The notes under the pieces were generated by a model. It was given only the letters and a program-made list of their open reading frames with translations. It did not search any database and was not told the origin of the DNA. Positions 1-64,000 of a stretch of DNA of 64,000 nt are shown piece after piece. The stretch lies in NCBI RefSeq assembly GCF_005871085.1, contig NZ_VAUP01000035.1, positions 248,001-312,000 on the forward strand, read 5' to 3'. The position numbers and the translations under genes were made by a program. How positions within the stretch are numbered: position 1 is the first letter of the stretch; each line of letters begins with the position of its first letter. This DNA comes from Xanthobacter autotrophicus (GTDB lineage: Bacteria > Pseudomonadota > Alphaproteobacteria > Rhizobiales > Xanthobacteraceae).

Positions 1-933
1 ACCTGCGTGGCGCCGCTGGTGGAGGCCCTGATCCGCGACGCGGATGCCCTGCGCCTCAAGGTGTCCCGCGGCCCCCGCGATGCGCTCATCGTGGATGCCG
101 GCATCACCGCCGCCGGTGGGCTGGAAGCCGGCCGCCGCATCGCCGAGATCTGCCTCGGCGGCCTCGGCCGGGTCGCGCTGGTGCCCACCGGCCGCTTCTC
201 GCCCTGGGATACGCTGGCAAGCGTCTCCACCTCAGGCCCCGTGCTGGCCTGCCTCGGCAGCCAGTATGCGGGCTGGAGCCTTGCCGCCGGCGACTTCTTC
301 GCCCTCGGCTCCGGCCCCGGCCGCGCCATCGCGGCGGTGGAGACCCTGTATGGGGAACTCGGCTACCGCGACCGGGGTGAAAAGGTCGTCCTGGTGCTGG
401 AAACCGCCGTGGTGCCCCCCGCCGAGGTGGTGGACGAGATCGCCGCGCGCTGCGCCGTGGCGCCGTCCGACATCACGCTGATCCTCACCCCCACCAGTTC
501 GCTGGCCGGCACGGTGCAGATCGTGGCGCGGGTGCTGGAAGTCGCGCTGCACAAGGCGCACGCCCTGCACTTCCCGCTGGAACATATCGCCGATGGCGTG
601 GGCTCGGCGCCCATCTGCCCGCCCTCCCCCGATTTCCTCACCGCCATGGGCCGCACCAACGATGCGGTGCTCTATGGCGGCGACGTGCATCTCTTCGTCC
701 ACGGCCCGGCGGAGGCCGCAAAGGACCTCGCCACGCGACTGCCCTCGCTTGCCTCCCGCGACTATGGCCGGCCGTTCGGGGAGATTTTCGCTGGCTATGA
801 CTGCGACTTCTACAAGGTGGACCCGCTGCTGTTCTCCCCAGCGCGGGTGACGGTGACCGCCATCGACCATGGCGAAAGCTTCACCGCCGGCGGCTTCGAT
901 CCCATCCTCATCGCCCGGTCCTTCGGGGGCTGA
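1..933 (+). CDS. mch: Methenyl-tetrahydromethanopterin cyclohydrolase (5' end outside window)
   Basis: Mch interconverts methenyl- and formyl-tetrahydromethanopterin in the cytoplasm, the middle step of the H4MPT route that oxidises formaldehyde to formate. The frame is open to the window edge. The first in-window start-like codon is GTG at 7, but the family normally has some further N-terminal residues, so the true start is probably upstream. Family landmarks are [12 protein letters not shown] near residue 45, [12 protein letters not shown] near 80, [11 protein letters not shown] near 98 and [13 protein letters not shown] near 210. The stop overlaps or abuts the GTG of the next gene, which argues for cotranscription with the cofactor genes downstream. 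The assignment is firm; only the start is unknown. Confidence 0.96.
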
Positions 934-934
934 G

Positions 935-1831
935 GTGGCGGGCCTCGTCCTCTTCGCCGAGCGGGTGGACTGGCACAGCCGCTCGCTCCTCGCCGCCATC
1001 AAGGCGCGCGGGCACACCGCACGGGTGATCTCGCTGAAGGCCTGCGGCTTCGCCGTGGGGGAGACCGCCCACGGCCTGCTGCTGCCGGGCTTTGCCGACA
1101 ACCTGCCGGACGCCTGCTTCGTGCGCTCGGTGCCCGCCGGCACGCTGGAGCAGGTCACCGCCCGGCTCGGCGTGCTGCATGCCCTGCGGGAGATGGGGGT
1201 GCGGGTGATGAACGACGCCCGTGCCATCGAGCGCTGCGTGGACAAGAGCGCCACCACCTTCCTTTTGGCCCGCGCCGGCCTGCCCACCCCCCGCACCTTG
1301 GTGCTGGAAGACCGCGCGGCAGCGCAGATGATCATCGACGCCGCCCCCGGCGACAGCGTTCTGAAGCCCATGTTCGGCGCCCAGGGCCGCGGCCTCATGC
1401 GCCTTGCGCCCAAGGCCCGCCTGCCGGAGGCTGAGGAGGTCGGCGGGGTCTATTACCTGCAGGATTTCGTTTCCGCGCCGTCCGGCACTGGGCCGTCCGG
1501 CACCCATGAGGATTTCCGCGTGTTCGTGGTGGGCGGACGGGCCGAGGCCGCCATGGCGCGGCGCGGCACCTCCTGGATCACCAACATCCACCAGGGCGCC
1601 ACCGGCCTGGAAGTCGCCGCCGAGGGCCAGCTTGCCGACCTCGCCGTGCGCGCGGCGGCGGCCGTGGGGGCGTCCTATGCCGGGGTGGACCTCATCGCCG
1701 ATGCCGAAGGGCGACTCACCGTGCTGGAGGTGAATTCCATGCCGGCCTGGCGCGGGCTTCATGACGCCACAGGCCGTAATATGGCCGAGCCATTGGCCGC
1801 CCACCTCGTCGCCGAGCCGGTGGCGGCGTAG
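935..1831 (+). CDS. RimK-type ATP-grasp ligase, MptN-like (tetrahydromethanopterin glutamylation)
   Basis: This is an ATP-grasp amide ligase of the RimK/MptN type, about 298 residues. The N-terminal part (about 1-95) is the pre-ATP-grasp domain. The ATP-grasp core has DKSATTFLLARAGLPTPRT near 103-121, KPMFGAQGRG near 145-155 and the Mg-binding end LTVLEVNSMPAWRG. I chose GTG at 935 because it follows the mch stop by one base and the upstream frame is mch shadow. Its place right after mch resembles orf5 of the mch-orf5-orf7 group known from Methylobacterium extorquens. By analogy with archaeal MptN it would add glutamate to H4MPT. The family is clear; the exact substrate is inferred. Confidence 0.82.
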   Translation: MAGLVLFAERVDWHSRSLLAAIKARGHTARVISLKACGFAVGETAHGLLLPGFADNLPDACFVRSVPAGTLEQVTARLGVLHALREMGVRVMNDARAIERCVDKSATTFLLARAGLPTPRTLVLEDRAAAQMIIDAAPGDSVLKPMFGAQGRGLMRLAPKARLPEAEEVGGVYYLQDFVSAPSGTGPSGTHEDFRVFVVGGRAEAAMARRGTSWITNIHQGATGLEVAAEGQLADLAVRAAAAVGASYAGVDLIADAEGRLTVLEVNSMPAWRGLHDATGRNMAEPLAAHLVAEPVAA

Positions 1832-1869
1832 GCTCCGGGCTGGCCTGTCCGATTTAAGGAAAACCGCGC

Positions 1870-2826
1870 ATGCGCGTCTTCGTCTGCGAGTTCGTGACCA
1901 GCGGCGGCCTGCGCGGCGCCACGCTGCCGGAGAGCCTCGCGCGGGAAGCCGCCCTCATTCGCGATGCCATGCGCCGCGACCTCGCCGCTTTGCCGCAGGT
2001 GCGCGAGATCCTGCTGGCCGCCGACGACCGCCTGCCCCTGCCCGGCGCCGTTGCGGTGACGGAAGGCGCGGATGCCTGGGCCATCTGGCGCGATCTCGCC
2101 CGGCGTGCCGACGTGGTATGGCCGGTGGCGCCGGAGACCGACGGCGTGCTCGCCCGTCTTGTAGAAATGCTGCGCGAGAACTGCCCCCGCGTCCTCGCCT
2201 GCGATCCGGAGGCCATCGCCGCCGCGACCAGCAAGCTGGAGACGGCGCGCCGCCTCGCCGCCGCCGGGGTGCCGCACATCCCCACCTTCACGCTGGCGCA
2301 GGCGCCCGACCTGCCCGGCCCGCGCATCACCAAGCCGGACGACGGCGCTGGCTGCGAGGACACCCGGTTCTGGCCGGATGGGGTGCAGGCGACCCCGGCG
2401 CCGCGCGATGGATTGGTGATCCAGCCGTTCGTGGCGGGGGAGGCGGCGAGCCTCACCGTGCTCAACGCGCCGGAGGGCGTGCGGCTCCTCACCGTGAACC
2501 GCCAGCACATCGCCGTTGAGGACGGCCGCGTCTTCCTCACCGGGCTTTCCGTGGGCGCGCTGGCTGACGCCGACGGGCGCCTCGAAGCGCTGGCGGAAGC
2601 GGTGGTGCGCGCCATGCCCGGCCTCCATGGTATCTTCGGCATCGACATCCTCTTGACCGACACCGGCCCGGTTGTGGTGGAGGTCAACCCGCGCCTCACC
2701 ACCGCCTATGCCGGCCTCGGCGCGGCCCTCGGCCTCAATCCGGCGACGCTGCTGCCGCCCTTCGCGAGTGGCGGCAAGACGCAGCGCGTGGGCACCCGCA
2801 CCCCGGTGGAGCTGGCGCTGGCATGA
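1870..2826 (+). CDS. mfnD: ATP-grasp ligase, MfnD-like tyramine-L-glutamate ligase (methylofuran synthesis)
   Basis: This 318-residue ATP-grasp protein resembles the MfnD family (Methanocaldococcus MJ0815 type), which joins tyramine to glutamate early in methanofuran synthesis. In methylotrophs the product would be methylofuran, the carrier used by the Fhc complex. Visible features are the N-terminal MRVFVCEFVTSGG, TSKLETARRLAAAGVPHIPT near 119-138, the KPDDGAGCEDT loop near 155 and the Mg/ATP site FGIDILLTDTGPVVVEVNPR near 257-277. ATG at 1870 lies 38 bp after the preceding gene. Its stop overlaps the next start by four bases. The same position holds orf7 in M. extorquens. The family is confident; the reaction is inferred by homology. 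Confidence 0.82.
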   Translation: MRVFVCEFVTSGGLRGATLPESLAREAALIRDAMRRDLAALPQVREILLAADDRLPLPGAVAVTEGADAWAIWRDLARRADVVWPVAPETDGVLARLVEMLRENCPRVLACDPEAIAAATSKLETARRLAAAGVPHIPTFTLAQAPDLPGPRITKPDDGAGCEDTRFWPDGVQATPAPRDGLVIQPFVAGEAASLTVLNAPEGVRLLTVNRQHIAVEDGRVFLTGLSVGALADADGRLEALAEAVVRAMPGLHGIFGIDILLTDTGPVVVEVNPRLTTAYAGLGAALGLNPATLLPPFASGGKTQRVGTRTPVELALA

Positions 2827-3854
2827 GCGGTGCGACCGGCGATCTCATCCTCGGCTGGGACGTGGGCGGCGCCCATCTCAAGCGCGCCGTGCTGGCGCCG
2901 GACGGCACCCTCGTTTCAGTGGAAATGGCCGCCTGCCCCCTGTGGCAGGGCCTCGACAAGCTCGACGCCGCCATGGCCGCGCTCTCGCCCGCCGCCGGCC
3001 GCTCGGTGGTGACCATGACCGGCGAGCTGACGGACCTGTGGCGGGATCGCGCCGCCGGCGTCGCCGGCCTCTCCCAGGCGTTGGCGGAAAGACTGGGGGC
3101 GGACACGCTCATCTATGCCGGCCGCGCCGGCTTCGTCCCTGCCGCCGATGCGCCCGCCCATGCGGCGGATGTAGCCTCCGCCAACTGGCACGCCACCGCC
3201 GCGGCACTGGCCCGCCTATGCGGCGACGGCGTTCTGGTGGATATTGGCTCGACGACCACCGACATCATTAAGTTTGCCGGCATACAAATTAGCTTTGCCG
3301 GCTATTCAGATGCCGAACGCATGGAGACCGGCGAGCTGGTCTATAGCGGTGCGGCGCGCACCCCGGTGATGGCGCTGACCGCCACCCTGCCCTTCAGGGG
3401 CCGGCAGGTGCCGCTGATGGCTGAGTATTTCGCCACCACCGCCGACATCCATCGCCTCACCGGAGACCTGCCCGAAGGCGCCGACCTGCACCCGGCCGCG
3501 GATGGCGGCGAGAAGACCCGCGAAGCCAGCGCGCGCCGGCTGTTGCGCATGGTGGGGCGCGACCTTGGCCCCTGCACCCTGGCCGAGGCGGAGGCCCTGG
3601 CCGCCTTCGCCGCAGAGGTGCAACTGCACCGGCTACATGGGGCGCTCGCGCAGGTGCTTTCAACCGGGGGCGTGGCGGTGGAAGCGCCGCTGATTGGGGC
3701 CGGCGTTGGCCGGTTTCTGGTCCGACGACTGGCGGCCCGAGCCGGCCGGCCCTACCGCGATGCGGGGGATATGCTGGCAGGCAACCCCGCCCTCGCCGCA
3801 GCCGCGGCGGACTGCGCGCCGGCGGTAGCCGTGGCGCGGCTGGTAATTAATTAG
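2823..3854 (+). CDS. mfnF: Hydantoinase/oxoprolinase-related H4MPT-linked protein, MfnF-like
   Basis: This 343-residue protein has the actin-like ATPase/hydantoinase fold seen in the H4MPT-linked C1 transfer proteins. Its archaeal relative MfnF couples the aminomethylfuran and tyramine-glutamate halves of methanofuran. The phosphate-binding motifs are LGWDVGGAHLKRAVL near residue 10-24 and VLVDIGSTTTDIIKF near 137-151. The conserved YSDAERMETGELVYSGAART follows at about 160-180. The ATG overlaps the preceding gene by four bases, so the two are probably translationally coupled. With its neighbours it forms a methylofuran/H4MPT cofactor module directly behind mch. The substrate role is inferred from family and context. 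Confidence 0.82.
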   Translation: MSGATGDLILGWDVGGAHLKRAVLAPDGTLVSVEMAACPLWQGLDKLDAAMAALSPAAGRSVVTMTGELTDLWRDRAAGVAGLSQALAERLGADTLIYAGRAGFVPAADAPAHAADVASANWHATAAALARLCGDGVLVDIGSTTTDIIKFAGIQISFAGYSDAERMETGELVYSGAARTPVMALTATLPFRGRQVPLMAEYFATTADIHRLTGDLPEGADLHPAADGGEKTREASARRLLRMVGRDLGPCTLAEAEALAAFAAEVQLHRLHGALAQVLSTGGVAVEAPLIGAGVGRFLVRRLAARAGRPYRDAGDMLAGNPALAAAAADCAPAVAVARLVIN

Positions 3855-3927
3855 CCGGCATAATTCAGCGGCACCAGCTATCTCCCCCCTCTGCGCGGGA
3901 AATCATCCCGCCCGGACGGAGAGATGG

Positions 3928-3950
3928 ATGCCCCGGTCAAGCCGGGGCAT
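3928..3950. repeat. Short palindromic element between convergent genes
   Basis: A perfect 9-bp inverted repeat (ATGCCCCGG / CCGGGGCAT) surrounds a 5-base loop between the converging mfnF-like and cytochrome genes. It is flanked by GATGG on both sides. Such GATG-CCCCGG-type palindromes are common dispersed elements in alphaproteobacterial intergenic DNA. It may also help end transcription, but it has no T-run. Confidence 0.6.
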
Positions 3951-4032
3951 GACGATGGTGCGGGATCATGCGCCCCGCTTCCTGGAGGCGCTGCCTATGC
4001 GGAGCAGAACCGAACGGTCCTGCCCGCGCCGA

Positions 4033-4431
4033 TTACTTCTTGCTGCCGTCGGCGTTGAACTGGGCGAGGAAGGCGATGAGATCCTTGCGCTCGTCCTCGT
4101 TCTTGATGCCGGCGAAGGCCATCTTGCCCTTGGGGGCGAGCACCTTGGGGTTGGTGATGTAATTGTCGAGGGTGGCCTCGTCCCACACCTTGCCGGCGGC
4201 GGCGCCGTCCTTGATGTCGGCCGAATAGGCATAACCCTCGAAGTGCGCCCACTTGGCGCCGACGATCCCGTTCAGGGGCGGGCCAACCTTCACCTTGGCA
4301 TCGGGACCGATGGCATGGCACGCCATGCACTTCTTGAAGGCGGTCTCGCCCTTGGCCACGTCCGGGTCCGCGAGCGCGGAGCCGGTGGCGGCGGCAAGGA
4401 GCAGGGCGGAAACGAACACGGCGCGAATCAT
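4033..4431 (-). CDS. Periplasmic c-type cytochrome (cytochrome c2/c550-like, class I)
   Basis: This 132-residue protein has a Sec signal peptide (about residues 1-21, cleavage after ALA) and a single haem site CMACH at about 35-39. The likely distal Met ligand is in KGKMAFAGI near 103. Length and layout fit a soluble class I cytochrome c in the periplasm. It lies 72 bp downstream of fhcC on the same strand, as the last gene of the fhc run. It could take electrons from a PQQ dehydrogenase or another periplasmic donor, but nothing in the sequence names its partner. It lacks features that would identify it as the methanol dehydrogenase cytochrome cL. Confidence 0.88.
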   Translation of the reverse strand: MIRAVFVSALLLAAATGSALADPDVAKGETAFKKCMACHAIGPDAKVKVGPPLNGIVGAKWAHFEGYAYSADIKDGAAAGKVWDEATLDNYITNPKVLAPKGKMAFAGIKNEDERKDLIAFLAQFNADGSKK

Positions 4432-4503
4432 CAGGCGTTCCTCTCGTTGATCTTGATGTCTACGAAGGACGGGCCGACGCGGCCCACCCCCTCTTGGCCG
4501 ATC

Positions 4504-5307
4504 TTACTGGAGGACAAGAATTTCGCCCGTGCCGCCGGCAAGGCGGTTGCCCACCAAGCGCTCGGCCCGGCCGGTGAGACCGCCGAACAGGCCGGCAAGC
4601 TCCGGCACGCGGCGGGCGAGCAACGCCAGCATCACCAGATCGTGAGGTCCGGTCGAGACGAAGCCCGGTGCCGGGGCTTCAGGCGCGGTGGCCGCCAGGA
4701 TGGTGCCCCGCTTCATGCCGCGTCCGGCACCGGCGGCAAGGCGACCCGCCACCGCCAGCGTGCCGGCGATGAGGCCGTCCGCCGCGCGGGGGCCGGCATC
4801 GCCACCCACGAGAATCAACCCGCCGCGCATGCGCGCGCCAAGGCTCGGCCCCACCGAGCCGGCGACAGACACCGTGCCGGCCGTCATGCCCTGCCGGTCG
4901 CCGGTGAGGGCACCGCCCACCCCGGCGCCGGCCGAGCCGGTCACCTCCACGCGCCCACCCTCAAGGCCCGCGGCAAGGCCGTCGCCGGCATCGCCGCGAA
5001 TGAGGAGGCTGCCGCCGATCATGCCCGATCCGGCAAGGACACCCACCGGGCCGTCCACCTCGATGGCGCCCTCGGCCATCTGCGCACCCACGAAATCGAG
5101 GCGAGGATCGCCGCCGATGATGAGGGCGCCGCCCTCCACCTCGGACACCTCGAACAGGTCGCCGAGCTGAACGGCGCCGTTGCCATAGGGCAGCGTGAGC
5201 CAGCCCACCGCCTGGGCGGACAGGCCGGCGAGCGTCGCCGGATTGATGCCGGAAAGGTCAGCCCGCGCGGCGAGCGGCGCGCGCAGGGTCAGGCGATAGG
5301 CGCTCAT
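4504..5307 (-). CDS. fhcC: Formyltransferase/hydrolase complex subunit C (FwdC/FmdC-like)
   Basis: FhcC is a structural subunit of the cytoplasmic formyltransferase/hydrolase complex, which moves formyl from H4MPT to methylofuran and releases formate. The 267-residue protein is built of repeating G-x-x-G turns (MIGGSLLIRGDAGDGLAAG, AGVGGALTGDRQGMTAG). This is the right-handed beta-helix also found at the glutamate synthase C-terminus. I chose the ATG at 5307 because it overlaps the fhcD stop as ATGA. The frame continues further upstream but only inside fhcD. It is the fourth gene of the fhcB-A-D-C unit. Confidence 0.95.
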   Translation of the reverse strand: MSAYRLTLRAPLAARADLSGINPATLAGLSAQAVGWLTLPYGNGAVQLGDLFEVSEVEGGALIIGGDPRLDFVGAQMAEGAIEVDGPVGVLAGSGMIGGSLLIRGDAGDGLAAGLEGGRVEVTGSAGAGVGGALTGDRQGMTAGTVSVAGSVGPSLGARMRGGLILVGGDAGPRAADGLIAGTLAVAGRLAAGAGRGMKRGTILAATAPEAPAPGFVSTGPHDLVMLALLARRVPELAGLFGGLTGRAERLVGNRLAGGTGEILVLQ

Positions 5308-6227
5308 ACCACTGTCTCCCCAGCGACAGGAGCCATCAACTGGCGCAGCTTGAAATGGAAGGGGCCGAGATTGCCGCCATAATTGCCGGCATCCACCGCG
5401 ACCACCCCGGCGGCGGCGCCAAGGCCGCAGACGGCGGCGATGCCCGCCTGCATGCTGGCGGCCACGTCCTGCTCGCTCAGCCCGTCGATGACGATCTCCA
5501 GCACGCTTTCCACCTCCGGCGGCAGCGCGCTCTGGGAGACGCCGCGCAGGGTCGGGCAATAGGCGTCGTTGGTGGAGGCGATCATGCCGGCATATTTGGC
5601 GCCCACCTTGGAGCCCGAGCGCACCACGCCGCCGGGAAACGGCATGATGGCGCCGCGCACCTGGCCCATGGCCTCCACCGCCGCCTCGGCAGCGGCAAGG
5701 GCCGCAGGCCGCGAGCGGGCGAGGATGAGGAAGTTGCCGCCGCCCACCGCCGCGGTGGTGGAGCCCACCACTTCGTCACAGACGAACTCGCCCTCCATCA
5801 CCGGAATGCGCCAGAAGCGGCGCCCCTCGATGGACTTGGCGATCTGGTAGCCGTCGCCGAAATAGCGCAGCGCCCGCCCCAGCGCGATGGCCGCCCCGCC
5901 TTCCAACCCCGAATAGCAGGCGGAAGTGGGTGAGGTGAGCACGCATTGCCCGGCCCTGAGAGGAACCACCTTCTTCAGGTCCTTCAAGGACATGGCGAAG
6001 ATGAGCACGGCATAGCCCGGCCGCCCGTCCGGGGTCTCGGCTGGATCGAGCTGCCGCTCGATGGCGGCCTCGCAGCCGCAGCCGATGACCGAGGTGGCGA
6101 AGCCCGTCAGGCTGGCCGCGGCGGTATGGGCCCAGCGTGGGGTGTCGGCGGTGATGATGAGGCGTGTTCCCGCCATGGGAAACGCCTCGGCGAAGCTGTC
6201 GCGGATCTCGACACCGTTGATGATCAT
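5304..6227 (-). CDS. fhcD: Formylmethanofuran:tetrahydromethanopterin formyltransferase (complex subunit D)
   Basis: FhcD (Ftr family) transfers the formyl group between formyl-H4MPT and methylofuran. The 307-residue length matches the family. The sequence opens with MIINGVEIRDSFAEAFPMAGTRLIIT and has the conserved LTSPTSACYSGLEGG near 97-111 and FPGGVVRSGSKVGAKY near 195-210. Start and stop overlap fhcA and fhcC by four bases each (ATGA), so the four fhc genes are translationally coupled. In bacteria this subunit acts inside the Fhc complex rather than alone. Confidence 0.97.
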   Translation of the reverse strand: MIINGVEIRDSFAEAFPMAGTRLIITADTPRWAHTAAASLTGFATSVIGCGCEAAIERQLDPAETPDGRPGYAVLIFAMSLKDLKKVVPLRAGQCVLTSPTSACYSGLEGGAAIALGRALRYFGDGYQIAKSIEGRRFWRIPVMEGEFVCDEVVGSTTAAVGGGNFLILARSRPAALAAAEAAVEAMGQVRGAIMPFPGGVVRSGSKVGAKYAGMIASTNDAYCPTLRGVSQSALPPEVESVLEIVIDGLSEQDVAASMQAGIAAVCGLGAAAGVVAVDAGNYGGNLGPFHFKLRQLMAPVAGETVV

Positions 6228-7873
6228 GGCGTCAGCTCCACGATTTCGGGGCCCTGGCCGTCTCGGATCTCGCCGTCGGCGATCTTGTAGTGGCTGGCCT
6301 TCAGGCCCACCGCCTCGTCGAACCAGCGCTCCAGCCGCTTGTCCATGAGCGGGTCCGATGGCGGATGCACCGCATAGGTGCGCCCCTGCGTGAGGGCCAC
6401 CACCTCGCCGTTCACCACCACCACCTCGCCATCCTTCATGACGAGGCGCGGGGCGGCGAACATGGCCTCGCGGTCGGCCTGCTCCTCATAGAGCACCACG
6501 TCCGCCCGGGCGCCGGGGCCGAGATGGCCACGGTCCTTCAGGCCGAGGGTGCGGGCGGGGGCGGCGCGGGTCACCACCGCGATCTCCTCCAGCGTGTATT
6601 CGCGGGAAATCTCGGCAAGCCTGGTGTGGGCGCGCGCCGCCTTGTGGATGCGCGAGAGATGGTCGTCGCGGAACGGCTTGTCCATCAGCAGGCGGATGAG
6701 GTGCGGGTAGGAGGTGAAGGGACCGCCGTTGGGATGGTCGGTGGTCAGGTAGACCCGCCACGGGTCCTCGATGAGCAGGAACAGTTCCAGCCCGATGGCC
6801 CATTGCAGCGCGTTCACGAAGGAGGTGTCGCGATAGTTGAACGGCACCACCCCGCAGGCGGCATCCATCTCGATGTCCATGCCGATCCACTTCTTGGGAT
6901 CGGCGATGTTGTGGTTGCGATACTGGGACATGAGGTCGGCCGAGGCGGTCACCGTCTGGCCGAACATGATCTGGCCCACGTCCACCGAGATGTGCGGATT
7001 GGCGTTCACCGCCTCCGCGATCTCGGCCGAACCGGAGGAGAAGTGCCGGTCGCCCTCGGTGCCGTAGGAATGGAACTGGATGTGGGTGAGGTGCAGGGGG
7101 AAGCCCTCGGTCGCGCCGATGGTGGCAAGCGTCGTCTTGACGTTGCCGGGCACGCCCAGATTGCAGCCGTGGAGGTGGATGGGGTGCGGCACCCCCAATT
7201 CCGATACGGCACGCTGAAGTGTGTTCAGAACCCGGCGCGGGGTGAGGCCGTAAAACGGCCCAGTCTCGTCAAGATCGAGGGCGCGCCCGTTGAACTTGAA
7301 GGCGTTGATGCCGCCGGGGTTCACGATCTTGATGGCGCAGCACTGGGTGGCCTTGAGCATCCAGGCCACATAGTCGTTGATGGCCTGCTGGCCCTCGCCC
7401 TGGGCGATGAGGCGCAACAGGAAATCGTCGTTCCCCAGCACCAGGAAACCACCGGTGTCGATGTTGGGGATGTCCGCCATCTCCAGGTGCGCATGGCGGG
7501 CATTGGCCCCCACCACCGCCGGCTCGAACACGGCGGTGTAGCCCATTTGCGAGTAGCGGCACCCGGTTGCGTGAGTGGTGGGCGCCGCCCGCCCGCCGCC
7601 GCAGCCGCAGAAATCGCCGAACGGCTCGGGGAACAAGGCCCGGTCCTCGTTCATCAGCAGCCGGCCGAGATTGACCTTGCCGCCGGCGATGTGGCTGTGC
7701 AGGTCGATGCCGCCGGCGAGCACGATTGTGCCTGAGGCATCAACCACTTGCTCGCCATTGACCGGCGGCGCGTCGGCGATGACGCGGCCGTCCTCCAGGA
7801 GGATATCGCGGACCTGGTCGATGATCTTGTTGGCGGGGTCGAACACGCGCCCACCGGTGATGCGCGTCCTCAT
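6224..7873 (-). CDS. fhcA: Formyltransferase/hydrolase complex subunit A (amidohydrolase, FwdA-like)
   Basis: FhcA is the amidohydrolase-superfamily subunit (549 residues) that hydrolyses formyl-methylofuran to formate. The metal-site HSHIAGG lies at about 58-64. Further His-rich blocks are HLHGCNLGVPGN near 233 and LTHIQFHSYG near 258, followed by YLTTDHPNGGPF near 385, as in FwdA. It starts at ATG 7873, overlapping the fhcB stop, and ends overlapping fhcD. In archaea the same subunit works with a tungsten/molybdenum dehydrogenase. In methylotrophs only the hydrolase direction is known to be used. Confidence 0.97.
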   Translation of the reverse strand: MRTRITGGRVFDPANKIIDQVRDILLEDGRVIADAPPVNGEQVVDASGTIVLAGGIDLHSHIAGGKVNLGRLLMNEDRALFPEPFGDFCGCGGGRAAPTTHATGCRYSQMGYTAVFEPAVVGANARHAHLEMADIPNIDTGGFLVLGNDDFLLRLIAQGEGQQAINDYVAWMLKATQCCAIKIVNPGGINAFKFNGRALDLDETGPFYGLTPRRVLNTLQRAVSELGVPHPIHLHGCNLGVPGNVKTTLATIGATEGFPLHLTHIQFHSYGTEGDRHFSSGSAEIAEAVNANPHISVDVGQIMFGQTVTASADLMSQYRNHNIADPKKWIGMDIEMDAACGVVPFNYRDTSFVNALQWAIGLELFLLIEDPWRVYLTTDHPNGGPFTSYPHLIRLLMDKPFRDDHLSRIHKAARAHTRLAEISREYTLEEIAVVTRAAPARTLGLKDRGHLGPGARADVVLYEEQADREAMFAAPRLVMKDGEVVVVNGEVVALTQGRTYAVHPPSDPLMDKRLERWFDEAVGLKASHYKIADGEIRDGQGPEIVELTP

Positions 7874-9192
7874 GCACCCCTCCCGAACGACACAAGAATG
7901 GCCGCCGCCACCTCGGCGACGCTGGGCAGCTCGGCAGGCCTAAGGGCCTGAAGCGGCAGGCAAACTACCGAATCCATGCGGAAGACATGGCCGCCATAGT
8001 CCACCCCTGGCGTGCCCACCGGGATGAACACCTCCGGCTCCCGCGCGAACACGGTGTCGGGATGGGCGATGGCGATCACCGGCCCACGGTCGAAATCGGG
8101 CGGCGCGTCGGGGCGGAAGGCGCTGGTGTGGAGCAGCAGGTCGGCATCATAAAGCGCTGCCGCCGTTGAATAAAGCTCGGGTACATGGCGCGAGGTCCCG
8201 GCCCCCACCGCCGTGCGCAGGGGATAGCCGAAGCGCCACAGGGCGAGCTGGTGCGCGCCGGTCACATTGTCCCGGCCGCCCAAAGGAAAAACCGCCGCGC
8301 GGGTGGTGACGGAGAGCACATCCACCGCCTCCGACGCCGCCCCGGCAACCACCGGCGCATCCTCCGCCGGCAGGCTGGCCGCATTCCAGGTGAAGACGGC
8401 GTAGCGCGCCGCCTTGATCTGCTCCGCCAGCGCCGCCAGCGCCGCGACGGTCTCGTCCGAAAGGCCGGTGAGCCCGTCCACCCCACGCCCGGCGACCAGC
8501 GCCGTCAGCACGGAAGCGGCAGTGGCAACATCCTGTTCAGAAACGGGAACTTCCGTCACCTGATGGGCGGCGAGCACCCGGCGCGACGCCTCCGACAGCG
8601 GCCCGCCGACGACGGCGATCTGGCGCCGGCCGGGGGCGGTGACGAAGAGCGGAGCGGCATCGCCGTCCGCCCCCTCCCCGCGCACCGGCACGGCACGGGA
8701 AAAGAAGCGGCTGAAGGCGGAAGCCGGATCGTCGCCGAACACGACCATCACGTCGCAGCGGTTGCGCACCTCGGCGAGGGTGGCGGCGATCCAGCCCTTG
8801 CGGGCGAGGCGCTCCAGATTGGCGAACAGGCCGCCGGACGCCGCATGGTCGAGGCTGGCGCCCGAGGCCATGGCGAGGTCGTACAGGCGGCGCAGGCCTT
8901 CGAGGTCCGCGCCCAGGCCGCTGAAGGCGGCGGAACGGGCGGCCTTGAGGTGCCCTGCGGCGGCCGCGGCAGCTTCCTCGAAGCTCGACGGCGCACCATT
9001 GATGCGCGGCGACGGCGGCGGCGCGTCGTTGCGGGCCAGAAGGCGCGCAGCCTCGGGGCATGCGGTGCGCGGCGTGATGGCGCGGCCGGCGACCGTCACC
9101 TCCAGGTCGTCGCAACCGAGGCCGCAGAAGCCGCAGACGATGTCTCGGACGGTGCGAGGGGCACCGCCGGTGATCGACTCTCCCGATGTCAT
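7870..9192 (-). CDS. fhcB: Formyltransferase/hydrolase complex subunit B (FwdB/FmdB-like)
   Basis: This is the first gene of the fhc unit, 440 residues, related to the molybdopterin-dinucleotide subunit FwdB. An N-terminal cysteine set is visible (C20-x2-C23-x3-C27, then C45) inside IVCGFCGLGCDDLEV, resembling a 4Fe-4S site. Bacterial FhcB is known to lack the dehydrogenase cofactor ligand and is thought to be structural. I saw no obvious replacement for that ligand. The start at 9192 keeps about 14 residues before the conserved block. The frame runs further upstream, but the extra residues look non-coding. Confidence 0.93.
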   Translation of the reverse strand: MTSGESITGGAPRTVRDIVCGFCGLGCDDLEVTVAGRAITPRTACPEAARLLARNDAPPPSPRINGAPSSFEEAAAAAAGHLKAARSAAFSGLGADLEGLRRLYDLAMASGASLDHAASGGLFANLERLARKGWIAATLAEVRNRCDVMVVFGDDPASAFSRFFSRAVPVRGEGADGDAAPLFVTAPGRRQIAVVGGPLSEASRRVLAAHQVTEVPVSEQDVATAASVLTALVAGRGVDGLTGLSDETVAALAALAEQIKAARYAVFTWNAASLPAEDAPVVAGAASEAVDVLSVTTRAAVFPLGGRDNVTGAHQLALWRFGYPLRTAVGAGTSRHVPELYSTAAALYDADLLLHTSAFRPDAPPDFDRGPVIAIAHPDTVFAREPEVFIPVGTPGVDYGGHVFRMDSVVCLPLQALRPAELPSVAEVAAAILVSFGRGA

Positions 9193-9520
9193 GGCGTCAC
9201 CCGAAGGCGATGGTGGCGGGGCGCGATGCGCCAGGTCCACGCAACAGCGTGCAGCTGGCACCGGTACCGGCCCGCGGATGTGAAAATGGGACGAAATGGA
9301 CAGACGCAGAGCGTTGAGATGCCATGGCATTGCCTTGGGGGTTGAAGGTCCCGATCAAGACGCCGCGGCGGTTGCCCGCTTGTCGTTGCAGTGCGCTTCG
9401 GAAAACTCCGTGCGCCATGCGTCTGTTCTTGAGGAGGAAGCTAACATAGCCGCAGGGGGCAGAAAACCCGTCATCTATGCGGCAGATGCGAGCAGCTGTG
9501 GTGCAGCGCGGTACCAGATA
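9193..9520. other. Intergenic region upstream of fhcB
   Basis: These 328 bases separate the end of the pqq transcription unit from fhcB, all on the - strand. It should hold the fhc promoter and the end of the pqq transcript. I see no strong hairpin-plus-T terminator, no clear sigma-70 boxes and no credible gene. Composition is slightly less GC-rich between 9400 and 9530 than in the flanking genes. Confidence 0.5.
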
Positions 9521-9874
9521 CTACTTGAAGCAGCGGACCTCGGCTTCCGCCTGGGCCCGGCGCAGTTCGGCAATGTTATCCTCATATTGGGGCGTATTGC
9601 GGAAAATGCTCGCCGCCTGTCCCACCCCCTGCCGCATGGACAGGATGGTCTCCGCCGCCACGTAGCGGTCATAGGGCAGGATGGAGGCGAGGGTGTCCAC
9701 CGAGCAGGAACAGCGCGTCATGGCCTCGCGCGTCTGCCCGTTCGCCGCCATGCAGGCGATAACATAGTCGACGCGCGCGGAGGTGGGATAGTCGTTGTCG
9801 ACGCTGGTGGCGGCAAGCGCTGCCCCGGCTGACACAAGCAACACCCCTGCCGCCTCAAGAACCTTTCGGATCAT
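9521..9874 (-). CDS. Small exported protein of unknown function, last gene of the pqq unit
   Basis: I do not recognise a family for this 117-residue protein. It begins with a Sec signal peptide (about 1-21, cleavage after ALA). It has four cysteines in the mature part: C41 (IACMA), C55 and C57 (RCSCS) and one near the C-terminus (VRCF). The likely location is the periplasm, where PQQ enzymes work. Its ATG at 9874 lies 20 bases inside the preceding gene, so it is almost certainly cotranscribed and perhaps translationally coupled. The CxC pair could form disulphides or bind a metal, but no function can be assigned. Confidence 0.8.
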   Translation of the reverse strand: MIRKVLEAAGVLLVSAGAALAATSVDNDYPTSARVDYVIACMAANGQTREAMTRCSCSVDTLASILPYDRYVAAETILSMRQGVGQAASIFRNTPQYEDNIAELRRAQAEAEVRCFK

Positions 9875-10571
9875 AGGCGATCGTCTCCTCCCAAAGCCGG
9901 CCGCCGGGGGCTTCGGCCGCGATCTCGATGCGCGCGATTTCCCCCGGCAGGTCCGGTGCCACATCGAATGTGTAGGTCAGGCTTTCCAGCCCCCGCATGC
10001 GGGCGGCGTTGGCGTCCCCCTCGAAAGGCTTCACCGTGACGCGCCAGCCCTTGAGGGAACGGCCGTCCACGCTGATATCGGTGGCCTCCACCCGCGCCCG
10101 GTCGCGCAGCGCGGAACGGATGGCGTTCTTGAGATAGCGCGGGTTGCCCTTGAGCCGCCCGGACAGATCCACCAGGTGATTCTCCAGGAACAGCATCAGC
10201 ACCGGATTGGTGGTGACACCCTCAAACGGGCCGGCCGCATGGTGGCGCTCGGCCGAAAAGAAGTCGACCCGCACGTCGCGGGCATCCCCGCCCGGACCTG
10301 GCTCGATCATCAGGCGGATGCGGTCGTCGAAGGACGGACCAAGCTCCGCGTCCGTCACCTTGCGGGTATAGGCATAGGCGAGGGTGTCGCCGGGCTTGGT
10401 GCCGGCGAGCTGGTGGCGCTCGAACAGGATGTCGGCGGCTTCCGGGGGTGCGATTTCGGTGGCTGCCTGCGCCTCGGCGGCGCGCGCAGGCAGCGGCTCC
10501 ACCAGGAAGCCGGCGGCGAACAGCGTCGCGGCGAGCACGAGACAAAGGCCTATGATCCTGCGGGCGCTCAC
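9855..10571 (-). CDS. Exported protein of unknown function, coupled to pqqE
   Basis: This is a 238-residue protein with an N-terminal signal or anchor (about 5-32, [15 protein letters not shown], then ARA). I recognise no named family. The mature region is rich in alternating hydrophobic strands ([22 protein letters not shown]), which suggests an all-beta fold. It has no cysteines and no obvious catalytic motif. Its start overlaps the pqqE stop by four bases (ATGA) and its end overlaps the next small exported gene. The pair therefore looks like a fixed extension of the pqq operon. A role in periplasmic quinoprotein maturation or PQQ handling is only an inference. Confidence 0.8.
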
Positions 10572-11743
10572 GGTTTTGCTCCTTCCCGCCGGCCCGCCGG
10601 CATTCCGCCGATGGTGCGGTAGATGAAATCAGGCGCGGTACCCGCCGCCTCGGCGGTGGCCAGCGCCTCCACCCGGGCATGGAACGGGGATTTCGAGCAG
10701 GCCGGATCGGTCAGGCTGGCATCGCCCGCCAGCGCCATGGCCTGACAACGGCAGCCGCCGAAATCCATCTCCCGCCGGTCGCAGCTGCGGCACGGCTCGC
10801 GCATCCAGTCGGTGCCGCGATAGGCGTTGAATGCCGGCGAGGCGCGCCAGATGTCGCCCAGCGCGTGATCGCGCACCGACCAGAACTCAAGGCCCGGAAT
10901 GCTCTCCGCCGCATGACAGGGCAGCACCCGGCCGGTGGGCGTCACATTCAGCGTGCGCCGGCCCCAGCCGCCGGAACAGGGCTTGGGATAGCGGGCGTAA
11001 TAGTCCGGAATCACCATGTCGATGACCAGCACGCCTTCCAGCCGCTTGCGCGCCTCCTCGACGATGGCGACCGAGCGGTCCACATCGGGGCGCGCGGGCA
11101 TCAGCGCCGCGCGATTGGCATAGGCCCAGCCATAATACTGGGTGTGCGCCACCTCCAGCCGCCGCGCCTTCAGCGCGATGGCCAGTTCGATCATGTCCTC
11201 CACCTCGTGGATGTTGGCGCGATGGAACACCGCGTTCACGGTCAGCGGCAGGCCGAGGTCGGTGACCTGCGCGGCGAAGGCGAGCTTGGCCGCATGCCCG
11301 CCCGCATAGCCGCCGACGCGATCGGTGGTTTCAGCCTTGGCGCCCTGGAAGGAGAGCTGCACATGGTCCAGCCCCGCCTCGGACAAGGCGGGCAGCATGA
11401 CCCCCGCCCGGCCGACGCCGGAGGTGATGAGATTGGTGTAGAGCCCTTCCGCAGCGCAATGGGCGGTGAGTTCCACAAGGTCTGCCCGCGCGGTGGGCTC
11501 GCCGCCGGAGAGGTGGACATGCAGCACGCCGAGAGCCGCCGCCTCGCTCAGCACGCGCTTCCAGGTGGCGGTGTCCAGCTCCGCCTCGCGGCGCTCCAGT
11601 TCCAGCGGATTGGAGCAATAAGGGCAGCGCAGGGGGCAGCGGTGGGTCAGCTCGGCCAGGATGCCGATGGGATGGCCGACGGGATGCACCGCCGCCGAGC
11701 GGGGCGTCGTCTCCAGATTAAGTTCAGCCGTGGCATTGGTCAT
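10568..11743 (-). CDS. pqqE: PQQ biosynthesis radical SAM protein PqqE
   Basis: PqqE is the radical SAM enzyme that forms the carbon-carbon bond between Glu and Tyr of the PqqA peptide. The SAM-cluster motif CPLRCPYC lies at about 34-41. The C-terminal SPASM region carries the auxiliary-cluster cysteines ([35 protein letters not shown]). Length is 391 residues, typical for the family. It overlaps pqqD by four bases; the two proteins are known to work together, PqqD presenting the peptide. The next gene downstream also overlaps by four bases. Confidence 0.98.
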
Positions 11744-12015
11744 CGTTCGATCACCCGCCGCGCAATGAGATCGCCGATCATGTCGCGCACGTCGTCGGCG
11801 ATCACCTCGCGCTTTTCGTCGAAGCGCAGCGCCAGCTCATCCACGATCTGGCCGCAGGTGCGTTGGCCATCCACCAGCTCCAGCACCGCGGCGGCGGTCT
11901 CGTCGATGTCGAACGCGCGCTCCGGGGCGAGCAGCACATGGCGCTCGCGAACCTGATCATACTTCAGTTTCACCCCGCGCGGCAGGCGCGGCACGTCGGT
12001 CTCTTCCGCCCGCAT
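11740..12015 (-). CDS. pqqD: PQQ biosynthesis peptide chaperone PqqD
   Basis: PqqD (91 residues) is the RiPP recognition element that binds PqqA and delivers it to PqqE. The sequence has the winged-helix peptide-binding layout with [20 protein letters not shown] at the start and a central LNETA-like segment ([15 protein letters not shown]). It sits three bases after pqqC and overlaps pqqE. In some methylotrophs pqqC and pqqD are fused; here they are separate genes. Confidence 0.96.
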
Positions 12016-12018
12016 GGC

Positions 12019-12819
12019 TCAGCCGGCCTCGACCAAAGCGATGCCCGGACGCCACGCCCCGGGCGCCGGCCACCCCGGCTCCACATAGGCGAAGTAAAGC
12101 GCATCGAGCTGCGCCCACAAAACTTCGGTCTTGAAGGTCAAGGCGCGGATGACGGCGCGCTGCTCGGCCACCGTACGGGCGTTTTTCTTAACGTAATCGA
12201 GGGCGAAGTCGGCATCCTTCGGCGCCTGATCGAGCCGGCGGCGGAAATAGGCGACCACGCGCTCGTTGATGAAGTCGTAATTGGCCAGCATGCCCGAGAT
12301 GCGCTCGGCATGGATGCCCGGCGCGAACAGCTCGGTGAGGGAGGAGGCCACCGCCTCCAGCAGCGGATGGTCGGCGACGAAACGCACATAGGCTTCCACC
12401 GCGAACTTGGTGGCGGGGAGTGCGCCCTCCTTCGACACCACATAGTCGCGGTCGAGGCCGAGGCCGTCGGTGAGCACCAGCCAGCGCTCGATACCGCCGG
12501 CGTCTTCGCCGAAGCCGTCATGGTCGGTGATGCGATGGAGCCATTCGCGGCGCAGTTCCCGGTCGTCGCAGCGGCTCATGAGCGCGGCGTCCTTGCGGGG
12601 AATGGCGGACTGATAGCAGAAGCGGTTGAGCGCCCAGGCGCGCACTTGGTCCCTGTTCAGCTTGCCGGAATGCAGCAGCTTATGGAACGGGTGGAGATTG
12701 TGATAGCGCGTGGCTCCCACCTCCCGCAGCGCCGCTTCCAGCCCTTCGGGGGACAAGGGCTCGGAGGGTGCGGGCAAGGGCGGGAAGACCAGCGGTTCGG
12801 CAAGGGCGAGGAACGTCAT
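12019..12819 (-). CDS. pqqC: Pyrroloquinoline-quinone synthase PqqC
   Basis: PqqC (266 residues here) is the cofactor-free oxidase that performs the last ring closure and eight-electron oxidation to PQQ. Conserved blocks are YHNLHPFHKLLHSGKL near 38-53, QVRAWALNRFCYQSAIPRKDA near 58-78 and RITDHDGFGEDAGGIERWL near 96-114. It overlaps pqqB by four bases and precedes pqqD by three, so translation is likely coupled. Confidence 0.97.
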   Translation of the reverse strand: MTFLALAEPLVFPPLPAPSEPLSPEGLEAALREVGATRYHNLHPFHKLLHSGKLNRDQVRAWALNRFCYQSAIPRKDAALMSRCDDRELRREWLHRITDHDGFGEDAGGIERWLVLTDGLGLDRDYVVSKEGALPATKFAVEAYVRFVADHPLLEAVASSLTELFAPGIHAERISGMLANYDFINERVVAYFRRRLDQAPKDADFALDYVKKNARTVAEQRAVIRALTFKTEVLWAQLDALYFAYVEPGWPAPGAWRPGIALVEAG

Positions 12820-13715
12820 AGGGAGAACTCCATTCCGTCGCGGGCCACCGTCCAGCCGGCCTGCTCCACGGCGTGGCGCTCCTGCGAGCCATCCACCAGC
12901 GCCGGGTTGGTATTGTTGATGTGGATGAACACGCGCCGCGCCACCGGCACGTCCTTAAGCAGCGCCACGGTGCCGTCGGCTCCGGACATGGAGAGGTGCC
13001 CCATGCGCGCGCCGGTCTTGGTGCCGACGCCGGCCTCGATCATCTCGTCGTCGCGATAGAGCGTGCCGTCGAAGAACAGGAGATCGGCGCCGACGATGCG
13101 TTCCCGCACCGCCGGCGTCACCGCCGCACAGCCGGGAATGTAGACGAGGCGCTTGTCGGCGCTGGTGATGGTGACGCCCACGGTGGAGCCCGTCTCCTCG
13201 CCGATGACGAGGCTGGCGTCCTCCCGCCACAGCGGCACCTTTCCGGGCACGGTGAAGAATTCCATGCTGAGCCCCGGCACCGGTGAGAAGGCCTCGCCGA
13301 ACATAGCGGGGGTCCGGCTGACGAAGGCCTGCGCCACCACGTCGAACACCTGGTTCTCTTTCAGCAGCCCGAGGGTCTCGGCCGTGCCAAAGAGGGCGAA
13401 CGGCTGGGATTCGCGCAGCGAGAGCAGGCCGGCGATGTGGTCCACGTCCCCGTTGGTGAGGACGACCGCGCGAATGGGGCTGTCGCGCTCGCCCGTTCGC
13501 GGCTTGAGCGCGGGCGTGGCTGAAATCTGCGCCCGAAGGTCGGGCGAAGCGTTGAGCAGGACCCAATCGCTGCCGTCGGCCGAGACGGCGATGCTGGACT
13601 GGGTGCGCGGCGTGACGCGGGGGTCTCCCGACCAGGCCAAGCGGCACACCGGACAGCGGCAGTTCCATTGGGGAACGCCGCCGCCGGCCGCCGAACCGAG
13701 AACAATCACCTGCAT
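12816..13715 (-). CDS. pqqB: PQQ biosynthesis metallo-beta-lactamase-fold protein PqqB
   Basis: PqqB (299 residues) is a metallo-beta-lactamase-fold hydroxylase acting on the cross-linked PqqA-derived intermediate. Diagnostic motifs are VLGSAAGGGVPQWNCRCPVC at the N-terminus (about 5-24), with the zinc-binding cysteines, and TNGDVDHIAGLLSLRE near 87-102. It follows pqqA by 52 bp and overlaps pqqC, so it is the first large gene of the operon. Confidence 0.97.
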   Translation of the reverse strand: MQVIVLGSAAGGGVPQWNCRCPVCRLAWSGDPRVTPRTQSSIAVSADGSDWVLLNASPDLRAQISATPALKPRTGERDSPIRAVVLTNGDVDHIAGLLSLRESQPFALFGTAETLGLLKENQVFDVVAQAFVSRTPAMFGEAFSPVPGLSMEFFTVPGKVPLWREDASLVIGEETGSTVGVTITSADKRLVYIPGCAAVTPAVRERIVGADLLFFDGTLYRDDEMIEAGVGTKTGARMGHLSMSGADGTVALLKDVPVARRVFIHINNTNPALVDGSQERHAVEQAGWTVARDGMEFSL

Positions 13716-13767
13716 GACGCGTCGGACGCTCCTGCCTTATCGTTCCCGGCCACCGACCTCATTCAGA

Positions 13768-13845
13768 TCAGAAATCGGCCGGCAGATAAGCGGTGACTTC
13801 CATGCCAACGCAGACTTCGCAGACCTGAGGCTTATTCCAACGCAT
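13768..13845 (-). CDS. pqqA: PQQ precursor peptide PqqA (25 residues)
   Basis: A 25-codon gene lies upstream of pqqB on the same strand and encodes the ribosomal peptide from which PQQ is made. The peptide starts MRWNKPQVCEVCVGMEVTAY. It contains the essential Glu-x3-Tyr pair (E16, Y20) inside EVTAYLPADF, as in known PqqA peptides. A strong Shine-Dalgarno sequence (GGAGGA) lies eight or so bases before the ATG, fitting the high expression usual for pqqA. Confidence is high because core motif, size, orientation and position all agree. Confidence 0.97.
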   Translation of the reverse strand: MRWNKPQVCEVCVGMEVTAYLPADF

Positions 13846-13922
13846 GTTGCTTCCTCCGGTTATGTGCTCCAGATCTTTCTAAGAAGATCATAAGAACACG
13901 CTGCAATGATGAAGTTCATTGC

Positions 13923-13948
13923 ATTGAGATCAAATATTGGCGCTCAAT
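13923..13948. promoter_or_regulatory. Candidate operator upstream of pqqA
   Basis: The 144-bp gap between pqqA and the response regulator is AT-richer than its surroundings and must contain the pqqA promoter. It holds a short inverted repeat, ATTGAG-N14-CTCAAT. Such a repeat could bind a dimeric regulator, possibly the adjacent OmpR-type protein. Six-base arms can arise by chance, so this is weak evidence. Confidence 0.3.
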
Positions 13949-13989
13949 TTGGTTCCCGCAAGCAAAATGTGATGCTGCGCCGCAACAGA

Positions 13990-14688
13990 TCAATGGGCTG
14001 CTGCGGGTGCCGAAAGGTCCAGCATGAAGCCGCGACCGCGCACCGTGGACACCTGGGGGCCGCCGGCGCGGCTCACCGGCGCCAGCTTGGTGCGCAGGTA
14101 GCCCACATAGACATCCACCACGTTGAGCGAGGCGCCGCCCTGGTTGGCCCATAGCCGGTCGAAGATTTCGCCGCGCGGCACCGGCCGGTTGGGGGTCGCC
14201 ATCAGCAGGGCCAGAAGCTCCGCCTCCCGTTCCGTCAGGCGTGCGTGGATCTCGCCGAACAGCACGGTGCGGGTGGACTGGTCGAGCACCAGGCGCCCTG
14301 CGACAATCCGGCCCGCATGGTTGTCGCCGAGGCGGTGCAGCAAATGGGTGCGCAGCCGCGCCACCAGCTCGGCGAACTCGAACGGCTTCACGATGTAGTC
14401 GTCTGCGCCGGCACCGAGGCCCTCGGCCCGGTCGCGCACCTCGTCCTTGGCGGACAGGAACAGGATGGGGCCGGAGTGCCCAGCCTCTCGCAGCGCCCGG
14501 CACACCTCGATCCCCGAGCCGTCGGGCAGCATGATGTCGAGCACCACCGCGCAGGGATTGTATTGGCGCGCCGCCTCAAGCGCCTCGTCGGCGCGGCCCA
14601 CCACGGTCACGTCGAAGCCCTCGGCCGAGAGCCCGCGGCTCAGCATCGCGCCGATGTCGCTGTCATCCTCGACCACCAGAATGTTCAT
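13990..14688 (-). CDS. OmpR-family response regulator
   Basis: This is a 232-residue two-component regulator. The receiver domain (about 1-115) has the acidic pair EDD at 7-9, phospho-acceptor D51 in VVLDIMLPDGSG and the conserved Lys in YIVKPFEF. The C-terminal winged helix (about 130-225) is of the OmpR/PhoB type (LTEREAELLALL, VYVGYLRTKL, TVRGRGFML). ATG 14688 overlaps the kinase stop, so kinase and regulator are coupled. It lies directly upstream of pqqA on the same strand, so control of PQQ synthesis is possible but not shown. Frames further upstream are kinase shadow. Confidence 0.93.
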   Translation of the reverse strand: MNILVVEDDSDIGAMLSRGLSAEGFDVTVVGRADEALEAARQYNPCAVVLDIMLPDGSGIEVCRALREAGHSGPILFLSAKDEVRDRAEGLGAGADDYIVKPFEFAELVARLRTHLLHRLGDNHAGRIVAGRLVLDQSTRTVLFGEIHARLTEREAELLALLMATPNRPVPRGEIFDRLWANQGGASLNVVDVYVGYLRTKLAPVSRAGGPQVSTVRGRGFMLDLSAPAAAH

Positions 14689-16340
14689 GTGTCCTCCTCG
14701 CCGGGCGGGTCGGCCCAGGCGCCTCGCGCCTCGAAAACCTCCGGTTGGGCCTCCGGATGAGGCTGCGGCCGGGGCAGCGCGATGACCACGCGGGTACCGC
14801 CCCCTTCTCGCTCTTCCAGTGTGATCCGTCCACCGTGCCGCGTCACCACCCATTCCGCCAGGGCGAGGCCGAGGCCGAATCCGGTCCCGTCGCCGAAGCG
14901 CTCACCCCGCGCGAAGCGCCGGAACAGGCCCGCGCGCGCCTCCGGCGCGATGCCGCGGCCATCGTCGCTCACCGTGATTTCATCCGCCACCACCCCACCG
15001 GCTCCAGCCCCCGTTGTGACGGCGAGGGTGATGCGCGTCACCTTGCCGCCATGACGCAGTCCGTTGTCGATGAGGCCCTCGACCACCTGCCGCAGCCATT
15101 CGCGGTCGGCATGGACCAGGGGGCCGGGCGCGTCGGCCTCCAGGATGAGGCTCACCCCCTGACGGCGCGCCACGGTCTCGAAACCGGCCACCGCGTCGGC
15201 CAGAAGCGGCAGCAGCGGCACGTCCTGGAACACCAGCTCGATCTCCCCGCTTTCCGAGCGGGCGACCCGCAGCAGGTCCTCGATGCGCCGGTGCAGGCGC
15301 CCGGCCCGCTTGCGGATGGTGGCGAGCACCGAGCGGCTGAGATCGTCGGAAATGGCAGGCGCGCGCTGAGTCACGTCGCATTCGCCGATGATGACAGTCA
15401 GTGGCGTGCGCAGTTCATGGCTCACGTCGGTGAAGAAGCGCCGGCGGGAGGCGTCGATGGCGGCAAGGCGCGCATTGGCGGCCGTGAGGTCGGCGGTGCG
15501 CTCGGAAATGGTCTTTTCCAGCAGGGCGCGGTCCTCGATCACCCGTCGCTCGCGGCGGCCGAGGCGCGCGGCCATGCGGTTGAAGCGCGCCGTCAGCACG
15601 CCCAGTTCGTCGCGCGGGCCGATGGTGAGGCGGGTATCGAGGTCGCCGCGGCCGATGGCGGCGGCCGCCCGGTCGATCTCCCCGAGCCGGGTCAGCAGCG
15701 GCCGGGCCACCGCCCGATAAAGAACGGCTGCCGCGGCAAGCACCAGGGCGGCCAGCGCCACCGCGCCCACCCGCAGGCGGAAGGACAGCGCCAGCGCCTC
15801 CTCCCGCGCGGTGGTCACGGCGCGGCGCTCGCTCTCCACCAGCAGCGACAGGGTTGGCCCCGCGGACGCGGCAAAACCATTGAGCGCGCCGCGCACGCGG
15901 TCGCCGCGGCTGGGGGCATCGGCGTCCGCCACGGCGGCGGAGATCTGGCGATCAAGGAGGATGAAATCGGCCCGCAGGTGGGCAACCATGCGCTCACGCG
16001 GGCGCACGCCCGTCCCGAACGCGGGAGCGCTCTGCGCCGCGCGCACGGTCGCAGCCTCCAGCACGGCGGCAACGCGGGAGCGGGCGTCCTCCATGCGGCC
16101 AAGGTCCGCGCGCCCGGGATCCGCGCCGGGGCTTTCGGCCACGGCCACGGCGGCGAGGCCGAAATCGGAAAGGCGGGCGGAAATTTCGGTGAGCAGATCC
16201 AGCCGCTGCTGGGCTGACACGGTCGCCTCAAGGGCGCGATCCGCCGCTCCAACCGCAAGGAGCACCCCGACGGTGGACAGGATGGCAAAGGATGCCGCCG
16301 CGCCGCTCAAGGCGGCGAGCTTGAAGCGGATGGATCTCAT
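14685..16340 (-). CDS. Membrane sensor histidine kinase with HAMP domain
   Basis: This 551-residue kinase has a transmembrane segment at about 7-33, a periplasmic sensor region at about 34-185 without a recognised named domain, and a second transmembrane segment at about 188-210. A HAMP linker follows (about 210-262), then HisKA with the phosphorylated H308 in FFTDVSHELRTPLTV. The HATPase domain has an N box (GLIDNGLRHGG), G1 (DDGRGIAP) and G2 (GFGLGLALAEW). It is cotranscribed with the OmpR-type regulator (four-base overlap). The signal is unknown. The helix-rich periplasmic part resembles four-helix-bundle sensors. Confidence 0.93.
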   Translation of the reverse strand: MRSIRFKLAALSGAAASFAILSTVGVLLAVGAADRALEATVSAQQRLDLLTEISARLSDFGLAAVAVAESPGADPGRADLGRMEDARSRVAAVLEAATVRAAQSAPAFGTGVRPRERMVAHLRADFILLDRQISAAVADADAPSRGDRVRGALNGFAASAGPTLSLLVESERRAVTTAREEALALSFRLRVGAVALAALVLAAAAVLYRAVARPLLTRLGEIDRAAAAIGRGDLDTRLTIGPRDELGVLTARFNRMAARLGRRERRVIEDRALLEKTISERTADLTAANARLAAIDASRRRFFTDVSHELRTPLTVIIGECDVTQRAPAISDDLSRSVLATIRKRAGRLHRRIEDLLRVARSESGEIELVFQDVPLLPLLADAVAGFETVARRQGVSLILEADAPGPLVHADREWLRQVVEGLIDNGLRHGGKVTRITLAVTTGAGAGGVVADEITVSDDGRGIAPEARAGLFRRFARGERFGDGTGFGLGLALAEWVVTRHGGRITLEEREGGGTRVVIALPRPQPHPEAQPEVFEARGAWADPPGEEDT

Positions 16341-16425
16341 CGCTGGGGCCGGACTTCCTCCCGGGACACCCGGTGGTTCTGGTTATCCGCCTCTAGATAC
16401 ACCAAAACAGCGCTCGCCAAAGGAA

Positions 16426-16458
16426 ACGCCGCCGGACACACAAGGTATCCGGCGGCGT
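16426..16458 (-). terminator. Probable terminator after secB
   Basis: A perfect 11-bp stem (ACGCCGCCGGA / TCCGGCGGCGT) has an 11-base loop and lies 28 bp past the secB stop. Read on the - strand it is followed by a T-rich stretch (TTTCCTTT). It would separate secB transcripts from the downstream kinase gene. Confidence 0.7.
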
Positions 16459-16486
16459 CCTGTCGGTCAGGGTCGCGTCAGCGCGC

Positions 16487-16957
16487 TCAGGCCTGGATAC
16501 GCTGGCCTTCCTGCTGGATGCGCTGCTGGAACAGCGCAGCGAAATCCACCGGATCGATCATCAGGGGCGGGAAGCCGCCGTTGCGCACCGCATCAGCGAT
16601 GATCTGCCGGGCGAAGGGAAACAGCAGGCGCGGGCACTCGATGAGCGCCACCGGCTGCAGGCTCTCTTCCGGCACGTTCAGAATGCGGAACACACCGGCA
16701 TAGACCAGCTCGAAGGCAAACAGCGTGTTGCCCTCGATGCTGGCGCCGCCGTCGATCTTCAGCTCCACCTCGAACTCGCCATTGCCGCCGGGACGGGCGT
16801 TGACGTGGATCTGGATGTTCACGTCGGGCTGGCTGGGCGGAGCAGCGAGGGAGCGCGGCGCGTTGGGATTCTCGAAGGAGAAATCCTTGATGTACTGCGC
16901 GAGCACGTTCAGCGACGGCGCCGCATTCTGGGTGGGGCCGCCATTCTGCGTGGCCAT
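16487..16957 (-). CDS. secB: Protein-export chaperone SecB
   Basis: SecB binds unfolded preproteins and delivers them to SecA. The 156-residue protein has typical motifs: [19 protein letters not shown] near 20-38, [10 protein letters not shown] near 86-95, [27 protein letters not shown] near 109-135 and a closing PVDFAALF. I chose MATQNGG (ATG 16957), which has GGAG about six bases upstream. An ATG four codons earlier (16969) is also possible. In many alphaproteobacteria secB adjoins dnaQ near the origin; here it is about 24 kb away. Confidence 0.95.
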
Positions 16958-17120
16958 GCGCATCTCCATCTCAAGGGTTGATTGCAGGCACCCGTGCGGA
17001 TGCCCTAAAAGCGCGGCGCTGCTACCATGCTTTGCGCTTCAGGTGCAAGGATGACCCAGGCATGGGCCGGACGACGGGCACGGCGGGCACCCCCGCCGCG
17101 ACAGCACAGGAGACCGGAAG

Positions 17121-17318
17121 ATGTCCGATGAAACCCCAGAGCAGCCGTGCAAGCCCTTGAGCGAGGCCGCGAAACGCGCGCTCGCCGAGGCCGAGGCCCG
17201 CCGCGCCGCCATCGATGAGGCCGCCAAGGCGCGGCCGAAGGAAATCAACGGCCGCACCGGACCCGAGCCGGTGCGCTACGGCGATTGGGAAGTGGGGGGC
17301 ATCGCCTCCGATTTCTGA
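17121..17318 (+). CDS. DUF1674 protein, SdhAF4-like succinate dehydrogenase assembly factor
   Basis: This 65-residue protein ends in the diagnostic DUF1674 signature GPEPVRYGDWEVGGIASDF. Its middle is a charged helix (AKRALAEAEARRAAIDEAAK). Members of this family (Sdh8/SDHAF4 in mitochondria) help flavinylated SdhA mature before it joins the complex. The gene is divergent from secB and no sdh genes are nearby, so the role rests on homology alone. The start ATG at 17121 is preceded by GGAAG. Confidence 0.88.
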   Translation: MSDETPEQPCKPLSEAAKRALAEAEARRAAIDEAAKARPKEINGRTGPEPVRYGDWEVGGIASDF

Positions 17319-17353
17319 GCGGCGATGCCTCTTCCGTTAGGGGAGAGCCTTCC

Positions 17354-18172
17354 TCAGCCCACCAGGGCGAGGCCGATGAGCCCGGCGACACCGACGATGA
17401 TGCGCCACCAGCCGAACGGCGCGTAGCCGTGCTTGGCGACGAAATCGAGCAGGGTCCGCACCACCAGCACCGCCGCGCAGAAGGCGGCGATGAAGCCGAT
17501 GACGATCAGCAGGCCATCGTCAAAGGAGAGGTTGTTGCGGTTCTTGAACAGGTCGTAGGCGAACGCCCCGGCCATGGTGGGCAGGGCGAGGAAGAACGAG
17601 AATTCCGCCGCCGCCCTCTTGTCCACGCCCATCAGCATGGCGCCGACGATGGTGGAGCCCGAGCGCGACATGCCGGGGATCATGGCCAGGCACTGGAAGA
17701 AGCCGATCTTCAGCGCCAGCAGAAGCGGCAAGCCCATGGCGTTGTTGTAGCGCGGCTCCGGCACCACCTTGTCGATGAACAAAAGCACGATGCCGCCGAG
17801 GATCAGCGTCACGCAGATCAGGGCCGGCGTCTCGAACAGCACGCTCTTGATGAAGCCGTGGGCCGCCGCCCCGATGACCGCCGCCGGCAGGAAGGCGACG
17901 AGGATGCCGATCACGAAGCGCCGCGCGCCCGGATTGGTGGGCAGCTGCTGGGCGACCTTGAGGAAGCGCTGGAAATAGACGGTGAGGATGGCGAGCACCG
18001 CGCCGAGCTGGATCAGCACCTCGAAGGTGTGGCCGGCGCTCTCGAACCTCAGGAAATGCCCCAGGAGCAGGATGTGGGCGGTGGAGGAGACGGGAATGAA
18101 TTCCGTCAGGCCCTCCACAAGGCCGAGAACGAGGGCTTCGAGCATGGCGCCGAGGGTCATGAGTGAGGTCAT
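17354..18172 (-). CDS. uppP: Undecaprenyl-diphosphatase UppP/BacA
   Basis: UppP dephosphorylates undecaprenyl pyrophosphate in the inner membrane, recycling the lipid carrier for peptidoglycan. The 272-residue sequence shows about eight hydrophobic segments and both catalytic motifs: [18 protein letters not shown] near 17-34 (E, S, H) and the second half-site [12 protein letters not shown] near 165-176. I chose ATG 18172 ([11 protein letters not shown]). A second Met four codons later is also possible, and the frame upstream of 18172 lacks hydrophobic character. Confidence 0.96.
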
Positions 18173-18536
18173 CCGGAAGGCGGGTGAAGATGGCGCATCC
18201 TGTTCCGTCCCCTTCGCAGGTGCAATCGCGCGTCCGTGACCGGAGGCGCCGCGCATGGTGCCGCCGCGTCATTTCCTCACGGCATGTGGCGCGCCCGCCA
18301 CAGGGAAGATTGCCGCAGCGGCAAGACATGTGCCTTGAATTTTCAGCGAAATCTGCGCCCGCCGCCCGGATCGTCTTAGCATTTTGTTAACCCTGTTTCG
18401 CCCGTCCATGGGCCGCATCACGCCCAGGGCGAAATGCTGCACTGCGGTGGAACCAATCGGAAAGAATCGCACTCTAAAACTGGTGGAAGCCGGTGACTGG
18501 CCTTCTCCCCACCTGACCCCCGGCGAAAATTGCATC
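18173..18536. other. Divergent intergenic region between uppP and the GST gene
   Basis: These 364 bases hold the promoters of two divergent genes. A less GC-rich stretch with TTTTGTTAACCC lies around 18380-18393. I see no small gene, clear inverted repeat or riboswitch. Confidence 0.45.
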
Positions 18537-19226
18537 ATGTATCTGCATCACCATCCGTTTTGCCCGCATTCCCGGTTTGTCCGCCTCCTGCTCTCCGAAT
18601 ACGGGCTCGAACCGGAGCTCGTCGAGGAGCGGGTGTGGGAGCGCCGGCCCGGCTTCCTGGCCCTCAACCCATCTGGCGAGACGCCGGTGATCGTTGAGGA
18701 AATGGCCGCTTCGGTGCCCGGCGCCAGCATCATCGCCGAATGGCTCGACGAGACCCGCGGCCTTGCCCTCGGCGACCATCGCCTGCTGCCGGATTCCCCG
18801 GCGGCGCGGGTGGAGGTGCGTCGGCTCACCGCCTGGTTCAACGAGAAGATGTATGTGGAGGCCACCGAACCGTTGGTGCGCGAGCGCATCCACAAGCGCT
18901 ACATGACGCGTGAGCAGGGTGGAGGCTCGCCCGATGCCACGTCCCTGCGCATGGGCCGCAGCAATCTGCGCTATCATCTGAAATATATTGGCTGGCTGGC
19001 AAAGGCGCGCAAATGGCTCGCCGGGGAGAAGCTGAGCCAGGCCGACCTTGCCGCCGCAGCCCATCTCTCGGTGGCCGACTATCTGGGCGACGTGCCGTGG
19101 GACGAGGACGATCACGCGAGGGACTGGTACGCGCGGATCAAGTCGCGCCCGACCTTCCGCGCCCTTTTGACCGAGAGCATCCCGGGCATGCCGCCCTCCA
19201 AGACCTACGCGGACCTCGACTTCTGA
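18537..19226 (+). CDS. Glutathione S-transferase family protein
   Basis: This 229-residue protein has an N-terminal thioredoxin-like domain (about 1-78) with HHHPFCPHSRFVR (a CxxS site at about 8-11) and the glutathione-binding cis-Pro segment GETPVIVEEM near 47-56. The alpha-helical C-terminal domain (about 85-225) includes LSQADLAAAAHLSVADYLG, the N-capping/hydrophobic-staple region. ATG 18537 gives the right N-terminus for the fold; upstream frame sequence does not. Its stop overlaps or abuts queG. The substrate is unknown. Confidence 0.88.
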   Translation: MYLHHHPFCPHSRFVRLLLSEYGLEPELVEERVWERRPGFLALNPSGETPVIVEEMAASVPGASIIAEWLDETRGLALGDHRLLPDSPAARVEVRRLTAWFNEKMYVEATEPLVRERIHKRYMTREQGGGSPDATSLRMGRSNLRYHLKYIGWLAKARKWLAGEKLSQADLAAAAHLSVADYLGDVPWDEDDHARDWYARIKSRPTFRALLTESIPGMPPSKTYADLDF

Positions 19227-20380
19227 GCGAAGCGGCCGGCGCCCCCCTTGAGGAGGTCATCGCCGGCCTCGCCCGTTCGGAAGGCTTCGACACCATCGGC
19301 ATCGCCCGGGCCGATGCCATCCCTCAGGCCGGTGCCCGGCTGAAAGAGTGGGTCGCCGGCGGCGCCCATGGCGACATGGGCTGGATGGCCGAGACGCTGG
19401 AGCGCCGGGCCGATCCCGCCGTGCTGTGGCCGGCCATGCGCTCCGTCCTCATGCTGGGGCTGAATTACGGCCCGGCGGAGGACCCGCGTAAGGTGCTGGC
19501 CCACCGATCGGCCGGCGCCATCTCCGTCTATGCGCGGGCGGAGGACTACCACGACATCATCAAGCCCAAGCTGAAGCGCGTCGCCCGCGCCCTGCTGGCC
19601 GAGGCGCAGCGGCGCGGTCTTGAGGGCGACGTGAAAGTGTTCGTGGATACCGCCCCGCTCATGGAGAAGCCGCTGGCGGCGGCGGCGGGGCTCGGCTGGC
19701 AGGGCCGGCACACCAATCTCGTCTCGCGGGATTTCGGCTCCTGGCTGTTCCTCGGCGCCATCGCTACCACGCTGGAGCTGAAGCCGTCCGCGCCGGAGCA
19801 GGACCATTGCGGCTCCTGCCGCGCCTGCCTCGATGCCTGCCCCACGGCGGCCTTTCCCGCCCCTTACGTCATCGATGCGCGGCGCTGCGTCTCCTATCTC
19901 ACCATCGAGCACAAGGGGCCGATCCCGCGCGAGCTGCGCCCCCTCATGGGCAACCGTATCTACGGCTGCGACGATTGCCTCGCCGCCTGCCCGTGGAACA
20001 AGTTCGCCGAGCTTGGGCGGGACATGAAGCTCGCGGCGCGGGCGGAGAATGACGCACCGCCCCTGGCCGAGCTCGTTGGGCTGGACGACCCTGCCTTCCG
20101 TGCCCGCTTCCCGAAAAGCCCCATCAAACGGGTGGGGCGCGAGCGTTTTATCCGCAACGTACTGGTGGCCATCGGAAATTCTGCCGACCCGAGCCTGCTG
20201 CCCCAGGTGGAGGCGCGACTCGGCGATGGCTCGGCGATGGTGCGCGGGGCGGCGGTGTGGGCGCTGAGTCGGCTGGCTGATCAAGATACCATCATCATCC
20301 ACGCCAGTGTGGCGCTGGTGCACGAGCAGGACGCGGCCGTGCGGGCGGAATGGGACGCCGCGTCGGTGCAAGCGCTCTAA
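19223..20380 (+). CDS. queG: Epoxyqueuosine reductase QueG
   Basis: QueG reduces epoxyqueuosine to queuosine in tRNA, using cobalamin and two 4Fe-4S clusters. Motifs present are SEGFDTIGIARADAI near 18, YARAEDYHDIIKPKLKRVA near 100-118, the ferredoxin set CGSCRACLDACP and the second set CDDCLAACPWNKF. A C-terminal HEAT-like segment follows. No ATG, GTG or TTG exists in frame near the expected start. CTG at 19223 overlaps the GST stop and gives a normal 385-residue length. The nearest standard codon is GTG at 19097, deep inside the GST gene. The product is sure; the start is not. Confidence 0.93.
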   Translation: MSEAAGAPLEEVIAGLARSEGFDTIGIARADAIPQAGARLKEWVAGGAHGDMGWMAETLERRADPAVLWPAMRSVLMLGLNYGPAEDPRKVLAHRSAGAISVYARAEDYHDIIKPKLKRVARALLAEAQRRGLEGDVKVFVDTAPLMEKPLAAAAGLGWQGRHTNLVSRDFGSWLFLGAIATTLELKPSAPEQDHCGSCRACLDACPTAAFPAPYVIDARRCVSYLTIEHKGPIPRELRPLMGNRIYGCDDCLAACPWNKFAELGRDMKLAARAENDAPPLAELVGLDDPAFRARFPKSPIKRVGRERFIRNVLVAIGNSADPSLLPQVEARLGDGSAMVRGAAVWALSRLADQDTIIIHASVALVHEQDAAVRAEWDAASVQAL

Positions 20381-20530
20381 GTTCTGGCGCAGTTGGCGAG
20401 GGCGCTGTTTCCAAGCGGCGCGTTTGCCGGTAGGATTGCCACCTCACGAACCATGAAGGGGGCGACAAGAGCTGGCGTCACGATCGCGTCGCGCCCACGC
20501 GCGATGATCGACGGCGACAGAACAGGCAAC

Positions 20531-21939
<1,409 letters not shown>

Positions 21940-21943
<4 letters not shown>

Positions 21944-23085
21944 GCTTGCGCAGATCCGGCAGCGACCGCGACCGTCCCCTTGAACGCGCCTCGGAGCGTT
22001 CCCTGGAACGCACCTTGCCGCCCCCCGGCCCCGCCCGCGCGGCGGTGACGCCACCCTGGGCGAGCACCGAAGACGAAAGCCCCGCCCATGTGGTGCTGGC
22101 CTTCGACGACAACCGGCTCGCCACCCTGCTGTTCGGCCATTACGGGCGCAACCTGGCCGTCATCGAGCGCAAGCTCGGGGTTAAGGCGGATTCGCGCGGC
22201 AACCATGTGACCCTGGAAGGCGCGCGCGATGCCTGCGAGCAGGCCCGCGCCGTTCTGGAGCACCTCTACGAGGCCCTGCGCAAGGGCCGAGACATCAGCC
22301 AGGGCGACGTGGACGGGGCCATCCGCGAGGTCACCTCGCAGGGCTCGCTGTTCGATTTCGATCCGGCCGAGAACCGCCAGTCCTTCGACGAGATCCAGCT
22401 GCGCCGCCGCCCGGTGCGGGCGCGCACCGCCGCGCAGGACGCCTATATCCGGGCGCTTAAGCGCCACACCCTCGTGTTCGGCTCAGGTCCCGCCGGCACC
22501 GGCAAGACCTGGCTCGCCGTGGCCTATGCGGTGCACCTGCTGGAGCGGCGCATGGTGGACCGCATCATCCTGTCGCGGCCGGCGGTGGAGGCGGGCGAGC
22601 GGCTCGGCTTCCTGCCGGGCGACATGAAGGACAAGGTGGACCCCTACCTGCGCCCCATCTACGACGCCCTCTATGACCTCATGGACCGCCCCTTCGTGGA
22701 GCGGGCGCTGCAATCGGGCGAGATCGAGATCGCCCCGCTCGCCTTCATGCGCGGACGCACCCTGTCCAACGCCGCGGTGATCCTGGACGAGGCGCAGAAC
22801 GCCACATCCATGCAGATGAAGATGTTCCTCACCCGCCTGGGCGAGAACTCGCACATGATCGTCACCGGCGACGCCAGCCAGACCGACCTGCCCCAGGGCC
22901 AGATCTCCGGCCTTGCCGAGGCGGTGCGGCTGCTGGAGGGCATCGAGGGGGTGGGCGTGTGCGTCTTCAAGGCCGAGGACGTGGTGCGCCACGAGATGGT
23001 CGGGCGCATCGTCTCGGCCTACGAGAAGCTCGACGCGGCCAAGCTTGAGGCTGCCTCCGCCCGCCTCGGCAAGGCCGGAGCCTGA
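21940..23085 (+). CDS. ybeZ: PhoH-family P-loop ATPase (YbeZ)
   Basis: This 381-residue PhoH-like ATPase has a Walker [14 protein letters not shown] near 180-192 and Walker [22 protein letters not shown] near 273-293. It also has ASQTDLP and [11 protein letters not shown] downstream. The N-terminal third (about 45-125) is the KH-like region of the family. TTG 21940 overlaps the miaB stop; a second TTG lies two codons on, and no ATG fits. The first 40 residues are Arg/Pro-rich and variable. YbeZ is known to interact with YbeY in RNA processing, consistent with ybeY following three bases later. Confidence 0.93.
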
Positions 23086-23088
23086 GCC

Positions 23089-23619
23089 ATGGCCGCCCTG
23101 AAGCTTGTCGCCACGAGCGTCCCCCCAGAGGAGGACCCCGTCGCCATCGACGTGCTGGTGGAGGCGGACGGCTGGTCCGCCGTGCCCGACGCCGAAGCCA
23201 TCTGCATGCGGGCTGCGCAAGCGGCACTCACGGCCTGCGGTGACGAGGTGCCGGAGCCCTGCGAGGTCGCCATCACCCTCACCGACGACGCGCGCATCCG
23301 CGTGCTGAACCGGGAATGGCGCGGCAAGGACAAGGCCACCAACGTGCTGTCCTTCCCCCAGCCGGACCTCCCCGACGACGTGGACGCGCCCCAGCCCCTG
23401 GGTGACATCATCGTCGCGCTGGAAACCCTCACCGGCGAAGCCCAGGCCGAAGACAAGACCGCCGGGCACCACCTCGCCCATCTGGTGGTGCACGGCACGC
23501 TGCACCTTCTGGGCTACGACCACATAGACGAAACCGAAGCAGAGGAAATGGAGGCGCTGGAACGGCGGATCCTCGCGGGGCTCGGGATCGACGATCCCTA
23601 TGCCCTGCCACAGGACTGA
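23089..23619 (+). CDS. ybeY: Endoribonuclease YbeY (rRNA maturation factor)
   Basis: YbeY is the zinc endoribonuclease that acts in 16S rRNA 3' maturation and ribosome quality control. The 176-residue protein has the metal-binding signature HGTLHLLGYDH near 144-154 and the upstream motifs LNREWRGKDKATNVLSFP near 70-87. It lies three bases after ybeZ and 23 before the CBS-domain gene, in the conserved operon order. Confidence 0.96.
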   Translation: MAALKLVATSVPPEEDPVAIDVLVEADGWSAVPDAEAICMRAAQAALTACGDEVPEPCEVAITLTDDARIRVLNREWRGKDKATNVLSFPQPDLPDDVDAPQPLGDIIVALETLTGEAQAEDKTAGHHLAHLVVHGTLHLLGYDHIDETEAEEMEALERRILAGLGIDDPYALPQD

Positions 23620-23642
23620 CGTTCCATGGCGAAGAACTGACC

Positions 23643-24617
23643 ATGTCCAACATCGACCAGCCGACGACCGAGACCAGCGCGGAACCGCAAAGTTTTCTCG
23701 ATCGATTGCGTGCCCTCCTCGGCACGTTCCGCCCGCACGGCTCGCTCCGCACCGACCTCGTGGAGGTGCTGGACGCGGCGGAAGCACCCGAGGAGGAAGG
23801 GGAATTCACCCCCTCCGAGCGCAAGATGCTGCGCAACATCCTCCACCTCAAGGAGGTGGGCATCGGCGACATCATGGTGCCCCGCGCCGAGATCGTCGCC
23901 GTGCGCAAGGATGTCTCGCTTGGCGAACTGCTGAAGCTGTTCGTCGGCGTCGGCCATTCGCGCCTTGTGGTCTATGACGACACGCTGGACGACCCCGTGG
24001 GCATGGTCCACATCCGCGACCTCATCGCCTTCCTCGCCGGCGACCTGACCAGCCAGCCGGACAACAAGCTCGACCTCGGCGCGGTCAATCTCGACGGTTC
24101 GCTGGAGGATGCCGGGCTCATCCGCCGCATCCTCTATGTGCCGCCCTCCATGCCGGCGGTGGACCTCCTGGTCGCCATGCAGGCGGCGCGCACCCATCTT
24201 GCCCTCGTCATCGACGAATATGGCGGCACGGACGGCCTCGTCTCCATCGAGGACGTGGTGGAGGAGATCGTCGGCGAGATCGAGGACGAGCACGACGAGG
24301 CGGCCGAGACCCTGCTCATCCGCCAGCCGGACGGCAGCTTCCTCGCCGATGCCCGCACGCCGCTGGAAGCCGCGGTGGAAGTGCTCGGCCCCGCCTTCGC
24401 CTCGGAGGAGGCCATGGAAGAGGTGGACAGCCTGGGCGGCCTCCTGGTCATGGTGGCCTCGCGGGTACCGAAGCAGGGGGAAGTGATCGCCCTGCCCGGC
24501 GGCTTCGAGGTGGAGGTGCTGGAGGCGGATCCGCGTCGGGTCAAGAAGCTGCGTGTCATTCCGCCGCGGGAGAATACGCCGGTGCATGCCACCGAATCCA
24601 GCGCATCCGACCTGTAG
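23643..24617 (+). CDS. ybeX: CBS-domain HlyC/CorC-family protein (YbeX-like)
   Basis: This 324-residue cytosolic protein has paired CBS domains (about 75-205; MVPRAEIVAVRKDVSLGELL and VPPSMPAVDLLVAMQ) ending in LALVIDEYGGTDGLVSIEDV. A C-terminal CorC/HlyC transporter-associated domain follows (about 220-300). It lacks transmembrane segments, so it is the YbeX/CorC type rather than the membrane CNNM type. The order between ybeY and lnt matches E. coli. Proposed roles in Mg/Co export and ribosome metabolism come from homologues. Confidence 0.93.
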   Translation: MSNIDQPTTETSAEPQSFLDRLRALLGTFRPHGSLRTDLVEVLDAAEAPEEEGEFTPSERKMLRNILHLKEVGIGDIMVPRAEIVAVRKDVSLGELLKLFVGVGHSRLVVYDDTLDDPVGMVHIRDLIAFLAGDLTSQPDNKLDLGAVNLDGSLEDAGLIRRILYVPPSMPAVDLLVAMQAARTHLALVIDEYGGTDGLVSIEDVVEEIVGEIEDEHDEAAETLLIRQPDGSFLADARTPLEAAVEVLGPAFASEEAMEEVDSLGGLLVMVASRVPKQGEVIALPGGFEVEVLEADPRRVKKLRVIPPRENTPVHATESSASDL

Positions 24618-24626
24618 CGCAGCCGC

Positions 24627-26222
24627 GTGCTCCCAGCCTCCTCCCCGGCCGCGCGGCTGCGCGGGCGCCTTCTCGCGCTGCGCTTCCTCTCCGGATGGCG
24701 CCGACGTGGCGTCGCTTTCGTTGCCGGCGCCATCGGCGCTCTCGCCATGCCGCCGTTCGGTCTGTGGCCAGTGCTGGCGCTCAGCTTCGGCGTGCTCGTG
24801 CTGCTCATCGACGGCTGCCGCGGCGGGCTGAAGCGTCGCCTGTGGGGCGCGGCCGGTGTCGGCTGGTGGTTCGGCTTCGGCTATTTCCTCGCCTCCCTGT
24901 GGTGGATCGGCGACGCCTTCCTGGTGGAGGCGGACGTGTTCGGCTGGCTGCTGCCCTTCGCGGTGCTGGCCATGCCCATGGGGCTCGCCCTGTTCACGGC
25001 GCTGGGCGCCGTGCTGGCGCGGCTGGCATGGTCGAAGGGGGGCAGGCGGCTGTTCGCCCTCGCCTTCGGCCTGACCGTGTCGGAATGGCTGCGCGGCCAT
25101 GTGCTGACCGGCTTTCCCTGGAACACCTTCGGCTATGCCTTCGCGCAATCGGACCTGCTGATGCAGAGTGCCGCACTGGTGGGCATCTGGGGCCTCACCT
25201 TCTTCGCCCTGCTATTGCTGTCGAGCCCGGTGCTGCTCCTGACGCCGGGCCGGCGCAACCTCGCCGCCGTGGGCTGTGCGGCGCTGCTGCTGGCCGGTGC
25301 GGCGGGCTGGGGAAGCTGGCGGCTCGCCACCACGCCTCTCCAGGTGGTGCCGGGCGTGCATCTGCGGGTGATGCAGCCCAACCTGCCGCAGGACAAGAAG
25401 TTCGCCTATGACCGTCGGCGCGAAATCCTGGCCGATTACCTGGCCCTGAGCGCCCGCCCGAGCTCCACCTATCCTGCGGGCCTGGCCGACGTGACCCTGC
25501 TGATCTGGCCGGAATCCGCCTTCCCGTTCATCTATGAGCGCGAGCCGTGGGCGGCGGAAGACATCGCCGCCACGTTGCCACCCAACGTGACCCTGGTGAC
25601 CGGGGCGGTGCGCGTGGACCTGCCCCCGCCCGGCCAGCATTCGCCGTTCTTGAATGCGATTCGTGTCATCGACGCGAAAGGCCGAGTGTTACGCAATGCC
25701 GACAAGGTTCATCTTGTCCCCTTCGGGGAATACCTGCCGTTCCAGTCATTCCTCGAATCCATCGGCATCGAGCAATTGACGCGGGTGAGGGGCGGCTTCT
25801 CGTCCGGCCGCACCCTTGCCGGGCTCGAAGTCCCCGGGGCCGGTCTCGCTGCGCCGCTGGTATGTTATGAGGTTATCTTTTCTGGAAAGGTAATTCCGGC
25901 CGGTCCGCGCCCAACCTGGCTCCTGAACCTCACCAACGATGCCTGGTTTGGGACAACCCCCGGACCTCACCAGCACTTTGTGCAGGCTCGCTTGCGTGCC
26001 ATCGAAGAGGGTCTTCCCCTGGTGCGTGCAGCCAATACGGGCATCTCGGCCATCATTGATCCCATGGGTCGTATTGTCGCAGGTACGCAACTTGGGGAAA
26101 CAGGCCTCATCGACGGTCCTTTGCCGCGACCCTTGGAAACAGTTCCGGTAGCGGGACGTTTCAACCCTGCAGTCCTTGCCGGTCTGCTTATGGCCGCGCT
26201 CGCGCTGGCATTGGCGCCTTAA
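24627..26222 (+). CDS. lnt: Apolipoprotein N-acyltransferase Lnt
   Basis: Lnt adds the third acyl chain to lipoproteins in the inner membrane. This 531-residue protein has an N-terminal multi-helix membrane part (about 25-235) and a periplasmic nitrilase domain. Its Glu-Lys-Cys triad is visible in LLIWPESAFPF, NADKVHLVPFGEYLPF and PLVCYEVIFSG. The start is GTG at 24627, ten bases after the ybeX stop. No ATG fits without losing the first membrane helix region. It is the last gene of the miaB-ybeZYX-lnt run. Confidence 0.96.
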   Translation: MLPASSPAARLRGRLLALRFLSGWRRRGVAFVAGAIGALAMPPFGLWPVLALSFGVLVLLIDGCRGGLKRRLWGAAGVGWWFGFGYFLASLWWIGDAFLVEADVFGWLLPFAVLAMPMGLALFTALGAVLARLAWSKGGRRLFALAFGLTVSEWLRGHVLTGFPWNTFGYAFAQSDLLMQSAALVGIWGLTFFALLLLSSPVLLLTPGRRNLAAVGCAALLLAGAAGWGSWRLATTPLQVVPGVHLRVMQPNLPQDKKFAYDRRREILADYLALSARPSSTYPAGLADVTLLIWPESAFPFIYEREPWAAEDIAATLPPNVTLVTGAVRVDLPPPGQHSPFLNAIRVIDAKGRVLRNADKVHLVPFGEYLPFQSFLESIGIEQLTRVRGGFSSGRTLAGLEVPGAGLAAPLVCYEVIFSGKVIPAGPRPTWLLNLTNDAWFGTTPGPHQHFVQARLRAIEEGLPLVRAANTGISAIIDPMGRIVAGTQLGETGLIDGPLPRPLETVPVAGRFNPAVLAGLLMAALALALAP

Positions 26223-26348
26223 AACGGTTGCATTACACGCAAGGGTTGATCGACGCTCGTAGATTGTATGCCTATGTTCCCCGGCAATCAGGGCAGCCTT
26301 CGCACCGCGAAGTAATGATTAATCTTTTCCGACATAGCCGGAGAGACC

Positions 26349-26762
26349 ATGGCCAAGAAGGCGCCGAACCCTATTGATAAGCACGTTGGCTCGCGCGTCC
26401 GCATGCGGCGGATGATGGTCAGCATGAGTCAGGAGAAACTGGGCGAGCATCTGGGGATTACGTTCCAGCAGATTCAGAAATATGAAAAAGGTACAAATCG
26501 CATAGGTGCGAGCCGCCTTCAGCAGATCTCGACCGTGCTCGGGGTGCCCGTGGCGTTCTTCTTCGAGGGCGCGCCGGCCTTCGGTCCCGAAGGAGAAGGC
26601 TTCTCTGAAGACCAGTCACCCGCCTACGTCTCCGACTTCCTCGCGACTTCGGACGGGCTGACGTTGACCCGCAACTTCATGCGCATCACCGACCCGAAGA
26701 TCCGCCGGCGGATCGTTGAACTGGTCATCGCCATCGCCGGCGAAGCCGAAACGCCCGCCTGA
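26349..26762 (+). CDS. XRE-family (Cro/C1 helix-turn-helix) transcriptional regulator
   Basis: This 137-residue protein has an N-terminal HTH_3 domain (about 14-70): VGSRVRMRRMMVSMSQEKLG, then ITFQQIQKYEKGTNRIGASRL. A conserved tail follows (PAYVSDFLATSDGLTLTRNFMRI, ending IRRRIVELVIAIA). Proteins of this type often stand directly upstream of metK in Rhizobiales, as here (108 bp). A role in controlling metK is plausible but inferred. The 126-bp upstream gap is relatively AT-rich and probably holds its promoter. Confidence 0.9.
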   Translation: MAKKAPNPIDKHVGSRVRMRRMMVSMSQEKLGEHLGITFQQIQKYEKGTNRIGASRLQQISTVLGVPVAFFFEGAPAFGPEGEGFSEDQSPAYVSDFLATSDGLTLTRNFMRITDPKIRRRIVELVIAIAGEAETPA

Positions 26763-26764
26763 AC

Positions 26765-26782
26765 CGTTCGTTTTGACGAACG
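26765..26782. terminator. Small hairpin after the XRE gene
   Basis: CGTTCG-TTTTGA-CGAACG forms a 6-bp stem two bases after the XRE stop codon. It lacks a proper T-run, so it may be a weak terminator or an mRNA 3'-end structure. Confidence 0.35.
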
Positions 26783-26812
26783 ATTTCGTGCAACCGACCT
26801 TGACCGCTCGCT

Positions 26813-26846
26813 GCCGCGTTGCCACAAGAAGAGACCGCAACGCGGC
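26813..26846 (+). promoter_or_regulatory. metK: Stem-loop in the metK leader
   Basis: A perfect 10-bp inverted repeat (GCCGCGTTGC / GCAACGCGGC) encloses a 14-base purine-rich loop containing AGAAGAG. It ends 24 bases before the metK ATG. It could be a regulatory RNA element or a protein operator. I could not match it to a known SAM-sensing riboswitch: the conserved core bases of SAM-II and SAM/SAH types were not evident by eye. Confidence 0.45.
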
Positions 26847-26870
26847 GCGGGCGCAAGAGGGTTCGGAGAC

Positions 26871-28064
26871 ATGGCGCGTCAGTCCTATCTGTTCACCAGT
26901 GAGTCGGTTTCCGAAGGCCATCCCGACAAGGTCTGCGACCGCATTTCCGACGAGGTGGTCGACACCTTCTTCCGGACGGCCGAAACCGAAGGCTGGGATC
27001 CGAGTCAGGTTCGAGTTGCCTGCGAGACCCTCGCCACCACCAACAAGGTGGTGATTGCGGGCGAGACGCGCGGCCCCTCCTCCATTACCCGCGACCTACT
27101 GTCCCACGCTGCCCGCCTCGCCATCAAATCCATCGGCTATGAGCAGGAAGGCTTCCACTGGGAGACCGCGGACATCGACGTCCTGCTGCACGCCCAATCC
27201 GCCGATATCGCCCAGGGCGTGGACATTGCCGGCAACAAGGACGAGGGCGCCGGCGACCAGGGCATCATGTTCGGCTACGCCGTGCGCGAGACGCCGGAGC
27301 TGATGCCCGCCCCCATCTATTACGCGCACAAGATCCTGAAGACCCTGGCGGAAGCGCGCCACTCCGGCGAGACCCACGCCCTCGGCCCCGACGCCAAGAG
27401 CCAGGTTACCGTCCGCTACGAGGACGGCAAGCCGGTGGGCGTCACCCAGATCGTGCTGTCCACCCAGCATCTGGACGAGAACCTCTCGTCCCACGACGTG
27501 AAGTCCATCGTCGAACCCTATATCAGCGCCACCCTGCCCGAGGGCTGGATTTCCAAGGACACGGTCTGGCACGTGAATCCCACGGGCAAGTTCGTGATCG
27601 GCGGGCCGGATGGCGATTGCGGCCTCACCGGGCGCAAGATCATCGTGGACACCTACGGCGGCGCGGCGCCCCATGGCGGCGGCGCCTTCTCCGGCAAGGA
27701 TCCCACCAAGGTGGACCGCTCGGCCGCCTATGCCGCGCGCTACCTGGCCAAGAACGTGGTGGCGGCCGGCCTCGCCGACCGTGCCACCATCCAGCTGGCC
27801 TACGCCATCGGCGTCTCCGATCCGCTGGCGGTCTATGTAGACCTGCACGGTACCGGCAAGGTGGACGAGGCCAAGCTCGAGACCGTGCTGCGGGAGGTGA
27901 TGAACCTGCGTCCCCGCGGCATTCGCGAGCATCTGGGCCTCACCAAGCCCATCTATGCCCGCACCTCGGCCTATGGTCATTTCGGCCGCGCGCCGGAAGC
28001 GGATGGCGGCTTCTCCTGGGAGAAGATCGACCTCGTGGACGCGCTCAAGTCCGCAGTGGCCTGA
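26871..28064 (+). CDS. metK: S-adenosylmethionine synthetase
   Basis: MetK makes S-adenosylmethionine from methionine and ATP. The 397-residue protein has the ATP/substrate motifs [20 protein letters not shown] near 7-26, [12 protein letters not shown] near 125-136 and [19 protein letters not shown] near 265-283. The start ATG has GGGTTCGGAGAC upstream. metK may be separately controlled through the leader stem-loop just ahead of it, and it is followed by a strong palindrome before trmB. Confidence 0.98.
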
Positions 28065-28076
28065 CGCACAGCAGCC

Positions 28077-28119
28077 CCCGTCCGGCCGCCCGCACCTGCG
28101 GCGCGGGCGGCCGGACGGG
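28077..28119. terminator. 17-bp GC-rich palindrome between metK and trmB
   Basis: A perfect 17-bp inverted repeat surrounds a nine-base loop and begins 13 bases after the metK stop. It has no T-run on either strand, so it is not a classic intrinsic terminator. It could pause RNA polymerase or protect the metK mRNA 3' end. Confidence 0.55.
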
Positions 28120-28181
28120 CGGCCCGGTGACGGCGTGAAGGGATCCCGGATGCCGGCGCATCTTTCGGGATCCTTGATGAT

Positions 28182-28877
28182 ATGCACCACATGATCGAAG
28201 AGACGGAACGTCACGGCGCCTTCTACGGCCGGCGCATCGGCAAGTCGCTGCGTGGCGCCCAGCAGGACGCCATGGTGCGCCTCCTGCCCACATGGCGCTT
28301 CGCCCTCGAAGAGGCGCGAACGCCGGCCGCCCTGTTCCCCCACGACATCAGTGGCCTGTGGCTGGAGATCGGCTTCGGCGGCGGCGAGCATCTCATCTCC
28401 CACGCCGCGCGCCGGCCCGACATGGGCTTCATCGGCGCCGAGCCGTTCGTGAACGGCATGGCGCGGATGCTGGTGGACCTGGAGAAGGCCGGACTTTCCA
28501 ACATCCGCCTGTTCGGCGAGGACGCGGCTTTGCTGCTGGATCGCCTGCCCGAGGCGAGTCTTGACGGCGCCGACCTGTTCTATCCCGACCCCTGGCCCAA
28601 GCGCCGCCACTGGAAGCGCCGGTTCGTCCGGCCGGACAATCTGGACCGTCTCGCCCGCGCCATCCGGCCGGGCGGCGTATTTCGCTTCGCGTCCGACGTG
28701 CCCCATTATGTGGGCTGGACCCTGGCTACCGTGCGCAACCACGGCGCCTTCCGCTGGACCGCCGAGCGGGCCGACGACTGGCGCCAACCCTATCCGCACT
28801 GGCCCGGCACCCGCTATGAGGCAAAGGCTCTGGAGGAGGGGCGCAATCCAACCTACCTGACATTCGAGCGGCTTTAG
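28182..28877 (+). CDS. trmB: tRNA (guanine-N7-)-methyltransferase TrmB
   Basis: TrmB methylates G46 in the tRNA variable loop using SAM. The 231-residue sequence has the SAM motif LWLEIGFGGGEHLISHA near 59-75 and the family signature DLFYPDPWPKRRHWKRRFV near 129-147, ending in the catalytic-domain TRYEAKAL. Two ATGs are possible (28182 and 28191). It is the likely partner of metK in one transcript. Confidence 0.96.
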   Translation: MHHMIEETERHGAFYGRRIGKSLRGAQQDAMVRLLPTWRFALEEARTPAALFPHDISGLWLEIGFGGGEHLISHAARRPDMGFIGAEPFVNGMARMLVDLEKAGLSNIRLFGEDAALLLDRLPEASLDGADLFYPDPWPKRRHWKRRFVRPDNLDRLARAIRPGGVFRFASDVPHYVGWTLATVRNHGAFRWTAERADDWRQPYPHWPGTRYEAKALEEGRNPTYLTFERL

Positions 28878-28907
28878 ACCAGATCTGCTCAGCGTGCGCC
28901 GAAACCC

Positions 28908-29774
28908 TCAGGCGCCCGCACCGTGAAGCGCCGTGAGCCCATCGCGATACGTGGGATAGGCGAGGCTCACCCCCAGCTCGTCCTTGAGCCTATGGTTGGC
29001 CACGCGCTTGTTGGCGGCCCAGAAAGTCAACGCCATGGGGCTCATGTCCCGTGCCGCTTCATCAAACGGGATGGCTGCCGGCGCTGGCAGGCCGAGCAGC
29101 CCGGCCGCATAGGCGATGGGATCGCCGGGCGGGGCGGGCAGATCATCAGTGACGTTGAGGATGCCGTCGAAGCGCTTCGCCACCGCCGCTGAGATGGTGC
29201 GGGCGATGTCCTCCACATGGATGCGGTTGAACACCTGGCCCGGCTTGTCGATGCGCCGCGCCTGCCCGGCCCTGAGCTGGTCGAGCGCATTGCGGCCGGG
29301 ACCATAGATGCCCGCCAGGCGCAGCACCGAGACCGGAATACCGCGCCTCTGTCCGAAGGCGAACCACTCCTGCTCCGCCCCGAGCCGCCGCTCCAGCCGC
29401 GGGCTGCCGGCGCGCGGGGGTGTCGTTTCGTCCACCCAGCCTCCGCCGTGGTCGCCATAGACGCCGAGAGTGGTGAGATAGACCACCTGGCTGAGCCGTC
29501 CTGCCTCCAGCACCTTGCCGGCGCAGCGCAGAATCGGGTCGCCCTGCACATCAGGCGGCGCCGAGGCGATGATCAGGTCGGTGGCGGCGAGGGCCTCGGC
29601 GAGCAGGGTGGACAGGCTCTCGCCATCAAACAGGAAGGGCAAGACCCCGGCCGGCAGATCGGCAAGGCGCTCCGCAGTCCGGGCCGTGCCGACCACACGG
29701 GAAAAGGCCGTGGGCTCTCGCGCCACCAGATGACGAACGCAATAGCCGAAGCCCAGTGCGGCAAGGGTGGTCAT
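28908..29774 (-). CDS. SDR-family NAD-dependent epimerase/dehydratase-like protein (YeeZ type)
   Basis: This is a 288-residue extended SDR-like protein. The nucleotide-binding loop at the N-terminus is GFGYCVRHL. The conserved STLGVYGDHGG-like segment (YLTTLGVYGDHGGGWVDE) and VSVLRLAGIYGPGRNALDQL near 145-164 mark the family. It lacks an obvious YxxxK in the usual place. The substrate is unknown. It ends convergently with trmB (30 bp) and starts 10 bp after the plsC stop. Confidence 0.82.
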   Translation of the reverse strand: MTTLAALGFGYCVRHLVAREPTAFSRVVGTARTAERLADLPAGVLPFLFDGESLSTLLAEALAATDLIIASAPPDVQGDPILRCAGKVLEAGRLSQVVYLTTLGVYGDHGGGWVDETTPPRAGSPRLERRLGAEQEWFAFGQRRGIPVSVLRLAGIYGPGRNALDQLRAGQARRIDKPGQVFNRIHVEDIARTISAAVAKRFDGILNVTDDLPAPPGDPIAYAAGLLGLPAPAAIPFDEAARDMSPMALTFWAANKRVANHRLKDELGVSLAYPTYRDGLTALHGAGA

Positions 29775-29784
29775 GGCGGCGTGG

Positions 29785-30726
29785 TCACGGCACGGGGGAC
29801 ACGAGAACGGCAGGCGCGTGGGATGCGGCCTCGCCCGTCTCCGGCGGCCGGCCGGTGAGGGCCTCGACGCTCATGAGCCGCACCGCCTCCTCACACTGGC
29901 GGGTAACGCTCTTGCGATCATGGGCCTCGTCGAGCTGCACCGGCTCGCCGAAGGAGACCTCCACGTCGATGGAGCCGTGGCGCAGCACCTCCAGCAGGTG
30001 CGGCACCAGATCCATGTCGCCATACCAGGCAGCGACATGACGGTGGAGCCGCCCCATGGGCAAGCCCTGAAGGCGCACATAGGACACAGCGAGGGGCTGC
30101 ACCGTCACCTCGGCACCATCGGCGATGGCTTCGCGCACCGCGCCCACCAGCGCAGTCCGGAACGGCAACACCCGGTTGCCGTCGCTGGATGTGCCCTCGG
30201 CGAACAGCACCACGGGGTCGCCGTCCTGCAGGCGTTCGGCGATGGTGCGGTTGACTTCGCCGGTGGCATGCCGGCGCTGGCGATCCACGAAAACAGTGCG
30301 CTGGAACTTTGCCAGAAGCCCGATCAGCGGCCAGCGCCCCACCTCGCTCTTCGCCACGAAGACCAGCGGCGTGATCGACCCGATCACCAAGATATCGATC
30401 CAGGATGAATGGTTGGCGAGGATCAGCAGCGGCCGACCCGCCGCCGGCGCGCCAATCACCTTCACCCGCACCCCGATCAGCTTGAGCAGGATGCGATGGT
30501 AGAGCTGCGGGATGCTACGGCGCGTGGGCAGGGAGAGCTTGAGCGAAAGCCATTGCAGCGGGATGCCGACCGCCGTCACCACGGCCACCGGAACCAGCAC
30601 TGCTGCCGCTCTCACACGATCGAGAAAGCGCGACACTCCCGGCTGCTCTGGCCCCAAGGGTTCCAGCCCGCCGAATTCGAGGGGGAGCCGGGTGGGCTCC
30701 TTCGCCGGCGCGGGAGCAGGCGTCAC
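29785..30726 (-). CDS. plsC: 1-acyl-sn-glycerol-3-phosphate acyltransferase
   Basis: PlsC makes phosphatidic acid at the inner membrane. The 313-residue protein has the catalytic NHSSWID block near 109-115 (NHx4D form) and the substrate block FAEGTSSDGNRVLPF near 171-185. A hydrophobic segment lies at about 40-58. The first 30 residues are Pro/Ala-rich. It overlaps the fur stop by four bases, so the two genes are cotranscribed. Confidence 0.9.
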   Translation of the reverse strand: MTPAPAPAKEPTRLPLEFGGLEPLGPEQPGVSRFLDRVRAAAVLVPVAVVTAVGIPLQWLSLKLSLPTRRSIPQLYHRILLKLIGVRVKVIGAPAAGRPLLILANHSSWIDILVIGSITPLVFVAKSEVGRWPLIGLLAKFQRTVFVDRQRRHATGEVNRTIAERLQDGDPVVLFAEGTSSDGNRVLPFRTALVGAVREAIADGAEVTVQPLAVSYVRLQGLPMGRLHRHVAAWYGDMDLVPHLLEVLRHGSIDVEVSFGEPVQLDEAHDRKSVTRQCEEAVRLMSVEALTGRPPETGEAASHAPAVLVSPVP

Positions 30727-31142
30727 GATTTTTCGTCCTCATCGAGGGGGACGGCATAGAGCTCGAGGCGATGGCCGCGCAGCTTGAAGCCGAGGCGGCG
30801 GGCGATCGCCTCCTGCAAGGCCTCGATCTCCTCCGAGCGGAATTCAATCACGTGGCCCGATCTCAGGTCGATGAGATGGTCGTGGTGCTCGTCCGGCATC
30901 TGCTCGTAGCGGGCGCGGCCGTCGCCGAAATCGTGGCGCTCGATGATGCCGGCATCCTCCAGCATCTTCACCGTGCGATAGACGGTGGAGATGGAGATGT
31001 TGTCGTCGATGGCGACGGCGCGGCGGTGCAGTTCCTCAACGTCAGGATGGTCCTGCGCGCCGGAAAGCACGCGGGCGATGATCCGGCGCTGCTCCGTCAT
31101 CCTCATGCCCTTGGCCAGGCACGCTTCCTCGATGACGCTCAT
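30723..31142 (-). CDS. fur: Fur-family metalloregulator (Fur/Mur)
   Basis: Fur-family repressors sense Fe(II), or Mn(II) for Mur in many Rhizobiales. The sequence has the winged-helix DNA-binding part (RMTEQRRIIARVLSGAQDHPDVEELH, then ISISTVYRTVKMLEDAGI) and the metal/dimer region EHHDHLIDLRSGHVIEFRSEEIEAL. The CxxC structural zinc motif of some Fur proteins is absent. I chose ATG 31142 (about 139 residues). A TTG five codons upstream (31157) is an alternative. Which metal it senses cannot be told from sequence alone. Confidence 0.92.
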   Translation of the reverse strand: MSVIEEACLAKGMRMTEQRRIIARVLSGAQDHPDVEELHRRAVAIDDNISISTVYRTVKMLEDAGIIERHDFGDGRARYEQMPDEHHDHLIDLRSGHVIEFRSEEIEALQEAIARRLGFKLRGHRLELYAVPLDEDEKS

Positions 31143-31233
31143 GTTGCTGCCGCTCAAGCGGGACCTCCGCGATCCAACGGGACAGACGCCTTATCGCCCC
31201 CCGGCCCGATCCCTGCAAGGGGGCGGATGCGCC

Positions 31234-31710
31234 TCAAAAATCCCGCCGCAGCAGCAGGGCGTCCGCGCCACCGGCATAATAGCCTCGCCGGCGCCCCACC
31301 TCGCGATAGCCGAGGCGCTCATAAAGAGTGCGCGCCGCGAGATTGCCCTCCTCCACCTCCAGGAACGAGGTGGAGACCCCCTCGACCGCAAGTCGTGCCA
31401 GATGGTGGGACACCAGCGCCCGGCCGATGCCCCGGCGGCGGCGATCCGTAACCACGGCGACGGTGAGCACCTCGGCTTCCGGTGGCACCACGTGGGACAG
31501 GATGAAACCCATGGGCGGCCGACGGGGACCCGGAGTCGCCACATGGGCACGGACTGCCCGGTCGGACAACAGGCGCTCGAACTCGTCCGTTCCCCAGCCG
31601 CGGGCGAAGGCGCGGGCGTGGAGGGCGGCCAGATGCGGCACGTCGGCCGCCACCGCGTCGCGCAGCAGCGGCGGGCGGGGCGGGAAGAAGCGTTCGAAAA
31701 GGCCGATCAT
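31234..31710 (-). CDS. rimI: Ribosomal-protein-alanine N-acetyltransferase RimI-like (GNAT)
   Basis: This 158-residue GNAT acetyltransferase has the acetyl-CoA motif VVTDRRRRGIGRALVSHHLA near 87-106 and NLAARTLYERLGYREVGRRRGYY near 123-145. These are typical of RimI, which acetylates the N-terminus of ribosomal protein S18. Its ATG overlaps the tsaB stop by four bases. The tsaB-rimI order is common in bacteria and supports the call. Confidence 0.9.
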   Translation of the reverse strand: MIGLFERFFPPRPPLLRDAVAADVPHLAALHARAFARGWGTDEFERLLSDRAVRAHVATPGPRRPPMGFILSHVVPPEAEVLTVAVVTDRRRRGIGRALVSHHLARLAVEGVSTSFLEVEEGNLAARTLYERLGYREVGRRRGYYAGGADALLLRRDF

Positions 31711-32390
31711 CGACGGGCGACGCGCGCCTTGTCCTGCGGCTTGGCGTCGGGCGAGCGCAGATAGAGCGGGCGAGGCTCGGCGGCTTCCGGATCGGCAACG
31801 GCGCCGAGCCTCGCCACCCAAGCCACGTCCGGGGCGGGGGTTTCGTCCACCAGCAAAGGCGGTTGCTCGGCTGGCGGCCAGGCCTCCGCCACCAAGGCCG
31901 CGCCCGAGCCCACGACGCGCACCGCCCCGATGGCCACCGAGCGCGCCGCCTCCCGCACGCTGGTGACGCGCGGGGCGATCAGGGTGCGAGCGCCAACGCC
32001 GAACATCTGCAGGAAGACGTGGCCATGCCGGGCGTCGATGGCAGTGACCACGGGAACCGCATCGTCCTGGGCGAGATAGGGGGCGGCCAGCGCAGCCAGC
32101 GTCGTCACCCCCACCACCGGCCGGTTGGAGGTGAGCCCGAAGCCGCGCGCCGCTGAAAGGCCCACCCGCAGGCCAGTGAAGCTGCCGGGCCCGATGGTGA
32201 CGGCGATGCGCCCAAGGTGTTCAAAATCAAGGCCCGCCGCCGCCATCACCTGCTCGACGAGCGGGATCAGCGTCTCGGCGTGGCCGCGCTCCATGAGCAG
32301 CGAATCGCCCGCGACAATGCTGTCCGTCTCGGTGTCGAGCACCGCGGCGGAGCAAGCGGCGAGCGCCGTATCTATGGCTAAAACAAACAT
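31707..32390 (-). CDS. tsaB: tRNA N6-threonylcarbamoyladenosine biosynthesis protein TsaB
   Basis: TsaB is the ASKHA-fold scaffold partner of TsaD and TsaE in making t6A37 of tRNA. The 227-residue protein starts MFVLAIDTALAACSAAVLD and has GPGSFTGLRVGLSAARGF near 67-84. I chose ATG 32390; the 24 residues upstream in the frame look non-coding. It is coupled to rimI. Confidence 0.93.
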   Translation of the reverse strand: MFVLAIDTALAACSAAVLDTETDSIVAGDSLLMERGHAETLIPLVEQVMAAAGLDFEHLGRIAVTIGPGSFTGLRVGLSAARGFGLTSNRPVVGVTTLAALAAPYLAQDDAVPVVTAIDARHGHVFLQMFGVGARTLIAPRVTSVREAARSVAIGAVRVVGSGAALVAEAWPPAEQPPLLVDETPAPDVAWVARLGAVADPEAAEPRPLYLRSPDAKPQDKARVARR

Positions 32391-32491
32391 GAAACCGGGT
32401 GCCCCACTCCTCGTCACGATCAACCTAAACCGCGGCGAGGGGAAGCGACCCTGAAGGCTCACCTTACAGAAAGGTTAATGGCGATTGACCC

Positions 32492-33052
32492 TCATACCGC
32501 CTGAACCTCGCTGACCTCCGGCACGAAGTGCTTGAGAAGGTTCTCGATACCGTTCTTCAGCGTAGCCGTGGACGACGGGCAACCGGAGCACGAGCCCTTC
32601 ATGTTCAGGAACACGATACCATCCTTGAAGCCGCGGAAGGTGATGTCGCCGCCGTCATTGGCCACCGCCGGGCGCACCCGCGTGTCCAGAAGTTCCTTGA
32701 TGGTGGCGACGATCTCGGCGTCCTTCGCCTCGTAGAACTCGTCAGCATCGGCGGCTTCGGGTTTCACACCGTCGGACAGCACCGGAGCGCCGGACATGAA
32801 GTGTTCCATGATGGCACCGAGGATGGCCGGCTTGATCTGCGGCCACTCCGCCTCCGCCTTGGTGACGGTCACGAAATCCGATCCCAGGAACACAGCCGCC
32901 ACACCGCGCACATCGAACAGGCGCTGGGCGAGGGGAGAGAGGTCCGCATCGTCGTGGGAGCGCAGGTCGAGAGTGCCTTCCCCCAGCACCGAACGGCCGG
33001 GCAGGAACTTGAGGGTTGCCGGGTTCGGCGTGGTTTCGGTCTGAATGAACAT
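32492..33052 (-). CDS. nfu: NfuA-like iron-sulfur cluster carrier (NifU C-terminal domain protein)
   Basis: This 186-residue protein has an N-terminal Nfu_N domain (MFIQTETTPNPATLKFLPGR) and a C-terminal NifU-type domain. The cluster-binding CxxC is in KGSCSGCPSSTATLKNGI near 153-170. It carries 4Fe-4S clusters to target enzymes. Several clients are in this window (MiaB, QueG, PqqE). Start ATG 33052 is well placed. Confidence 0.95.
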   Translation of the reverse strand: MFIQTETTPNPATLKFLPGRSVLGEGTLDLRSHDDADLSPLAQRLFDVRGVAAVFLGSDFVTVTKAEAEWPQIKPAILGAIMEHFMSGAPVLSDGVKPEAADADEFYEAKDAEIVATIKELLDTRVRPAVANDGGDITFRGFKDGIVFLNMKGSCSGCPSSTATLKNGIENLLKHFVPEVSEVQAV

Positions 33053-33616
33053 GGCTCAATCCTCAAAAGAAAAGCTGCGGGTGGGGCCGCGCGTTTCCTT
33101 GAAGATAGGAGGTCGGGCGCGAAACGGAAAGGGCGCCTCGGGAAAGGTCCCGAATTGACACAAGCCCCCATCCCTGGAGAACGCGGCCAGAACGAACCGC
33201 GTGCGAATCGCGGAAGGCCGCCGGTTGCGCGTCTGTTCTCCGGCTTTCCGAAACCAAGAGCGGTCAGCCCCCTCTCCCGCGTGCGGGGGAGGGTTGTGGA
33301 GGGGGCAGAGACGCTGGGACCAAACACCGCTGGCGCAGGGAATGCGGAGAGGGCCTGCCCCCCACCCTGCCCTCCCCCGCACGCGGGAGAGGGTTCGCGC
33401 CGTGTCCGGTCGGAGCCGCCCATCTTCAAACCAAAAGCCCGTCCCGCATCGGGACAAACCCCGCGCCCACAGGCGAACAGTACCGGAACACAAGGGGAGC
33501 GAATCACTCGAACGGCCCTGTTGGCGCTTTGTTCAGGCCCCCCGAAACGGCACAGCCGCCACGCCCGGACGGCGTGACGGCTGCATCTTCATCACCCATG
33601 GAGGACGCAGGCGCCC
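33053..33616. other. Intergenic region between nfu and rho, with repeats
   Basis: These 564 bases hold the nfu promoter (near 33053-33120), a pair of REP-like palindromes (listed separately) and the rho 3' end. No credible gene was found; open frames here lack codon bias and overlap the palindromes. Confidence 0.5.
33270..33393. repeat. Inverted pair of REP-like palindromic units
   Basis: Two 24-bp units that are exact reverse complements of each other lie at 33270-33293 and 33370-33393, exactly 100 bp apart. Each is itself a GC-rich hairpin (CCCTCTCCCGCGTGCGGG type). Similarity continues a few bases beyond each inner end (a G-rich tail). A diverged pair occurs at 58355-58473. This is the layout of a bacterial interspersed mosaic element. 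Confidence 0.82.
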
Positions 33617-34885
33617 TCAGGTGTTCATGGAATCGAAGAAGTCCGCGTTGGTCTTGGTCTGGCGCAGCTTGTCGAGCAGGAACTCAATGGCGTCCACCGT
33701 GCCCATGGGATTGAGGATGCGGCGCAGCACATACATCTTCTTGAGCGTGTCGGCCGGCACCAGGAGCTCTTCCTTGCGGGTGCCCGAGCGGGTGATGTCG
33801 ATGGCCGGGAACACGCGCTTGTCGGAGACCTTGCGGTCGAGGATGACTTCCGAGTTACCGGTGCCCTTGAACTCCTCGAAGATCACCTCGTCCATGCGCG
33901 AGCCGGTCTCGATGAGCGCGGTGGCGATGATGGTGAGGGAGCCGCCTTCCTCGATATTGCGCGCCGCGCCAAAGAAGCGCTTGGGGCGCTGGAGGGCGTT
34001 GGCGTCCACGCCGCCGGTCAGCACCTTCCCGGAGGACGGCACCACCGTATTGTAGGCGCGGCCGAGGCGGGTGATGGAATCCAGCAGGATCACCACATCG
34101 CGCCCGTGCTCCACCAGGCGCTTGGCCTTCTCGATCACCATCTCGGCGACCTGCACATGGCGGGTGGCCGGCTCGTCGAAGGTGGAGGAGACCACCTCGC
34201 CCTTCACCGAGCGCTGCATGTCCGTGACTTCTTCCGGCCGCTCGTCGATGAGCAGCACGATGAGGAAGCATTCGGGATGATTGGCGGTGATGGATTTGGC
34301 GATGTTCTGCAGCAGCACCGTCTTGCCGGTGCGGGGCGGGGCCACGATGAGGCCGCGCTGCCCCTTGCCGATGGGCGCCACGATATCGATGATTCGCGGC
34401 GAGAAATCCTTCTTTCCGACGGTTTCCTCATGCTCCAGCTTGAGGCGCTCGTCGGGATAGAGCGGCGTCAGATTGTCGAAGTTGATCTTGTGCCGCGTCT
34501 TCTCGGGGTCTTCGAAATTGATCGTATTGACCTTGAGAAGCGCGAAATAGCGCTCGCCTTCCTTCGGCGAACGGATCTGTCCTTCCACCGTATCGCCTGT
34601 GCGCAGGCCGAAGCGCCGGATCTGGGACGGGGAGACATAGATGTCGTCCGGTCCCGGCAGATAGTTCGCCTCGGGGGAACGCAGGAAGCCGAAGCCGTCC
34701 TGGAGCACCTCGACGACGCCTTCGCCAATGATCTCGGTTTCGGTGGCCGCCAGCTGCTTCAGAATGGCAAACATGAGCTCCTGCTTGCGCAGGGTGCTGG
34801 CGTTCTCCACCTGGCTCTCCTCGGCAAAGGCGAGGAGCTCGACGGGGGTCTTGGACTTAAGGTCTTGAAGTTTCACTTCCCGCAT
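33617..34885 (-). CDS. rho: Transcription termination factor Rho
   Basis: Rho is the hexameric RNA helicase that ends transcription. The 422-residue protein has the Rho N-terminal domain ([20 protein letters not shown]), the cold-shock-like RNA-binding domain with [20 protein letters not shown] and Walker [17 protein letters not shown]. Walker [16 protein letters not shown] and the Q/R-loop region follow. I chose ATG 34885. About 250 bp of leader separate it from hemJ, which fits known rho autoregulation. Confidence 0.97.
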
Positions 34886-35134
34886 AAGGGAAAGCCTCGA
34901 TGAATCTTGAGTGTGCCGAAGCCGATCGCAAAGATCAGGCACGGCCGGCGGGGGGAGGGACGGGGTCGCAGGTCTTCAGGGGAAGCCGGGGCACGCAGCC
35001 TGCCGCCTGACACGCCGGCCGGGCTAATGACAGCACCGGACTGAAGGAAGCGCGTTCGCCTGCGTTTAGGAAAGCACCCCCAAGATAGGCGGGTGCGGAA
35101 GGCGGCGCAAGTCCTCCTTCCGATCAAGGATGCA

Positions 35135-35569
35135 TCAAAACGGTTTGACCACCACAAGAATGACGATGCCGACCATCAGCAGCGTCGGCACCTCGTTGGC
35201 AATGCGGAAGAAACGGGCCGGACGGGTATTGGTGTCCTGCGCGAAATCGCGCACCCAGCGCGACAAAGCCCCATGGAAGCCGGACAGGACCAGCACCAGG
35301 GCGAACTTGGCATGGAACCAGCCGGCCAGATACCAGCCGCCGGCATAGGCCAGATAAAGCCCCGCCAGCCAGGTGACAATCATGGCCGGGTTGATGATGG
35401 CCTTCAACAGCCGCCGTTCCATCACCTTAAAGGTTTCGGACTGCACCGAGCCGGCCTCGGCGGCGCAGTGATAGACCATGAGGCGCGGCAGATACAGCAT
35501 CCCCGCCATCCAGGAGATGACGGCGATGACGTGCAGAGCCTTGATCCAGCTATATAAATCGTGAGCCAT
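35135..35569 (-). CDS. hemJ: Protoporphyrinogen oxidase HemJ
   Basis: HemJ is the membrane protoporphyrinogen IX oxidase used by most alphaproteobacteria. The 144-residue sequence has four hydrophobic helices. The functionally important His is in WIKALHVIAVISWMAGMLYL, and PRLMVYH and NEVPTLLMVGIVILVVVKPF follow. It lies 21 bp after hemE on the same strand, a haem-synthesis pair left of the origin. Confidence 0.95.
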   Translation of the reverse strand: MAHDLYSWIKALHVIAVISWMAGMLYLPRLMVYHCAAEAGSVQSETFKVMERRLLKAIINPAMIVTWLAGLYLAYAGGWYLAGWFHAKFALVLVLSGFHGALSRWVRDFAQDTNTRPARFFRIANEVPTLLMVGIVILVVVKPF

Positions 35570-35590
35570 CCGGGTCCGGTCTTGGTTTGA

Positions 35591-36637
35591 TCAGCGCGCC
35601 CGGCGCACCGCTTCCACCAGCTTTTCCACATGGTCGAGCGGGGTTTCGGGGCGGATGCCGTGGCCGAGATTGAAGATGTGCCGCACGCCGGAAAAATCAT
35701 CGCGGATGCGCGCCACTTCATCCTCCAGCGCCGCGCCGCCGGCGATGAGGCGCAGCGGATCCAGATTGCCCTGCAGCGCCACGCGGCCGGATAAACGCCG
35801 CCGGGCCGCCTGCCGATCCGCCGACCAATCGAGGCCGATGGCGTTGATACCGGTATCGGCCAACCGCTCCAGCGCCTCCAGCGTCGCCCCCTTGGGGAAG
35901 GCAATGACCCGCACATGGGGGTGCAGCGCCTTCAATCCCGCGACGATACGGCGCAGTGGTTCAGCACACCAGCGCTCGAACGACGAGGGATCGAGCACAC
36001 CGGCCCAGGTATCGAAGATCTGCACCACATCGGCGCCGGCCGCCACCTGCCCCGCCAGATGGACGATGGAAGCCTCCACGAGCCGGTCGATGAGGCTCTG
36101 GAACAGGGTTTCGTCGCGCAGGGCCAGCATGCGGGCGGGCGCCTGATCGTCAGTGCCGTGGCCCGCCACCATGTAGGTGGCCACCGTCCACGGCGCGCCG
36201 CAGAAGCCGATCAGCGCTACTTCGGCCGGAAGGGTGGCACGCACGGAGGCGATGGCCTCGTAGACCGGCTCCACCTTGTCGGGATCCAGCCGGTCCTTGA
36301 GGGCGGCTACGCCCTCGCTGTCGGTCACCGGCGTCAGCCGCGGACCCTCGCCGGCCTCGAAGGTGAGGCCGACGCCCAGGGCGTGGGGCACCACCAGGAT
36401 GTCCGAAAAGATGATGGCCGCGTCAAAGCCATAGCGGCGGATGGGCTGGAGCGTCACCTCGGCGGCGAGCTTCGGCGTGTAGCACAAAGTGAGGAAGTCG
36501 CCCGCCTCAGCCCGCACCGCGCGATATTCCGGAAGATAGCGCCCCGCCTGCCGCATCATCCAGAGCGGCGGTGGGTCGAAAGGAGTGCCGTCGAGCACCC
36601 GCAGGAATGGCGATCGTGTCTCGAGAGCGCGGTTCAT
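35591..36637 (-). CDS. hemE: Uroporphyrinogen decarboxylase
   Basis: HemE decarboxylates uroporphyrinogen III to coproporphyrinogen III. The 348-residue protein has the signature PPLWMMRQAGRYLPEYR near 23-39, FSDILVVPHALG near 79 and GFCGAPWTVATYMVAGHG near 143-160. Its start faces the predicted replication origin. hemE next to the origin is the classical Caulobacter and Rickettsia arrangement. Confidence 0.97.
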   Translation of the reverse strand: MNRALETRSPFLRVLDGTPFDPPPLWMMRQAGRYLPEYRAVRAEAGDFLTLCYTPKLAAEVTLQPIRRYGFDAAIIFSDILVVPHALGVGLTFEAGEGPRLTPVTDSEGVAALKDRLDPDKVEPVYEAIASVRATLPAEVALIGFCGAPWTVATYMVAGHGTDDQAPARMLALRDETLFQSLIDRLVEASIVHLAGQVAAGADVVQIFDTWAGVLDPSSFERWCAEPLRRIVAGLKALHPHVRVIAFPKGATLEALERLADTGINAIGLDWSADRQAARRRLSGRVALQGNLDPLRLIAGGAALEDEVARIRDDFSGVRHIFNLGHGIRPETPLDHVEKLVEAVRRAR

Positions 36638-36691
36638 CCCGTCCCTTCAATCTAATAGAATCTTATTTAAAGAGAGAGAGTCTTTGGAGTC

Positions 36692-36706
36692 TTAACGGTT
36701 GATTAA
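36692..36706. promoter_or_regulatory. CtrA binding box 1 in oriC
   Basis: TTAACGGTTGATTAA is a perfect TTAA-N7-TTAA match. It sits one base after a GAGTC (CcrM) site and next to the AT-rich stretch. CtrA bound here would block initiation, as known in Caulobacter. Confidence 0.85.
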
Positions 36707-36795
36707 CGATGTAATCGGCCGACGACAACCGATCCACAGGCAGGCCGGTTCATGAAGGCGCACTTGCCGCAGGTGCGAAGCCGGCGAAAGGCCGG

Positions 36796-36810
36796 TTAAC
36801 AAAGGATTAA
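36796..36810. promoter_or_regulatory. CtrA binding box 2 in oriC
   Basis: TTAACAAAGGATTAA is a second perfect TTAA-N7-TTAA match, 104 bp from the first. Candidate DnaA sites lie on both sides of it. Confidence 0.85.
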
Positions 36811-36899
36811 CGCGGGGGTCCCGGACGGCTGTCCACATGGACGCACAGGGTGGGGGTGGATTCCATCCCGGACGGGTTGGGTGTGGATGGATTTCAGGG

Positions 36900-36908
36900 T
36901 TATCCAGA
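36900..36908 (+). promoter_or_regulatory. DnaA-box-like site
   Basis: TTATCCAGA matches the DnaA consensus TTATCCACA at eight of nine positions. Confidence 0.6.
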
Positions 36909-36965
36909 GCCCGCACTTGCACCCCGGCACCGGGCGTGCCTTTTTCAACAGTGTTCCACAGGAGC

Positions 36966-36974
36966 GGTGGATAA
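36966..36974 (-). promoter_or_regulatory. DnaA-box-like site at the PpsR-family gene start
   Basis: Read on the - strand this is TTATCCACC, eight of nine to the consensus. It ends two bases before the GTG start of the following gene, so DnaA bound here could also affect that gene. Confidence 0.6.
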
Positions 36975-36976
36975 TT

Positions 36977-37828
36977 GTGACTCTGAAAACGCCCGGCGAG
37001 AGTTTCTTCCATCTCCACCTCGTTTCCGATGCCACGGGCGAGACCCTCATCAATGTGGGACGGGCGGCCTGCGCGCAGTATGCGAACGTGCTGCCCATCG
37101 AGCATGTCTATCCGCTCATCCGCTCCATGAAGCAGCTGGAGCGGGTGCTCAGCGAGGTGGAGAACAACCCGGGCATCGTGCTCTACACGCTGGTGGACAA
37201 GGAGATCCGCGAGCGGCTGAAGGAGCGCTGCCGTGAACTTGGCGTGCCCTACATGTCGGTGCTGGCGCCGGTGGTGCAGCTGTTCCAGTCCTACCTCGGC
37301 GGCAGCCCGACCCCGCGCGTGGGCGGGCAGCACTCGCTGGATGCCAATTATTTCAAGCGCATCGACGCGCTGAACTACACCGTCATGCACGACGATGGGC
37401 ACATGACGGACGACCTGGAAAGCGCCGACGTAGTGCTGCTCGGCGTGTCGCGCACCTCCAAGACGCCCACCTCCATCTATCTCGCCAATCGCGGCATCAA
37501 GACCGCCAACATCCCGCTGGTGCCCAGCGTGCCGCTGCCGCCGGGGGTGGAGAAGCTGAAGAAGCCGCTTGTGGTCGGCCTGGTGGCGAGCCCGGAGCGC
37601 ATTGTCGAAATCCGCCAGAACCGGCTTCTGGGGCTCAATGCATCGGATCTGGGCGCGTCCTACGTGGACCGGGAGGCGGTGAACGAGGAGATCATCCTGT
37701 CGCGGCGCCTGTGCGCCCGCAACGGCTGGCCCCTCATCGACGTCACCCGCCGCTCGGTGGAAGAGACTGCCGCCACCATCTACGCGCTCTACAGCGAGCG
37801 CCGACGCCGGGCCATCGCCGAAACCTGA
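36977..37828 (+). CDS. Pyruvate phosphate dikinase / PEP synthase regulatory protein (PpsR/PDRP family, DUF299)
   Basis: This family is a bifunctional Ser/Thr kinase and pyrophosphorylase that switches PPDK or PEP synthase off and on with ADP. The 283-residue protein has [20 protein letters not shown] at the N-terminus, the P-loop-like [18 protein letters not shown] near 155-172 and a C-terminal [14 protein letters not shown]. The start is GTG 36977; no ATG fits. It is the counterpart of the RP001 gene that marks the other side of oriC in Caulobacter and Rickettsia. Confidence 0.94.
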
Positions 37829-37836
37829 GACGAGCC

Positions 37837-37860
37837 CCAGGGACCGCCCCAGGGACCGCC
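37837..37860. repeat. Two tandem 12-bp units
   Basis: CCAGGGACCGCC occurs twice head to tail in the 161-bp gap between the PpsR-family gene and maf. Short CCATGAGAC repeats follow at about 37861-37905. No function is evident. Confidence 0.55.
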
Positions 37861-37989
37861 CCATGAGACCGGGCCATGAGATTGGCTCACGGCCTGACCA
37901 TGAGACGAGAGCACACCTTGCACCCTAGCCGGCTTTGAGGGAAACCCACATGGACCGGCCCCGGATGGAGCGCGGGAGCGAAGGGAGAT

Positions 37990-38595
37990 ATGCTCGTGTG
38001 GCGTGGTGAACAGCCGCTCGTCCTGGCATCCAAGAGTGCGACGCGCCTGACCCTTCTCGTCCATGCGGGCGTGCCGGTGGAAACGGTGGCCGCCGAGGTG
38101 GACGAACGCTCCATCCAGGCGGATGCGGGCGCGGTGGATCCCGCCGGCATCGCGGTGATCCTGGCCCGGGCGAAGGCGCTCGCCGGATCGCGCGCGGCGC
38201 CGGGGCGCCTGGTGCTGGGCGCGGACCAGACCCTGGCCCTGGGGCCGAAGATCTACCACAAGCCGGTGAGCCTGGAGGCGGCGCGCCTGCAGCTTCAGGA
38301 ACTCGCCGGCCAGACCCATGCCCTGCATTCGGCGGTGGCCGTGGCGCGCGATGGCGCGATCCTGTTCGAGACGGTAGTCAGCGCCTTTCTCACCATGCGG
38401 CCGTTGAGCGACGAGGCGCTGAACACCTACATCACCGCCGCCGGGCCGCGGGTGCTCACGTCCGTGGGCGCCTACCAGCTGGAATCGGTGGGGGTGCACC
38501 TGTTCACCCGGGTGGACGGGGACCATTTCACCATTTTGGGCTTGCCGCTGCTTCAGCTTCTGCCCTTCTTCCGGGAACAGGGGCTGCTGCCGTGA
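37990..38595 (+). CDS. maf: Maf-family nucleoside triphosphate pyrophosphatase
   Basis: Maf proteins hydrolyse dTTP/UTP or modified nucleotides and are linked to septation and genome hygiene. The 201-residue protein has LVLASKSATRLTLLVHAGV near 10-28 and VLGADQTLALG near 74-84. Its stop overlaps aroE by four bases. The run maf-aroE-coaE-dnaQ beside the origin is conserved in alphaproteobacteria. The exact nucleotide preference cannot be read here. Confidence 0.93.
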   Translation: MLVWRGEQPLVLASKSATRLTLLVHAGVPVETVAAEVDERSIQADAGAVDPAGIAVILARAKALAGSRAAPGRLVLGADQTLALGPKIYHKPVSLEAARLQLQELAGQTHALHSAVAVARDGAILFETVVSAFLTMRPLSDEALNTYITAAGPRVLTSVGAYQLESVGVHLFTRVDGDHFTILGLPLLQLLPFFREQGLLP

Positions 38596-39440
38596 CCGTG
38601 CATGCCTGCATCACCGGCTCGCCGGTGAGCTATTCAAGGTCCCCGCTGCTTCATGGCTATTGGCTGAAGGCCTATGGCATCGACGGCGACTATGGCCGGG
38701 AGGAAGTGCCGCCCGCGCAGGCGGCGGAGTTTTACCGCAGCCTTGCCGCGCGCGGCTATGCCGGCTGCAATGTCACCGCCCCCAACAAGGAAATTGCATT
38801 TTCCGTGCTCGACGAGGCGGACGAGAATGCGGCGGCCCTGGGTTCCGCCAACACCCTGTGGCTGGAGGACGGCCGGCTGTGCGGCACCAGCACCGATGGC
38901 TACGGCTTCATCGCCAATCTGGACGCCAGTGTTCCGGACTGGGACGGGGCGCGCAGGCTGGCGCTGGTGCTGGGCGCGGGCGGCGCCTCCCGCGCCATCG
39001 TCCATGCGCTGGTGCAACGCGGGTTCGAGCGGGTGGTGCTGGCCAATCGCACGCTGGAGCGGGCCGAGATCATCGCCACGGCGTTCGGCAAAAAGGTGGT
39101 TCCGCTGGCCTTCGACAAGGCATCCGAGGTGATGGCGGATGCCGATATCCTGGTGAACTGCACGTCGCTGGGCATGAAGGGCGGAGCGGCGCTCGCCGTC
39201 GACCTGTCGCGCCTCAGGCAAGAGGCAGTGGTGAGCGACATCGTCTATGTGCCGCTTCTCACGCCGTTGTTGACGGCGGCGGCGGCGCGTGGACTGCGCA
39301 CCGTGGACGGGCTCGGCATGCTGCTGCATCAGGGCGTGCCTGGCTTCGAGCGCTGGTTCGGGGTGCGTCCCGAGGTCACGGCCGAATTGCGCGAGGTGCT
39401 GATCGCGGATCTTCGGGCCTCGGGCCAGCTGGCGGCCTGA
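38592..39440 (+). CDS. aroE: Shikimate dehydrogenase
   Basis: AroE reduces 3-dehydroshikimate with NADPH in aromatic amino acid synthesis. The 282-residue protein has the substrate region ITGSPVSYSRSPLLHGYWL near 7-25, NVTAPNKE near 59-66 (catalytic Lys), the NADP motif LVLGAGGASRAIV near 125 and a late GLGMLLHQG. It starts with GTG at 38592, overlapping maf, and ends three bases before coaE. Confidence 0.96.
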   Translation: MTVHACITGSPVSYSRSPLLHGYWLKAYGIDGDYGREEVPPAQAAEFYRSLAARGYAGCNVTAPNKEIAFSVLDEADENAAALGSANTLWLEDGRLCGTSTDGYGFIANLDASVPDWDGARRLALVLGAGGASRAIVHALVQRGFERVVLANRTLERAEIIATAFGKKVVPLAFDKASEVMADADILVNCTSLGMKGGAALAVDLSRLRQEAVVSDIVYVPLLTPLLTAAAARGLRTVDGLGMLLHQGVPGFERWFGVRPEVTAELREVLIADLRASGQLAA

Positions 39441-39443
39441 GCC

Positions 39444-40046
39444 ATGTGGATCCTCGGCCTCACCGGTTCCATCGGCATGGGCAAATCAGGCACGGCGGGC
39501 CTGTTCCGCGCCATGGGCGTGCCGGTGCATGATGCGGATGCCTCTGTGCACGCGCTCTATCGCGGGCGCGCGGTGGCCCCGGTGGAGGCGGCCTTTCCCG
39601 GAGTGACGCGGGATGGCGCGATCGACCGCGCCGCGCTGGGCGCCCGCGTGCTGGCGGACCCCGAGGCCATGAAGCGGCTGGAGACTATCGTCCATCCTCT
39701 GGTCCGCGCCGAGGAGGAAGCCTTTCTTGCCAAGGCCCGTGGAGCTGGGGCGCGGCTGGTGGTGCTGGACATCCCCCTGTTGTTCGAGACCGGCGGCGCC
39801 GGGCGCGTGGATGCGGTGGCTGTGGTCAGCGCGTCGAAAGCTGTGCAGCGCGCCCGTGTGCTGGAGCGGGCCGGCATGACGGAAGAAAAATTCGAGACCA
39901 TTGTGGCCAAGCAGATGCCGGACGCAGAAAAGCGTCGCCGCGCGCATTTCGTCATCGACACCGGCCGGGGCTTCCCGGCGGCGGCCCATCAGGTGGCCGG
40001 CATCGTGAGGGCGCTGTCGGGGCCGGGGCGCCGGGTTACAGGCTGA
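39444..40046 (+). CDS. coaE: Dephospho-CoA kinase
   Basis: CoaE phosphorylates dephospho-CoA, the last step of CoA synthesis. The 200-residue protein has the P-loop [20 protein letters not shown] near 5-24, the [10 protein letters not shown] motif near 31-40 and [14 protein letters not shown] near 108-121. It lies between aroE (3 bp gap) and dnaQ (13 bp gap). Confidence 0.96.
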
Positions 40047-40059
40047 GGGAGAGGACACC

Positions 40060-40782
40060 TTGCGCGAGATCGTGCTCGACACCGAGACCACCGGCCTTGA
40101 AGCCTATGGCGGCGACCGACTGGTGGAAATCGGCTGCGTGGAGATGGTCAACCGCATCCTCACCGGCACGGTGTTCCACGTCTATATCAATCCCGAGCGG
40201 GACATGCCGGTGGAGGCGTTCAACGTCCACGGCCTGTCCGCCGAATTCTTGTCCGACAAGCCGAAGTTCAAGGACGTTGCCGACGATTTCCTCAATTTCA
40301 TCGCCGAAGATACTTTGGTGATTCACAACGCGGCGTTCGACATCGGCTTCCTGAATGCGGAGCTGGAGCGCCTCAGCCGCCCCACCATTGCCCGCGACCG
40401 GGTGGTCGACACGCTGGCGCTGGCACGGCGCAAGCATCCCGGCGGCGGCAACCGCCTCGACGATTTGATGAACCGCTACGGCATCGATAGCTCGCGCCGG
40501 GTGAAGCACGGGGCGCTGCTGGATGCGGAGCTTCTGGCCGAGGTCTATGGTGAGCTGCTCGGCGGCAAGCAGGCAAGCCTCATCGGACTGGTGGAGGATA
40601 CGAGCGAGGCGCCCCGTCTCGTGGTCGCCGTGGCGGCGGCCCATCCCCGCCCCGTCCCGCTCGCGTCCCGCCTGACGGCTGACGAAGCGGAAGCCCATGC
40701 GGCCTTCATCGCCAGCATGGGGGAGAAGGCGCTCTGGCTGAAATATGCCGACGCGCCGGAGGCGGAGAAGACGGGCAGCTGA
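40060..40782 (+). CDS. dnaQ: DNA polymerase III epsilon subunit (3'-5' proofreading exonuclease)
   Basis: DnaQ proofreads for the replicative polymerase. The 240-residue protein has Exo I (EIVLDTETTGLEAYGGDRLV), Exo II (VIHNAAFDIGFLNAELERL) and Exo III-epsilon (KHGALLDAELLAEVYGELLGG). The C-terminal tail would bind the polymerase core. The start is TTG at 40060 with GGAGAGGACACC upstream; no ATG or GTG suits. Confidence 0.96.
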   Translation: MREIVLDTETTGLEAYGGDRLVEIGCVEMVNRILTGTVFHVYINPERDMPVEAFNVHGLSAEFLSDKPKFKDVADDFLNFIAEDTLVIHNAAFDIGFLNAELERLSRPTIARDRVVDTLALARRKHPGGGNRLDDLMNRYGIDSSRRVKHGALLDAELLAEVYGELLGGKQASLIGLVEDTSEAPRLVVAVAAAHPRPVPLASRLTADEAEAHAAFIASMGEKALWLKYADAPEAEKTGS

Positions 40783-40898
40783 GCTGGCTCGTAGACACTC
40801 GTTTTGCGGTATTGCAACTTTAAATCAACTAAAAGTTGATCGATTAGGAAGGTCGTGGGCGGCAAAGCGGCCTCAGGTCCGATCCATTCTTCATCCGC

Positions 40899-40924
40899 AG
40901 AAAGCCTCCCTTAGGAGGCTTTCT
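40899..40924. terminator. Bidirectional terminator between dnaQ and the DUF255 gene
   Basis: A perfect 11-bp stem (AGAAAGCCTCC / GGAGGCTTTCT) has a 4-base loop between two convergent genes. The T-rich ends on both strands fit a two-way terminator. A smaller 7-bp hairpin (ATCAACT-AAA-AGTTGAT) lies at 40824-40840. Confidence 0.75.
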
Positions 40925-40972
40925 GACGCGATCTGAAGGGGTATCGCTTCGCTCACCCGGAAAATTGGCGCC

Positions 40973-42982
<2,010 letters not shown>

Positions 42983-43117
42983 GATCTTAAAATCCCTCGG
43001 CTGACGCCGGCTTTGGTGGCAATGGAGATGGCGACGAAAGGTTCAGGCAATGAATGGCGCATGGTCCGCCATCTGCCGGTGCCGTGCAAATCCGTCGCCA
43101 GTTTGGGAAACGACGCC

Positions 43118-44413
43118 ATGATCGACACTCTCTTCGCCCTCTCGTCTGGCCGCCTGCCGGCCGGTGTGGCGGTGCTGCGCATCAGCGGTCCCGAGGCGGC
43201 GGCGGCGGTCCTCGCCCTTGCCGGCGTGCTGCCCCCGCCCCGCGTCGCCCGCTACGGCGCCTTGAGCGATCCCCGGACCGGGGAGATGCTGGATCGGGGC
43301 CTCATCCTGTTCTTCCCCGGCCCCGCCAGCGCCACGGGGGAGGATGTGGCCGAGCTTCATCTCCATGGCGGCCGCGCGGTGGTCGCGGCGGTGCTGCGGG
43401 CGCTGTCCGCCCTGCCCGGCTTGCGTCCGGCGGAAGCCGGCGAGTTCACCCGGAGGGCCCATGCCAACGGCAAGCTGGATCTGGCGGAGGTGGAGGGCCT
43501 CGCCGATCTGGTGGCGGCGGAGAGCGAGGCCCAGCGCAAACAGGCGCTGGCGCTGGCCTCGGGCGCGCTCTCCCGCCGGGTGGAGGGCTGGCGCGTGGGG
43601 CTGGTCTCTGCCCTGGCGCTGATCGAGGCCGGCATCGATTTTTCCGACGAGAGCGACGTGTCCGGAGAGGTGACGACGGATGCCGTCGCCCGCCTTGCCC
43701 GGCTGAAGGACGAACTGCTTGCCGCCCTCACCGACGCGGCGCGGGGCGAGCGGGTGCGTGACGGGCTGGTGGTGACCATTTCCGGCCCGCCCAATGCCGG
43801 AAAATCCACTCTGCTGAACCGCCTTGCGGGCCGCGAAGCAGCCATCGTCTCCGCCCTGCCCGGCACCACCCGCGACGTGCTGGAGGTGCATCTGGAGCTG
43901 GCCGGGCAGGCCGTGACCCTGCTGGACACGGCCGGCCTGCGCGAGACCTCGGACCTTGTGGAAGCCGAAGGCGTGCGCCGCGCGCTGGCCCGGGCGGAGG
44001 GGGCGGACGTGGTGCTCTGGCTCTGTGATGCCGGGTCCGAGCCGCCCCCTGCCCTTACCCGGGCGGTGAAGGTGCGCACCAAGATCGATCGCGACGCCGC
44101 CATTCCCGAAGGCTGGATCGGCATCTCCGCCGCCACCGGCGCGGGCGTGGACGCCCTTGTCGGCCGGCTGGAACAGGAGGCGGACCGCCTCGGCGGGCGC
44201 GAGCCGGCGCTGATCACCCGCGAGCGGCAGCGGCGGGCGCTGGAGGTGGCCACCCTCCAGCTGGAGCGGGCGCTGGGCGATTTCGGCGGCCATGAGGAAT
44301 TGCGCGCCGAGGATGTGCGGCTCGCGGTGCGGGCGCTGGACCAGCTCATCGGACGGGTGGATGTGGAGGATGTGCTGGACGCCCTGTTCAGCACCTTCTG
44401 CATCGGGAAATAG
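43118..44413 (+). CDS. mnmE: tRNA modification GTPase MnmE
   Basis: MnmE works with MnmG to make the cmnm5 modification at U34 of tRNAs. The 431-residue protein has the folate-binding N-domain (AGVAVLRISGPEA, GEFTRRAHANGKLDLAEVEG), a GTPase domain with G1 GPPNAGKSTLLNRL, G2 GTTRD and G3 DTAGL, and the C-terminal catalytic Cys in FCIGK. The frame is open for 1.9 kb upstream, but that is antisense to the DUF255 gene. ATG 43118 gives the normal N-terminus. Confidence 0.97.
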   Translation: MIDTLFALSSGRLPAGVAVLRISGPEAAAAVLALAGVLPPPRVARYGALSDPRTGEMLDRGLILFFPGPASATGEDVAELHLHGGRAVVAAVLRALSALPGLRPAEAGEFTRRAHANGKLDLAEVEGLADLVAAESEAQRKQALALASGALSRRVEGWRVGLVSALALIEAGIDFSDESDVSGEVTTDAVARLARLKDELLAALTDAARGERVRDGLVVTISGPPNAGKSTLLNRLAGREAAIVSALPGTTRDVLEVHLELAGQAVTLLDTAGLRETSDLVEAEGVRRALARAEGADVVLWLCDAGSEPPPALTRAVKVRTKIDRDAAIPEGWIGISAATGAGVDALVGRLEQEADRLGGREPALITRERQRRALEVATLQLERALGDFGGHEELRAEDVRLAVRALDQLIGRVDVEDVLDALFSTFCIGK

Positions 44414-44435
44414 GCGCCACCTCCACCCCGCAGGG

Positions 44436-44451
44436 TGTTTCACGTGAAACA
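44436..44451. promoter_or_regulatory. parS: parS centromere site 1 (perfect)
   Basis: TGTTTCACGTGAAACA is the exact 16-bp palindromic ParB-binding consensus. It sits in the mnmE-mnmG gap, about 3.6 kb before parB and about 7.5 kb from the predicted origin. Confidence 0.95.
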
Positions 44452-44528
44452 TCGCCGGCTGCGGCCTTGACGGCGCCGGAAAGAGGGCGTTTCCAGAAGG
44501 GGCGGCGTGGGCCGCCTTTCTGCCCCGG

Positions 44529-46409
44529 ATGAGAATGACCGAAACCCTTTCAGCGAATGCCTTCGACGTGATCGTGGTGGGCGGTGGCCATGCGGGCTGC
44601 GAGGCCGCCGCTGCGTCCGCGCGCATCGGCGCGCGCACGGCGCTGCTGACCCATTCCCGCTCAACCATCGGCGCCATGTCCTGCAATCCCGCCATCGGCG
44701 GGCTGGGCAAGGGCCATCTGGTGCGGGAGATCGATGCGCTGGACGGCCTCATGGGCCGGGTAGCGGACCAGGGGGGCATCCAGTTCCGCGTGCTCAATCG
44801 CCGCAAGGGCCCGGCTGTGCGGGGGCCCCGCGCCCAGGCCGATCGCAAGCTCTATGCCCGCGCCATGCAGGCGGCGCTGGCCGCGCAGGAGGGCCTCACC
44901 ATCGTGGAGGGCGACGCCGACGATCTGCTGGTCGCGGGCGGCCGCATCACCGGCGTGCGCCTCGCCGATGGGCGGGAGCTGTCCTGCGGGGCGGTGGTGC
45001 TCACCACCGGGACCTTTCTCAACGGCCTCATCCATATGGGCGAGGTGAGCTATCCCGCCGGCCGCATGGGCGAGAAGCCGGCGCTGGGCCTCTCCCCTGC
45101 CCTCGCCCGCCTCGGCTTCGCTCTGGGCCGGCTGAAGACCGGCACCCCCGCCCGCCTCGATGGCCGCACCATTGATTGGGCGAGCCTGGAGATGCAGCCC
45201 GGCGATGATCGGCCCGAGCCCTTCTCGGCCCTCACCACGCACTTGCCCAACCCCCAGGTGGAATGCGGCATCACCCGCACCACGGATGCGACCCACGATC
45301 TGATCCGGGCCAACCTTTCCCGCTCGGCCATGTATTCCGGCCGCATCGAGAGCAGCGGCCCGCGCTATTGCCCGTCCATCGAGGACAAGATCGTCCGCTT
45401 CGGCGATCGCGACGGCCACCAGATCTTTTTGGAGCCGGAGGGGCTGGACGATCCCACAATCTATCCCAACGGCCTGTCCACCTCCCTGCCCGCCGAGGTG
45501 CAGACCGCCTTCCTGCGCACCATTCCGGGGCTGGAGCAGGTGGCGGTGCTGCGGCCGGGCTATGCCATCGAATACGACCATGTGGACCCGCGCGAGCTGG
45601 CTCCCACGCTGGAGGCCAAGCGCGTTAACGGCCTGTTCCTCGCCGGCCAGATCAATGGCACCACAGGCTATGAGGAGGCCGCCGCCCAGGGGCTGCTCGC
45701 CGGCCTCAATGCGGCGCGGCACGCCGGTGGGGCGGAGGGCACGGTCTTTGACCGAGCCGAGGCTTATCTCGGGGTGATGGTGGACGATCTCGTCACCCGC
45801 GGGGTGAGCGAGCCCTATCGCATGTTCACCTCCCGCGCCGAATATCGCCTGACCCTGCGCGCGGACAATGCGGACCAGCGCCTCACCCGGCGCGGGGAAG
45901 CCCTTGGCCTCGTGGGCGCCGAGCGCTCGGCGCATTTCGCCCGGCGCAGCGCGGCGCTGGACGAAGCGCGGGCGCTGGCGGAGAGCCTCAGCCTGACGCC
46001 CACGGAGGGCGCGCGGCACGGCCTCAGCGTCAATCGCGACGGCCAGCGGCGGACGGCTTTCGATCTCCTCGCCTATCCGGACATCGATGTGGCGCGCCTC
46101 GGCGCCATCTGGCCGGAGCTGGCGGCGATCGATCCGGCGGTGGCCGAGCAGGTGGAGATCGATGCCAAATACGCCGTCTATCTCAACCGGCAGGCGGCGG
46201 ACATTTCCATGCTGCGCCGGGACGAGCAATTGAGCCTGCCGGAGGACCTGGCCTACGCGGACCTTCCCGGCCTCTCCAACGAGCTGAAGCAGAAGCTCGC
46301 CCGCATCCGTCCGCGCACGGTGGGGCAGGCGGGGCGCATGGAGGGCATGACCCCGGCGGCCCTCGCCCTGCTCGCCACCCATGCGCGACGGGCCGGGGCA
46401 GGCTGTTGA
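44529..46409 (+). CDS. mnmG: tRNA uridine 5-carboxymethylaminomethyl modification enzyme MnmG (GidA)
   Basis: MnmG is the FAD partner of MnmE. The 626-residue protein has the FAD-binding [20 protein letters not shown] near 15-34 and the family motifs [32 protein letters not shown] and [20 protein letters not shown] conserved C-terminal domain follows. ATG 44529 is used; a second ATG two codons later is possible. It is followed by rsmG after 49 bp. Confidence 0.98.
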
Positions 46410-46458
46410 TGGCTCGACTGTGGATCATGGGGATAGTGGCGGCGGAGCGAGAGGTCCG

Positions 46459-47208
46459 ATGAAGGGCGGCAAGCGGGAGCGCGGGAGCGCGGGGCGCGAG
46501 GTCATCGCTGCGGTGGTTTCACGTGAAACACTTGGCCGGCTCACCATCATCGCCGATCTGCTGGTGAAGTGGCAGAAGACCATCAATCTCGTCGCCCCCG
46601 CCACCCTGCCCGACCTGTGGGCGCGGCACGTGGGTGATTCGCTCCAGCTCGTTCACCATGTGCCGCAGACCCCCTTGCGCTGGGTGGATCTGGGGTCCGG
46701 CGGCGGTTTTCCCGGCCTGGTGGTGGCGGCGGTGCTGGCGGAGCGGGATGGTGCCCACATGCATCTTGTGGAAAGCGACACCCGCAAGGCCGCCTTCCTG
46801 CGGGAGGCGGCGCGGCTGGCGCAACTGCCTGTCACCGTTCACGCCGCGCGCATCGAGCAGGTGGCGCAAGTGCTGGCGCCCGGGACGGATGTGGTCTCCG
46901 CCCGCGCCCTGGCGCCTTTGCCGAAGCTGCTGGATCTGGCCGCGCCGTTCCTCGCCGCAGGGGCCATTGGCCTATTTCCCAAGGGTCGCGATGCGGAACG
47001 CGAATTGACCGACGCGGCAAGAAGCTGGACACTCGACTGCGACCTGCGCCCCAGTACGAGCGATCCCGAAGGCCGGATCCTCCTGGTAAGGGGCGCCAGG
47101 CGCGGGACCGACACCATCGAACCCCAGTCCGGCGCGCGCTCCCCCGGGGAGCCGGATGCCGGTGGCGGGCCGCCCGAATGCGACGCGTCGAGGATGAAGG
47201 CGCCATGA
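46459..47208 (+). CDS. rsmG: 16S rRNA (guanine527-N7)-methyltransferase RsmG (GidB)
   Basis: RsmG methylates G527 of 16S rRNA. The 249-residue protein has [20 protein letters not shown] near the start, the SAM motif [17 protein letters not shown] near 74-90 and [15 protein letters not shown] near 150. The codons for VSRET form a parS site, so protein and DNA signal overlap. The last 35 residues are a variable Gly/Pro tail. Its stop overlaps parA as ATGA. Confidence 0.95.
46515..46530. promoter_or_regulatory. parS: parS centromere site 2 (15/16), inside rsmG
   Basis: GGTTTCACGTGAAACA differs from the parS consensus only at the first base. It encodes Val-Ser-Arg-Glu-Thr of RsmG. It lies about 1.6 kb before parB and 2.1 kb from site 1. 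Confidence 0.9.
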
Positions 47209-48053
47209 TCGATCAAGAGACCCCTTCCCCCGCCGGTGGCACCCCCGCCGCGCCGCGTGTGCTTGCCCTTGCCAACCAGAAGGGCGGGGTGGGCAAGACC
47301 ACGACGGCCATCAATCTGGGCACGGCGCTCGCCGCCATCGGTGAGACCGTGCTGGTGGTGGACCTCGACCCGCAGGGCAATGCCTCGACCGGCCTTGGCA
47401 TCGAGCGGCGCGCGCGCAACCTCTCCACCTATGACGTGCTGACCGGCGAGGCCAGCATGCGCGAGACGGTGATGGAAACCGGCGTGCCGCAGCTTTATGT
47501 GGCGCCCTCCACCCTCGACCTGTCGGGCCTGGAACTGGAGATCGCGGCCGAGCGCGACCGCGCCTTCCGCCTGCGCAGCGCGCTCAAGGCGCTGGCGGCG
47601 GACAGCGCCGCGCCCCGCTTCACCTATGTGCTGGTGGACTGCCCGCCCTCGCTCTCGCTACTGACGGTGAATGCCATGGCGGCGGCCGATGCCATCGTGG
47701 TGCCGCTGCAGTGCGAGTTTTTCGCGCTGGAGGGCCTGTCGCAGCTGCTGAAGACGGTGGAGCAGGTGCGGGTCAGCCTCAATCCGGCGCTCACCATCCA
47801 CGGCATCGTGCTGACCATGTATGACGGCCGCAACAACCTGTCCGAGCAGGTGGTGCAGGACGTGCGGCAATTCATGGGCGACAAGGTCTATGAGACCGTG
47901 ATCCCGCGCAACGTGCGGGTGTCGGAGGCGCCGTCCTATGGCAAGCCGGTGCTGCTCTACGATCTCAAGTGTGTGGGATCACAGGCTTATCTGCGCCTCG
48001 CCTCGGAGGTGATCCAGCGCGAGCGCGCGGCGCGCGCGGATGCTGCGGCCTGA
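47205..48053 (+). CDS. parA: Chromosome-partitioning ATPase ParA (Soj)
   Basis: ParA forms the nucleoid-bound gradient that moves ParB-parS complexes. The 282-residue protein has the deviant Walker [20 protein letters not shown] near 25-43, [15 protein letters not shown] near 53-67 and [17 protein letters not shown] near 140. No N-terminal DNA-binding HTH is present, as expected for chromosomal ParA. ATG 47205 overlaps the rsmG stop. Confidence 0.97.
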
Positions 48054-48079
48054 TAGCGGACAAGGGACGGGACACGGTC

Positions 48080-49000
48080 ATGGCGGATGAACAGCGCTCG
48101 CGGCTCGGCCGCGGTCTTGCGGCGCTCATCGGGGAAATGGGGGAGCCTCAAGCGGCCCCGGCGGCGCGATCGGGGGCAGGGCGCGGCGGGCCGCGCCGGG
48201 TGCCCATCGAGCATGTGCGGCCCAATCCGCGCAATCCGCGCCGCACCTTCCTGGAGGAGGGACTGGAAGACCTCACCGCCTCCATCCGTGAGAAGGGTAT
48301 CATCCAGCCCATCGTCGTGCGCCAGCTGAACGGCAGCGACAGTTTCGAGATCGTCGCCGGCGAGCGGCGCTGGCGCGCGGCTCAGCGCGCGGCGCTGCAC
48401 GAGGTGCCGGTGGTGGTGCTGGAACTGTCCGATCGGGAGGCGCTGGAAGTCGCCATCATCGAGAATGTGCAGCGCGCCGACCTCAACCCAGTGGAAGAGG
48501 CCCAGGGCTACGAATCCCTCATGGGGGAATTCGACTATAATCAGAATGATTTGGCTCGTATCATCGGCAAGAGCCGTAGCCATATCGCCAACACCCTGCG
48601 GCTGCTGAAGCTGCCGGCGGGGGTGAAGACCTATCTCGCCGACGGGCGCCTGAGCGCCGGCCATGCCCGCGCGCTGCTGGCCTGCGCCGATCCCGAGCGC
48701 ATGGCGAAAGATGTGGTGGAGAAGGGGCTAACCGTTCGCGACGTGGAGGCCTTGTCCAAGGCTCGCACCGCGCTCACCACGGCGCCGGCGAAGGGCGAGG
48801 CGGGCCAGACGGGCAAGGGCAGCAAGGGCGGGGCACTGGAGCACAAGAGCGCAGACAGCCGGGCGCTGGAAAAGCGTCTCTCCGACGCGCTCGGTCTCAG
48901 CGTGGGGATCGAGGGCAAGGGCGAGGCGGGCGAGCTGCGCATCCGCTACAAGAGCCTTGATCAACTCGACGAAGTCTGTCGACGCCTCGGGCTCGACTGA
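48080..49000 (+). CDS. parB: Chromosome-partitioning protein ParB (Spo0J)
   Basis: ParB is the CTPase clamp that loads at parS and spreads. The 306-residue protein has the N-terminal ParA-contact peptide (SRLGRGLAALIG), the ParB/Srx CTP-binding domain with IIQPIVVRQ and AGERRWRAAQRA, and the ENVQRADLNPVEEAQGY segment. The HTH NDLARIIGKSRSHIANTLRL and a C-terminal dimer domain follow. I chose ATG 48080; upstream frame residues are parA shadow. It is followed by a strong two-way terminator. Confidence 0.97.
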   Translation: MADEQRSRLGRGLAALIGEMGEPQAAPAARSGAGRGGPRRVPIEHVRPNPRNPRRTFLEEGLEDLTASIREKGIIQPIVVRQLNGSDSFEIVAGERRWRAAQRAALHEVPVVVLELSDREALEVAIIENVQRADLNPVEEAQGYESLMGEFDYNQNDLARIIGKSRSHIANTLRLLKLPAGVKTYLADGRLSAGHARALLACADPERMAKDVVEKGLTVRDVEALSKARTALTTAPAKGEAGQTGKGSKGGALEHKSADSRALEKRLSDALGLSVGIEGKGEAGELRIRYKSLDQLDEVCRRLGLD

Positions 49001-49052
49001 ATTTTTGTCTCAAATAGAGAAATAGGACAGAAAAACGGTTCTGTCTGCCAAT

Positions 49053-49092
49053 AAAACGGCCGCGCCGGGATTGCTCCTGGCGCGGCCGTTTT
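49053..49092. terminator. Bidirectional terminator between parB and mucR
   Basis: A 14-bp perfect stem (AAAACGGCCGCGCC / GGCGCGGCCGTTTT), extendable by three pairs, has a short loop and A/T runs on both outer ends. It is a textbook two-way intrinsic terminator between convergent genes. Confidence 0.9.
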
Positions 49093-49095
49093 GAA

Positions 49096-49563
49096 TCAGG
49101 CTGCGGCCTTGGCGCGGCGGGCGGGCTTCTTGGCCGGGGCGACGGGCGCCTTCTTGCGGGTCTGGCCGAGGCCCATGTTCTTGGCCAGCTCGGAGCGGGC
49201 GGCGGCATAGGCCGGGGCGACCATGGGATAATCCTTCGGCAGGCCCCACTTCTCGCGGTAGACTTCGGGGGTCATGCCGTAGCTGGTGCGCAGGTGGCGC
49301 TTCAGCGACTTGAACTTCTTTCCGTCTTCCAGGCAGATGATGTATTCGGGCGTCACCGACTTCTTCACCGGCACGGCGGGCTTCTGCTCTTCCACCACGG
49401 GCGCGGCAGGCGTGCCGAGCTGGCCGAGGGCGCGGTAGACCGATTCAATAAGAGCGGGCAGCTCGGTGGCTGAAACACTGTTATTGCTCACATAGGCCGC
49501 AACGATCTCTGTGGCGAAGTCGATGTAGCTCGGCGATGCGGAATTGGAATCGGAGTCGCTCAC
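49096..49563 (-). CDS. mucR: MucR/Ros-family transcriptional regulator
   Basis: MucR is an H-NS-like zinc-finger regulator of alphaproteobacteria, known to control exopolysaccharide, motility and CtrA-dependent cell-cycle genes. The 155-residue protein has the conserved [11 protein letters not shown] helix near 21-31 and the finger region [34 protein letters not shown] near 75-108. A Lys/Ala-rich basic tail ([19 protein letters not shown]) follows. The finger has a single Cys (C-x2-D form), as in MucR. It stops four bases from the terminator after parB. Confidence 0.94.
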
Positions 49564-50602
49564 GGGAAGTCCCTTTCTGTTTGTTCGTGGCGATGGGCGT
49601 CGCGGGAGCGCCAGCCTCGGGCTAGAGCGCGATCCGACCAGACGGGCTCAATCTGGTCGGATCGCGCTCTAACTTTAAGAAGCGAGAACGCGTTCTCCGA
49701 TCAGCTTGCGGCGCAAGCTGATCGGCGCGTGCTCTAGCACCACATCGGCTTCTGAACTTTTCGCAAATAATCTATAGCACCAGTCCAAAGAAATACAATC
49801 CTGCCTGCAAAAACTCTTGAAGATCGAGCAATAATGCGGGTTTGCGCCGGATATCGGGCGTCATGACAGGCACGGAAAGGCCGCATTTGATCCTTGTGAC
49901 ATCAGCGAATCGCGCCCTTCTCAGATGAAAACATCGGGACGCAGAAGTGTTGGTGTAAGGCATCCGCGTAGCGCCTTGGAGCCGCCCTCTGCCAGATGGT
50001 GCTCAGGCGATCCCGCCAGCTCTTCTTCTTGTTTCCTTTAAGGAAGTACAACGTGTCACGACGCGCAACTGTGGGTCGCAATGGGATGCGCGCGAAGCTT
50101 GAGGCGGGTATGACCTGCCTTGACACCGGCGCAAAGAAAAGGCGCCCAAGGCAAAGCTATGGACCATTCAGAGGGGTGATATCACTCCGGTTCCGACCTC
50201 GATTCCCCCCGGCCCGGCCGGCTCCCGGCAAGTCGCACCATGGGGCGCGCCGCGACCGGATGCTGCTTTTCTGTCCGAGAGTTCAGGTGTGGATCCGGTC
50301 AGGTCGGGTCCATCTGATCGGCTTTGCTTCCGGCGGTGGTTGCGGTCTCTTGGCGGGGTGGTTTGGAAAGTCCCCAAAGATGTTTCCAGAGGCCAGGCTG
50401 CACTTCGCCATACTCCGGTATGGTCTGTGGGGCGTGGGGTGAGGGCACAGTGGCCCATTCCACCAACGGTTTTGTCCTTGACCGCGGCCGGGAGGGCTTC
50501 GCTCACGCGCCGCGCGGGATTATGACCAATGGCCGCCGTGCCAAACGCGGCGGCCGTCGGTATCACTCTGCGATCCAGCCGGACCCCGCTTCAGGAGACA
50601 CT
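49564..50602. other. 1-kb non-coding stretch between mucR and recR
   Basis: These 1039 bases hold the mucR promoter, a composite palindromic element (49621-49739) and a clearly AT-richer part at about 49740-50060. Weak open frames here have poor codon usage and no recognisable domain. I found no tRNA, tmRNA or SRP RNA core. Sequence from about 50200 to 50560 is GC-rich with many short inverted repeats and could encode a structured RNA, but nothing specific is recognised. dnaX and ybaB, often upstream of recR, are absent. Confidence 0.5.
49621..49739. repeat. Composite palindromic intergenic element
   Basis: Three nested or adjacent palindromes are seen. The first is a perfect 20-bp inverted repeat with a 9-base loop (49623-49642 / 49652-49671). 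The second is the 14-bp palindrome GAGAACGCGTTCTC (49684-49697). The third is a 12-bp stem with a 3-base loop (49698-49709 / 49713-49724). The whole is bounded by GCTAGAGC and GCTCTAGC, which are reverse complements. The layout resembles mosaic palindromic repeats known in Rhizobiales intergenic regions. Confidence 0.8.
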
Positions 50603-51208
50603 ATGCCCCGCGCCGTTGCCGGCCCTGAGATCGAGCGCCTGATCCAGCTCATCGCCCGCCTTCCGGGGCTTGGTCCGCGTTCGGCGCGCCGGGTGGCGCT
50701 GCATCTCATCAAGAAGCGCGAGGCGCTGATGGCGCCGCTCGCCGCCGCCATGACCGACGCGCTGGGCAAGATCGTGGAATGCCGCCGCTGCGGCAATGTG
50801 GATGTGTGCGACCCCTGTACGATCTGCACCGACACCTCCCGCGACCGGCGCACCCTCGTGGTGGTGGCGGACGTGGGCGACCTGTGGGCGCTGGAGCGGG
50901 CAGGGGTGCTGAATGCCCCCTATCACGTGCTGGGCGGCGTGCTCTCGCCCCTCGACGGGGTGGGGCCGGAAGACCTCAACCTCGCGAAACTGGTCACGCG
51001 CGTGCATGAGGATGAGGTGGGCGAGGTGATCCTCGCCCTCGGCGCCACCGTGGATGGGCAGACCACCGCCCATTACATCACCGATCTGCTGCGGGAAGCG
51101 CATGTGCGGGTTACGCGCCTCGCCCAGGGCGTGCCGGTAGGCGGCGAGCTTGATTATCTGGACGAGGGCACCTTGTCCGCCGCCATTCGCGCCCGCACAC
51201 AGATGTGA
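50603..51208 (+). CDS. recR: Recombination protein RecR
   Basis: RecR acts with RecF/RecO in gap repair, loading RecA. The 201-residue protein has the helix-hairpin-helix [22 protein letters not shown] near 13-34, the four-cysteine zinc site [16 protein letters not shown] near 57-72 and a Toprim domain ([34 protein letters not shown]). ATG 50603 has AGGAG eight bases upstream. The frame runs further upstream without coding character. Confidence 0.97.
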
Positions 51209-51235
51209 GCGTTCAAGACGGCATGGAAGCGGGTG

Positions 51236-52063
51236 TTACTGAAGCATCCGTTCGAAATTGATCACGAACAGCTTCGGGTCGGGCTTCTTGTTCATCTGCA
51301 GGTTGGAAAGCGTCACCTGGGTGTCGTAGCCCTGCGGATCGGTGATGATCCACTGCTTCAGCGCGGATGTCTTGGCATCGAACATGATGAGCAGACGATA
51401 GGTGCCCATCATGGGCACCTGTTCCTGCATCACCACCGAGATGAACTTGTCGTCCTGGAACACCCCGGCCACATGCGGATCGGCGGCGAGGTCGATGCGC
51501 TCCGCCAGAAGGAAGCGCAGGGGCGTCTGCGACAGGGGGGTGATGTCCTGGGTGTTCAGCTTGCGGTCGCGCACCGCCACCGACTGGCCATTGGCGATCA
51601 GCTCCACCGGGCTCGGCGCATCATATTCGAAGCGCACGCGGCCGGGCTTCTGCATGTAGACGTCGCCGGTGCGGCGGGTGCCGTCCGGGTCGATCTGGGT
51701 GAAGTTGCCTGTCAGGGACTGCACCGAGTTGTAGTAATTGGTGACCCGATCGACAGTGGCGCGCGGCGCCCGCCCGTCCGGGTTGGCGACGGCCTGCACG
51801 GGCGCGGCCTGGGCCACGGCGAAACCGGCCGCGCCCGGCTTCTGCGGCGGCAGGGGAGCGACATTGGGGGCGGCGTTGGGCGCGCTCTGCCTGCCCTGCG
51901 GTTTCATCAGGTCGCCTGGGGGCAGGATGGTCTGGGCCGAGGCGACGCCGCCTGACAGCATGGCGAGGGTCACGGCAAGCCCGCATGACAAAGCAACGCC
52001 GCGCGCGACAGGCGACAGGCAGCGGCGGACGCGGGACTTGGCGGGAAAGCGGCTCGGCATCAT
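51236..52063 (-). CDS. LolA-like outer-membrane lipoprotein carrier domain protein
   Basis: This is a 275-residue exported protein. The basic N-terminus and hydrophobic stretch (ALSCGLAVTLAMLSGGVASA, about 25-44) form a signal peptide. A Pro/Ala-rich linker follows (about 45-100), then a LolA fold (about 100-275): SLTGNFTQIDPDGTRRTGDV, GRVRFEYDAPSPVELIANG, TPLRFLLAERIDL. LolA ferries lipoproteins across the periplasm. The long linker makes this larger than E. coli LolA (about 200 residues). The start is ATG 52063, or 52060 next to it. It lies downstream of recR, convergent. Confidence 0.86.
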   Translation of the reverse strand: MMPSRFPAKSRVRRCLSPVARGVALSCGLAVTLAMLSGGVASAQTILPPGDLMKPQGRQSAPNAAPNVAPLPPQKPGAAGFAVAQAAPVQAVANPDGRAPRATVDRVTNYYNSVQSLTGNFTQIDPDGTRRTGDVYMQKPGRVRFEYDAPSPVELIANGQSVAVRDRKLNTQDITPLSQTPLRFLLAERIDLAADPHVAGVFQDDKFISVVMQEQVPMMGTYRLLIMFDAKTSALKQWIITDPQGYDTQVTLSNLQMNKKPDPKLFVINFERMLQ

Positions 52064-52272
52064 TGAGGTCTCTGGCGCGCGGCGTTCGGGACGGGAAGTG
52101 CGAAACCTGGAGTCTGGTTCCGACCTGGCCCCGGCGCAGGCTGATCGGAGGAACATCTTGTCAATATAGACCTTGCCCAAAGCGTATGGCGATCCTGTGG
52201 CCTGATATCGGGCAGGCGGAAAGCCTTGCGTCCGATGTTACCTGCCGGATGTGCGTGTAGAGGCCGCCTGAT

Positions 52273-54756
52273 CTACTCGGCCGCCTCTTCCGGCATCAGG
52301 ATCTCGCGCTTGCCGGCATGGTTGGGGGCGGCCACGAGCCCTTCCTTCTCCATGCGCTCCACCAGCGAGGCGGCGCGATTGTAGCCAATCTGCAGCCGGC
52401 GCTGGATATAGGAGGTGGAGCACTTGCGGTCGCGCATGACCACGGCGACCGCCTGCGAATAGAGGTCCTGCCCCTCCTCGCCGAAGCCGCCCTTGTCGAA
52501 CACCGCGCCGCCCTCGTCCTCGTCCTCGGTTTCGGCGGTCACGGCCTCCACATAGGAGGGCACGCCCTGGGCCTTGAGGTGCTTCACCACGCTCTCCACC
52601 TCCTCGTCGGAGACGAAGGGGCCGTGGACGCGGGAGATGCGCCCGCCGCCGGCCATGTAAAGCATGTCGCCTTGGCCGAGCAGCTGTTCGGCGCCCATCT
52701 CGCCGAGGATGGTGCGGCTGTCGATCTTGGAGGTGACCTGGAAGGAGATGCGGGTGGGGAAATTGGCCTTGATGGTGCCGGTGATCACGTCAACAGAGGG
52801 GCGCTGGGTGGCCATCACCAGATGGATGCCCGCCGCGCGCGCCATCTGGGCGAGGCGCTGGATGGCGCCTTCGATGTCCTTGCCGGCCACCAGCATCAAA
52901 TCCGCCATCTCGTCCACGATGACGACGATATAGGGCAGGGGCTCGAGGTTCATCTCCTCGCGCTCGTAGATGGCTTCGCCCGTGTCGTGGTCGAAGCCGG
53001 TCTGCACCGTGCGGGCCAAGGTCTCGCCCTTGTCTGTGGAATCCTTTACCCGCGCGTTGAAGCCGTCGATGTTGCGCACGCCGAGCTTCGACATCTTCTT
53101 GTAGCGGTCTTCCATCTCCTTCACCGCCCACTTCAGGGCCACCACCGCCTTCTTGGGATCGGTGACCACGGGGGCAAGCAGGTGCGGGATGCCGTCATAG
53201 ACGGACAGCTCCAGCATCTTGGGATCCACCATGATGAGCCGGCACTGCTCCGGCTTCAGCCGGTAGAGCAGGGAGAGGATCATAGTATTGATGGCCACCG
53301 ACTTGCCGGAGCCGGTGGTGCCGGCCACCAGCAGGTGGGGCATGCGCGCGAGGTCGACGATTACCGGATCGCCGCCGATGGTCTTGCCCAGCGCGATGGC
53401 CAGCTTGTGGCCGGAATCGCCGAAATCCTTAGTGGCGAGCAATTCGCGCAGCAGCACCTTCTCGCGCTTCTGGTTGGGCAGCTCGATGCCGATGGCGTTG
53501 CGGCCCGGCACCACGGCGACACGCGCCGATACCGCGCTCATGGAGCGGGCGATGTCGTCGGCCAGGCCGATGACGCGGGAGGACTTGATGCCCGGCGCAG
53601 GCTCCAGCTCGTAGAGGGTGACCACCGGGCCGGGGCGCACCTGGCCGATCTCGCCGCGCACGCCGAAATCCTCCAGCGTGCCCTTCAGCTCCTTGGCGGT
53701 GTCGGCCAGCGCCTCCGGGCTCATGGCCGGGGCCTTGGTCTGCACCGCCGGGGTCAAAAGGTCGAGGGCCGGGTGCTGGTAGCCGGCCCGGCGGGACCCG
53801 CGCCGTCCGCCGGCATCGCGTTTTGCGGAGCGGCCGCGCGGCTCGCCGGTGCCGAGATCCTGGCCGGCCTCGGCTTTTGGCTCCAGGGCCGCACCGGCCC
53901 CGCCGATGCGGGGTTCCATGCGCTCGCCGCCGCGCCGCGGCGCAGGACCTGCCGCGTCCGCGCCGCGGGGCGCCGCCTCGCGCTTGTGACCGAGGAGACC
54001 GGCGACGTTGAGGCGCGCCTTCCAGGACAGGAGGGTGTGGGTGAGCGCGCCGAGGGACACGGCGGCGCCGTCGTCTTCCTCGTCCTCGTCGCCCATCTCG
54101 CCGGGCAGCTCGGTGTCGGGGGCGACCCTGAGCGGCGTGCGCCGTCCGCCGCTTACCGCGAAGAACAGGCCGGTGGTGCCGAAGGCGAGGCCCGCCGCGC
54201 CGATCACCAGGGCATCGATGACCGAGGCCGTGGTGCCGCGCACCACGCCCAGCGCCCGGGGAAACAGATCGCCCAGCGCCCCGCCCATGCCGGTAAGGCC
54301 GGGCCAGGTGTCGGGCCGGGGCAGGGCGCCGAGGAAGGCAGTCATCCCCAGGACGCCGATGAGCCAGCAGGTGGTGCGCATGCGTTCGCGGCTGAAGGGG
54401 CGGTGGGTCACCAGCCGCCAGCCGTAGTAAAGCGGCGGCAGCAGCACCGCGAGGGCGGCGAGGCCGAACAATTGCACCAGCAGGTCCGCCACCACCGCGC
54501 CGGGCCAGCCCAAAAGGTTGGTCACCGGGGCATGGGTGGCGTTGGACAGGCTTGGGTCCGAGGCCGACCAGGAGCCCAGCGCGACGAAAGAGGTCAGCGT
54601 CGCGATGATGAGGCTGGTGCCGACGATTTCGCGGCCGCGCCGCCGCACGGCGAGCCGCACGCCCTCGGGGATGAGGTCGAAGCGCGGGGCGGCGGGCGGC
54701 ATGCGCGTGTTGAGCACGGCATCGGCGGTAGAGGAACGGCTTCTGGCCCTCGGCAT
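52273..54756 (-). CDS. ftsK: DNA translocase FtsK
   Basis: FtsK anchors at the septum and pumps chromosome DNA to dif for XerCD resolution. The 827-residue protein has about four transmembrane segments (about 45-210) and a variable linker rich in Arg/Gly/Glu (about 215-335). The RecA-like motor has Walker [18 protein letters not shown] near 476 and Walker [13 protein letters not shown] near 605. The gamma winged-helix at the end ([24 protein letters not shown]) would read KOPS sites. It starts 15 bp after the aminotransferase gene. Confidence 0.97.
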
Positions 54757-54771
54757 CGGCGCTGCTCTCCT

Positions 54772-56022
54772 TCAGGTGAGGGCGGCGACGAGGCGGGTCA
54801 GCACCTCCTCGCAGGTGGGAAGATCCTGGACCAGGGCGACGCGCAGGAAGTTCGCGGCAGGGTTGGCGCCGGTCAGGTCGCGGCGGGCGAGATAGCCGCC
54901 GGGCACCGTGCGCAGCCCCTGCTCACGCCACAGCTTCACCGCCGCCGCCTCGCCCCCCGACAGGGTGTCGGAGGCAAGGTGCGATACATCGAGCCACAGG
55001 AAGAAGCCGCCGCCCGGTCGCTCATAGCCCAGGCGACCCTCCAGCATGCGGTCGGCAAGATCGAACTTGGCGCGATAGAGGTCGCGGGAGGCGGTCACAT
55101 GGGCCTCGTCCTCCAGCGCCGCCACCGCCACCGCCTGCAACGGCTCCGGCACCTGCGGCGCCGCCACCCAGCGGAAGGCGAGGAAATCCTTCAGGAAGGC
55201 CGGGTCGCCGGCGCAGAAGCCGCAGCGCAGGCCGGGCAGGGACGAGCGCTTGGACAGGGAGTTGAAGGCCACCGCCCGGCTGAAGTCGTCGCCCGCCACT
55301 TCCAGGATGCCGGCGGGCTTTTCCGCGCCGAGGTAGATTTCCGAATAGCACTCGTCCGAGAACAGGAAGGCCCCGTGCCGGCGCGCCAGCTCCAGCGCCC
55401 GACCGAGATAGGCGGCGGAGGCGATGGAGCCCTGCGGGTTGGCCGGGGAGGCGATGTAGATCGCCACCGTGCGCTCCAGCAGCGCGGGGTCAAGGGCGTC
55501 GAGGTCGGGCAGCCAGCCGCTGTCGCGGGAGGTGGGCACCACCACTGCCTCACAGCCCGCCGCCTCCGCGCCGGCGGCATAGGCGGCATAGAAGGGATTG
55601 GGCAGCAGCATGGCGGGGCGGCCCTTGGCGCCCTTCCTCGGATCGGTCAGGCGGCGCGCCACGATGGCGGCGGAGAACAGGCCCTCCCGCGAGCCGTTGA
55701 GCGCCAGCACCTCGCGGTCGGCATCGATGGGGCGGGCGAGGGCGTAGCGCTGCGCCAGCCAGCGGGCGGCGGCGGCGCGGAAGGTGGGGGTGCCCTCGGC
55801 GCGGGGATAGCGGCCGAAGCCGGGCAGCGCCTGCGCCAGCACCGGGCCGACGAAATCCGGCATGGCGTGTTGCGGCTCGCCCACCGCCGCGCTCAACGGC
55901 TGGCGGCCGGGGTCCATCCCCGCCAACAGGTCGGCGAGGCGGATGAAGGGCGAGCGGCGGTCCTCGGGAAGCGTGACGGGGGAAGCTGGCACGGCGGAGC
56001 GGTCTTTTCTCGCGGCGATCAT
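54772..56022 (-). CDS. Class I/II PLP-dependent aminotransferase
   Basis: This is a 416-residue fold-type I aminotransferase. PLP-binding features are NGSREGLFSAA near 108, SPANPQGSIA near 190, SDECYSEIYLG near 222 and the Schiff-base Lys in FNSLSKRSSLPGLRCGF near 253-269. It is most like the succinyldiaminopimelate/aspartate-type family (DapC-like), which would suit lysine/DAP synthesis near the mur genes. The substrate is not certain. ATG 56022 gives a slightly long N-terminus. Confidence 0.88.
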   Translation of the reverse strand: MIAARKDRSAVPASPVTLPEDRRSPFIRLADLLAGMDPGRQPLSAAVGEPQHAMPDFVGPVLAQALPGFGRYPRAEGTPTFRAAAARWLAQRYALARPIDADREVLALNGSREGLFSAAIVARRLTDPRKGAKGRPAMLLPNPFYAAYAAGAEAAGCEAVVVPTSRDSGWLPDLDALDPALLERTVAIYIASPANPQGSIASAAYLGRALELARRHGAFLFSDECYSEIYLGAEKPAGILEVAGDDFSRAVAFNSLSKRSSLPGLRCGFCAGDPAFLKDFLAFRWVAAPQVPEPLQAVAVAALEDEAHVTASRDLYRAKFDLADRMLEGRLGYERPGGGFFLWLDVSHLASDTLSGGEAAAVKLWREQGLRTVPGGYLARRDLTGANPAANFLRVALVQDLPTCEEVLTRLVAALT

Positions 56023-56094
56023 GGTTGCCGCGAGAATGGGGCCGTGTCGGTTAAGGTGCGGCTAACTCAGATCGCAGGGATGCGCCGGGTGCGC

Positions 56095-57045
56095 TCAAAT
56101 CCGGGCGAGAACGTCGCGGGCCTGCCGCGCATCGGCCGCGATCTGGGCGACGAGGGCGTCGATGCCGTCGAATTTCAGCTCCGGCCGCAGATAGGCGTGG
56201 AATTCCACTTCCAGCGTGGCGCCGTAGAGATCACCGGAAAAATCGAACAGGTGCACTTCCAGGAGCGGGCGGCCATTGTCGAAGGTGGGCCGGCGACCGT
56301 AATTGGCCACCCCGTCGAAGCGCCCCAGCGGCGTCAGCGCGCGCACCGCATAGATGCCGAAGGCCAGCTCCATGTCCTCGGCGAGGGCAAGGTTGGCGGT
56401 GGGAAAGCCGATGGTGCGGCCGCGCTTGTCGCCGTGCAGCACCTCGGCCGCCACCGCGAACGGCCGGCCCAGCATGTGCGCCGCGTGGCCCACCTGCCCG
56501 GAAGCCAGCGCGCTACGGATGGCGGTGGAGGAGATGGCGTCGCCTTCGTCCCGCATGGGGGGCACCACCGTGACCTTGAAGCCGTGCCGGCGCCCCGCAT
56601 CTTCGAGGAAAGCCGGGGAGCCGGCGCGGGCGCGGCCGAAATGGAAGTCGAAGCCCACCGCCACCCCGGTGACGCCATAGCGCCCCACCAGGATCTCGCG
56701 CACGAAATCCTCCGCCTCCATGCCGGCGAGCTGGGCGTCGAAGGGCAGAACGATGGCACCCTTCAGTCCGCTTTCGGCGATGTGGCGCAACTTGCGCGCC
56801 TCCGGTGTGAGGCGGAACGGCGCCGAGGCCGGATTGAAGAAGGTACGCGGATGGGGCTCGAAGGTGACGGCGATGGCCGGCACGCCGGCCTCGGCCGCCA
56901 TGGCGCGGGCGGTGTCGAACACCGCCCGGTGGCCGCGATGCACCCCGTCGAAATTGCCGATGGCCACCACCGGACGCGCCAGGGCGGGCGGAAGCTGTGC
57001 GTTGCCGCGCACCAGGAGAAAGTCGGAGGAGGGATCACCTGTCAT
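56095..57045 (-). CDS. ribF: Bifunctional riboflavin kinase / FAD synthetase RibF
   Basis: RibF makes FMN then FAD. The 316-residue protein has an N-terminal adenylyltransferase domain with VVAIGNFDGVHRGHRAVFDT near 27-46, FEPHPRTFF, GFDFHFGRARAG and ISSTAIRSALASG. A C-terminal flavokinase domain follows (RGRTIGFPTANLAL near 200; EVHLFDF; LRPELKFDG). I chose ATG 57045 over one ten codons upstream. No FMN riboswitch is visible in the 194-bp upstream gap. Confidence 0.95.
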   Translation of the reverse strand: MTGDPSSDFLLVRGNAQLPPALARPVVAIGNFDGVHRGHRAVFDTARAMAAEAGVPAIAVTFEPHPRTFFNPASAPFRLTPEARKLRHIAESGLKGAIVLPFDAQLAGMEAEDFVREILVGRYGVTGVAVGFDFHFGRARAGSPAFLEDAGRRHGFKVTVVPPMRDEGDAISSTAIRSALASGQVGHAAHMLGRPFAVAAEVLHGDKRGRTIGFPTANLALAEDMELAFGIYAVRALTPLGRFDGVANYGRRPTFDNGRPLLEVHLFDFSGDLYGATLEVEFHAYLRPELKFDGIDALVAQIAADARQARDVLARI

Positions 57046-57239
57046 CGGCGGGCAGCAGCCTTGCCTTGTCTTCACGCGGCGAAACGGGGCGGCGCCCGGC
57101 GCAAAGGCACGCCAGCGCCGACGAAGAACAGGTGCACTGATGGATCAGAGTATTGGGGTTCGACCTGTCCGCGGCAAATGGGTTCCATCTGCCACGGTCG
57201 AACCACTAGGCGCAGGCGCCGGGAGGCGTCAAGGGTGCC

Positions 57240-58142
57240 TTACCAGGCGAGGCGGGGCATGACGCCCCGCGGATGGGCATGGCCGGTGAACAGCTCGGCG
57301 AGGCTTTCGGTGTCCGGAATGGCGCCGTCGACCGATTTCAGCTCCTGGGCATGGATGCCGCCGGAGATGAACAGGCTGTCGAAGCCGGCATCATTGGCCC
57401 CGGCGATGTCGGTGCGCAGGGCATCGCCGATGCCCAGCACGCGGGCGCGATCGATGACGGTGCCGCGGATCACCTCGGCATGGGCGAAGGCGGTGTCGTA
57501 GATCGGCCGGTAGGGCTTGCCGCACCAGAAGGCCTTGCCGTCCAGTTCTTCATAGGCCTTGGCGATGGCGCCGGAGCAGAAGATGAGCTGGTCGCCCCGC
57601 TCCACCACCAGGTCCGGATTGGCGCAGATCATCGGCAGGTCGCGGGCCTTCATGGCCTTGAGCGCGTCCGCGTAATCGTCCGGCGTCTCCACCTCGTCGT
57701 TGAACAGGCCGGTGACCACCACGAGGTCGGCGCCGGCAAGATCGGTGAGCGTGAGGCCGAGCCCGTCGAACAGGCTGAGGTCGCGCTCGGGTCCCAGGTG
57801 ATAGGTGCGCGCGCCGCTGCGGGCCGCCAGCATCTCGCGGGTAACGTCGCCGGAGGTGACGATGCCGTCATAGGCGGTACGCGGCACGCCGAAGCCGTCC
57901 AGCATCGCCATGACGAAGCGGTTGGGTCGCGGCGCGTTGGAGACGAGGATCACGCTGGCGCCATCGGCGCGGGCGCGGGTCAGGGCGTCATGGGCGCTCT
58001 CGAAGGCGGCGACGCCGTTGTGCAGCACGCCCCACACGTCGCACAGAATGAGATCGTACTGGCCCGCGTAGGCGGACAGGCCGGACACCAGAGGCGGTGC
58101 GTGGGGGTGTGTCCTCTGTGTGCTGTCAGAGCGCTCGGCCAT
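57240..58142 (-). CDS. HAD-superfamily class IIA phosphatase
   Basis: This 300-residue HAD hydrolase belongs to the alphaproteobacterial NagD-like subfamily IIA. Motif I is LILCDVWGVLHNG near 31-43 (DxW form), motif II VILVSNAPRP near 64-73, and motif III/IV GKPYRPIYDTAF then VLGIGDALRTDIAGANDAG. Proteins of this type dephosphorylate small phosphorylated metabolites. The substrate is not known. ATG 58142 is chosen; the upstream frame lacks family character. Confidence 0.88.
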   Translation of the reverse strand: MAERSDSTQRTHPHAPPLVSGLSAYAGQYDLILCDVWGVLHNGVAAFESAHDALTRARADGASVILVSNAPRPNRFVMAMLDGFGVPRTAYDGIVTSGDVTREMLAARSGARTYHLGPERDLSLFDGLGLTLTDLAGADLVVVTGLFNDEVETPDDYADALKAMKARDLPMICANPDLVVERGDQLIFCSGAIAKAYEELDGKAFWCGKPYRPIYDTAFAHAEVIRGTVIDRARVLGIGDALRTDIAGANDAGFDSLFISGGIHAQELKSVDGAIPDTESLAELFTGHAHPRGVMPRLAW

Positions 58143-58545
58143 GGGTCGTATCCTCGGGGCGTTTCCTCTTGTGCACCGCACAAGTGCCATGACGGAAACC
58201 GAACCACAAGGGCTGCGCGTGGGGGTGAGCGTTGGGGCAGGCCCCGCTCAGCTTGGAAAGACGCGCCATGCAACAGTCGTGTCCCGGCGGACGAGGGGAA
58301 GGGGCGACGCGTTGGTAGAGGATATGGATCGCGCCGCACCGGAGAGGGCGGTAGCCCCCTCCCTGCCGTCGCCGCACGGGGGGAGAGTTCACCAGCGGTG
58401 CGGGCTGCACTGCCGGTTCCAGTCCCAAGCCACCGTCACTCCCTCTCCCGCGTGCGGGAGGGGAGGGGCAGACGCCGGGGCTCAATATGAGTGTTGGCGG
58501 GCTGCGCCGTCGGCTCAAGCCGAAAGGCCTCGCCTCAAAGCCCGA
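58143..58545. other. Intergenic region between the HAD gene and murD, with REP-like units
   Basis: These 403 bases hold the HAD promoter and a pair of GC-rich palindromic units (listed separately). No gene is supported. A clear T-run terminator for murD is not seen. Confidence 0.5.
58355..58473. repeat. Second, diverged pair of REP-like units
   Basis: CCCTCTCCCGCGTGCGGG at 58441-58458 is identical to the core of the units at 33270 and (reverse complement) 33370. A diverged opposite-oriented unit occurs at about 58355-58390 (CCCCCTCCCTGCC then GCCGCACGGGGGGAGAG). The inverted-pair layout and spacing of about 90 bp match the first locus. Confidence 0.75.
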
Positions 58546-60135
58546 TCAGGGATGCCCCTTGCCCGGATGGCCGCCACCATGGGGATTGCCACCATGGGGG
58601 TTGCCCATGCCGTGAGGATGGCTACCGCCGTGTCCGCCACCCATGCCGTGGGGCGCGCCGCCCGGATGACCTCCAGGATGGCCCCCCGGATGGCCGCCCT
58701 TCGGCTGCTCCTTCTGGGCCGCCGGCGTGGTGGAGCGCGTGCGCGCCTCGACCCCCGGCACCTGCCGCACCAGATCGCGGAAGGCGTCGCCGCGCACCTC
58801 GAAGTTCGGGAACTGGTCGAAGCTGGCGCAGGCCGGCGACAGCAGCACCACCGGCTCCTTCAGCCCGGAGGCCTCGGCATCCCGCGCGGCGGCTGCCACC
58901 GCCTTGTCGAGGGTGCCGACGATCTCGTGGGCGACCGTGCCGCCCAGGGTCGCGGCGAACTCTTCAGCCGCCTCGCCGATCAGATAGGCCTTGGCGACGC
59001 GATCGAAGAACGGCGCCAGCGGGGTGATGCCGCCGGTCTTGGGCTTGCCGCCGGCGATCCAGAAGATGTCGTTGAAGCTCGCCAGCGCCCGCTCGGCGGC
59101 GTCCGCATTGGTGGCCTTGGAATCGTTGACGAACAGCACCGGGCCCTTGTTCGCCACCTCTTCCATGCGGTGGGCGAGGCCGGGAAAGCGCTTCATGGCC
59201 ACGGTGATGACCTCGGGCGCGACGCCCACGCCGCGGCAGGCGGCGAAGGCGGCGGCGGCGTTCTGCGCATTGTGGGTGCCGCGCAGGGAGCCGATACCGG
59301 TGAGCGGCAGGCGGAAGCGCTCGGCCCCGCCCTCGGACACCACCAGCGTCTCGCCATCCAGCCAGATGCCGTCGGGCAGCGGGCGCTTCACCGAGATGCG
59401 CACCACATGCTTGCCCGCCTCGACGGCCCGGTCCGCCATGGTGGCGGAGAACTCGTCGTCCACGCCCACCACGGCGGTGCCGCCGCCCTCGACGCCGGCG
59501 ACGAGGCGTTCCTTGACCGCCGCGTAATGCTCAAGGCTGCCGTGGCGGTCGAGATGGTCGGGGGTGACATTCAGCATCACGCCCACGGACGGGTCGAGGC
59601 TGGGGGCGAGGTCCACCTGGTAGGACGAGCACTCCACCACATGCACCCGGCCCGGCTTGGGCGGGGCGAGGGAGAGGATGGCGGTGCCGATATTGCCGCC
59701 CATCTGCACGTCGCGCCCGGCTACCCGCAGGATGTGGGTGATGAGCGCCGTGGTGGTGGACTTGCCGTTGGTGCCGGTGATGGCGATGAAGGGCGAGCGC
59801 CGGGCGATAGCGTGCCGTTCCCGGCAGAACAGCTCGATGTCGCCGATCACCTCCGCGCCGGCGTCGCGCGCCAGCTTCACCGACCAGTGCGGCTCGGGAT
59901 GGGTGAGCGGCACGCCGGGCGAGAGCACGAGGGCGGCCACCACCGTCCAGTCGATGGACCTCAGGTCCTGGACCAGGATGCCGGCCTCGCCGGCCTTGTG
60001 GCGGGAGACCTCGGCATCGTCATAGGCGACGACATGGGCGCCGCCGGCCTTGAGTGCTTCGGCGGTGGCGAGCCCGGAGCCGCCGAGCCCGAAAAGGGCG
60101 ACGGTCCGGTCCTTGAAGACGGTGACGGGGATCAT
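58546..60135 (-). CDS. murD: UDP-N-acetylmuramoylalanine-D-glutamate ligase MurD with His/Gly-rich tail
   Basis: MurD adds D-Glu to UDP-MurNAc-L-Ala in the cytoplasm. Of 529 residues, about 1-465 are the normal enzyme: [20 protein letters not shown], the ATP loop [31 protein letters not shown] and [20 protein letters not shown]. The last 50 residues are an unusual repeat tail of GGHP, PHG and MGN-type units with 11 His. The family normally ends near the RGDAF segment. I chose ATG 60135 ([15 protein letters not shown]). A TTG nine codons upstream (60162) has a better-spaced Shine-Dalgarno sequence (GGGAG). Confidence 0.95.
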
Positions 60136-60255
60136 GGCTTTGCGAAAATTCCGGTGCGGCAATGGTCGTCTCCCTTTCGTCTAGAGCAAGACGGCCGAAA
60201 GTGCGAATGCCTTTCGCAAGCCACAGAAGTCTTACGGGAAATCCCGTGGTTGACC

Positions 60256-60289
60256 TTCCGCAACATTCGGAACATTGAATGTTGCGGAA
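60256..60289. promoter_or_regulatory. 13-bp inverted repeat upstream of the DUF2892 gene
   Basis: TTCCGCAACATTC and GAATGTTGCGGAA are perfect inverted repeats with an 8-base spacer, ending five bases before the Shine-Dalgarno sequence (GAGGAG). It could be an operator for a dimeric repressor or a stem-loop in the mRNA leader. The spacer partly repeats the motif (GGAACATT). Confidence 0.65.
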
Positions 60290-60307
60290 CCGATTGAGGA
60301 GATGGGC

Positions 60308-60526
60308 ATGGCGAATGTGGGTGGGATCGACCGCGTGTTGCGGTTCATCGTGGGTGTGGTGCTGATCCTGGTGCCGTTCGTGGCACCGTCGGTCCAGGCT
60401 CTGGCCGGCCTTGGGAGCTGGGGCTGGATCATCGGCGCCGTGGGGCTGGTGATGCTGCTCACCGCCATTTTCCGCTTCTGCCCGGCCTATGTGCCGTTCG
60501 GCATCAAGACGTGCGCAAGGGAGTGA
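60308..60526 (+). CDS. Small DUF2892-family inner-membrane protein
   Basis: This 72-residue protein starts MANVGGIDRVLRFIVGVVLI. It has two transmembrane segments (about 10-30 and 40-60), a short N-terminal amphipathic part, and a conserved end RFCPAYVPFGIKTC with two Cys. This matches DUF2892 (YgaP membrane-part-like) proteins, whose function is unclear. A strong GAGGAG lies seven bases before ATG 60308; another ATG at 60302 is too close to it. The gene points against all its neighbours and sits in the mraY-murD gap. Confidence 0.85.
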   Translation: MANVGGIDRVLRFIVGVVLILVPFVAPSVQALAGLGSWGWIIGAVGLVMLLTAIFRFCPAYVPFGIKTCARE

Positions 60527-60606
60527 GGCTGCGCACAAGAGAGACGGAACGGGAGTGAGGCGCGCAAGAGTTGGGCTTCAACCTCATGGATACGAAAATG
60601 GATATG

Positions 60607-60642
60607 AAAAAGGCCCGGGGAGACGCTCCCACGGGCCTTTTT
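60607..60642. terminator. Bidirectional terminator between the DUF2892 gene and mraY
   Basis: AAAAAGGCCCG and CGGGCCTTTTT form an 11-bp stem with an inner GGGAG/CTCCC extension and A/T runs on both sides. It would end both the small membrane gene and the murE-murF-mraY transcript, so murD probably needs its own promoter. Confidence 0.9.
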
Positions 60643-60667
60643 CATGAATGGGGACTGAACCTTCCCC

Positions 60668-61753
60668 TCACCGCAGCTTCAGCGTCGCGAGGCCCGCCAG
60701 GGCCAGCACCACGGCGACGATCCAGAAGCGGATCACCACCTGCGGCTCGGTCCAGCCGAGCTGCTCGAAATGGTGGTGGATGGGCGCCATCTTGAACACC
60801 CGCTTGCCGGTGAGCTTGAACGACACCACCTGCACGATCACCGACACCGCCTCCAGCACGAACAGGCCGCCAATGACCGCCAGCACGATCTCGTGCTTGG
60901 TGGCCACCGCCACCGTACCGAGCAGGCCGCCCAGGGCCAGCGAGCCGGTGTCGCCCATGAACACCTGGGCCGGCGGCGCGTTGAACCACAGGAAGCCCAG
61001 GCCCGCCCCCATCAGCGCCCCGCACACCACCGCCAACTCGCCGACGCCGGCCACATAGTGGATCTGCAGATAGTCGGCGAACACCACGTTGCCAGCGAGA
61101 TAGGCGATGAAGCCGAACGAGCCCGCCGCGATCATCACCGGCACGATGGCGAGGCCGTCGAGCCCGTCGGTGAGGTTCACCGCATTGCCCGCCGCCACGA
61201 TGACGAACATGCCGAAGATGGCGAAGAACATGCCGAGGTTGAGCAGCAGGTCCTTGAAGAAGGGGAAGGCCACCGAGGTGGAAAGCCCCGGCTTGCCCGC
61301 CGTCATGATGATCACCATCGCGACGCCGGCGATCACCGCCTCGATGCCGAGGCGCGCCTTGCCGGACAGGCCGTTGTGGGTCTGCTTCGTCACCTTCAGA
61401 TAGTCGTCGTAGAAGCCGATGAGGCCGAAGCCCAAAGTCACCAGCAGCACCACCCAGACGTAGGGGTTGGAGAGGTTCGCCCACAACAGGGTGGCGACCA
61501 CGATGCCCGACAGGATCATGAGCCCGCCCATGGTGGGCGTGCCCTTCTTGGTGAGCAGGTGCGACTGCGGCCCGTCGGTGCGGATGGGCTGGCCCTTGCC
61601 CTGCTTCAGGCGGAGCGTGGAAATCATGCCCGGCCCGAACAGGAACACGAACAGCAGCGCCGTCACCACCGCCCCGCCGGTGCGGAAGGTGATGTAACGG
61701 AACACGTTGAAGGCGGGAAACGACGCGTGGAATTCGGCAAGCCACTGGAGCAT
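60668..61753 (-). CDS. mraY: Phospho-N-acetylmuramoyl-pentapeptide transferase MraY
   Basis: MraY makes lipid I in the inner membrane. The 361-residue protein has about ten hydrophobic helices and the conserved [12 protein letters not shown] near 69-80, [14 protein letters not shown] near 107-120 (catalytic Asp pair), [11 protein letters not shown] near 194 and the HHHFEQLGW loop near 327. It starts seven bases after the murF stop. Confidence 0.98.
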
Positions 61754-61760
61754 TGAAAAA

Positions 61761-63212
61761 TTATCCTTCGAGCAGCGCGTCCTCGCCGGCGTGGAAACGC
61801 TCGGCGAGCTTCTTGACCAGGGGTCCCATGCGGCTGCCGTTGGATCCCTTCACCATGAGCGTGTCGCCGGCGCGGATGGCGGCGGCCACCATGGGTTCGA
61901 GATGGGCGGCGTGGATGGCATAGCCGCCCCGCCGATCCGAGGGGAGCGCCTGCCACAGGGCGTGCATCTGCGGGCCGCAGCAATAGACCTGGTCGATCTT
62001 CGCCGCGACGATGGCTTCGGCGAGGGCGGCATGGTGCGCCTCCCCGTCGGGGCCCAGTTCCAGCATGTCGCCCAGCACGGCGATATGCCGGCCGCGCGAC
62101 CCCACCGGGGTGCGGCTGAGCACATCAAGGGCGGCGCGCATGGAGGCGGGATTGGCGTTGTAGCTTTCGTCCAGCAGGGTGGCCTGCCCGCCCTTCAGCT
62201 GGAGCTGGACCGGCACGCCGCGCCCCGGCGGCGGCTTGAGGTGCGACAGGGCGAGGGCGGCAAGGGCCATGTCGGCACCGGCAAGCTTGGCGGCGGCGAG
62301 CACCGCCAGCATGTTCTGCACGATGTGGCGGCCGGGCATGCTCACCTTGAAGGTGACCGGGGTGCCCATCACATCCGCCACCGCCACCGAGCAATAGGAT
62401 TTCAGCGCCGCATCCTTCAGCCGCACGTCGGCGCCCTCGGCCTCGCCGAAGCTGACGATGCGGGAGATGCCACGCGCCTCGGCCGCCGCCTTCAGGCGGT
62501 CGAACAGGGGATTGTCCAGGTTCAGCACTGCCGCGCCACCAGGCTCCACGCCGTCGAAGATCTCCGCCTTGGCGTCGGCGATCTCCTCGATGGAGGCGAA
62601 CTGGGCGATGTGCACCGGCTCCACCGTGGTGACGATGGCCACATGCGGGCGCACCAGCTGCACCAGGGGCGTGATCTCGCCCGGATGGTTCATGCCGATC
62701 TCGAACACCCCGTAGCGCGCTTCCCGCGGGAAGCGGGCCAGCGACAGGGGCACGCCCCAATGATTGTTGTAGGAGGCGGCGGAGGCGTGGGTCTCGCCAT
62801 CGGCGCCCAGCGCGATGCGCAGGGCTTCCTTGGTGGTGGTCTTGCCCACCGATCCGGTCACCGCAATGATCTGCGCCGTTGAGCGCGCGCGGGCGGCGCG
62901 GGCCACGCCGCTGAGGGCGGCGAGCACGTCGTCCACTACCAGCAGCGGCGCATCGTCGGGGAAGGCATCGGCCCTGTCGCGGGCGACGACGCAGAGGGCT
63001 GCGCCGGCGCCGAGGGCCTTCTCCACATAGGCGTGGCCGTCGCTGTTCTCGCCGGTGATGGCGAAGAAGGCGTCGCCGGGGGAAAGCGTGCGGCTGTCAA
63101 TGGAGATGCCGGTGACATCGCGAGGCGTGCCGCGCATGGCGGCGCCCATGGCCTCCACCATTTCCGCTACGGTATGGAGGACCCGACCGCTCATGCCAGC
63201 GCTCCTGTTCAT
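61761..63212 (-). CDS. murF: UDP-N-acetylmuramoyl-tripeptide-D-alanyl-D-alanine ligase MurF
   Basis: MurF adds D-Ala-D-Ala to complete the UDP-MurNAc pentapeptide. The 483-residue protein has [26 protein letters not shown] near 37-62, the ATP loop [16 protein letters not shown] near 115-130, [10 protein letters not shown] near 166 and [16 protein letters not shown] near 345. ATG 63212 has a perfect AGGAGG seven bases upstream. It is followed directly by mraY and preceded by murE. Confidence 0.97.
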
Positions 63213-63280
63213 GCCGCTACCTCCTGCGAAGCCCACGCCCATCGTCCCCGCTCCGCGCGGCGATCGGACGACGCGTCCTC

Positions 63281-64000
63281 TTACCCTAGTTTGAGAGACG
63301 GGCTCGTCGAACCCGTTTCGAGAGCGGCGCGGACTTCCGCCGCGTCCGAGAATGGATATGTCCGGTCGCCGATGATTTGGCCGGTTTCGTGACCCTTGCC
63401 GGCAACAATGAGCGCATCCCCAGGCTGGAGCAGCGCCACGGCCGCCTTGATGGCTTCCGCCCGGTCGCCGATTTCCCTGGCGCCGCGGGCGCCTTCGAGG
63501 ATTTCGGCGCGGATGGCGGCGGGGTCCTCGCTGCGCGGATTGTCGTCGGTGACGATCACCACGTCCGCCTTGGAGGCGGCGATGGCGCCCATGAGGGGGC
63601 GCTTGCCCTTGTCCCGGTCGCCGCCGCAGCCGAACACCACCATGAGGCGACCCGGCACCGCGGCGCGCAACGTGTCGAGCACGGTGGCCAGCGCCTCCGG
63701 CTTGTGGGCGTAGTCCACGAACACCGGCCGGCGAGGGTCGTCGCCGATGCGCTCCAGCCGGCCGGGCACGCCTGTCAGGTATGCGAGGGCATCCAGCGCC
63801 GCCGCCCGCTCCGCCCCGCAGGCGATGGCAAGGCCGGCGGCGAGCAAGGCGTTGTCGAGCTGGAAGCGGCCCACCAGCGGCACGATGGCATGGCTGCCGT
63901 CGGCGAACATCACCTTCTGCCCGGTGCCGGATCCGGTGGTGCCGAAGATGTCGAGGCCGCCCTTCTGACCCTCGCCGATGGGCAGCAGCTTCAGGCCGCG
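63281..64000 (-). CDS. murE: UDP-N-acetylmuramoyl-tripeptide synthetase MurE (C-terminal half; 5' end outside window)
   Basis: The frame is open to the window edge, so about 239 residues of the C-terminal part are visible. It has the Mur-ligase domain [56 protein letters not shown] and the specificity motif [14 protein letters not shown] is the known signature for meso-diaminopimelate rather than lysine. The protein ends [11 protein letters not shown] then a Ser-rich tail. It is the upstream member of murE-murF-mraY. Confidence 0.96.

Follow-up and report, generated by a model that had tools for sequence, protein, structure and literature searches.

The 339-base gap between hemE and a divergently transcribed regulator gene is well supported as the chromosomal origin of a Xanthobacter, by a turn in nucleotide skew, a nearby parS/parAB locus, conserved gene order and islands of conserved motifs. 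Xanthobacter is methylotrophic and belongs to the order Hyphomicrobiales (Rhizobiales). The source assembly comprises 5,013,287 bases in 42 contigs; the window, meaning the whole stretch of 64,000 nucleotides that was analysed, is positions 248001-312000 of contig C32. The gap and its flanking genes lie at the following window positions.

36638..36976, no strand: predicted chromosomal origin, the gap of 339 bases from hemE to the regulator gene (skew, synteny and motif conservation)
35591..36637, minus strand: hemE, left flank (TIGR01464, 397.5 bits against a cut-off of 302.95)
36977..37828, plus strand: PPDK/PEP-synthase regulator family gene (COG1806/DUF299 type), right flank (NF003742)

The NF003742 model scored 343.7 bits (cut-off 225) on the longer open reading frame 36881-37828, and we placed the start of the regulator gene at the GTG at 36977, the same choice as had been made in an earlier reading based on the letters alone (the sequence-only reading). 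The regulator protein is 97% identical to its counterparts in the nearest named relatives, X. oligotrophicus 29k and X. autotrophicus AM5. That reading had described the right flank as a PpsR-family gene; membership of the PPDK/PEP-synthase regulator family stands, but the label is loose because the narrower PpsR model scored 149 against a cut-off of 350. GC content is 56.0% in the gap versus 68.1% in the window, and an Rfam scan of the whole window gave no match. A terminator-like hairpin with a T-run is present within the gap at 36926-36940, reading rightward; one was found where shuffles predicted 0.6.

Skew was computed on C32:85001-381522, which is 296,522 of 5.01 million bases and a single contig. 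On these 296.5 kb the cumulative GC skew reached its minimum at window position 32914, 3.7 kb from the gap, and the keto skew at 37962, 1.0 kb from the gap, so the turn that the sequence-only reading had proposed as a check was found near the gap on this part of one contig. Partitioning elements lie close by.

44436..44451, no strand: parS-like site, exact pattern match, 7.5 kb from the gap
46515..46530, no strand: parS-like site with one mismatch, 9.5 kb from the gap
47178..48053, plus strand: parA-like gene (AAA_31, 190 bits)
47969..49000, plus strand: parB-like gene (ParB_N, HTH_ParB), given as the listed open reading frame, whose true start may be further in

These two are the only parS-like sites with at most one mismatch in the whole genome, and they cluster with mnmG, rsmG, parA and parB. 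A gene with a DnaA C-terminal domain (a 576-aa frame, 111.7 bits) lies 142 kb away on contig C32. The divergent order of hemE, gap and regulator gene was found at 136 of 146 loci: all 16 of the Xanthobacter clade (the window plus 15 loci) and 120 of 130 other loci of the order. Those 130 were taken from 169 matching relatives, 39 being left out, in a sample built by automatic grouping of relatives; among the ten loci lacking this order, one (L021) is a contig end with 363 bp of sequence. Gap edges in the relatives may be off by tens of bases, being estimates from alignments with the proteins of the window and not annotated starts. The alignment of the clade shows motif islands that are kept while the remaining gap sequence drifts. 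The earlier call of an origin is thus borne out by the skew turn, by parS and parAB nearby, by gene order and by the islands.

Caulobacter W-boxes have the sequence TCCCCA and G-boxes the sequence TGATCCACA, as given in the accessible text of a review (PMC4285127). The islands in the gap include an AT-rich stretch, which the sequence-only reading had also described, and several candidate DnaA sites; fractions out of 16 refer to members of the clade.

36646..36685, no strand: AT-rich stretch, 75% AT over 40 bp
36730..36738, plus strand: DnaA site CGATCCACA, one mismatch to the Caulobacter G-box, TCCACA core in 16/16
36829..36837, plus strand: DnaA-like site CTGTCCACA, TCCACA core in 11/16, TCCCCA in 4 others
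36882..36890, minus strand: DnaA-like site CCATCCACA, TCCACA core in 16/16
36900..36908, plus strand: 8/9 DnaA box TTATCCAGA, identical letters in 3/16, TCCCCA in 5 others
36952..36960, plus strand: DnaA-like site TGTTCCACA, one mismatch to the G-box, TCCACA core in 14/16
36966..36974, minus strand: 8/9 DnaA box TTATCCACC, in a region poorly aligned in relatives

Both 8/9 boxes, at 36900 and 36966, had been reported before, along with four weaker ones; the former were recovered, but the 7/9 matches to TTATCCACA number five, at 36730, 36829, 36942 and 36952 on the plus strand and at 36882 on the minus strand. Eight 8/9 boxes occur in the window, including the two in the gap, compared with a shuffled mean of 2.5 (s.d. 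1.5), and four TCCACA cores arose in 0 of 5000 dinucleotide shuffles of the gap. There are two one-mismatch matches to the G-box in the gap and no exact one. The exact W-box core TCCCCA is likewise absent from the gap; some relatives have TCCCCA at aligned places. Judged by conservation, the best-kept DnaA sites are the G-box-like TCCACA sites rather than the 8/9 box at 36900. The latter was considered as the key DnaA site and rejected, its letters being shared by only 3/16.

The gap also contains two candidate sites for the cell-cycle regulator CtrA.

36692..36706, no strand: CtrA box 1, TTAA-N7-TTAA, perfect in 14/16 clade members
36796..36810, no strand: CtrA box 2, TTAA-N7-TTAA, perfect in 12/16 clade members

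Two perfect boxes had been claimed, and both were found as described. The 5.01 Mb genome holds 14 perfect boxes; the window has two, 104 bp apart and both in the gap. When the gap was dinucleotide-shuffled 5000 times, two boxes never arose and a single box arose 15 times. Because TTAA-N7-TTAA is itself unenriched genome-wide (14 sites versus 15 for a reversed control pattern), the unusual feature is the pairing of boxes in the gap. We used WATCAANNNNTTR as the form of the IHF consensus; a one-mismatch match overlies both CtrA boxes, which is partly implied by the CtrA letters themselves.

GANTC, the CcrM motif, occurs at five positions in or at the edge of the gap, all as previously listed.

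36658..36662, no strand: GANTC 1, conserved in 15/16, each of the four bases occurring at N
36678..36682, no strand: GANTC 2, conserved in 16/16
36687..36691, no strand: GANTC 3, abutting CtrA box 1, conserved in 9/16
36859..36863, no strand: GANTC 4, conserved at the aligned place in 6/16
36979..36983, no strand: GANTC 5, just inside the regulator gene start

The third site does abut CtrA box 1, as the sequence-only reading had pointed out, but this site is conserved in just 9/16, and the best-kept sites in the clade are those at 36658 and 36678. The count alone is only mildly unusual, since 153 of 5000 dinucleotide shuffles of the gap reach at least four. The surrounding DNA is poor in the motif: the window has 56 sites versus 249 (s.d. 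16) in shuffles, and the 296.5 kb of contig have 256 versus 874 expected by composition, a 3.4-fold depletion, with the gap as the densest 350-bp GANTC cluster on this stretch. An outlier that belongs to the family but not to the clade (L076) is without both perfect CtrA boxes and GANTC 1-3 and retains the TCCACA core at 36882.

Genes for both regulators, whose presence the sequence-only reading had named as a point to check, were found in the genome. The ctrA gene scored 420 bits against a cut-off of 350, its protein resembling a CtrA receiver chain of known structure (4qpj), and the CcrM protein matches the solved CcrM chain 6pbd at 505 bits. A CtrA box with one mismatch was found 67 bp upstream of ccrM; within 400 bp upstream of ctrA there was none, one mismatch allowed. 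At locus L050, six GANTC lie within 164 bp upstream of ctrA, and its 400-bp upstream region likewise gave no CtrA box with at most one mismatch. Across the order, ctrA was detected in 198/199 genomes at E <= 1e-85 (196/199 above the model's cut-off), and the CcrM-associated RAMA domain in 199/199 sampled genomes. The sequence-only reading had also suggested that control of initiation by CtrA and CcrM is kept here. From the conservation of the boxes, CtrA control of the Xanthobacter origin is plausible; the CcrM part is the weakest step.

The 136 origins with the conserved gene order form 37 groups (36 families, the window's own divided in two), and some member carries a perfect CtrA box in 21 of these. 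At least one box is present in 65/136 origins, at least two in 18 and none in 71. Outside the Xanthobacter clade, 57 boxes were counted in 49/120 loci and 20 families; 34 of the 57, from 13 families, are 120-245 bp away from hemE and six are within 75 bp of it. When spacings of 2 to 14 were compared for TTAA-Nk-TTAA in these 120 origins, N7 gave 57 sites and each other spacing 0 to 10, with 8 for the control AATT-N7-AATT and 1 for TATA-N7-TATA. Loci with at least 45% GC (n = 97) had 43 N7 sites versus at most 5 elsewhere. Base composition was therefore rejected as the cause of the boxes, N7 being the sole strongly enriched spacing in these loci as well; for the AT-rich families f3 and f28 chance boxes are expected, and related rows cannot be counted as independent. 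From other groups within the class 69 loci were examined, and the 10 in which hemE or the regulator gave no match were set aside; a perfect CtrA box is present in 9 of the remaining 59 origins, and N7 again gives the peak, with 10 sites versus at most 2.

GANTC on the hemE side is more widespread than the CtrA boxes (105/136 versus 65/136 origins). At least one site lies within 70 bp of hemE in those 105 origins, compared with 27/136 within 70 bp of the regulator gene. At least half of the members have hemE-side GANTC in 27/37 groups, which is not so in 10. Compared with the other pentamers of its form (24 in all) on the hemE side of the 120 loci, GANTC ranked top with 144 sites (89/120 loci with one or more), and the runner-up had 52. 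The other groups of the class have GANTC on the hemE side in 25/59 origins and on the opposite side in 10. When presence was mapped on an 86-row HemE tree, the CtrA boxes required no fewer than 19 changes and hemE-side GANTC 11, counts made without a shuffle comparison on a quick gene tree (not a species tree) in which 31/83 inner branches are weak. Since ctrA is present in 198/199 genomes and the CcrM-associated domain in 199/199, the sites vary while the regulators stay; with 71/136 origins lacking a box, perfect CtrA boxes are dispensable in the order. Loss of CtrA as the cause of missing boxes, and loss of CcrM as the cause of missing hemE-side GANTC, were rejected on the same gene counts.

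Seven relatives in the window's family (L042, L067, L068, L110, L116, L119 and L129) gave no hemE within 1.5 kb. All seven retain the GANTC cluster, 284-343 bp from the regulator gene, with four sites in three of them, three in another three and two in L129; a perfect CtrA box is absent from the 1.2 kb scanned in each. A HemJ-like frame, identified by eye, adjoins the origin in the five that were inspected (L042, L067, L110, L119 and L129). The GANTC cluster can thus outlive hemE, whether as part of the origin or as a promoter of the leftward unit. A Rho-like frame sits beside the regulator gene in the relative L132 (G135, a 1.5 Mb genome), where neither hemE nor a HemJ-like frame was seen.

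An automatic prediction of this Xanthobacter origin presumably exists, and an origin of the hemE/COG1806 type is not itself new. As far as the accessible portions of the literature go, such an origin with CtrA boxes is known in Caulobacter and predicted in Rickettsiales (PMC1914354). Caulobacter crescentus Cori likewise lies between hemE and a COG1806 gene and has CtrA TTAA-N7-TTAA boxes, weak DnaA sites near the G-box, an AT-rich region and GANTC reported in the origin (PMC1914354, PMC4285127, PMC3973325). The available text of a review counts five CtrA sites and two G-boxes in Cori (PMC4468827), whereas the Xanthobacter gap has two CtrA boxes, DnaA sites one mismatch off the G-box, no exact TCCCCA and IHF-like matches only with one mismatch. 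The likeness to Cori asserted in the sequence-only reading holds for the flanks and gene order.

Sinorhizobium meliloti belongs to the same order as Xanthobacter, and Hyphomonas neptunium to another. The S. meliloti chromosomal origin differs from the present one in being without a CtrA motif and without CtrA binding, as described in the accessible part of one report (PMC4433202), and CtrA of Brucella is cited as not binding its origin in excerpts of a comparative study that surveyed upstream regions of genes and gives RcdA as absent in Xanthobacter (PMC2877005). H. neptunium, a close counterpart, shows a CtrA ChIP-seq peak at a site adjoining its origin, and the main text as available held no mention of GANTC that we could find (PMC7200025). 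Predicted origins of Rickettsia and Wolbachia share the hemE flank and in silico CtrA and DnaA boxes, but these belong to other orders, are AT-rich and have a different second flank in Wolbachia, Ehrlichia and Anaplasma (PMC1914354). The portion of the review at hand states that CtrA sites have not been seen in alphaproteobacterial origins beyond Caulobacter, possibly excepting Rickettsia prowazekii (PMC4468827), and it regards direct control of the origin by CtrA as mostly confined to Caulobacter; perfectly spaced boxes occur here in origins of 20 families outside the Xanthobacter clade. Such sites are thus commoner in the origins of this order than stated. The searched literature, which excluded many subscription papers, yielded none on CtrA or GANTC sites at a Xanthobacter origin or on an order-wide GANTC cluster, and the distribution of both across the order seems under-recognised. 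Because the boxes change while ctrA stays, gain, loss or replacement of direct CtrA control is now testable.

We infer that the gap is probably a DnaA-dependent, Cori-like origin with CtrA repression, in which GANTC acts on a leftward promoter. DnaA would assemble on several weak G-box-like TCCACA sites and then open the AT-rich stretch adjoining hemE. Phosphorylated CtrA on box 1, on the hemE side beside the AT-rich stretch, and on box 2, between DnaA sites, would hold back DnaA, leftward transcription or both until CtrA is cleared; at Cori, CtrA is described as excluding DnaA and possibly also acting via transcription, in the review text available (PMC4468827). The hemE-side GANTC cluster would most likely act on the leftward promoter rather than on DnaA loading, and this promoter would turn hemimethylated once the origin fires. 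A scan of 36500-37050 for sigma-70-like promoters found none at hemE.

The likelihoods of the alternatives overlap with that of this account and do not sum to one. It is possible, if on balance doubtful, that the origin is real and its CtrA boxes and GANTC sites serve chiefly in the promoter of a leftward hemE-hemJ unit, CtrA and CcrM acting on transcription and not on initiation. CtrA box 1 and GANTC 1-3 are no more than 70 bp from the start of hemE, GANTC favours the hemE side throughout the order (105/136 versus 27/136), and CcrM is reportedly not needed for initiation control in Caulobacter (PMC3973325, in part). However, box 2 is ~158 bp from the hemE start, 34/57 boxes in other clades lie at 120-245 bp, and the seven relatives without hemE keep two to four GANTC, though the cluster could still serve hemJ because a HemJ-like frame adjoins it in the five inspected. 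A role for hemE-side GANTC methylation in licensing or sequestering the origin itself, by analogy with GATC methylation in enterobacteria, would fit the retention of GANTC 1 in 15/16 with all four bases at N, as under selection on GANTC itself, and the cluster's rank as the strongest hemE-side pentamer signal in 120 origins. Extra chromosome copies reported on CcrM over-expression in Caulobacter (accessible text of PMC3973325 and PMC6090056) count in its favour, yet we consider it improbable: 10/37 groups are mostly without hemE-side GANTC despite the CcrM-associated domain in 199/199 genomes, delta-ccrM Caulobacter is described as having a wild-type-like DNA content profile (PMC3973325), and Agrobacterium CcrM depletion is described as changing ori2 and not noticeably ori1, which is nearly unchanged by depletion or excess (PMC11514494, both sources as available). 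For these last two reasons, tuning of the leftward promoter is the likelier role of the GANTC cluster.

It is barely credible that the origin lies elsewhere and that the motifs arose by chance in an unremarkable intergenic region between divergent genes; the skew does cover one contig only, but skew, parS, synteny, conservation and shuffles all oppose this reading. More tentatively, and rather unlikely in our estimation, the order-wide hemE-side GANTC cluster might be a fork-passage switch, hemimethylated first at initiation and altering leftward transcription from the origin or re-initiation, with the CtrA boxes as a second layer that is repeatedly gained and lost. The cluster offers a concrete mutable target for the role of GANTC at alphaproteobacterial origins.

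Besides the 576-aa frame, two small open reading frames in the genome have the DnaA C-terminal domain as their sole Pfam match: one of 200 aa (G000:C1:520212-520415; L175:1417-2019, minus strand; 91.5 bits) and one of 126 aa (G000:C32:68905-69099; L176:1396-1776, plus strand; 51 bits). From their domain content, both might bind DnaA boxes without the ATPase part.
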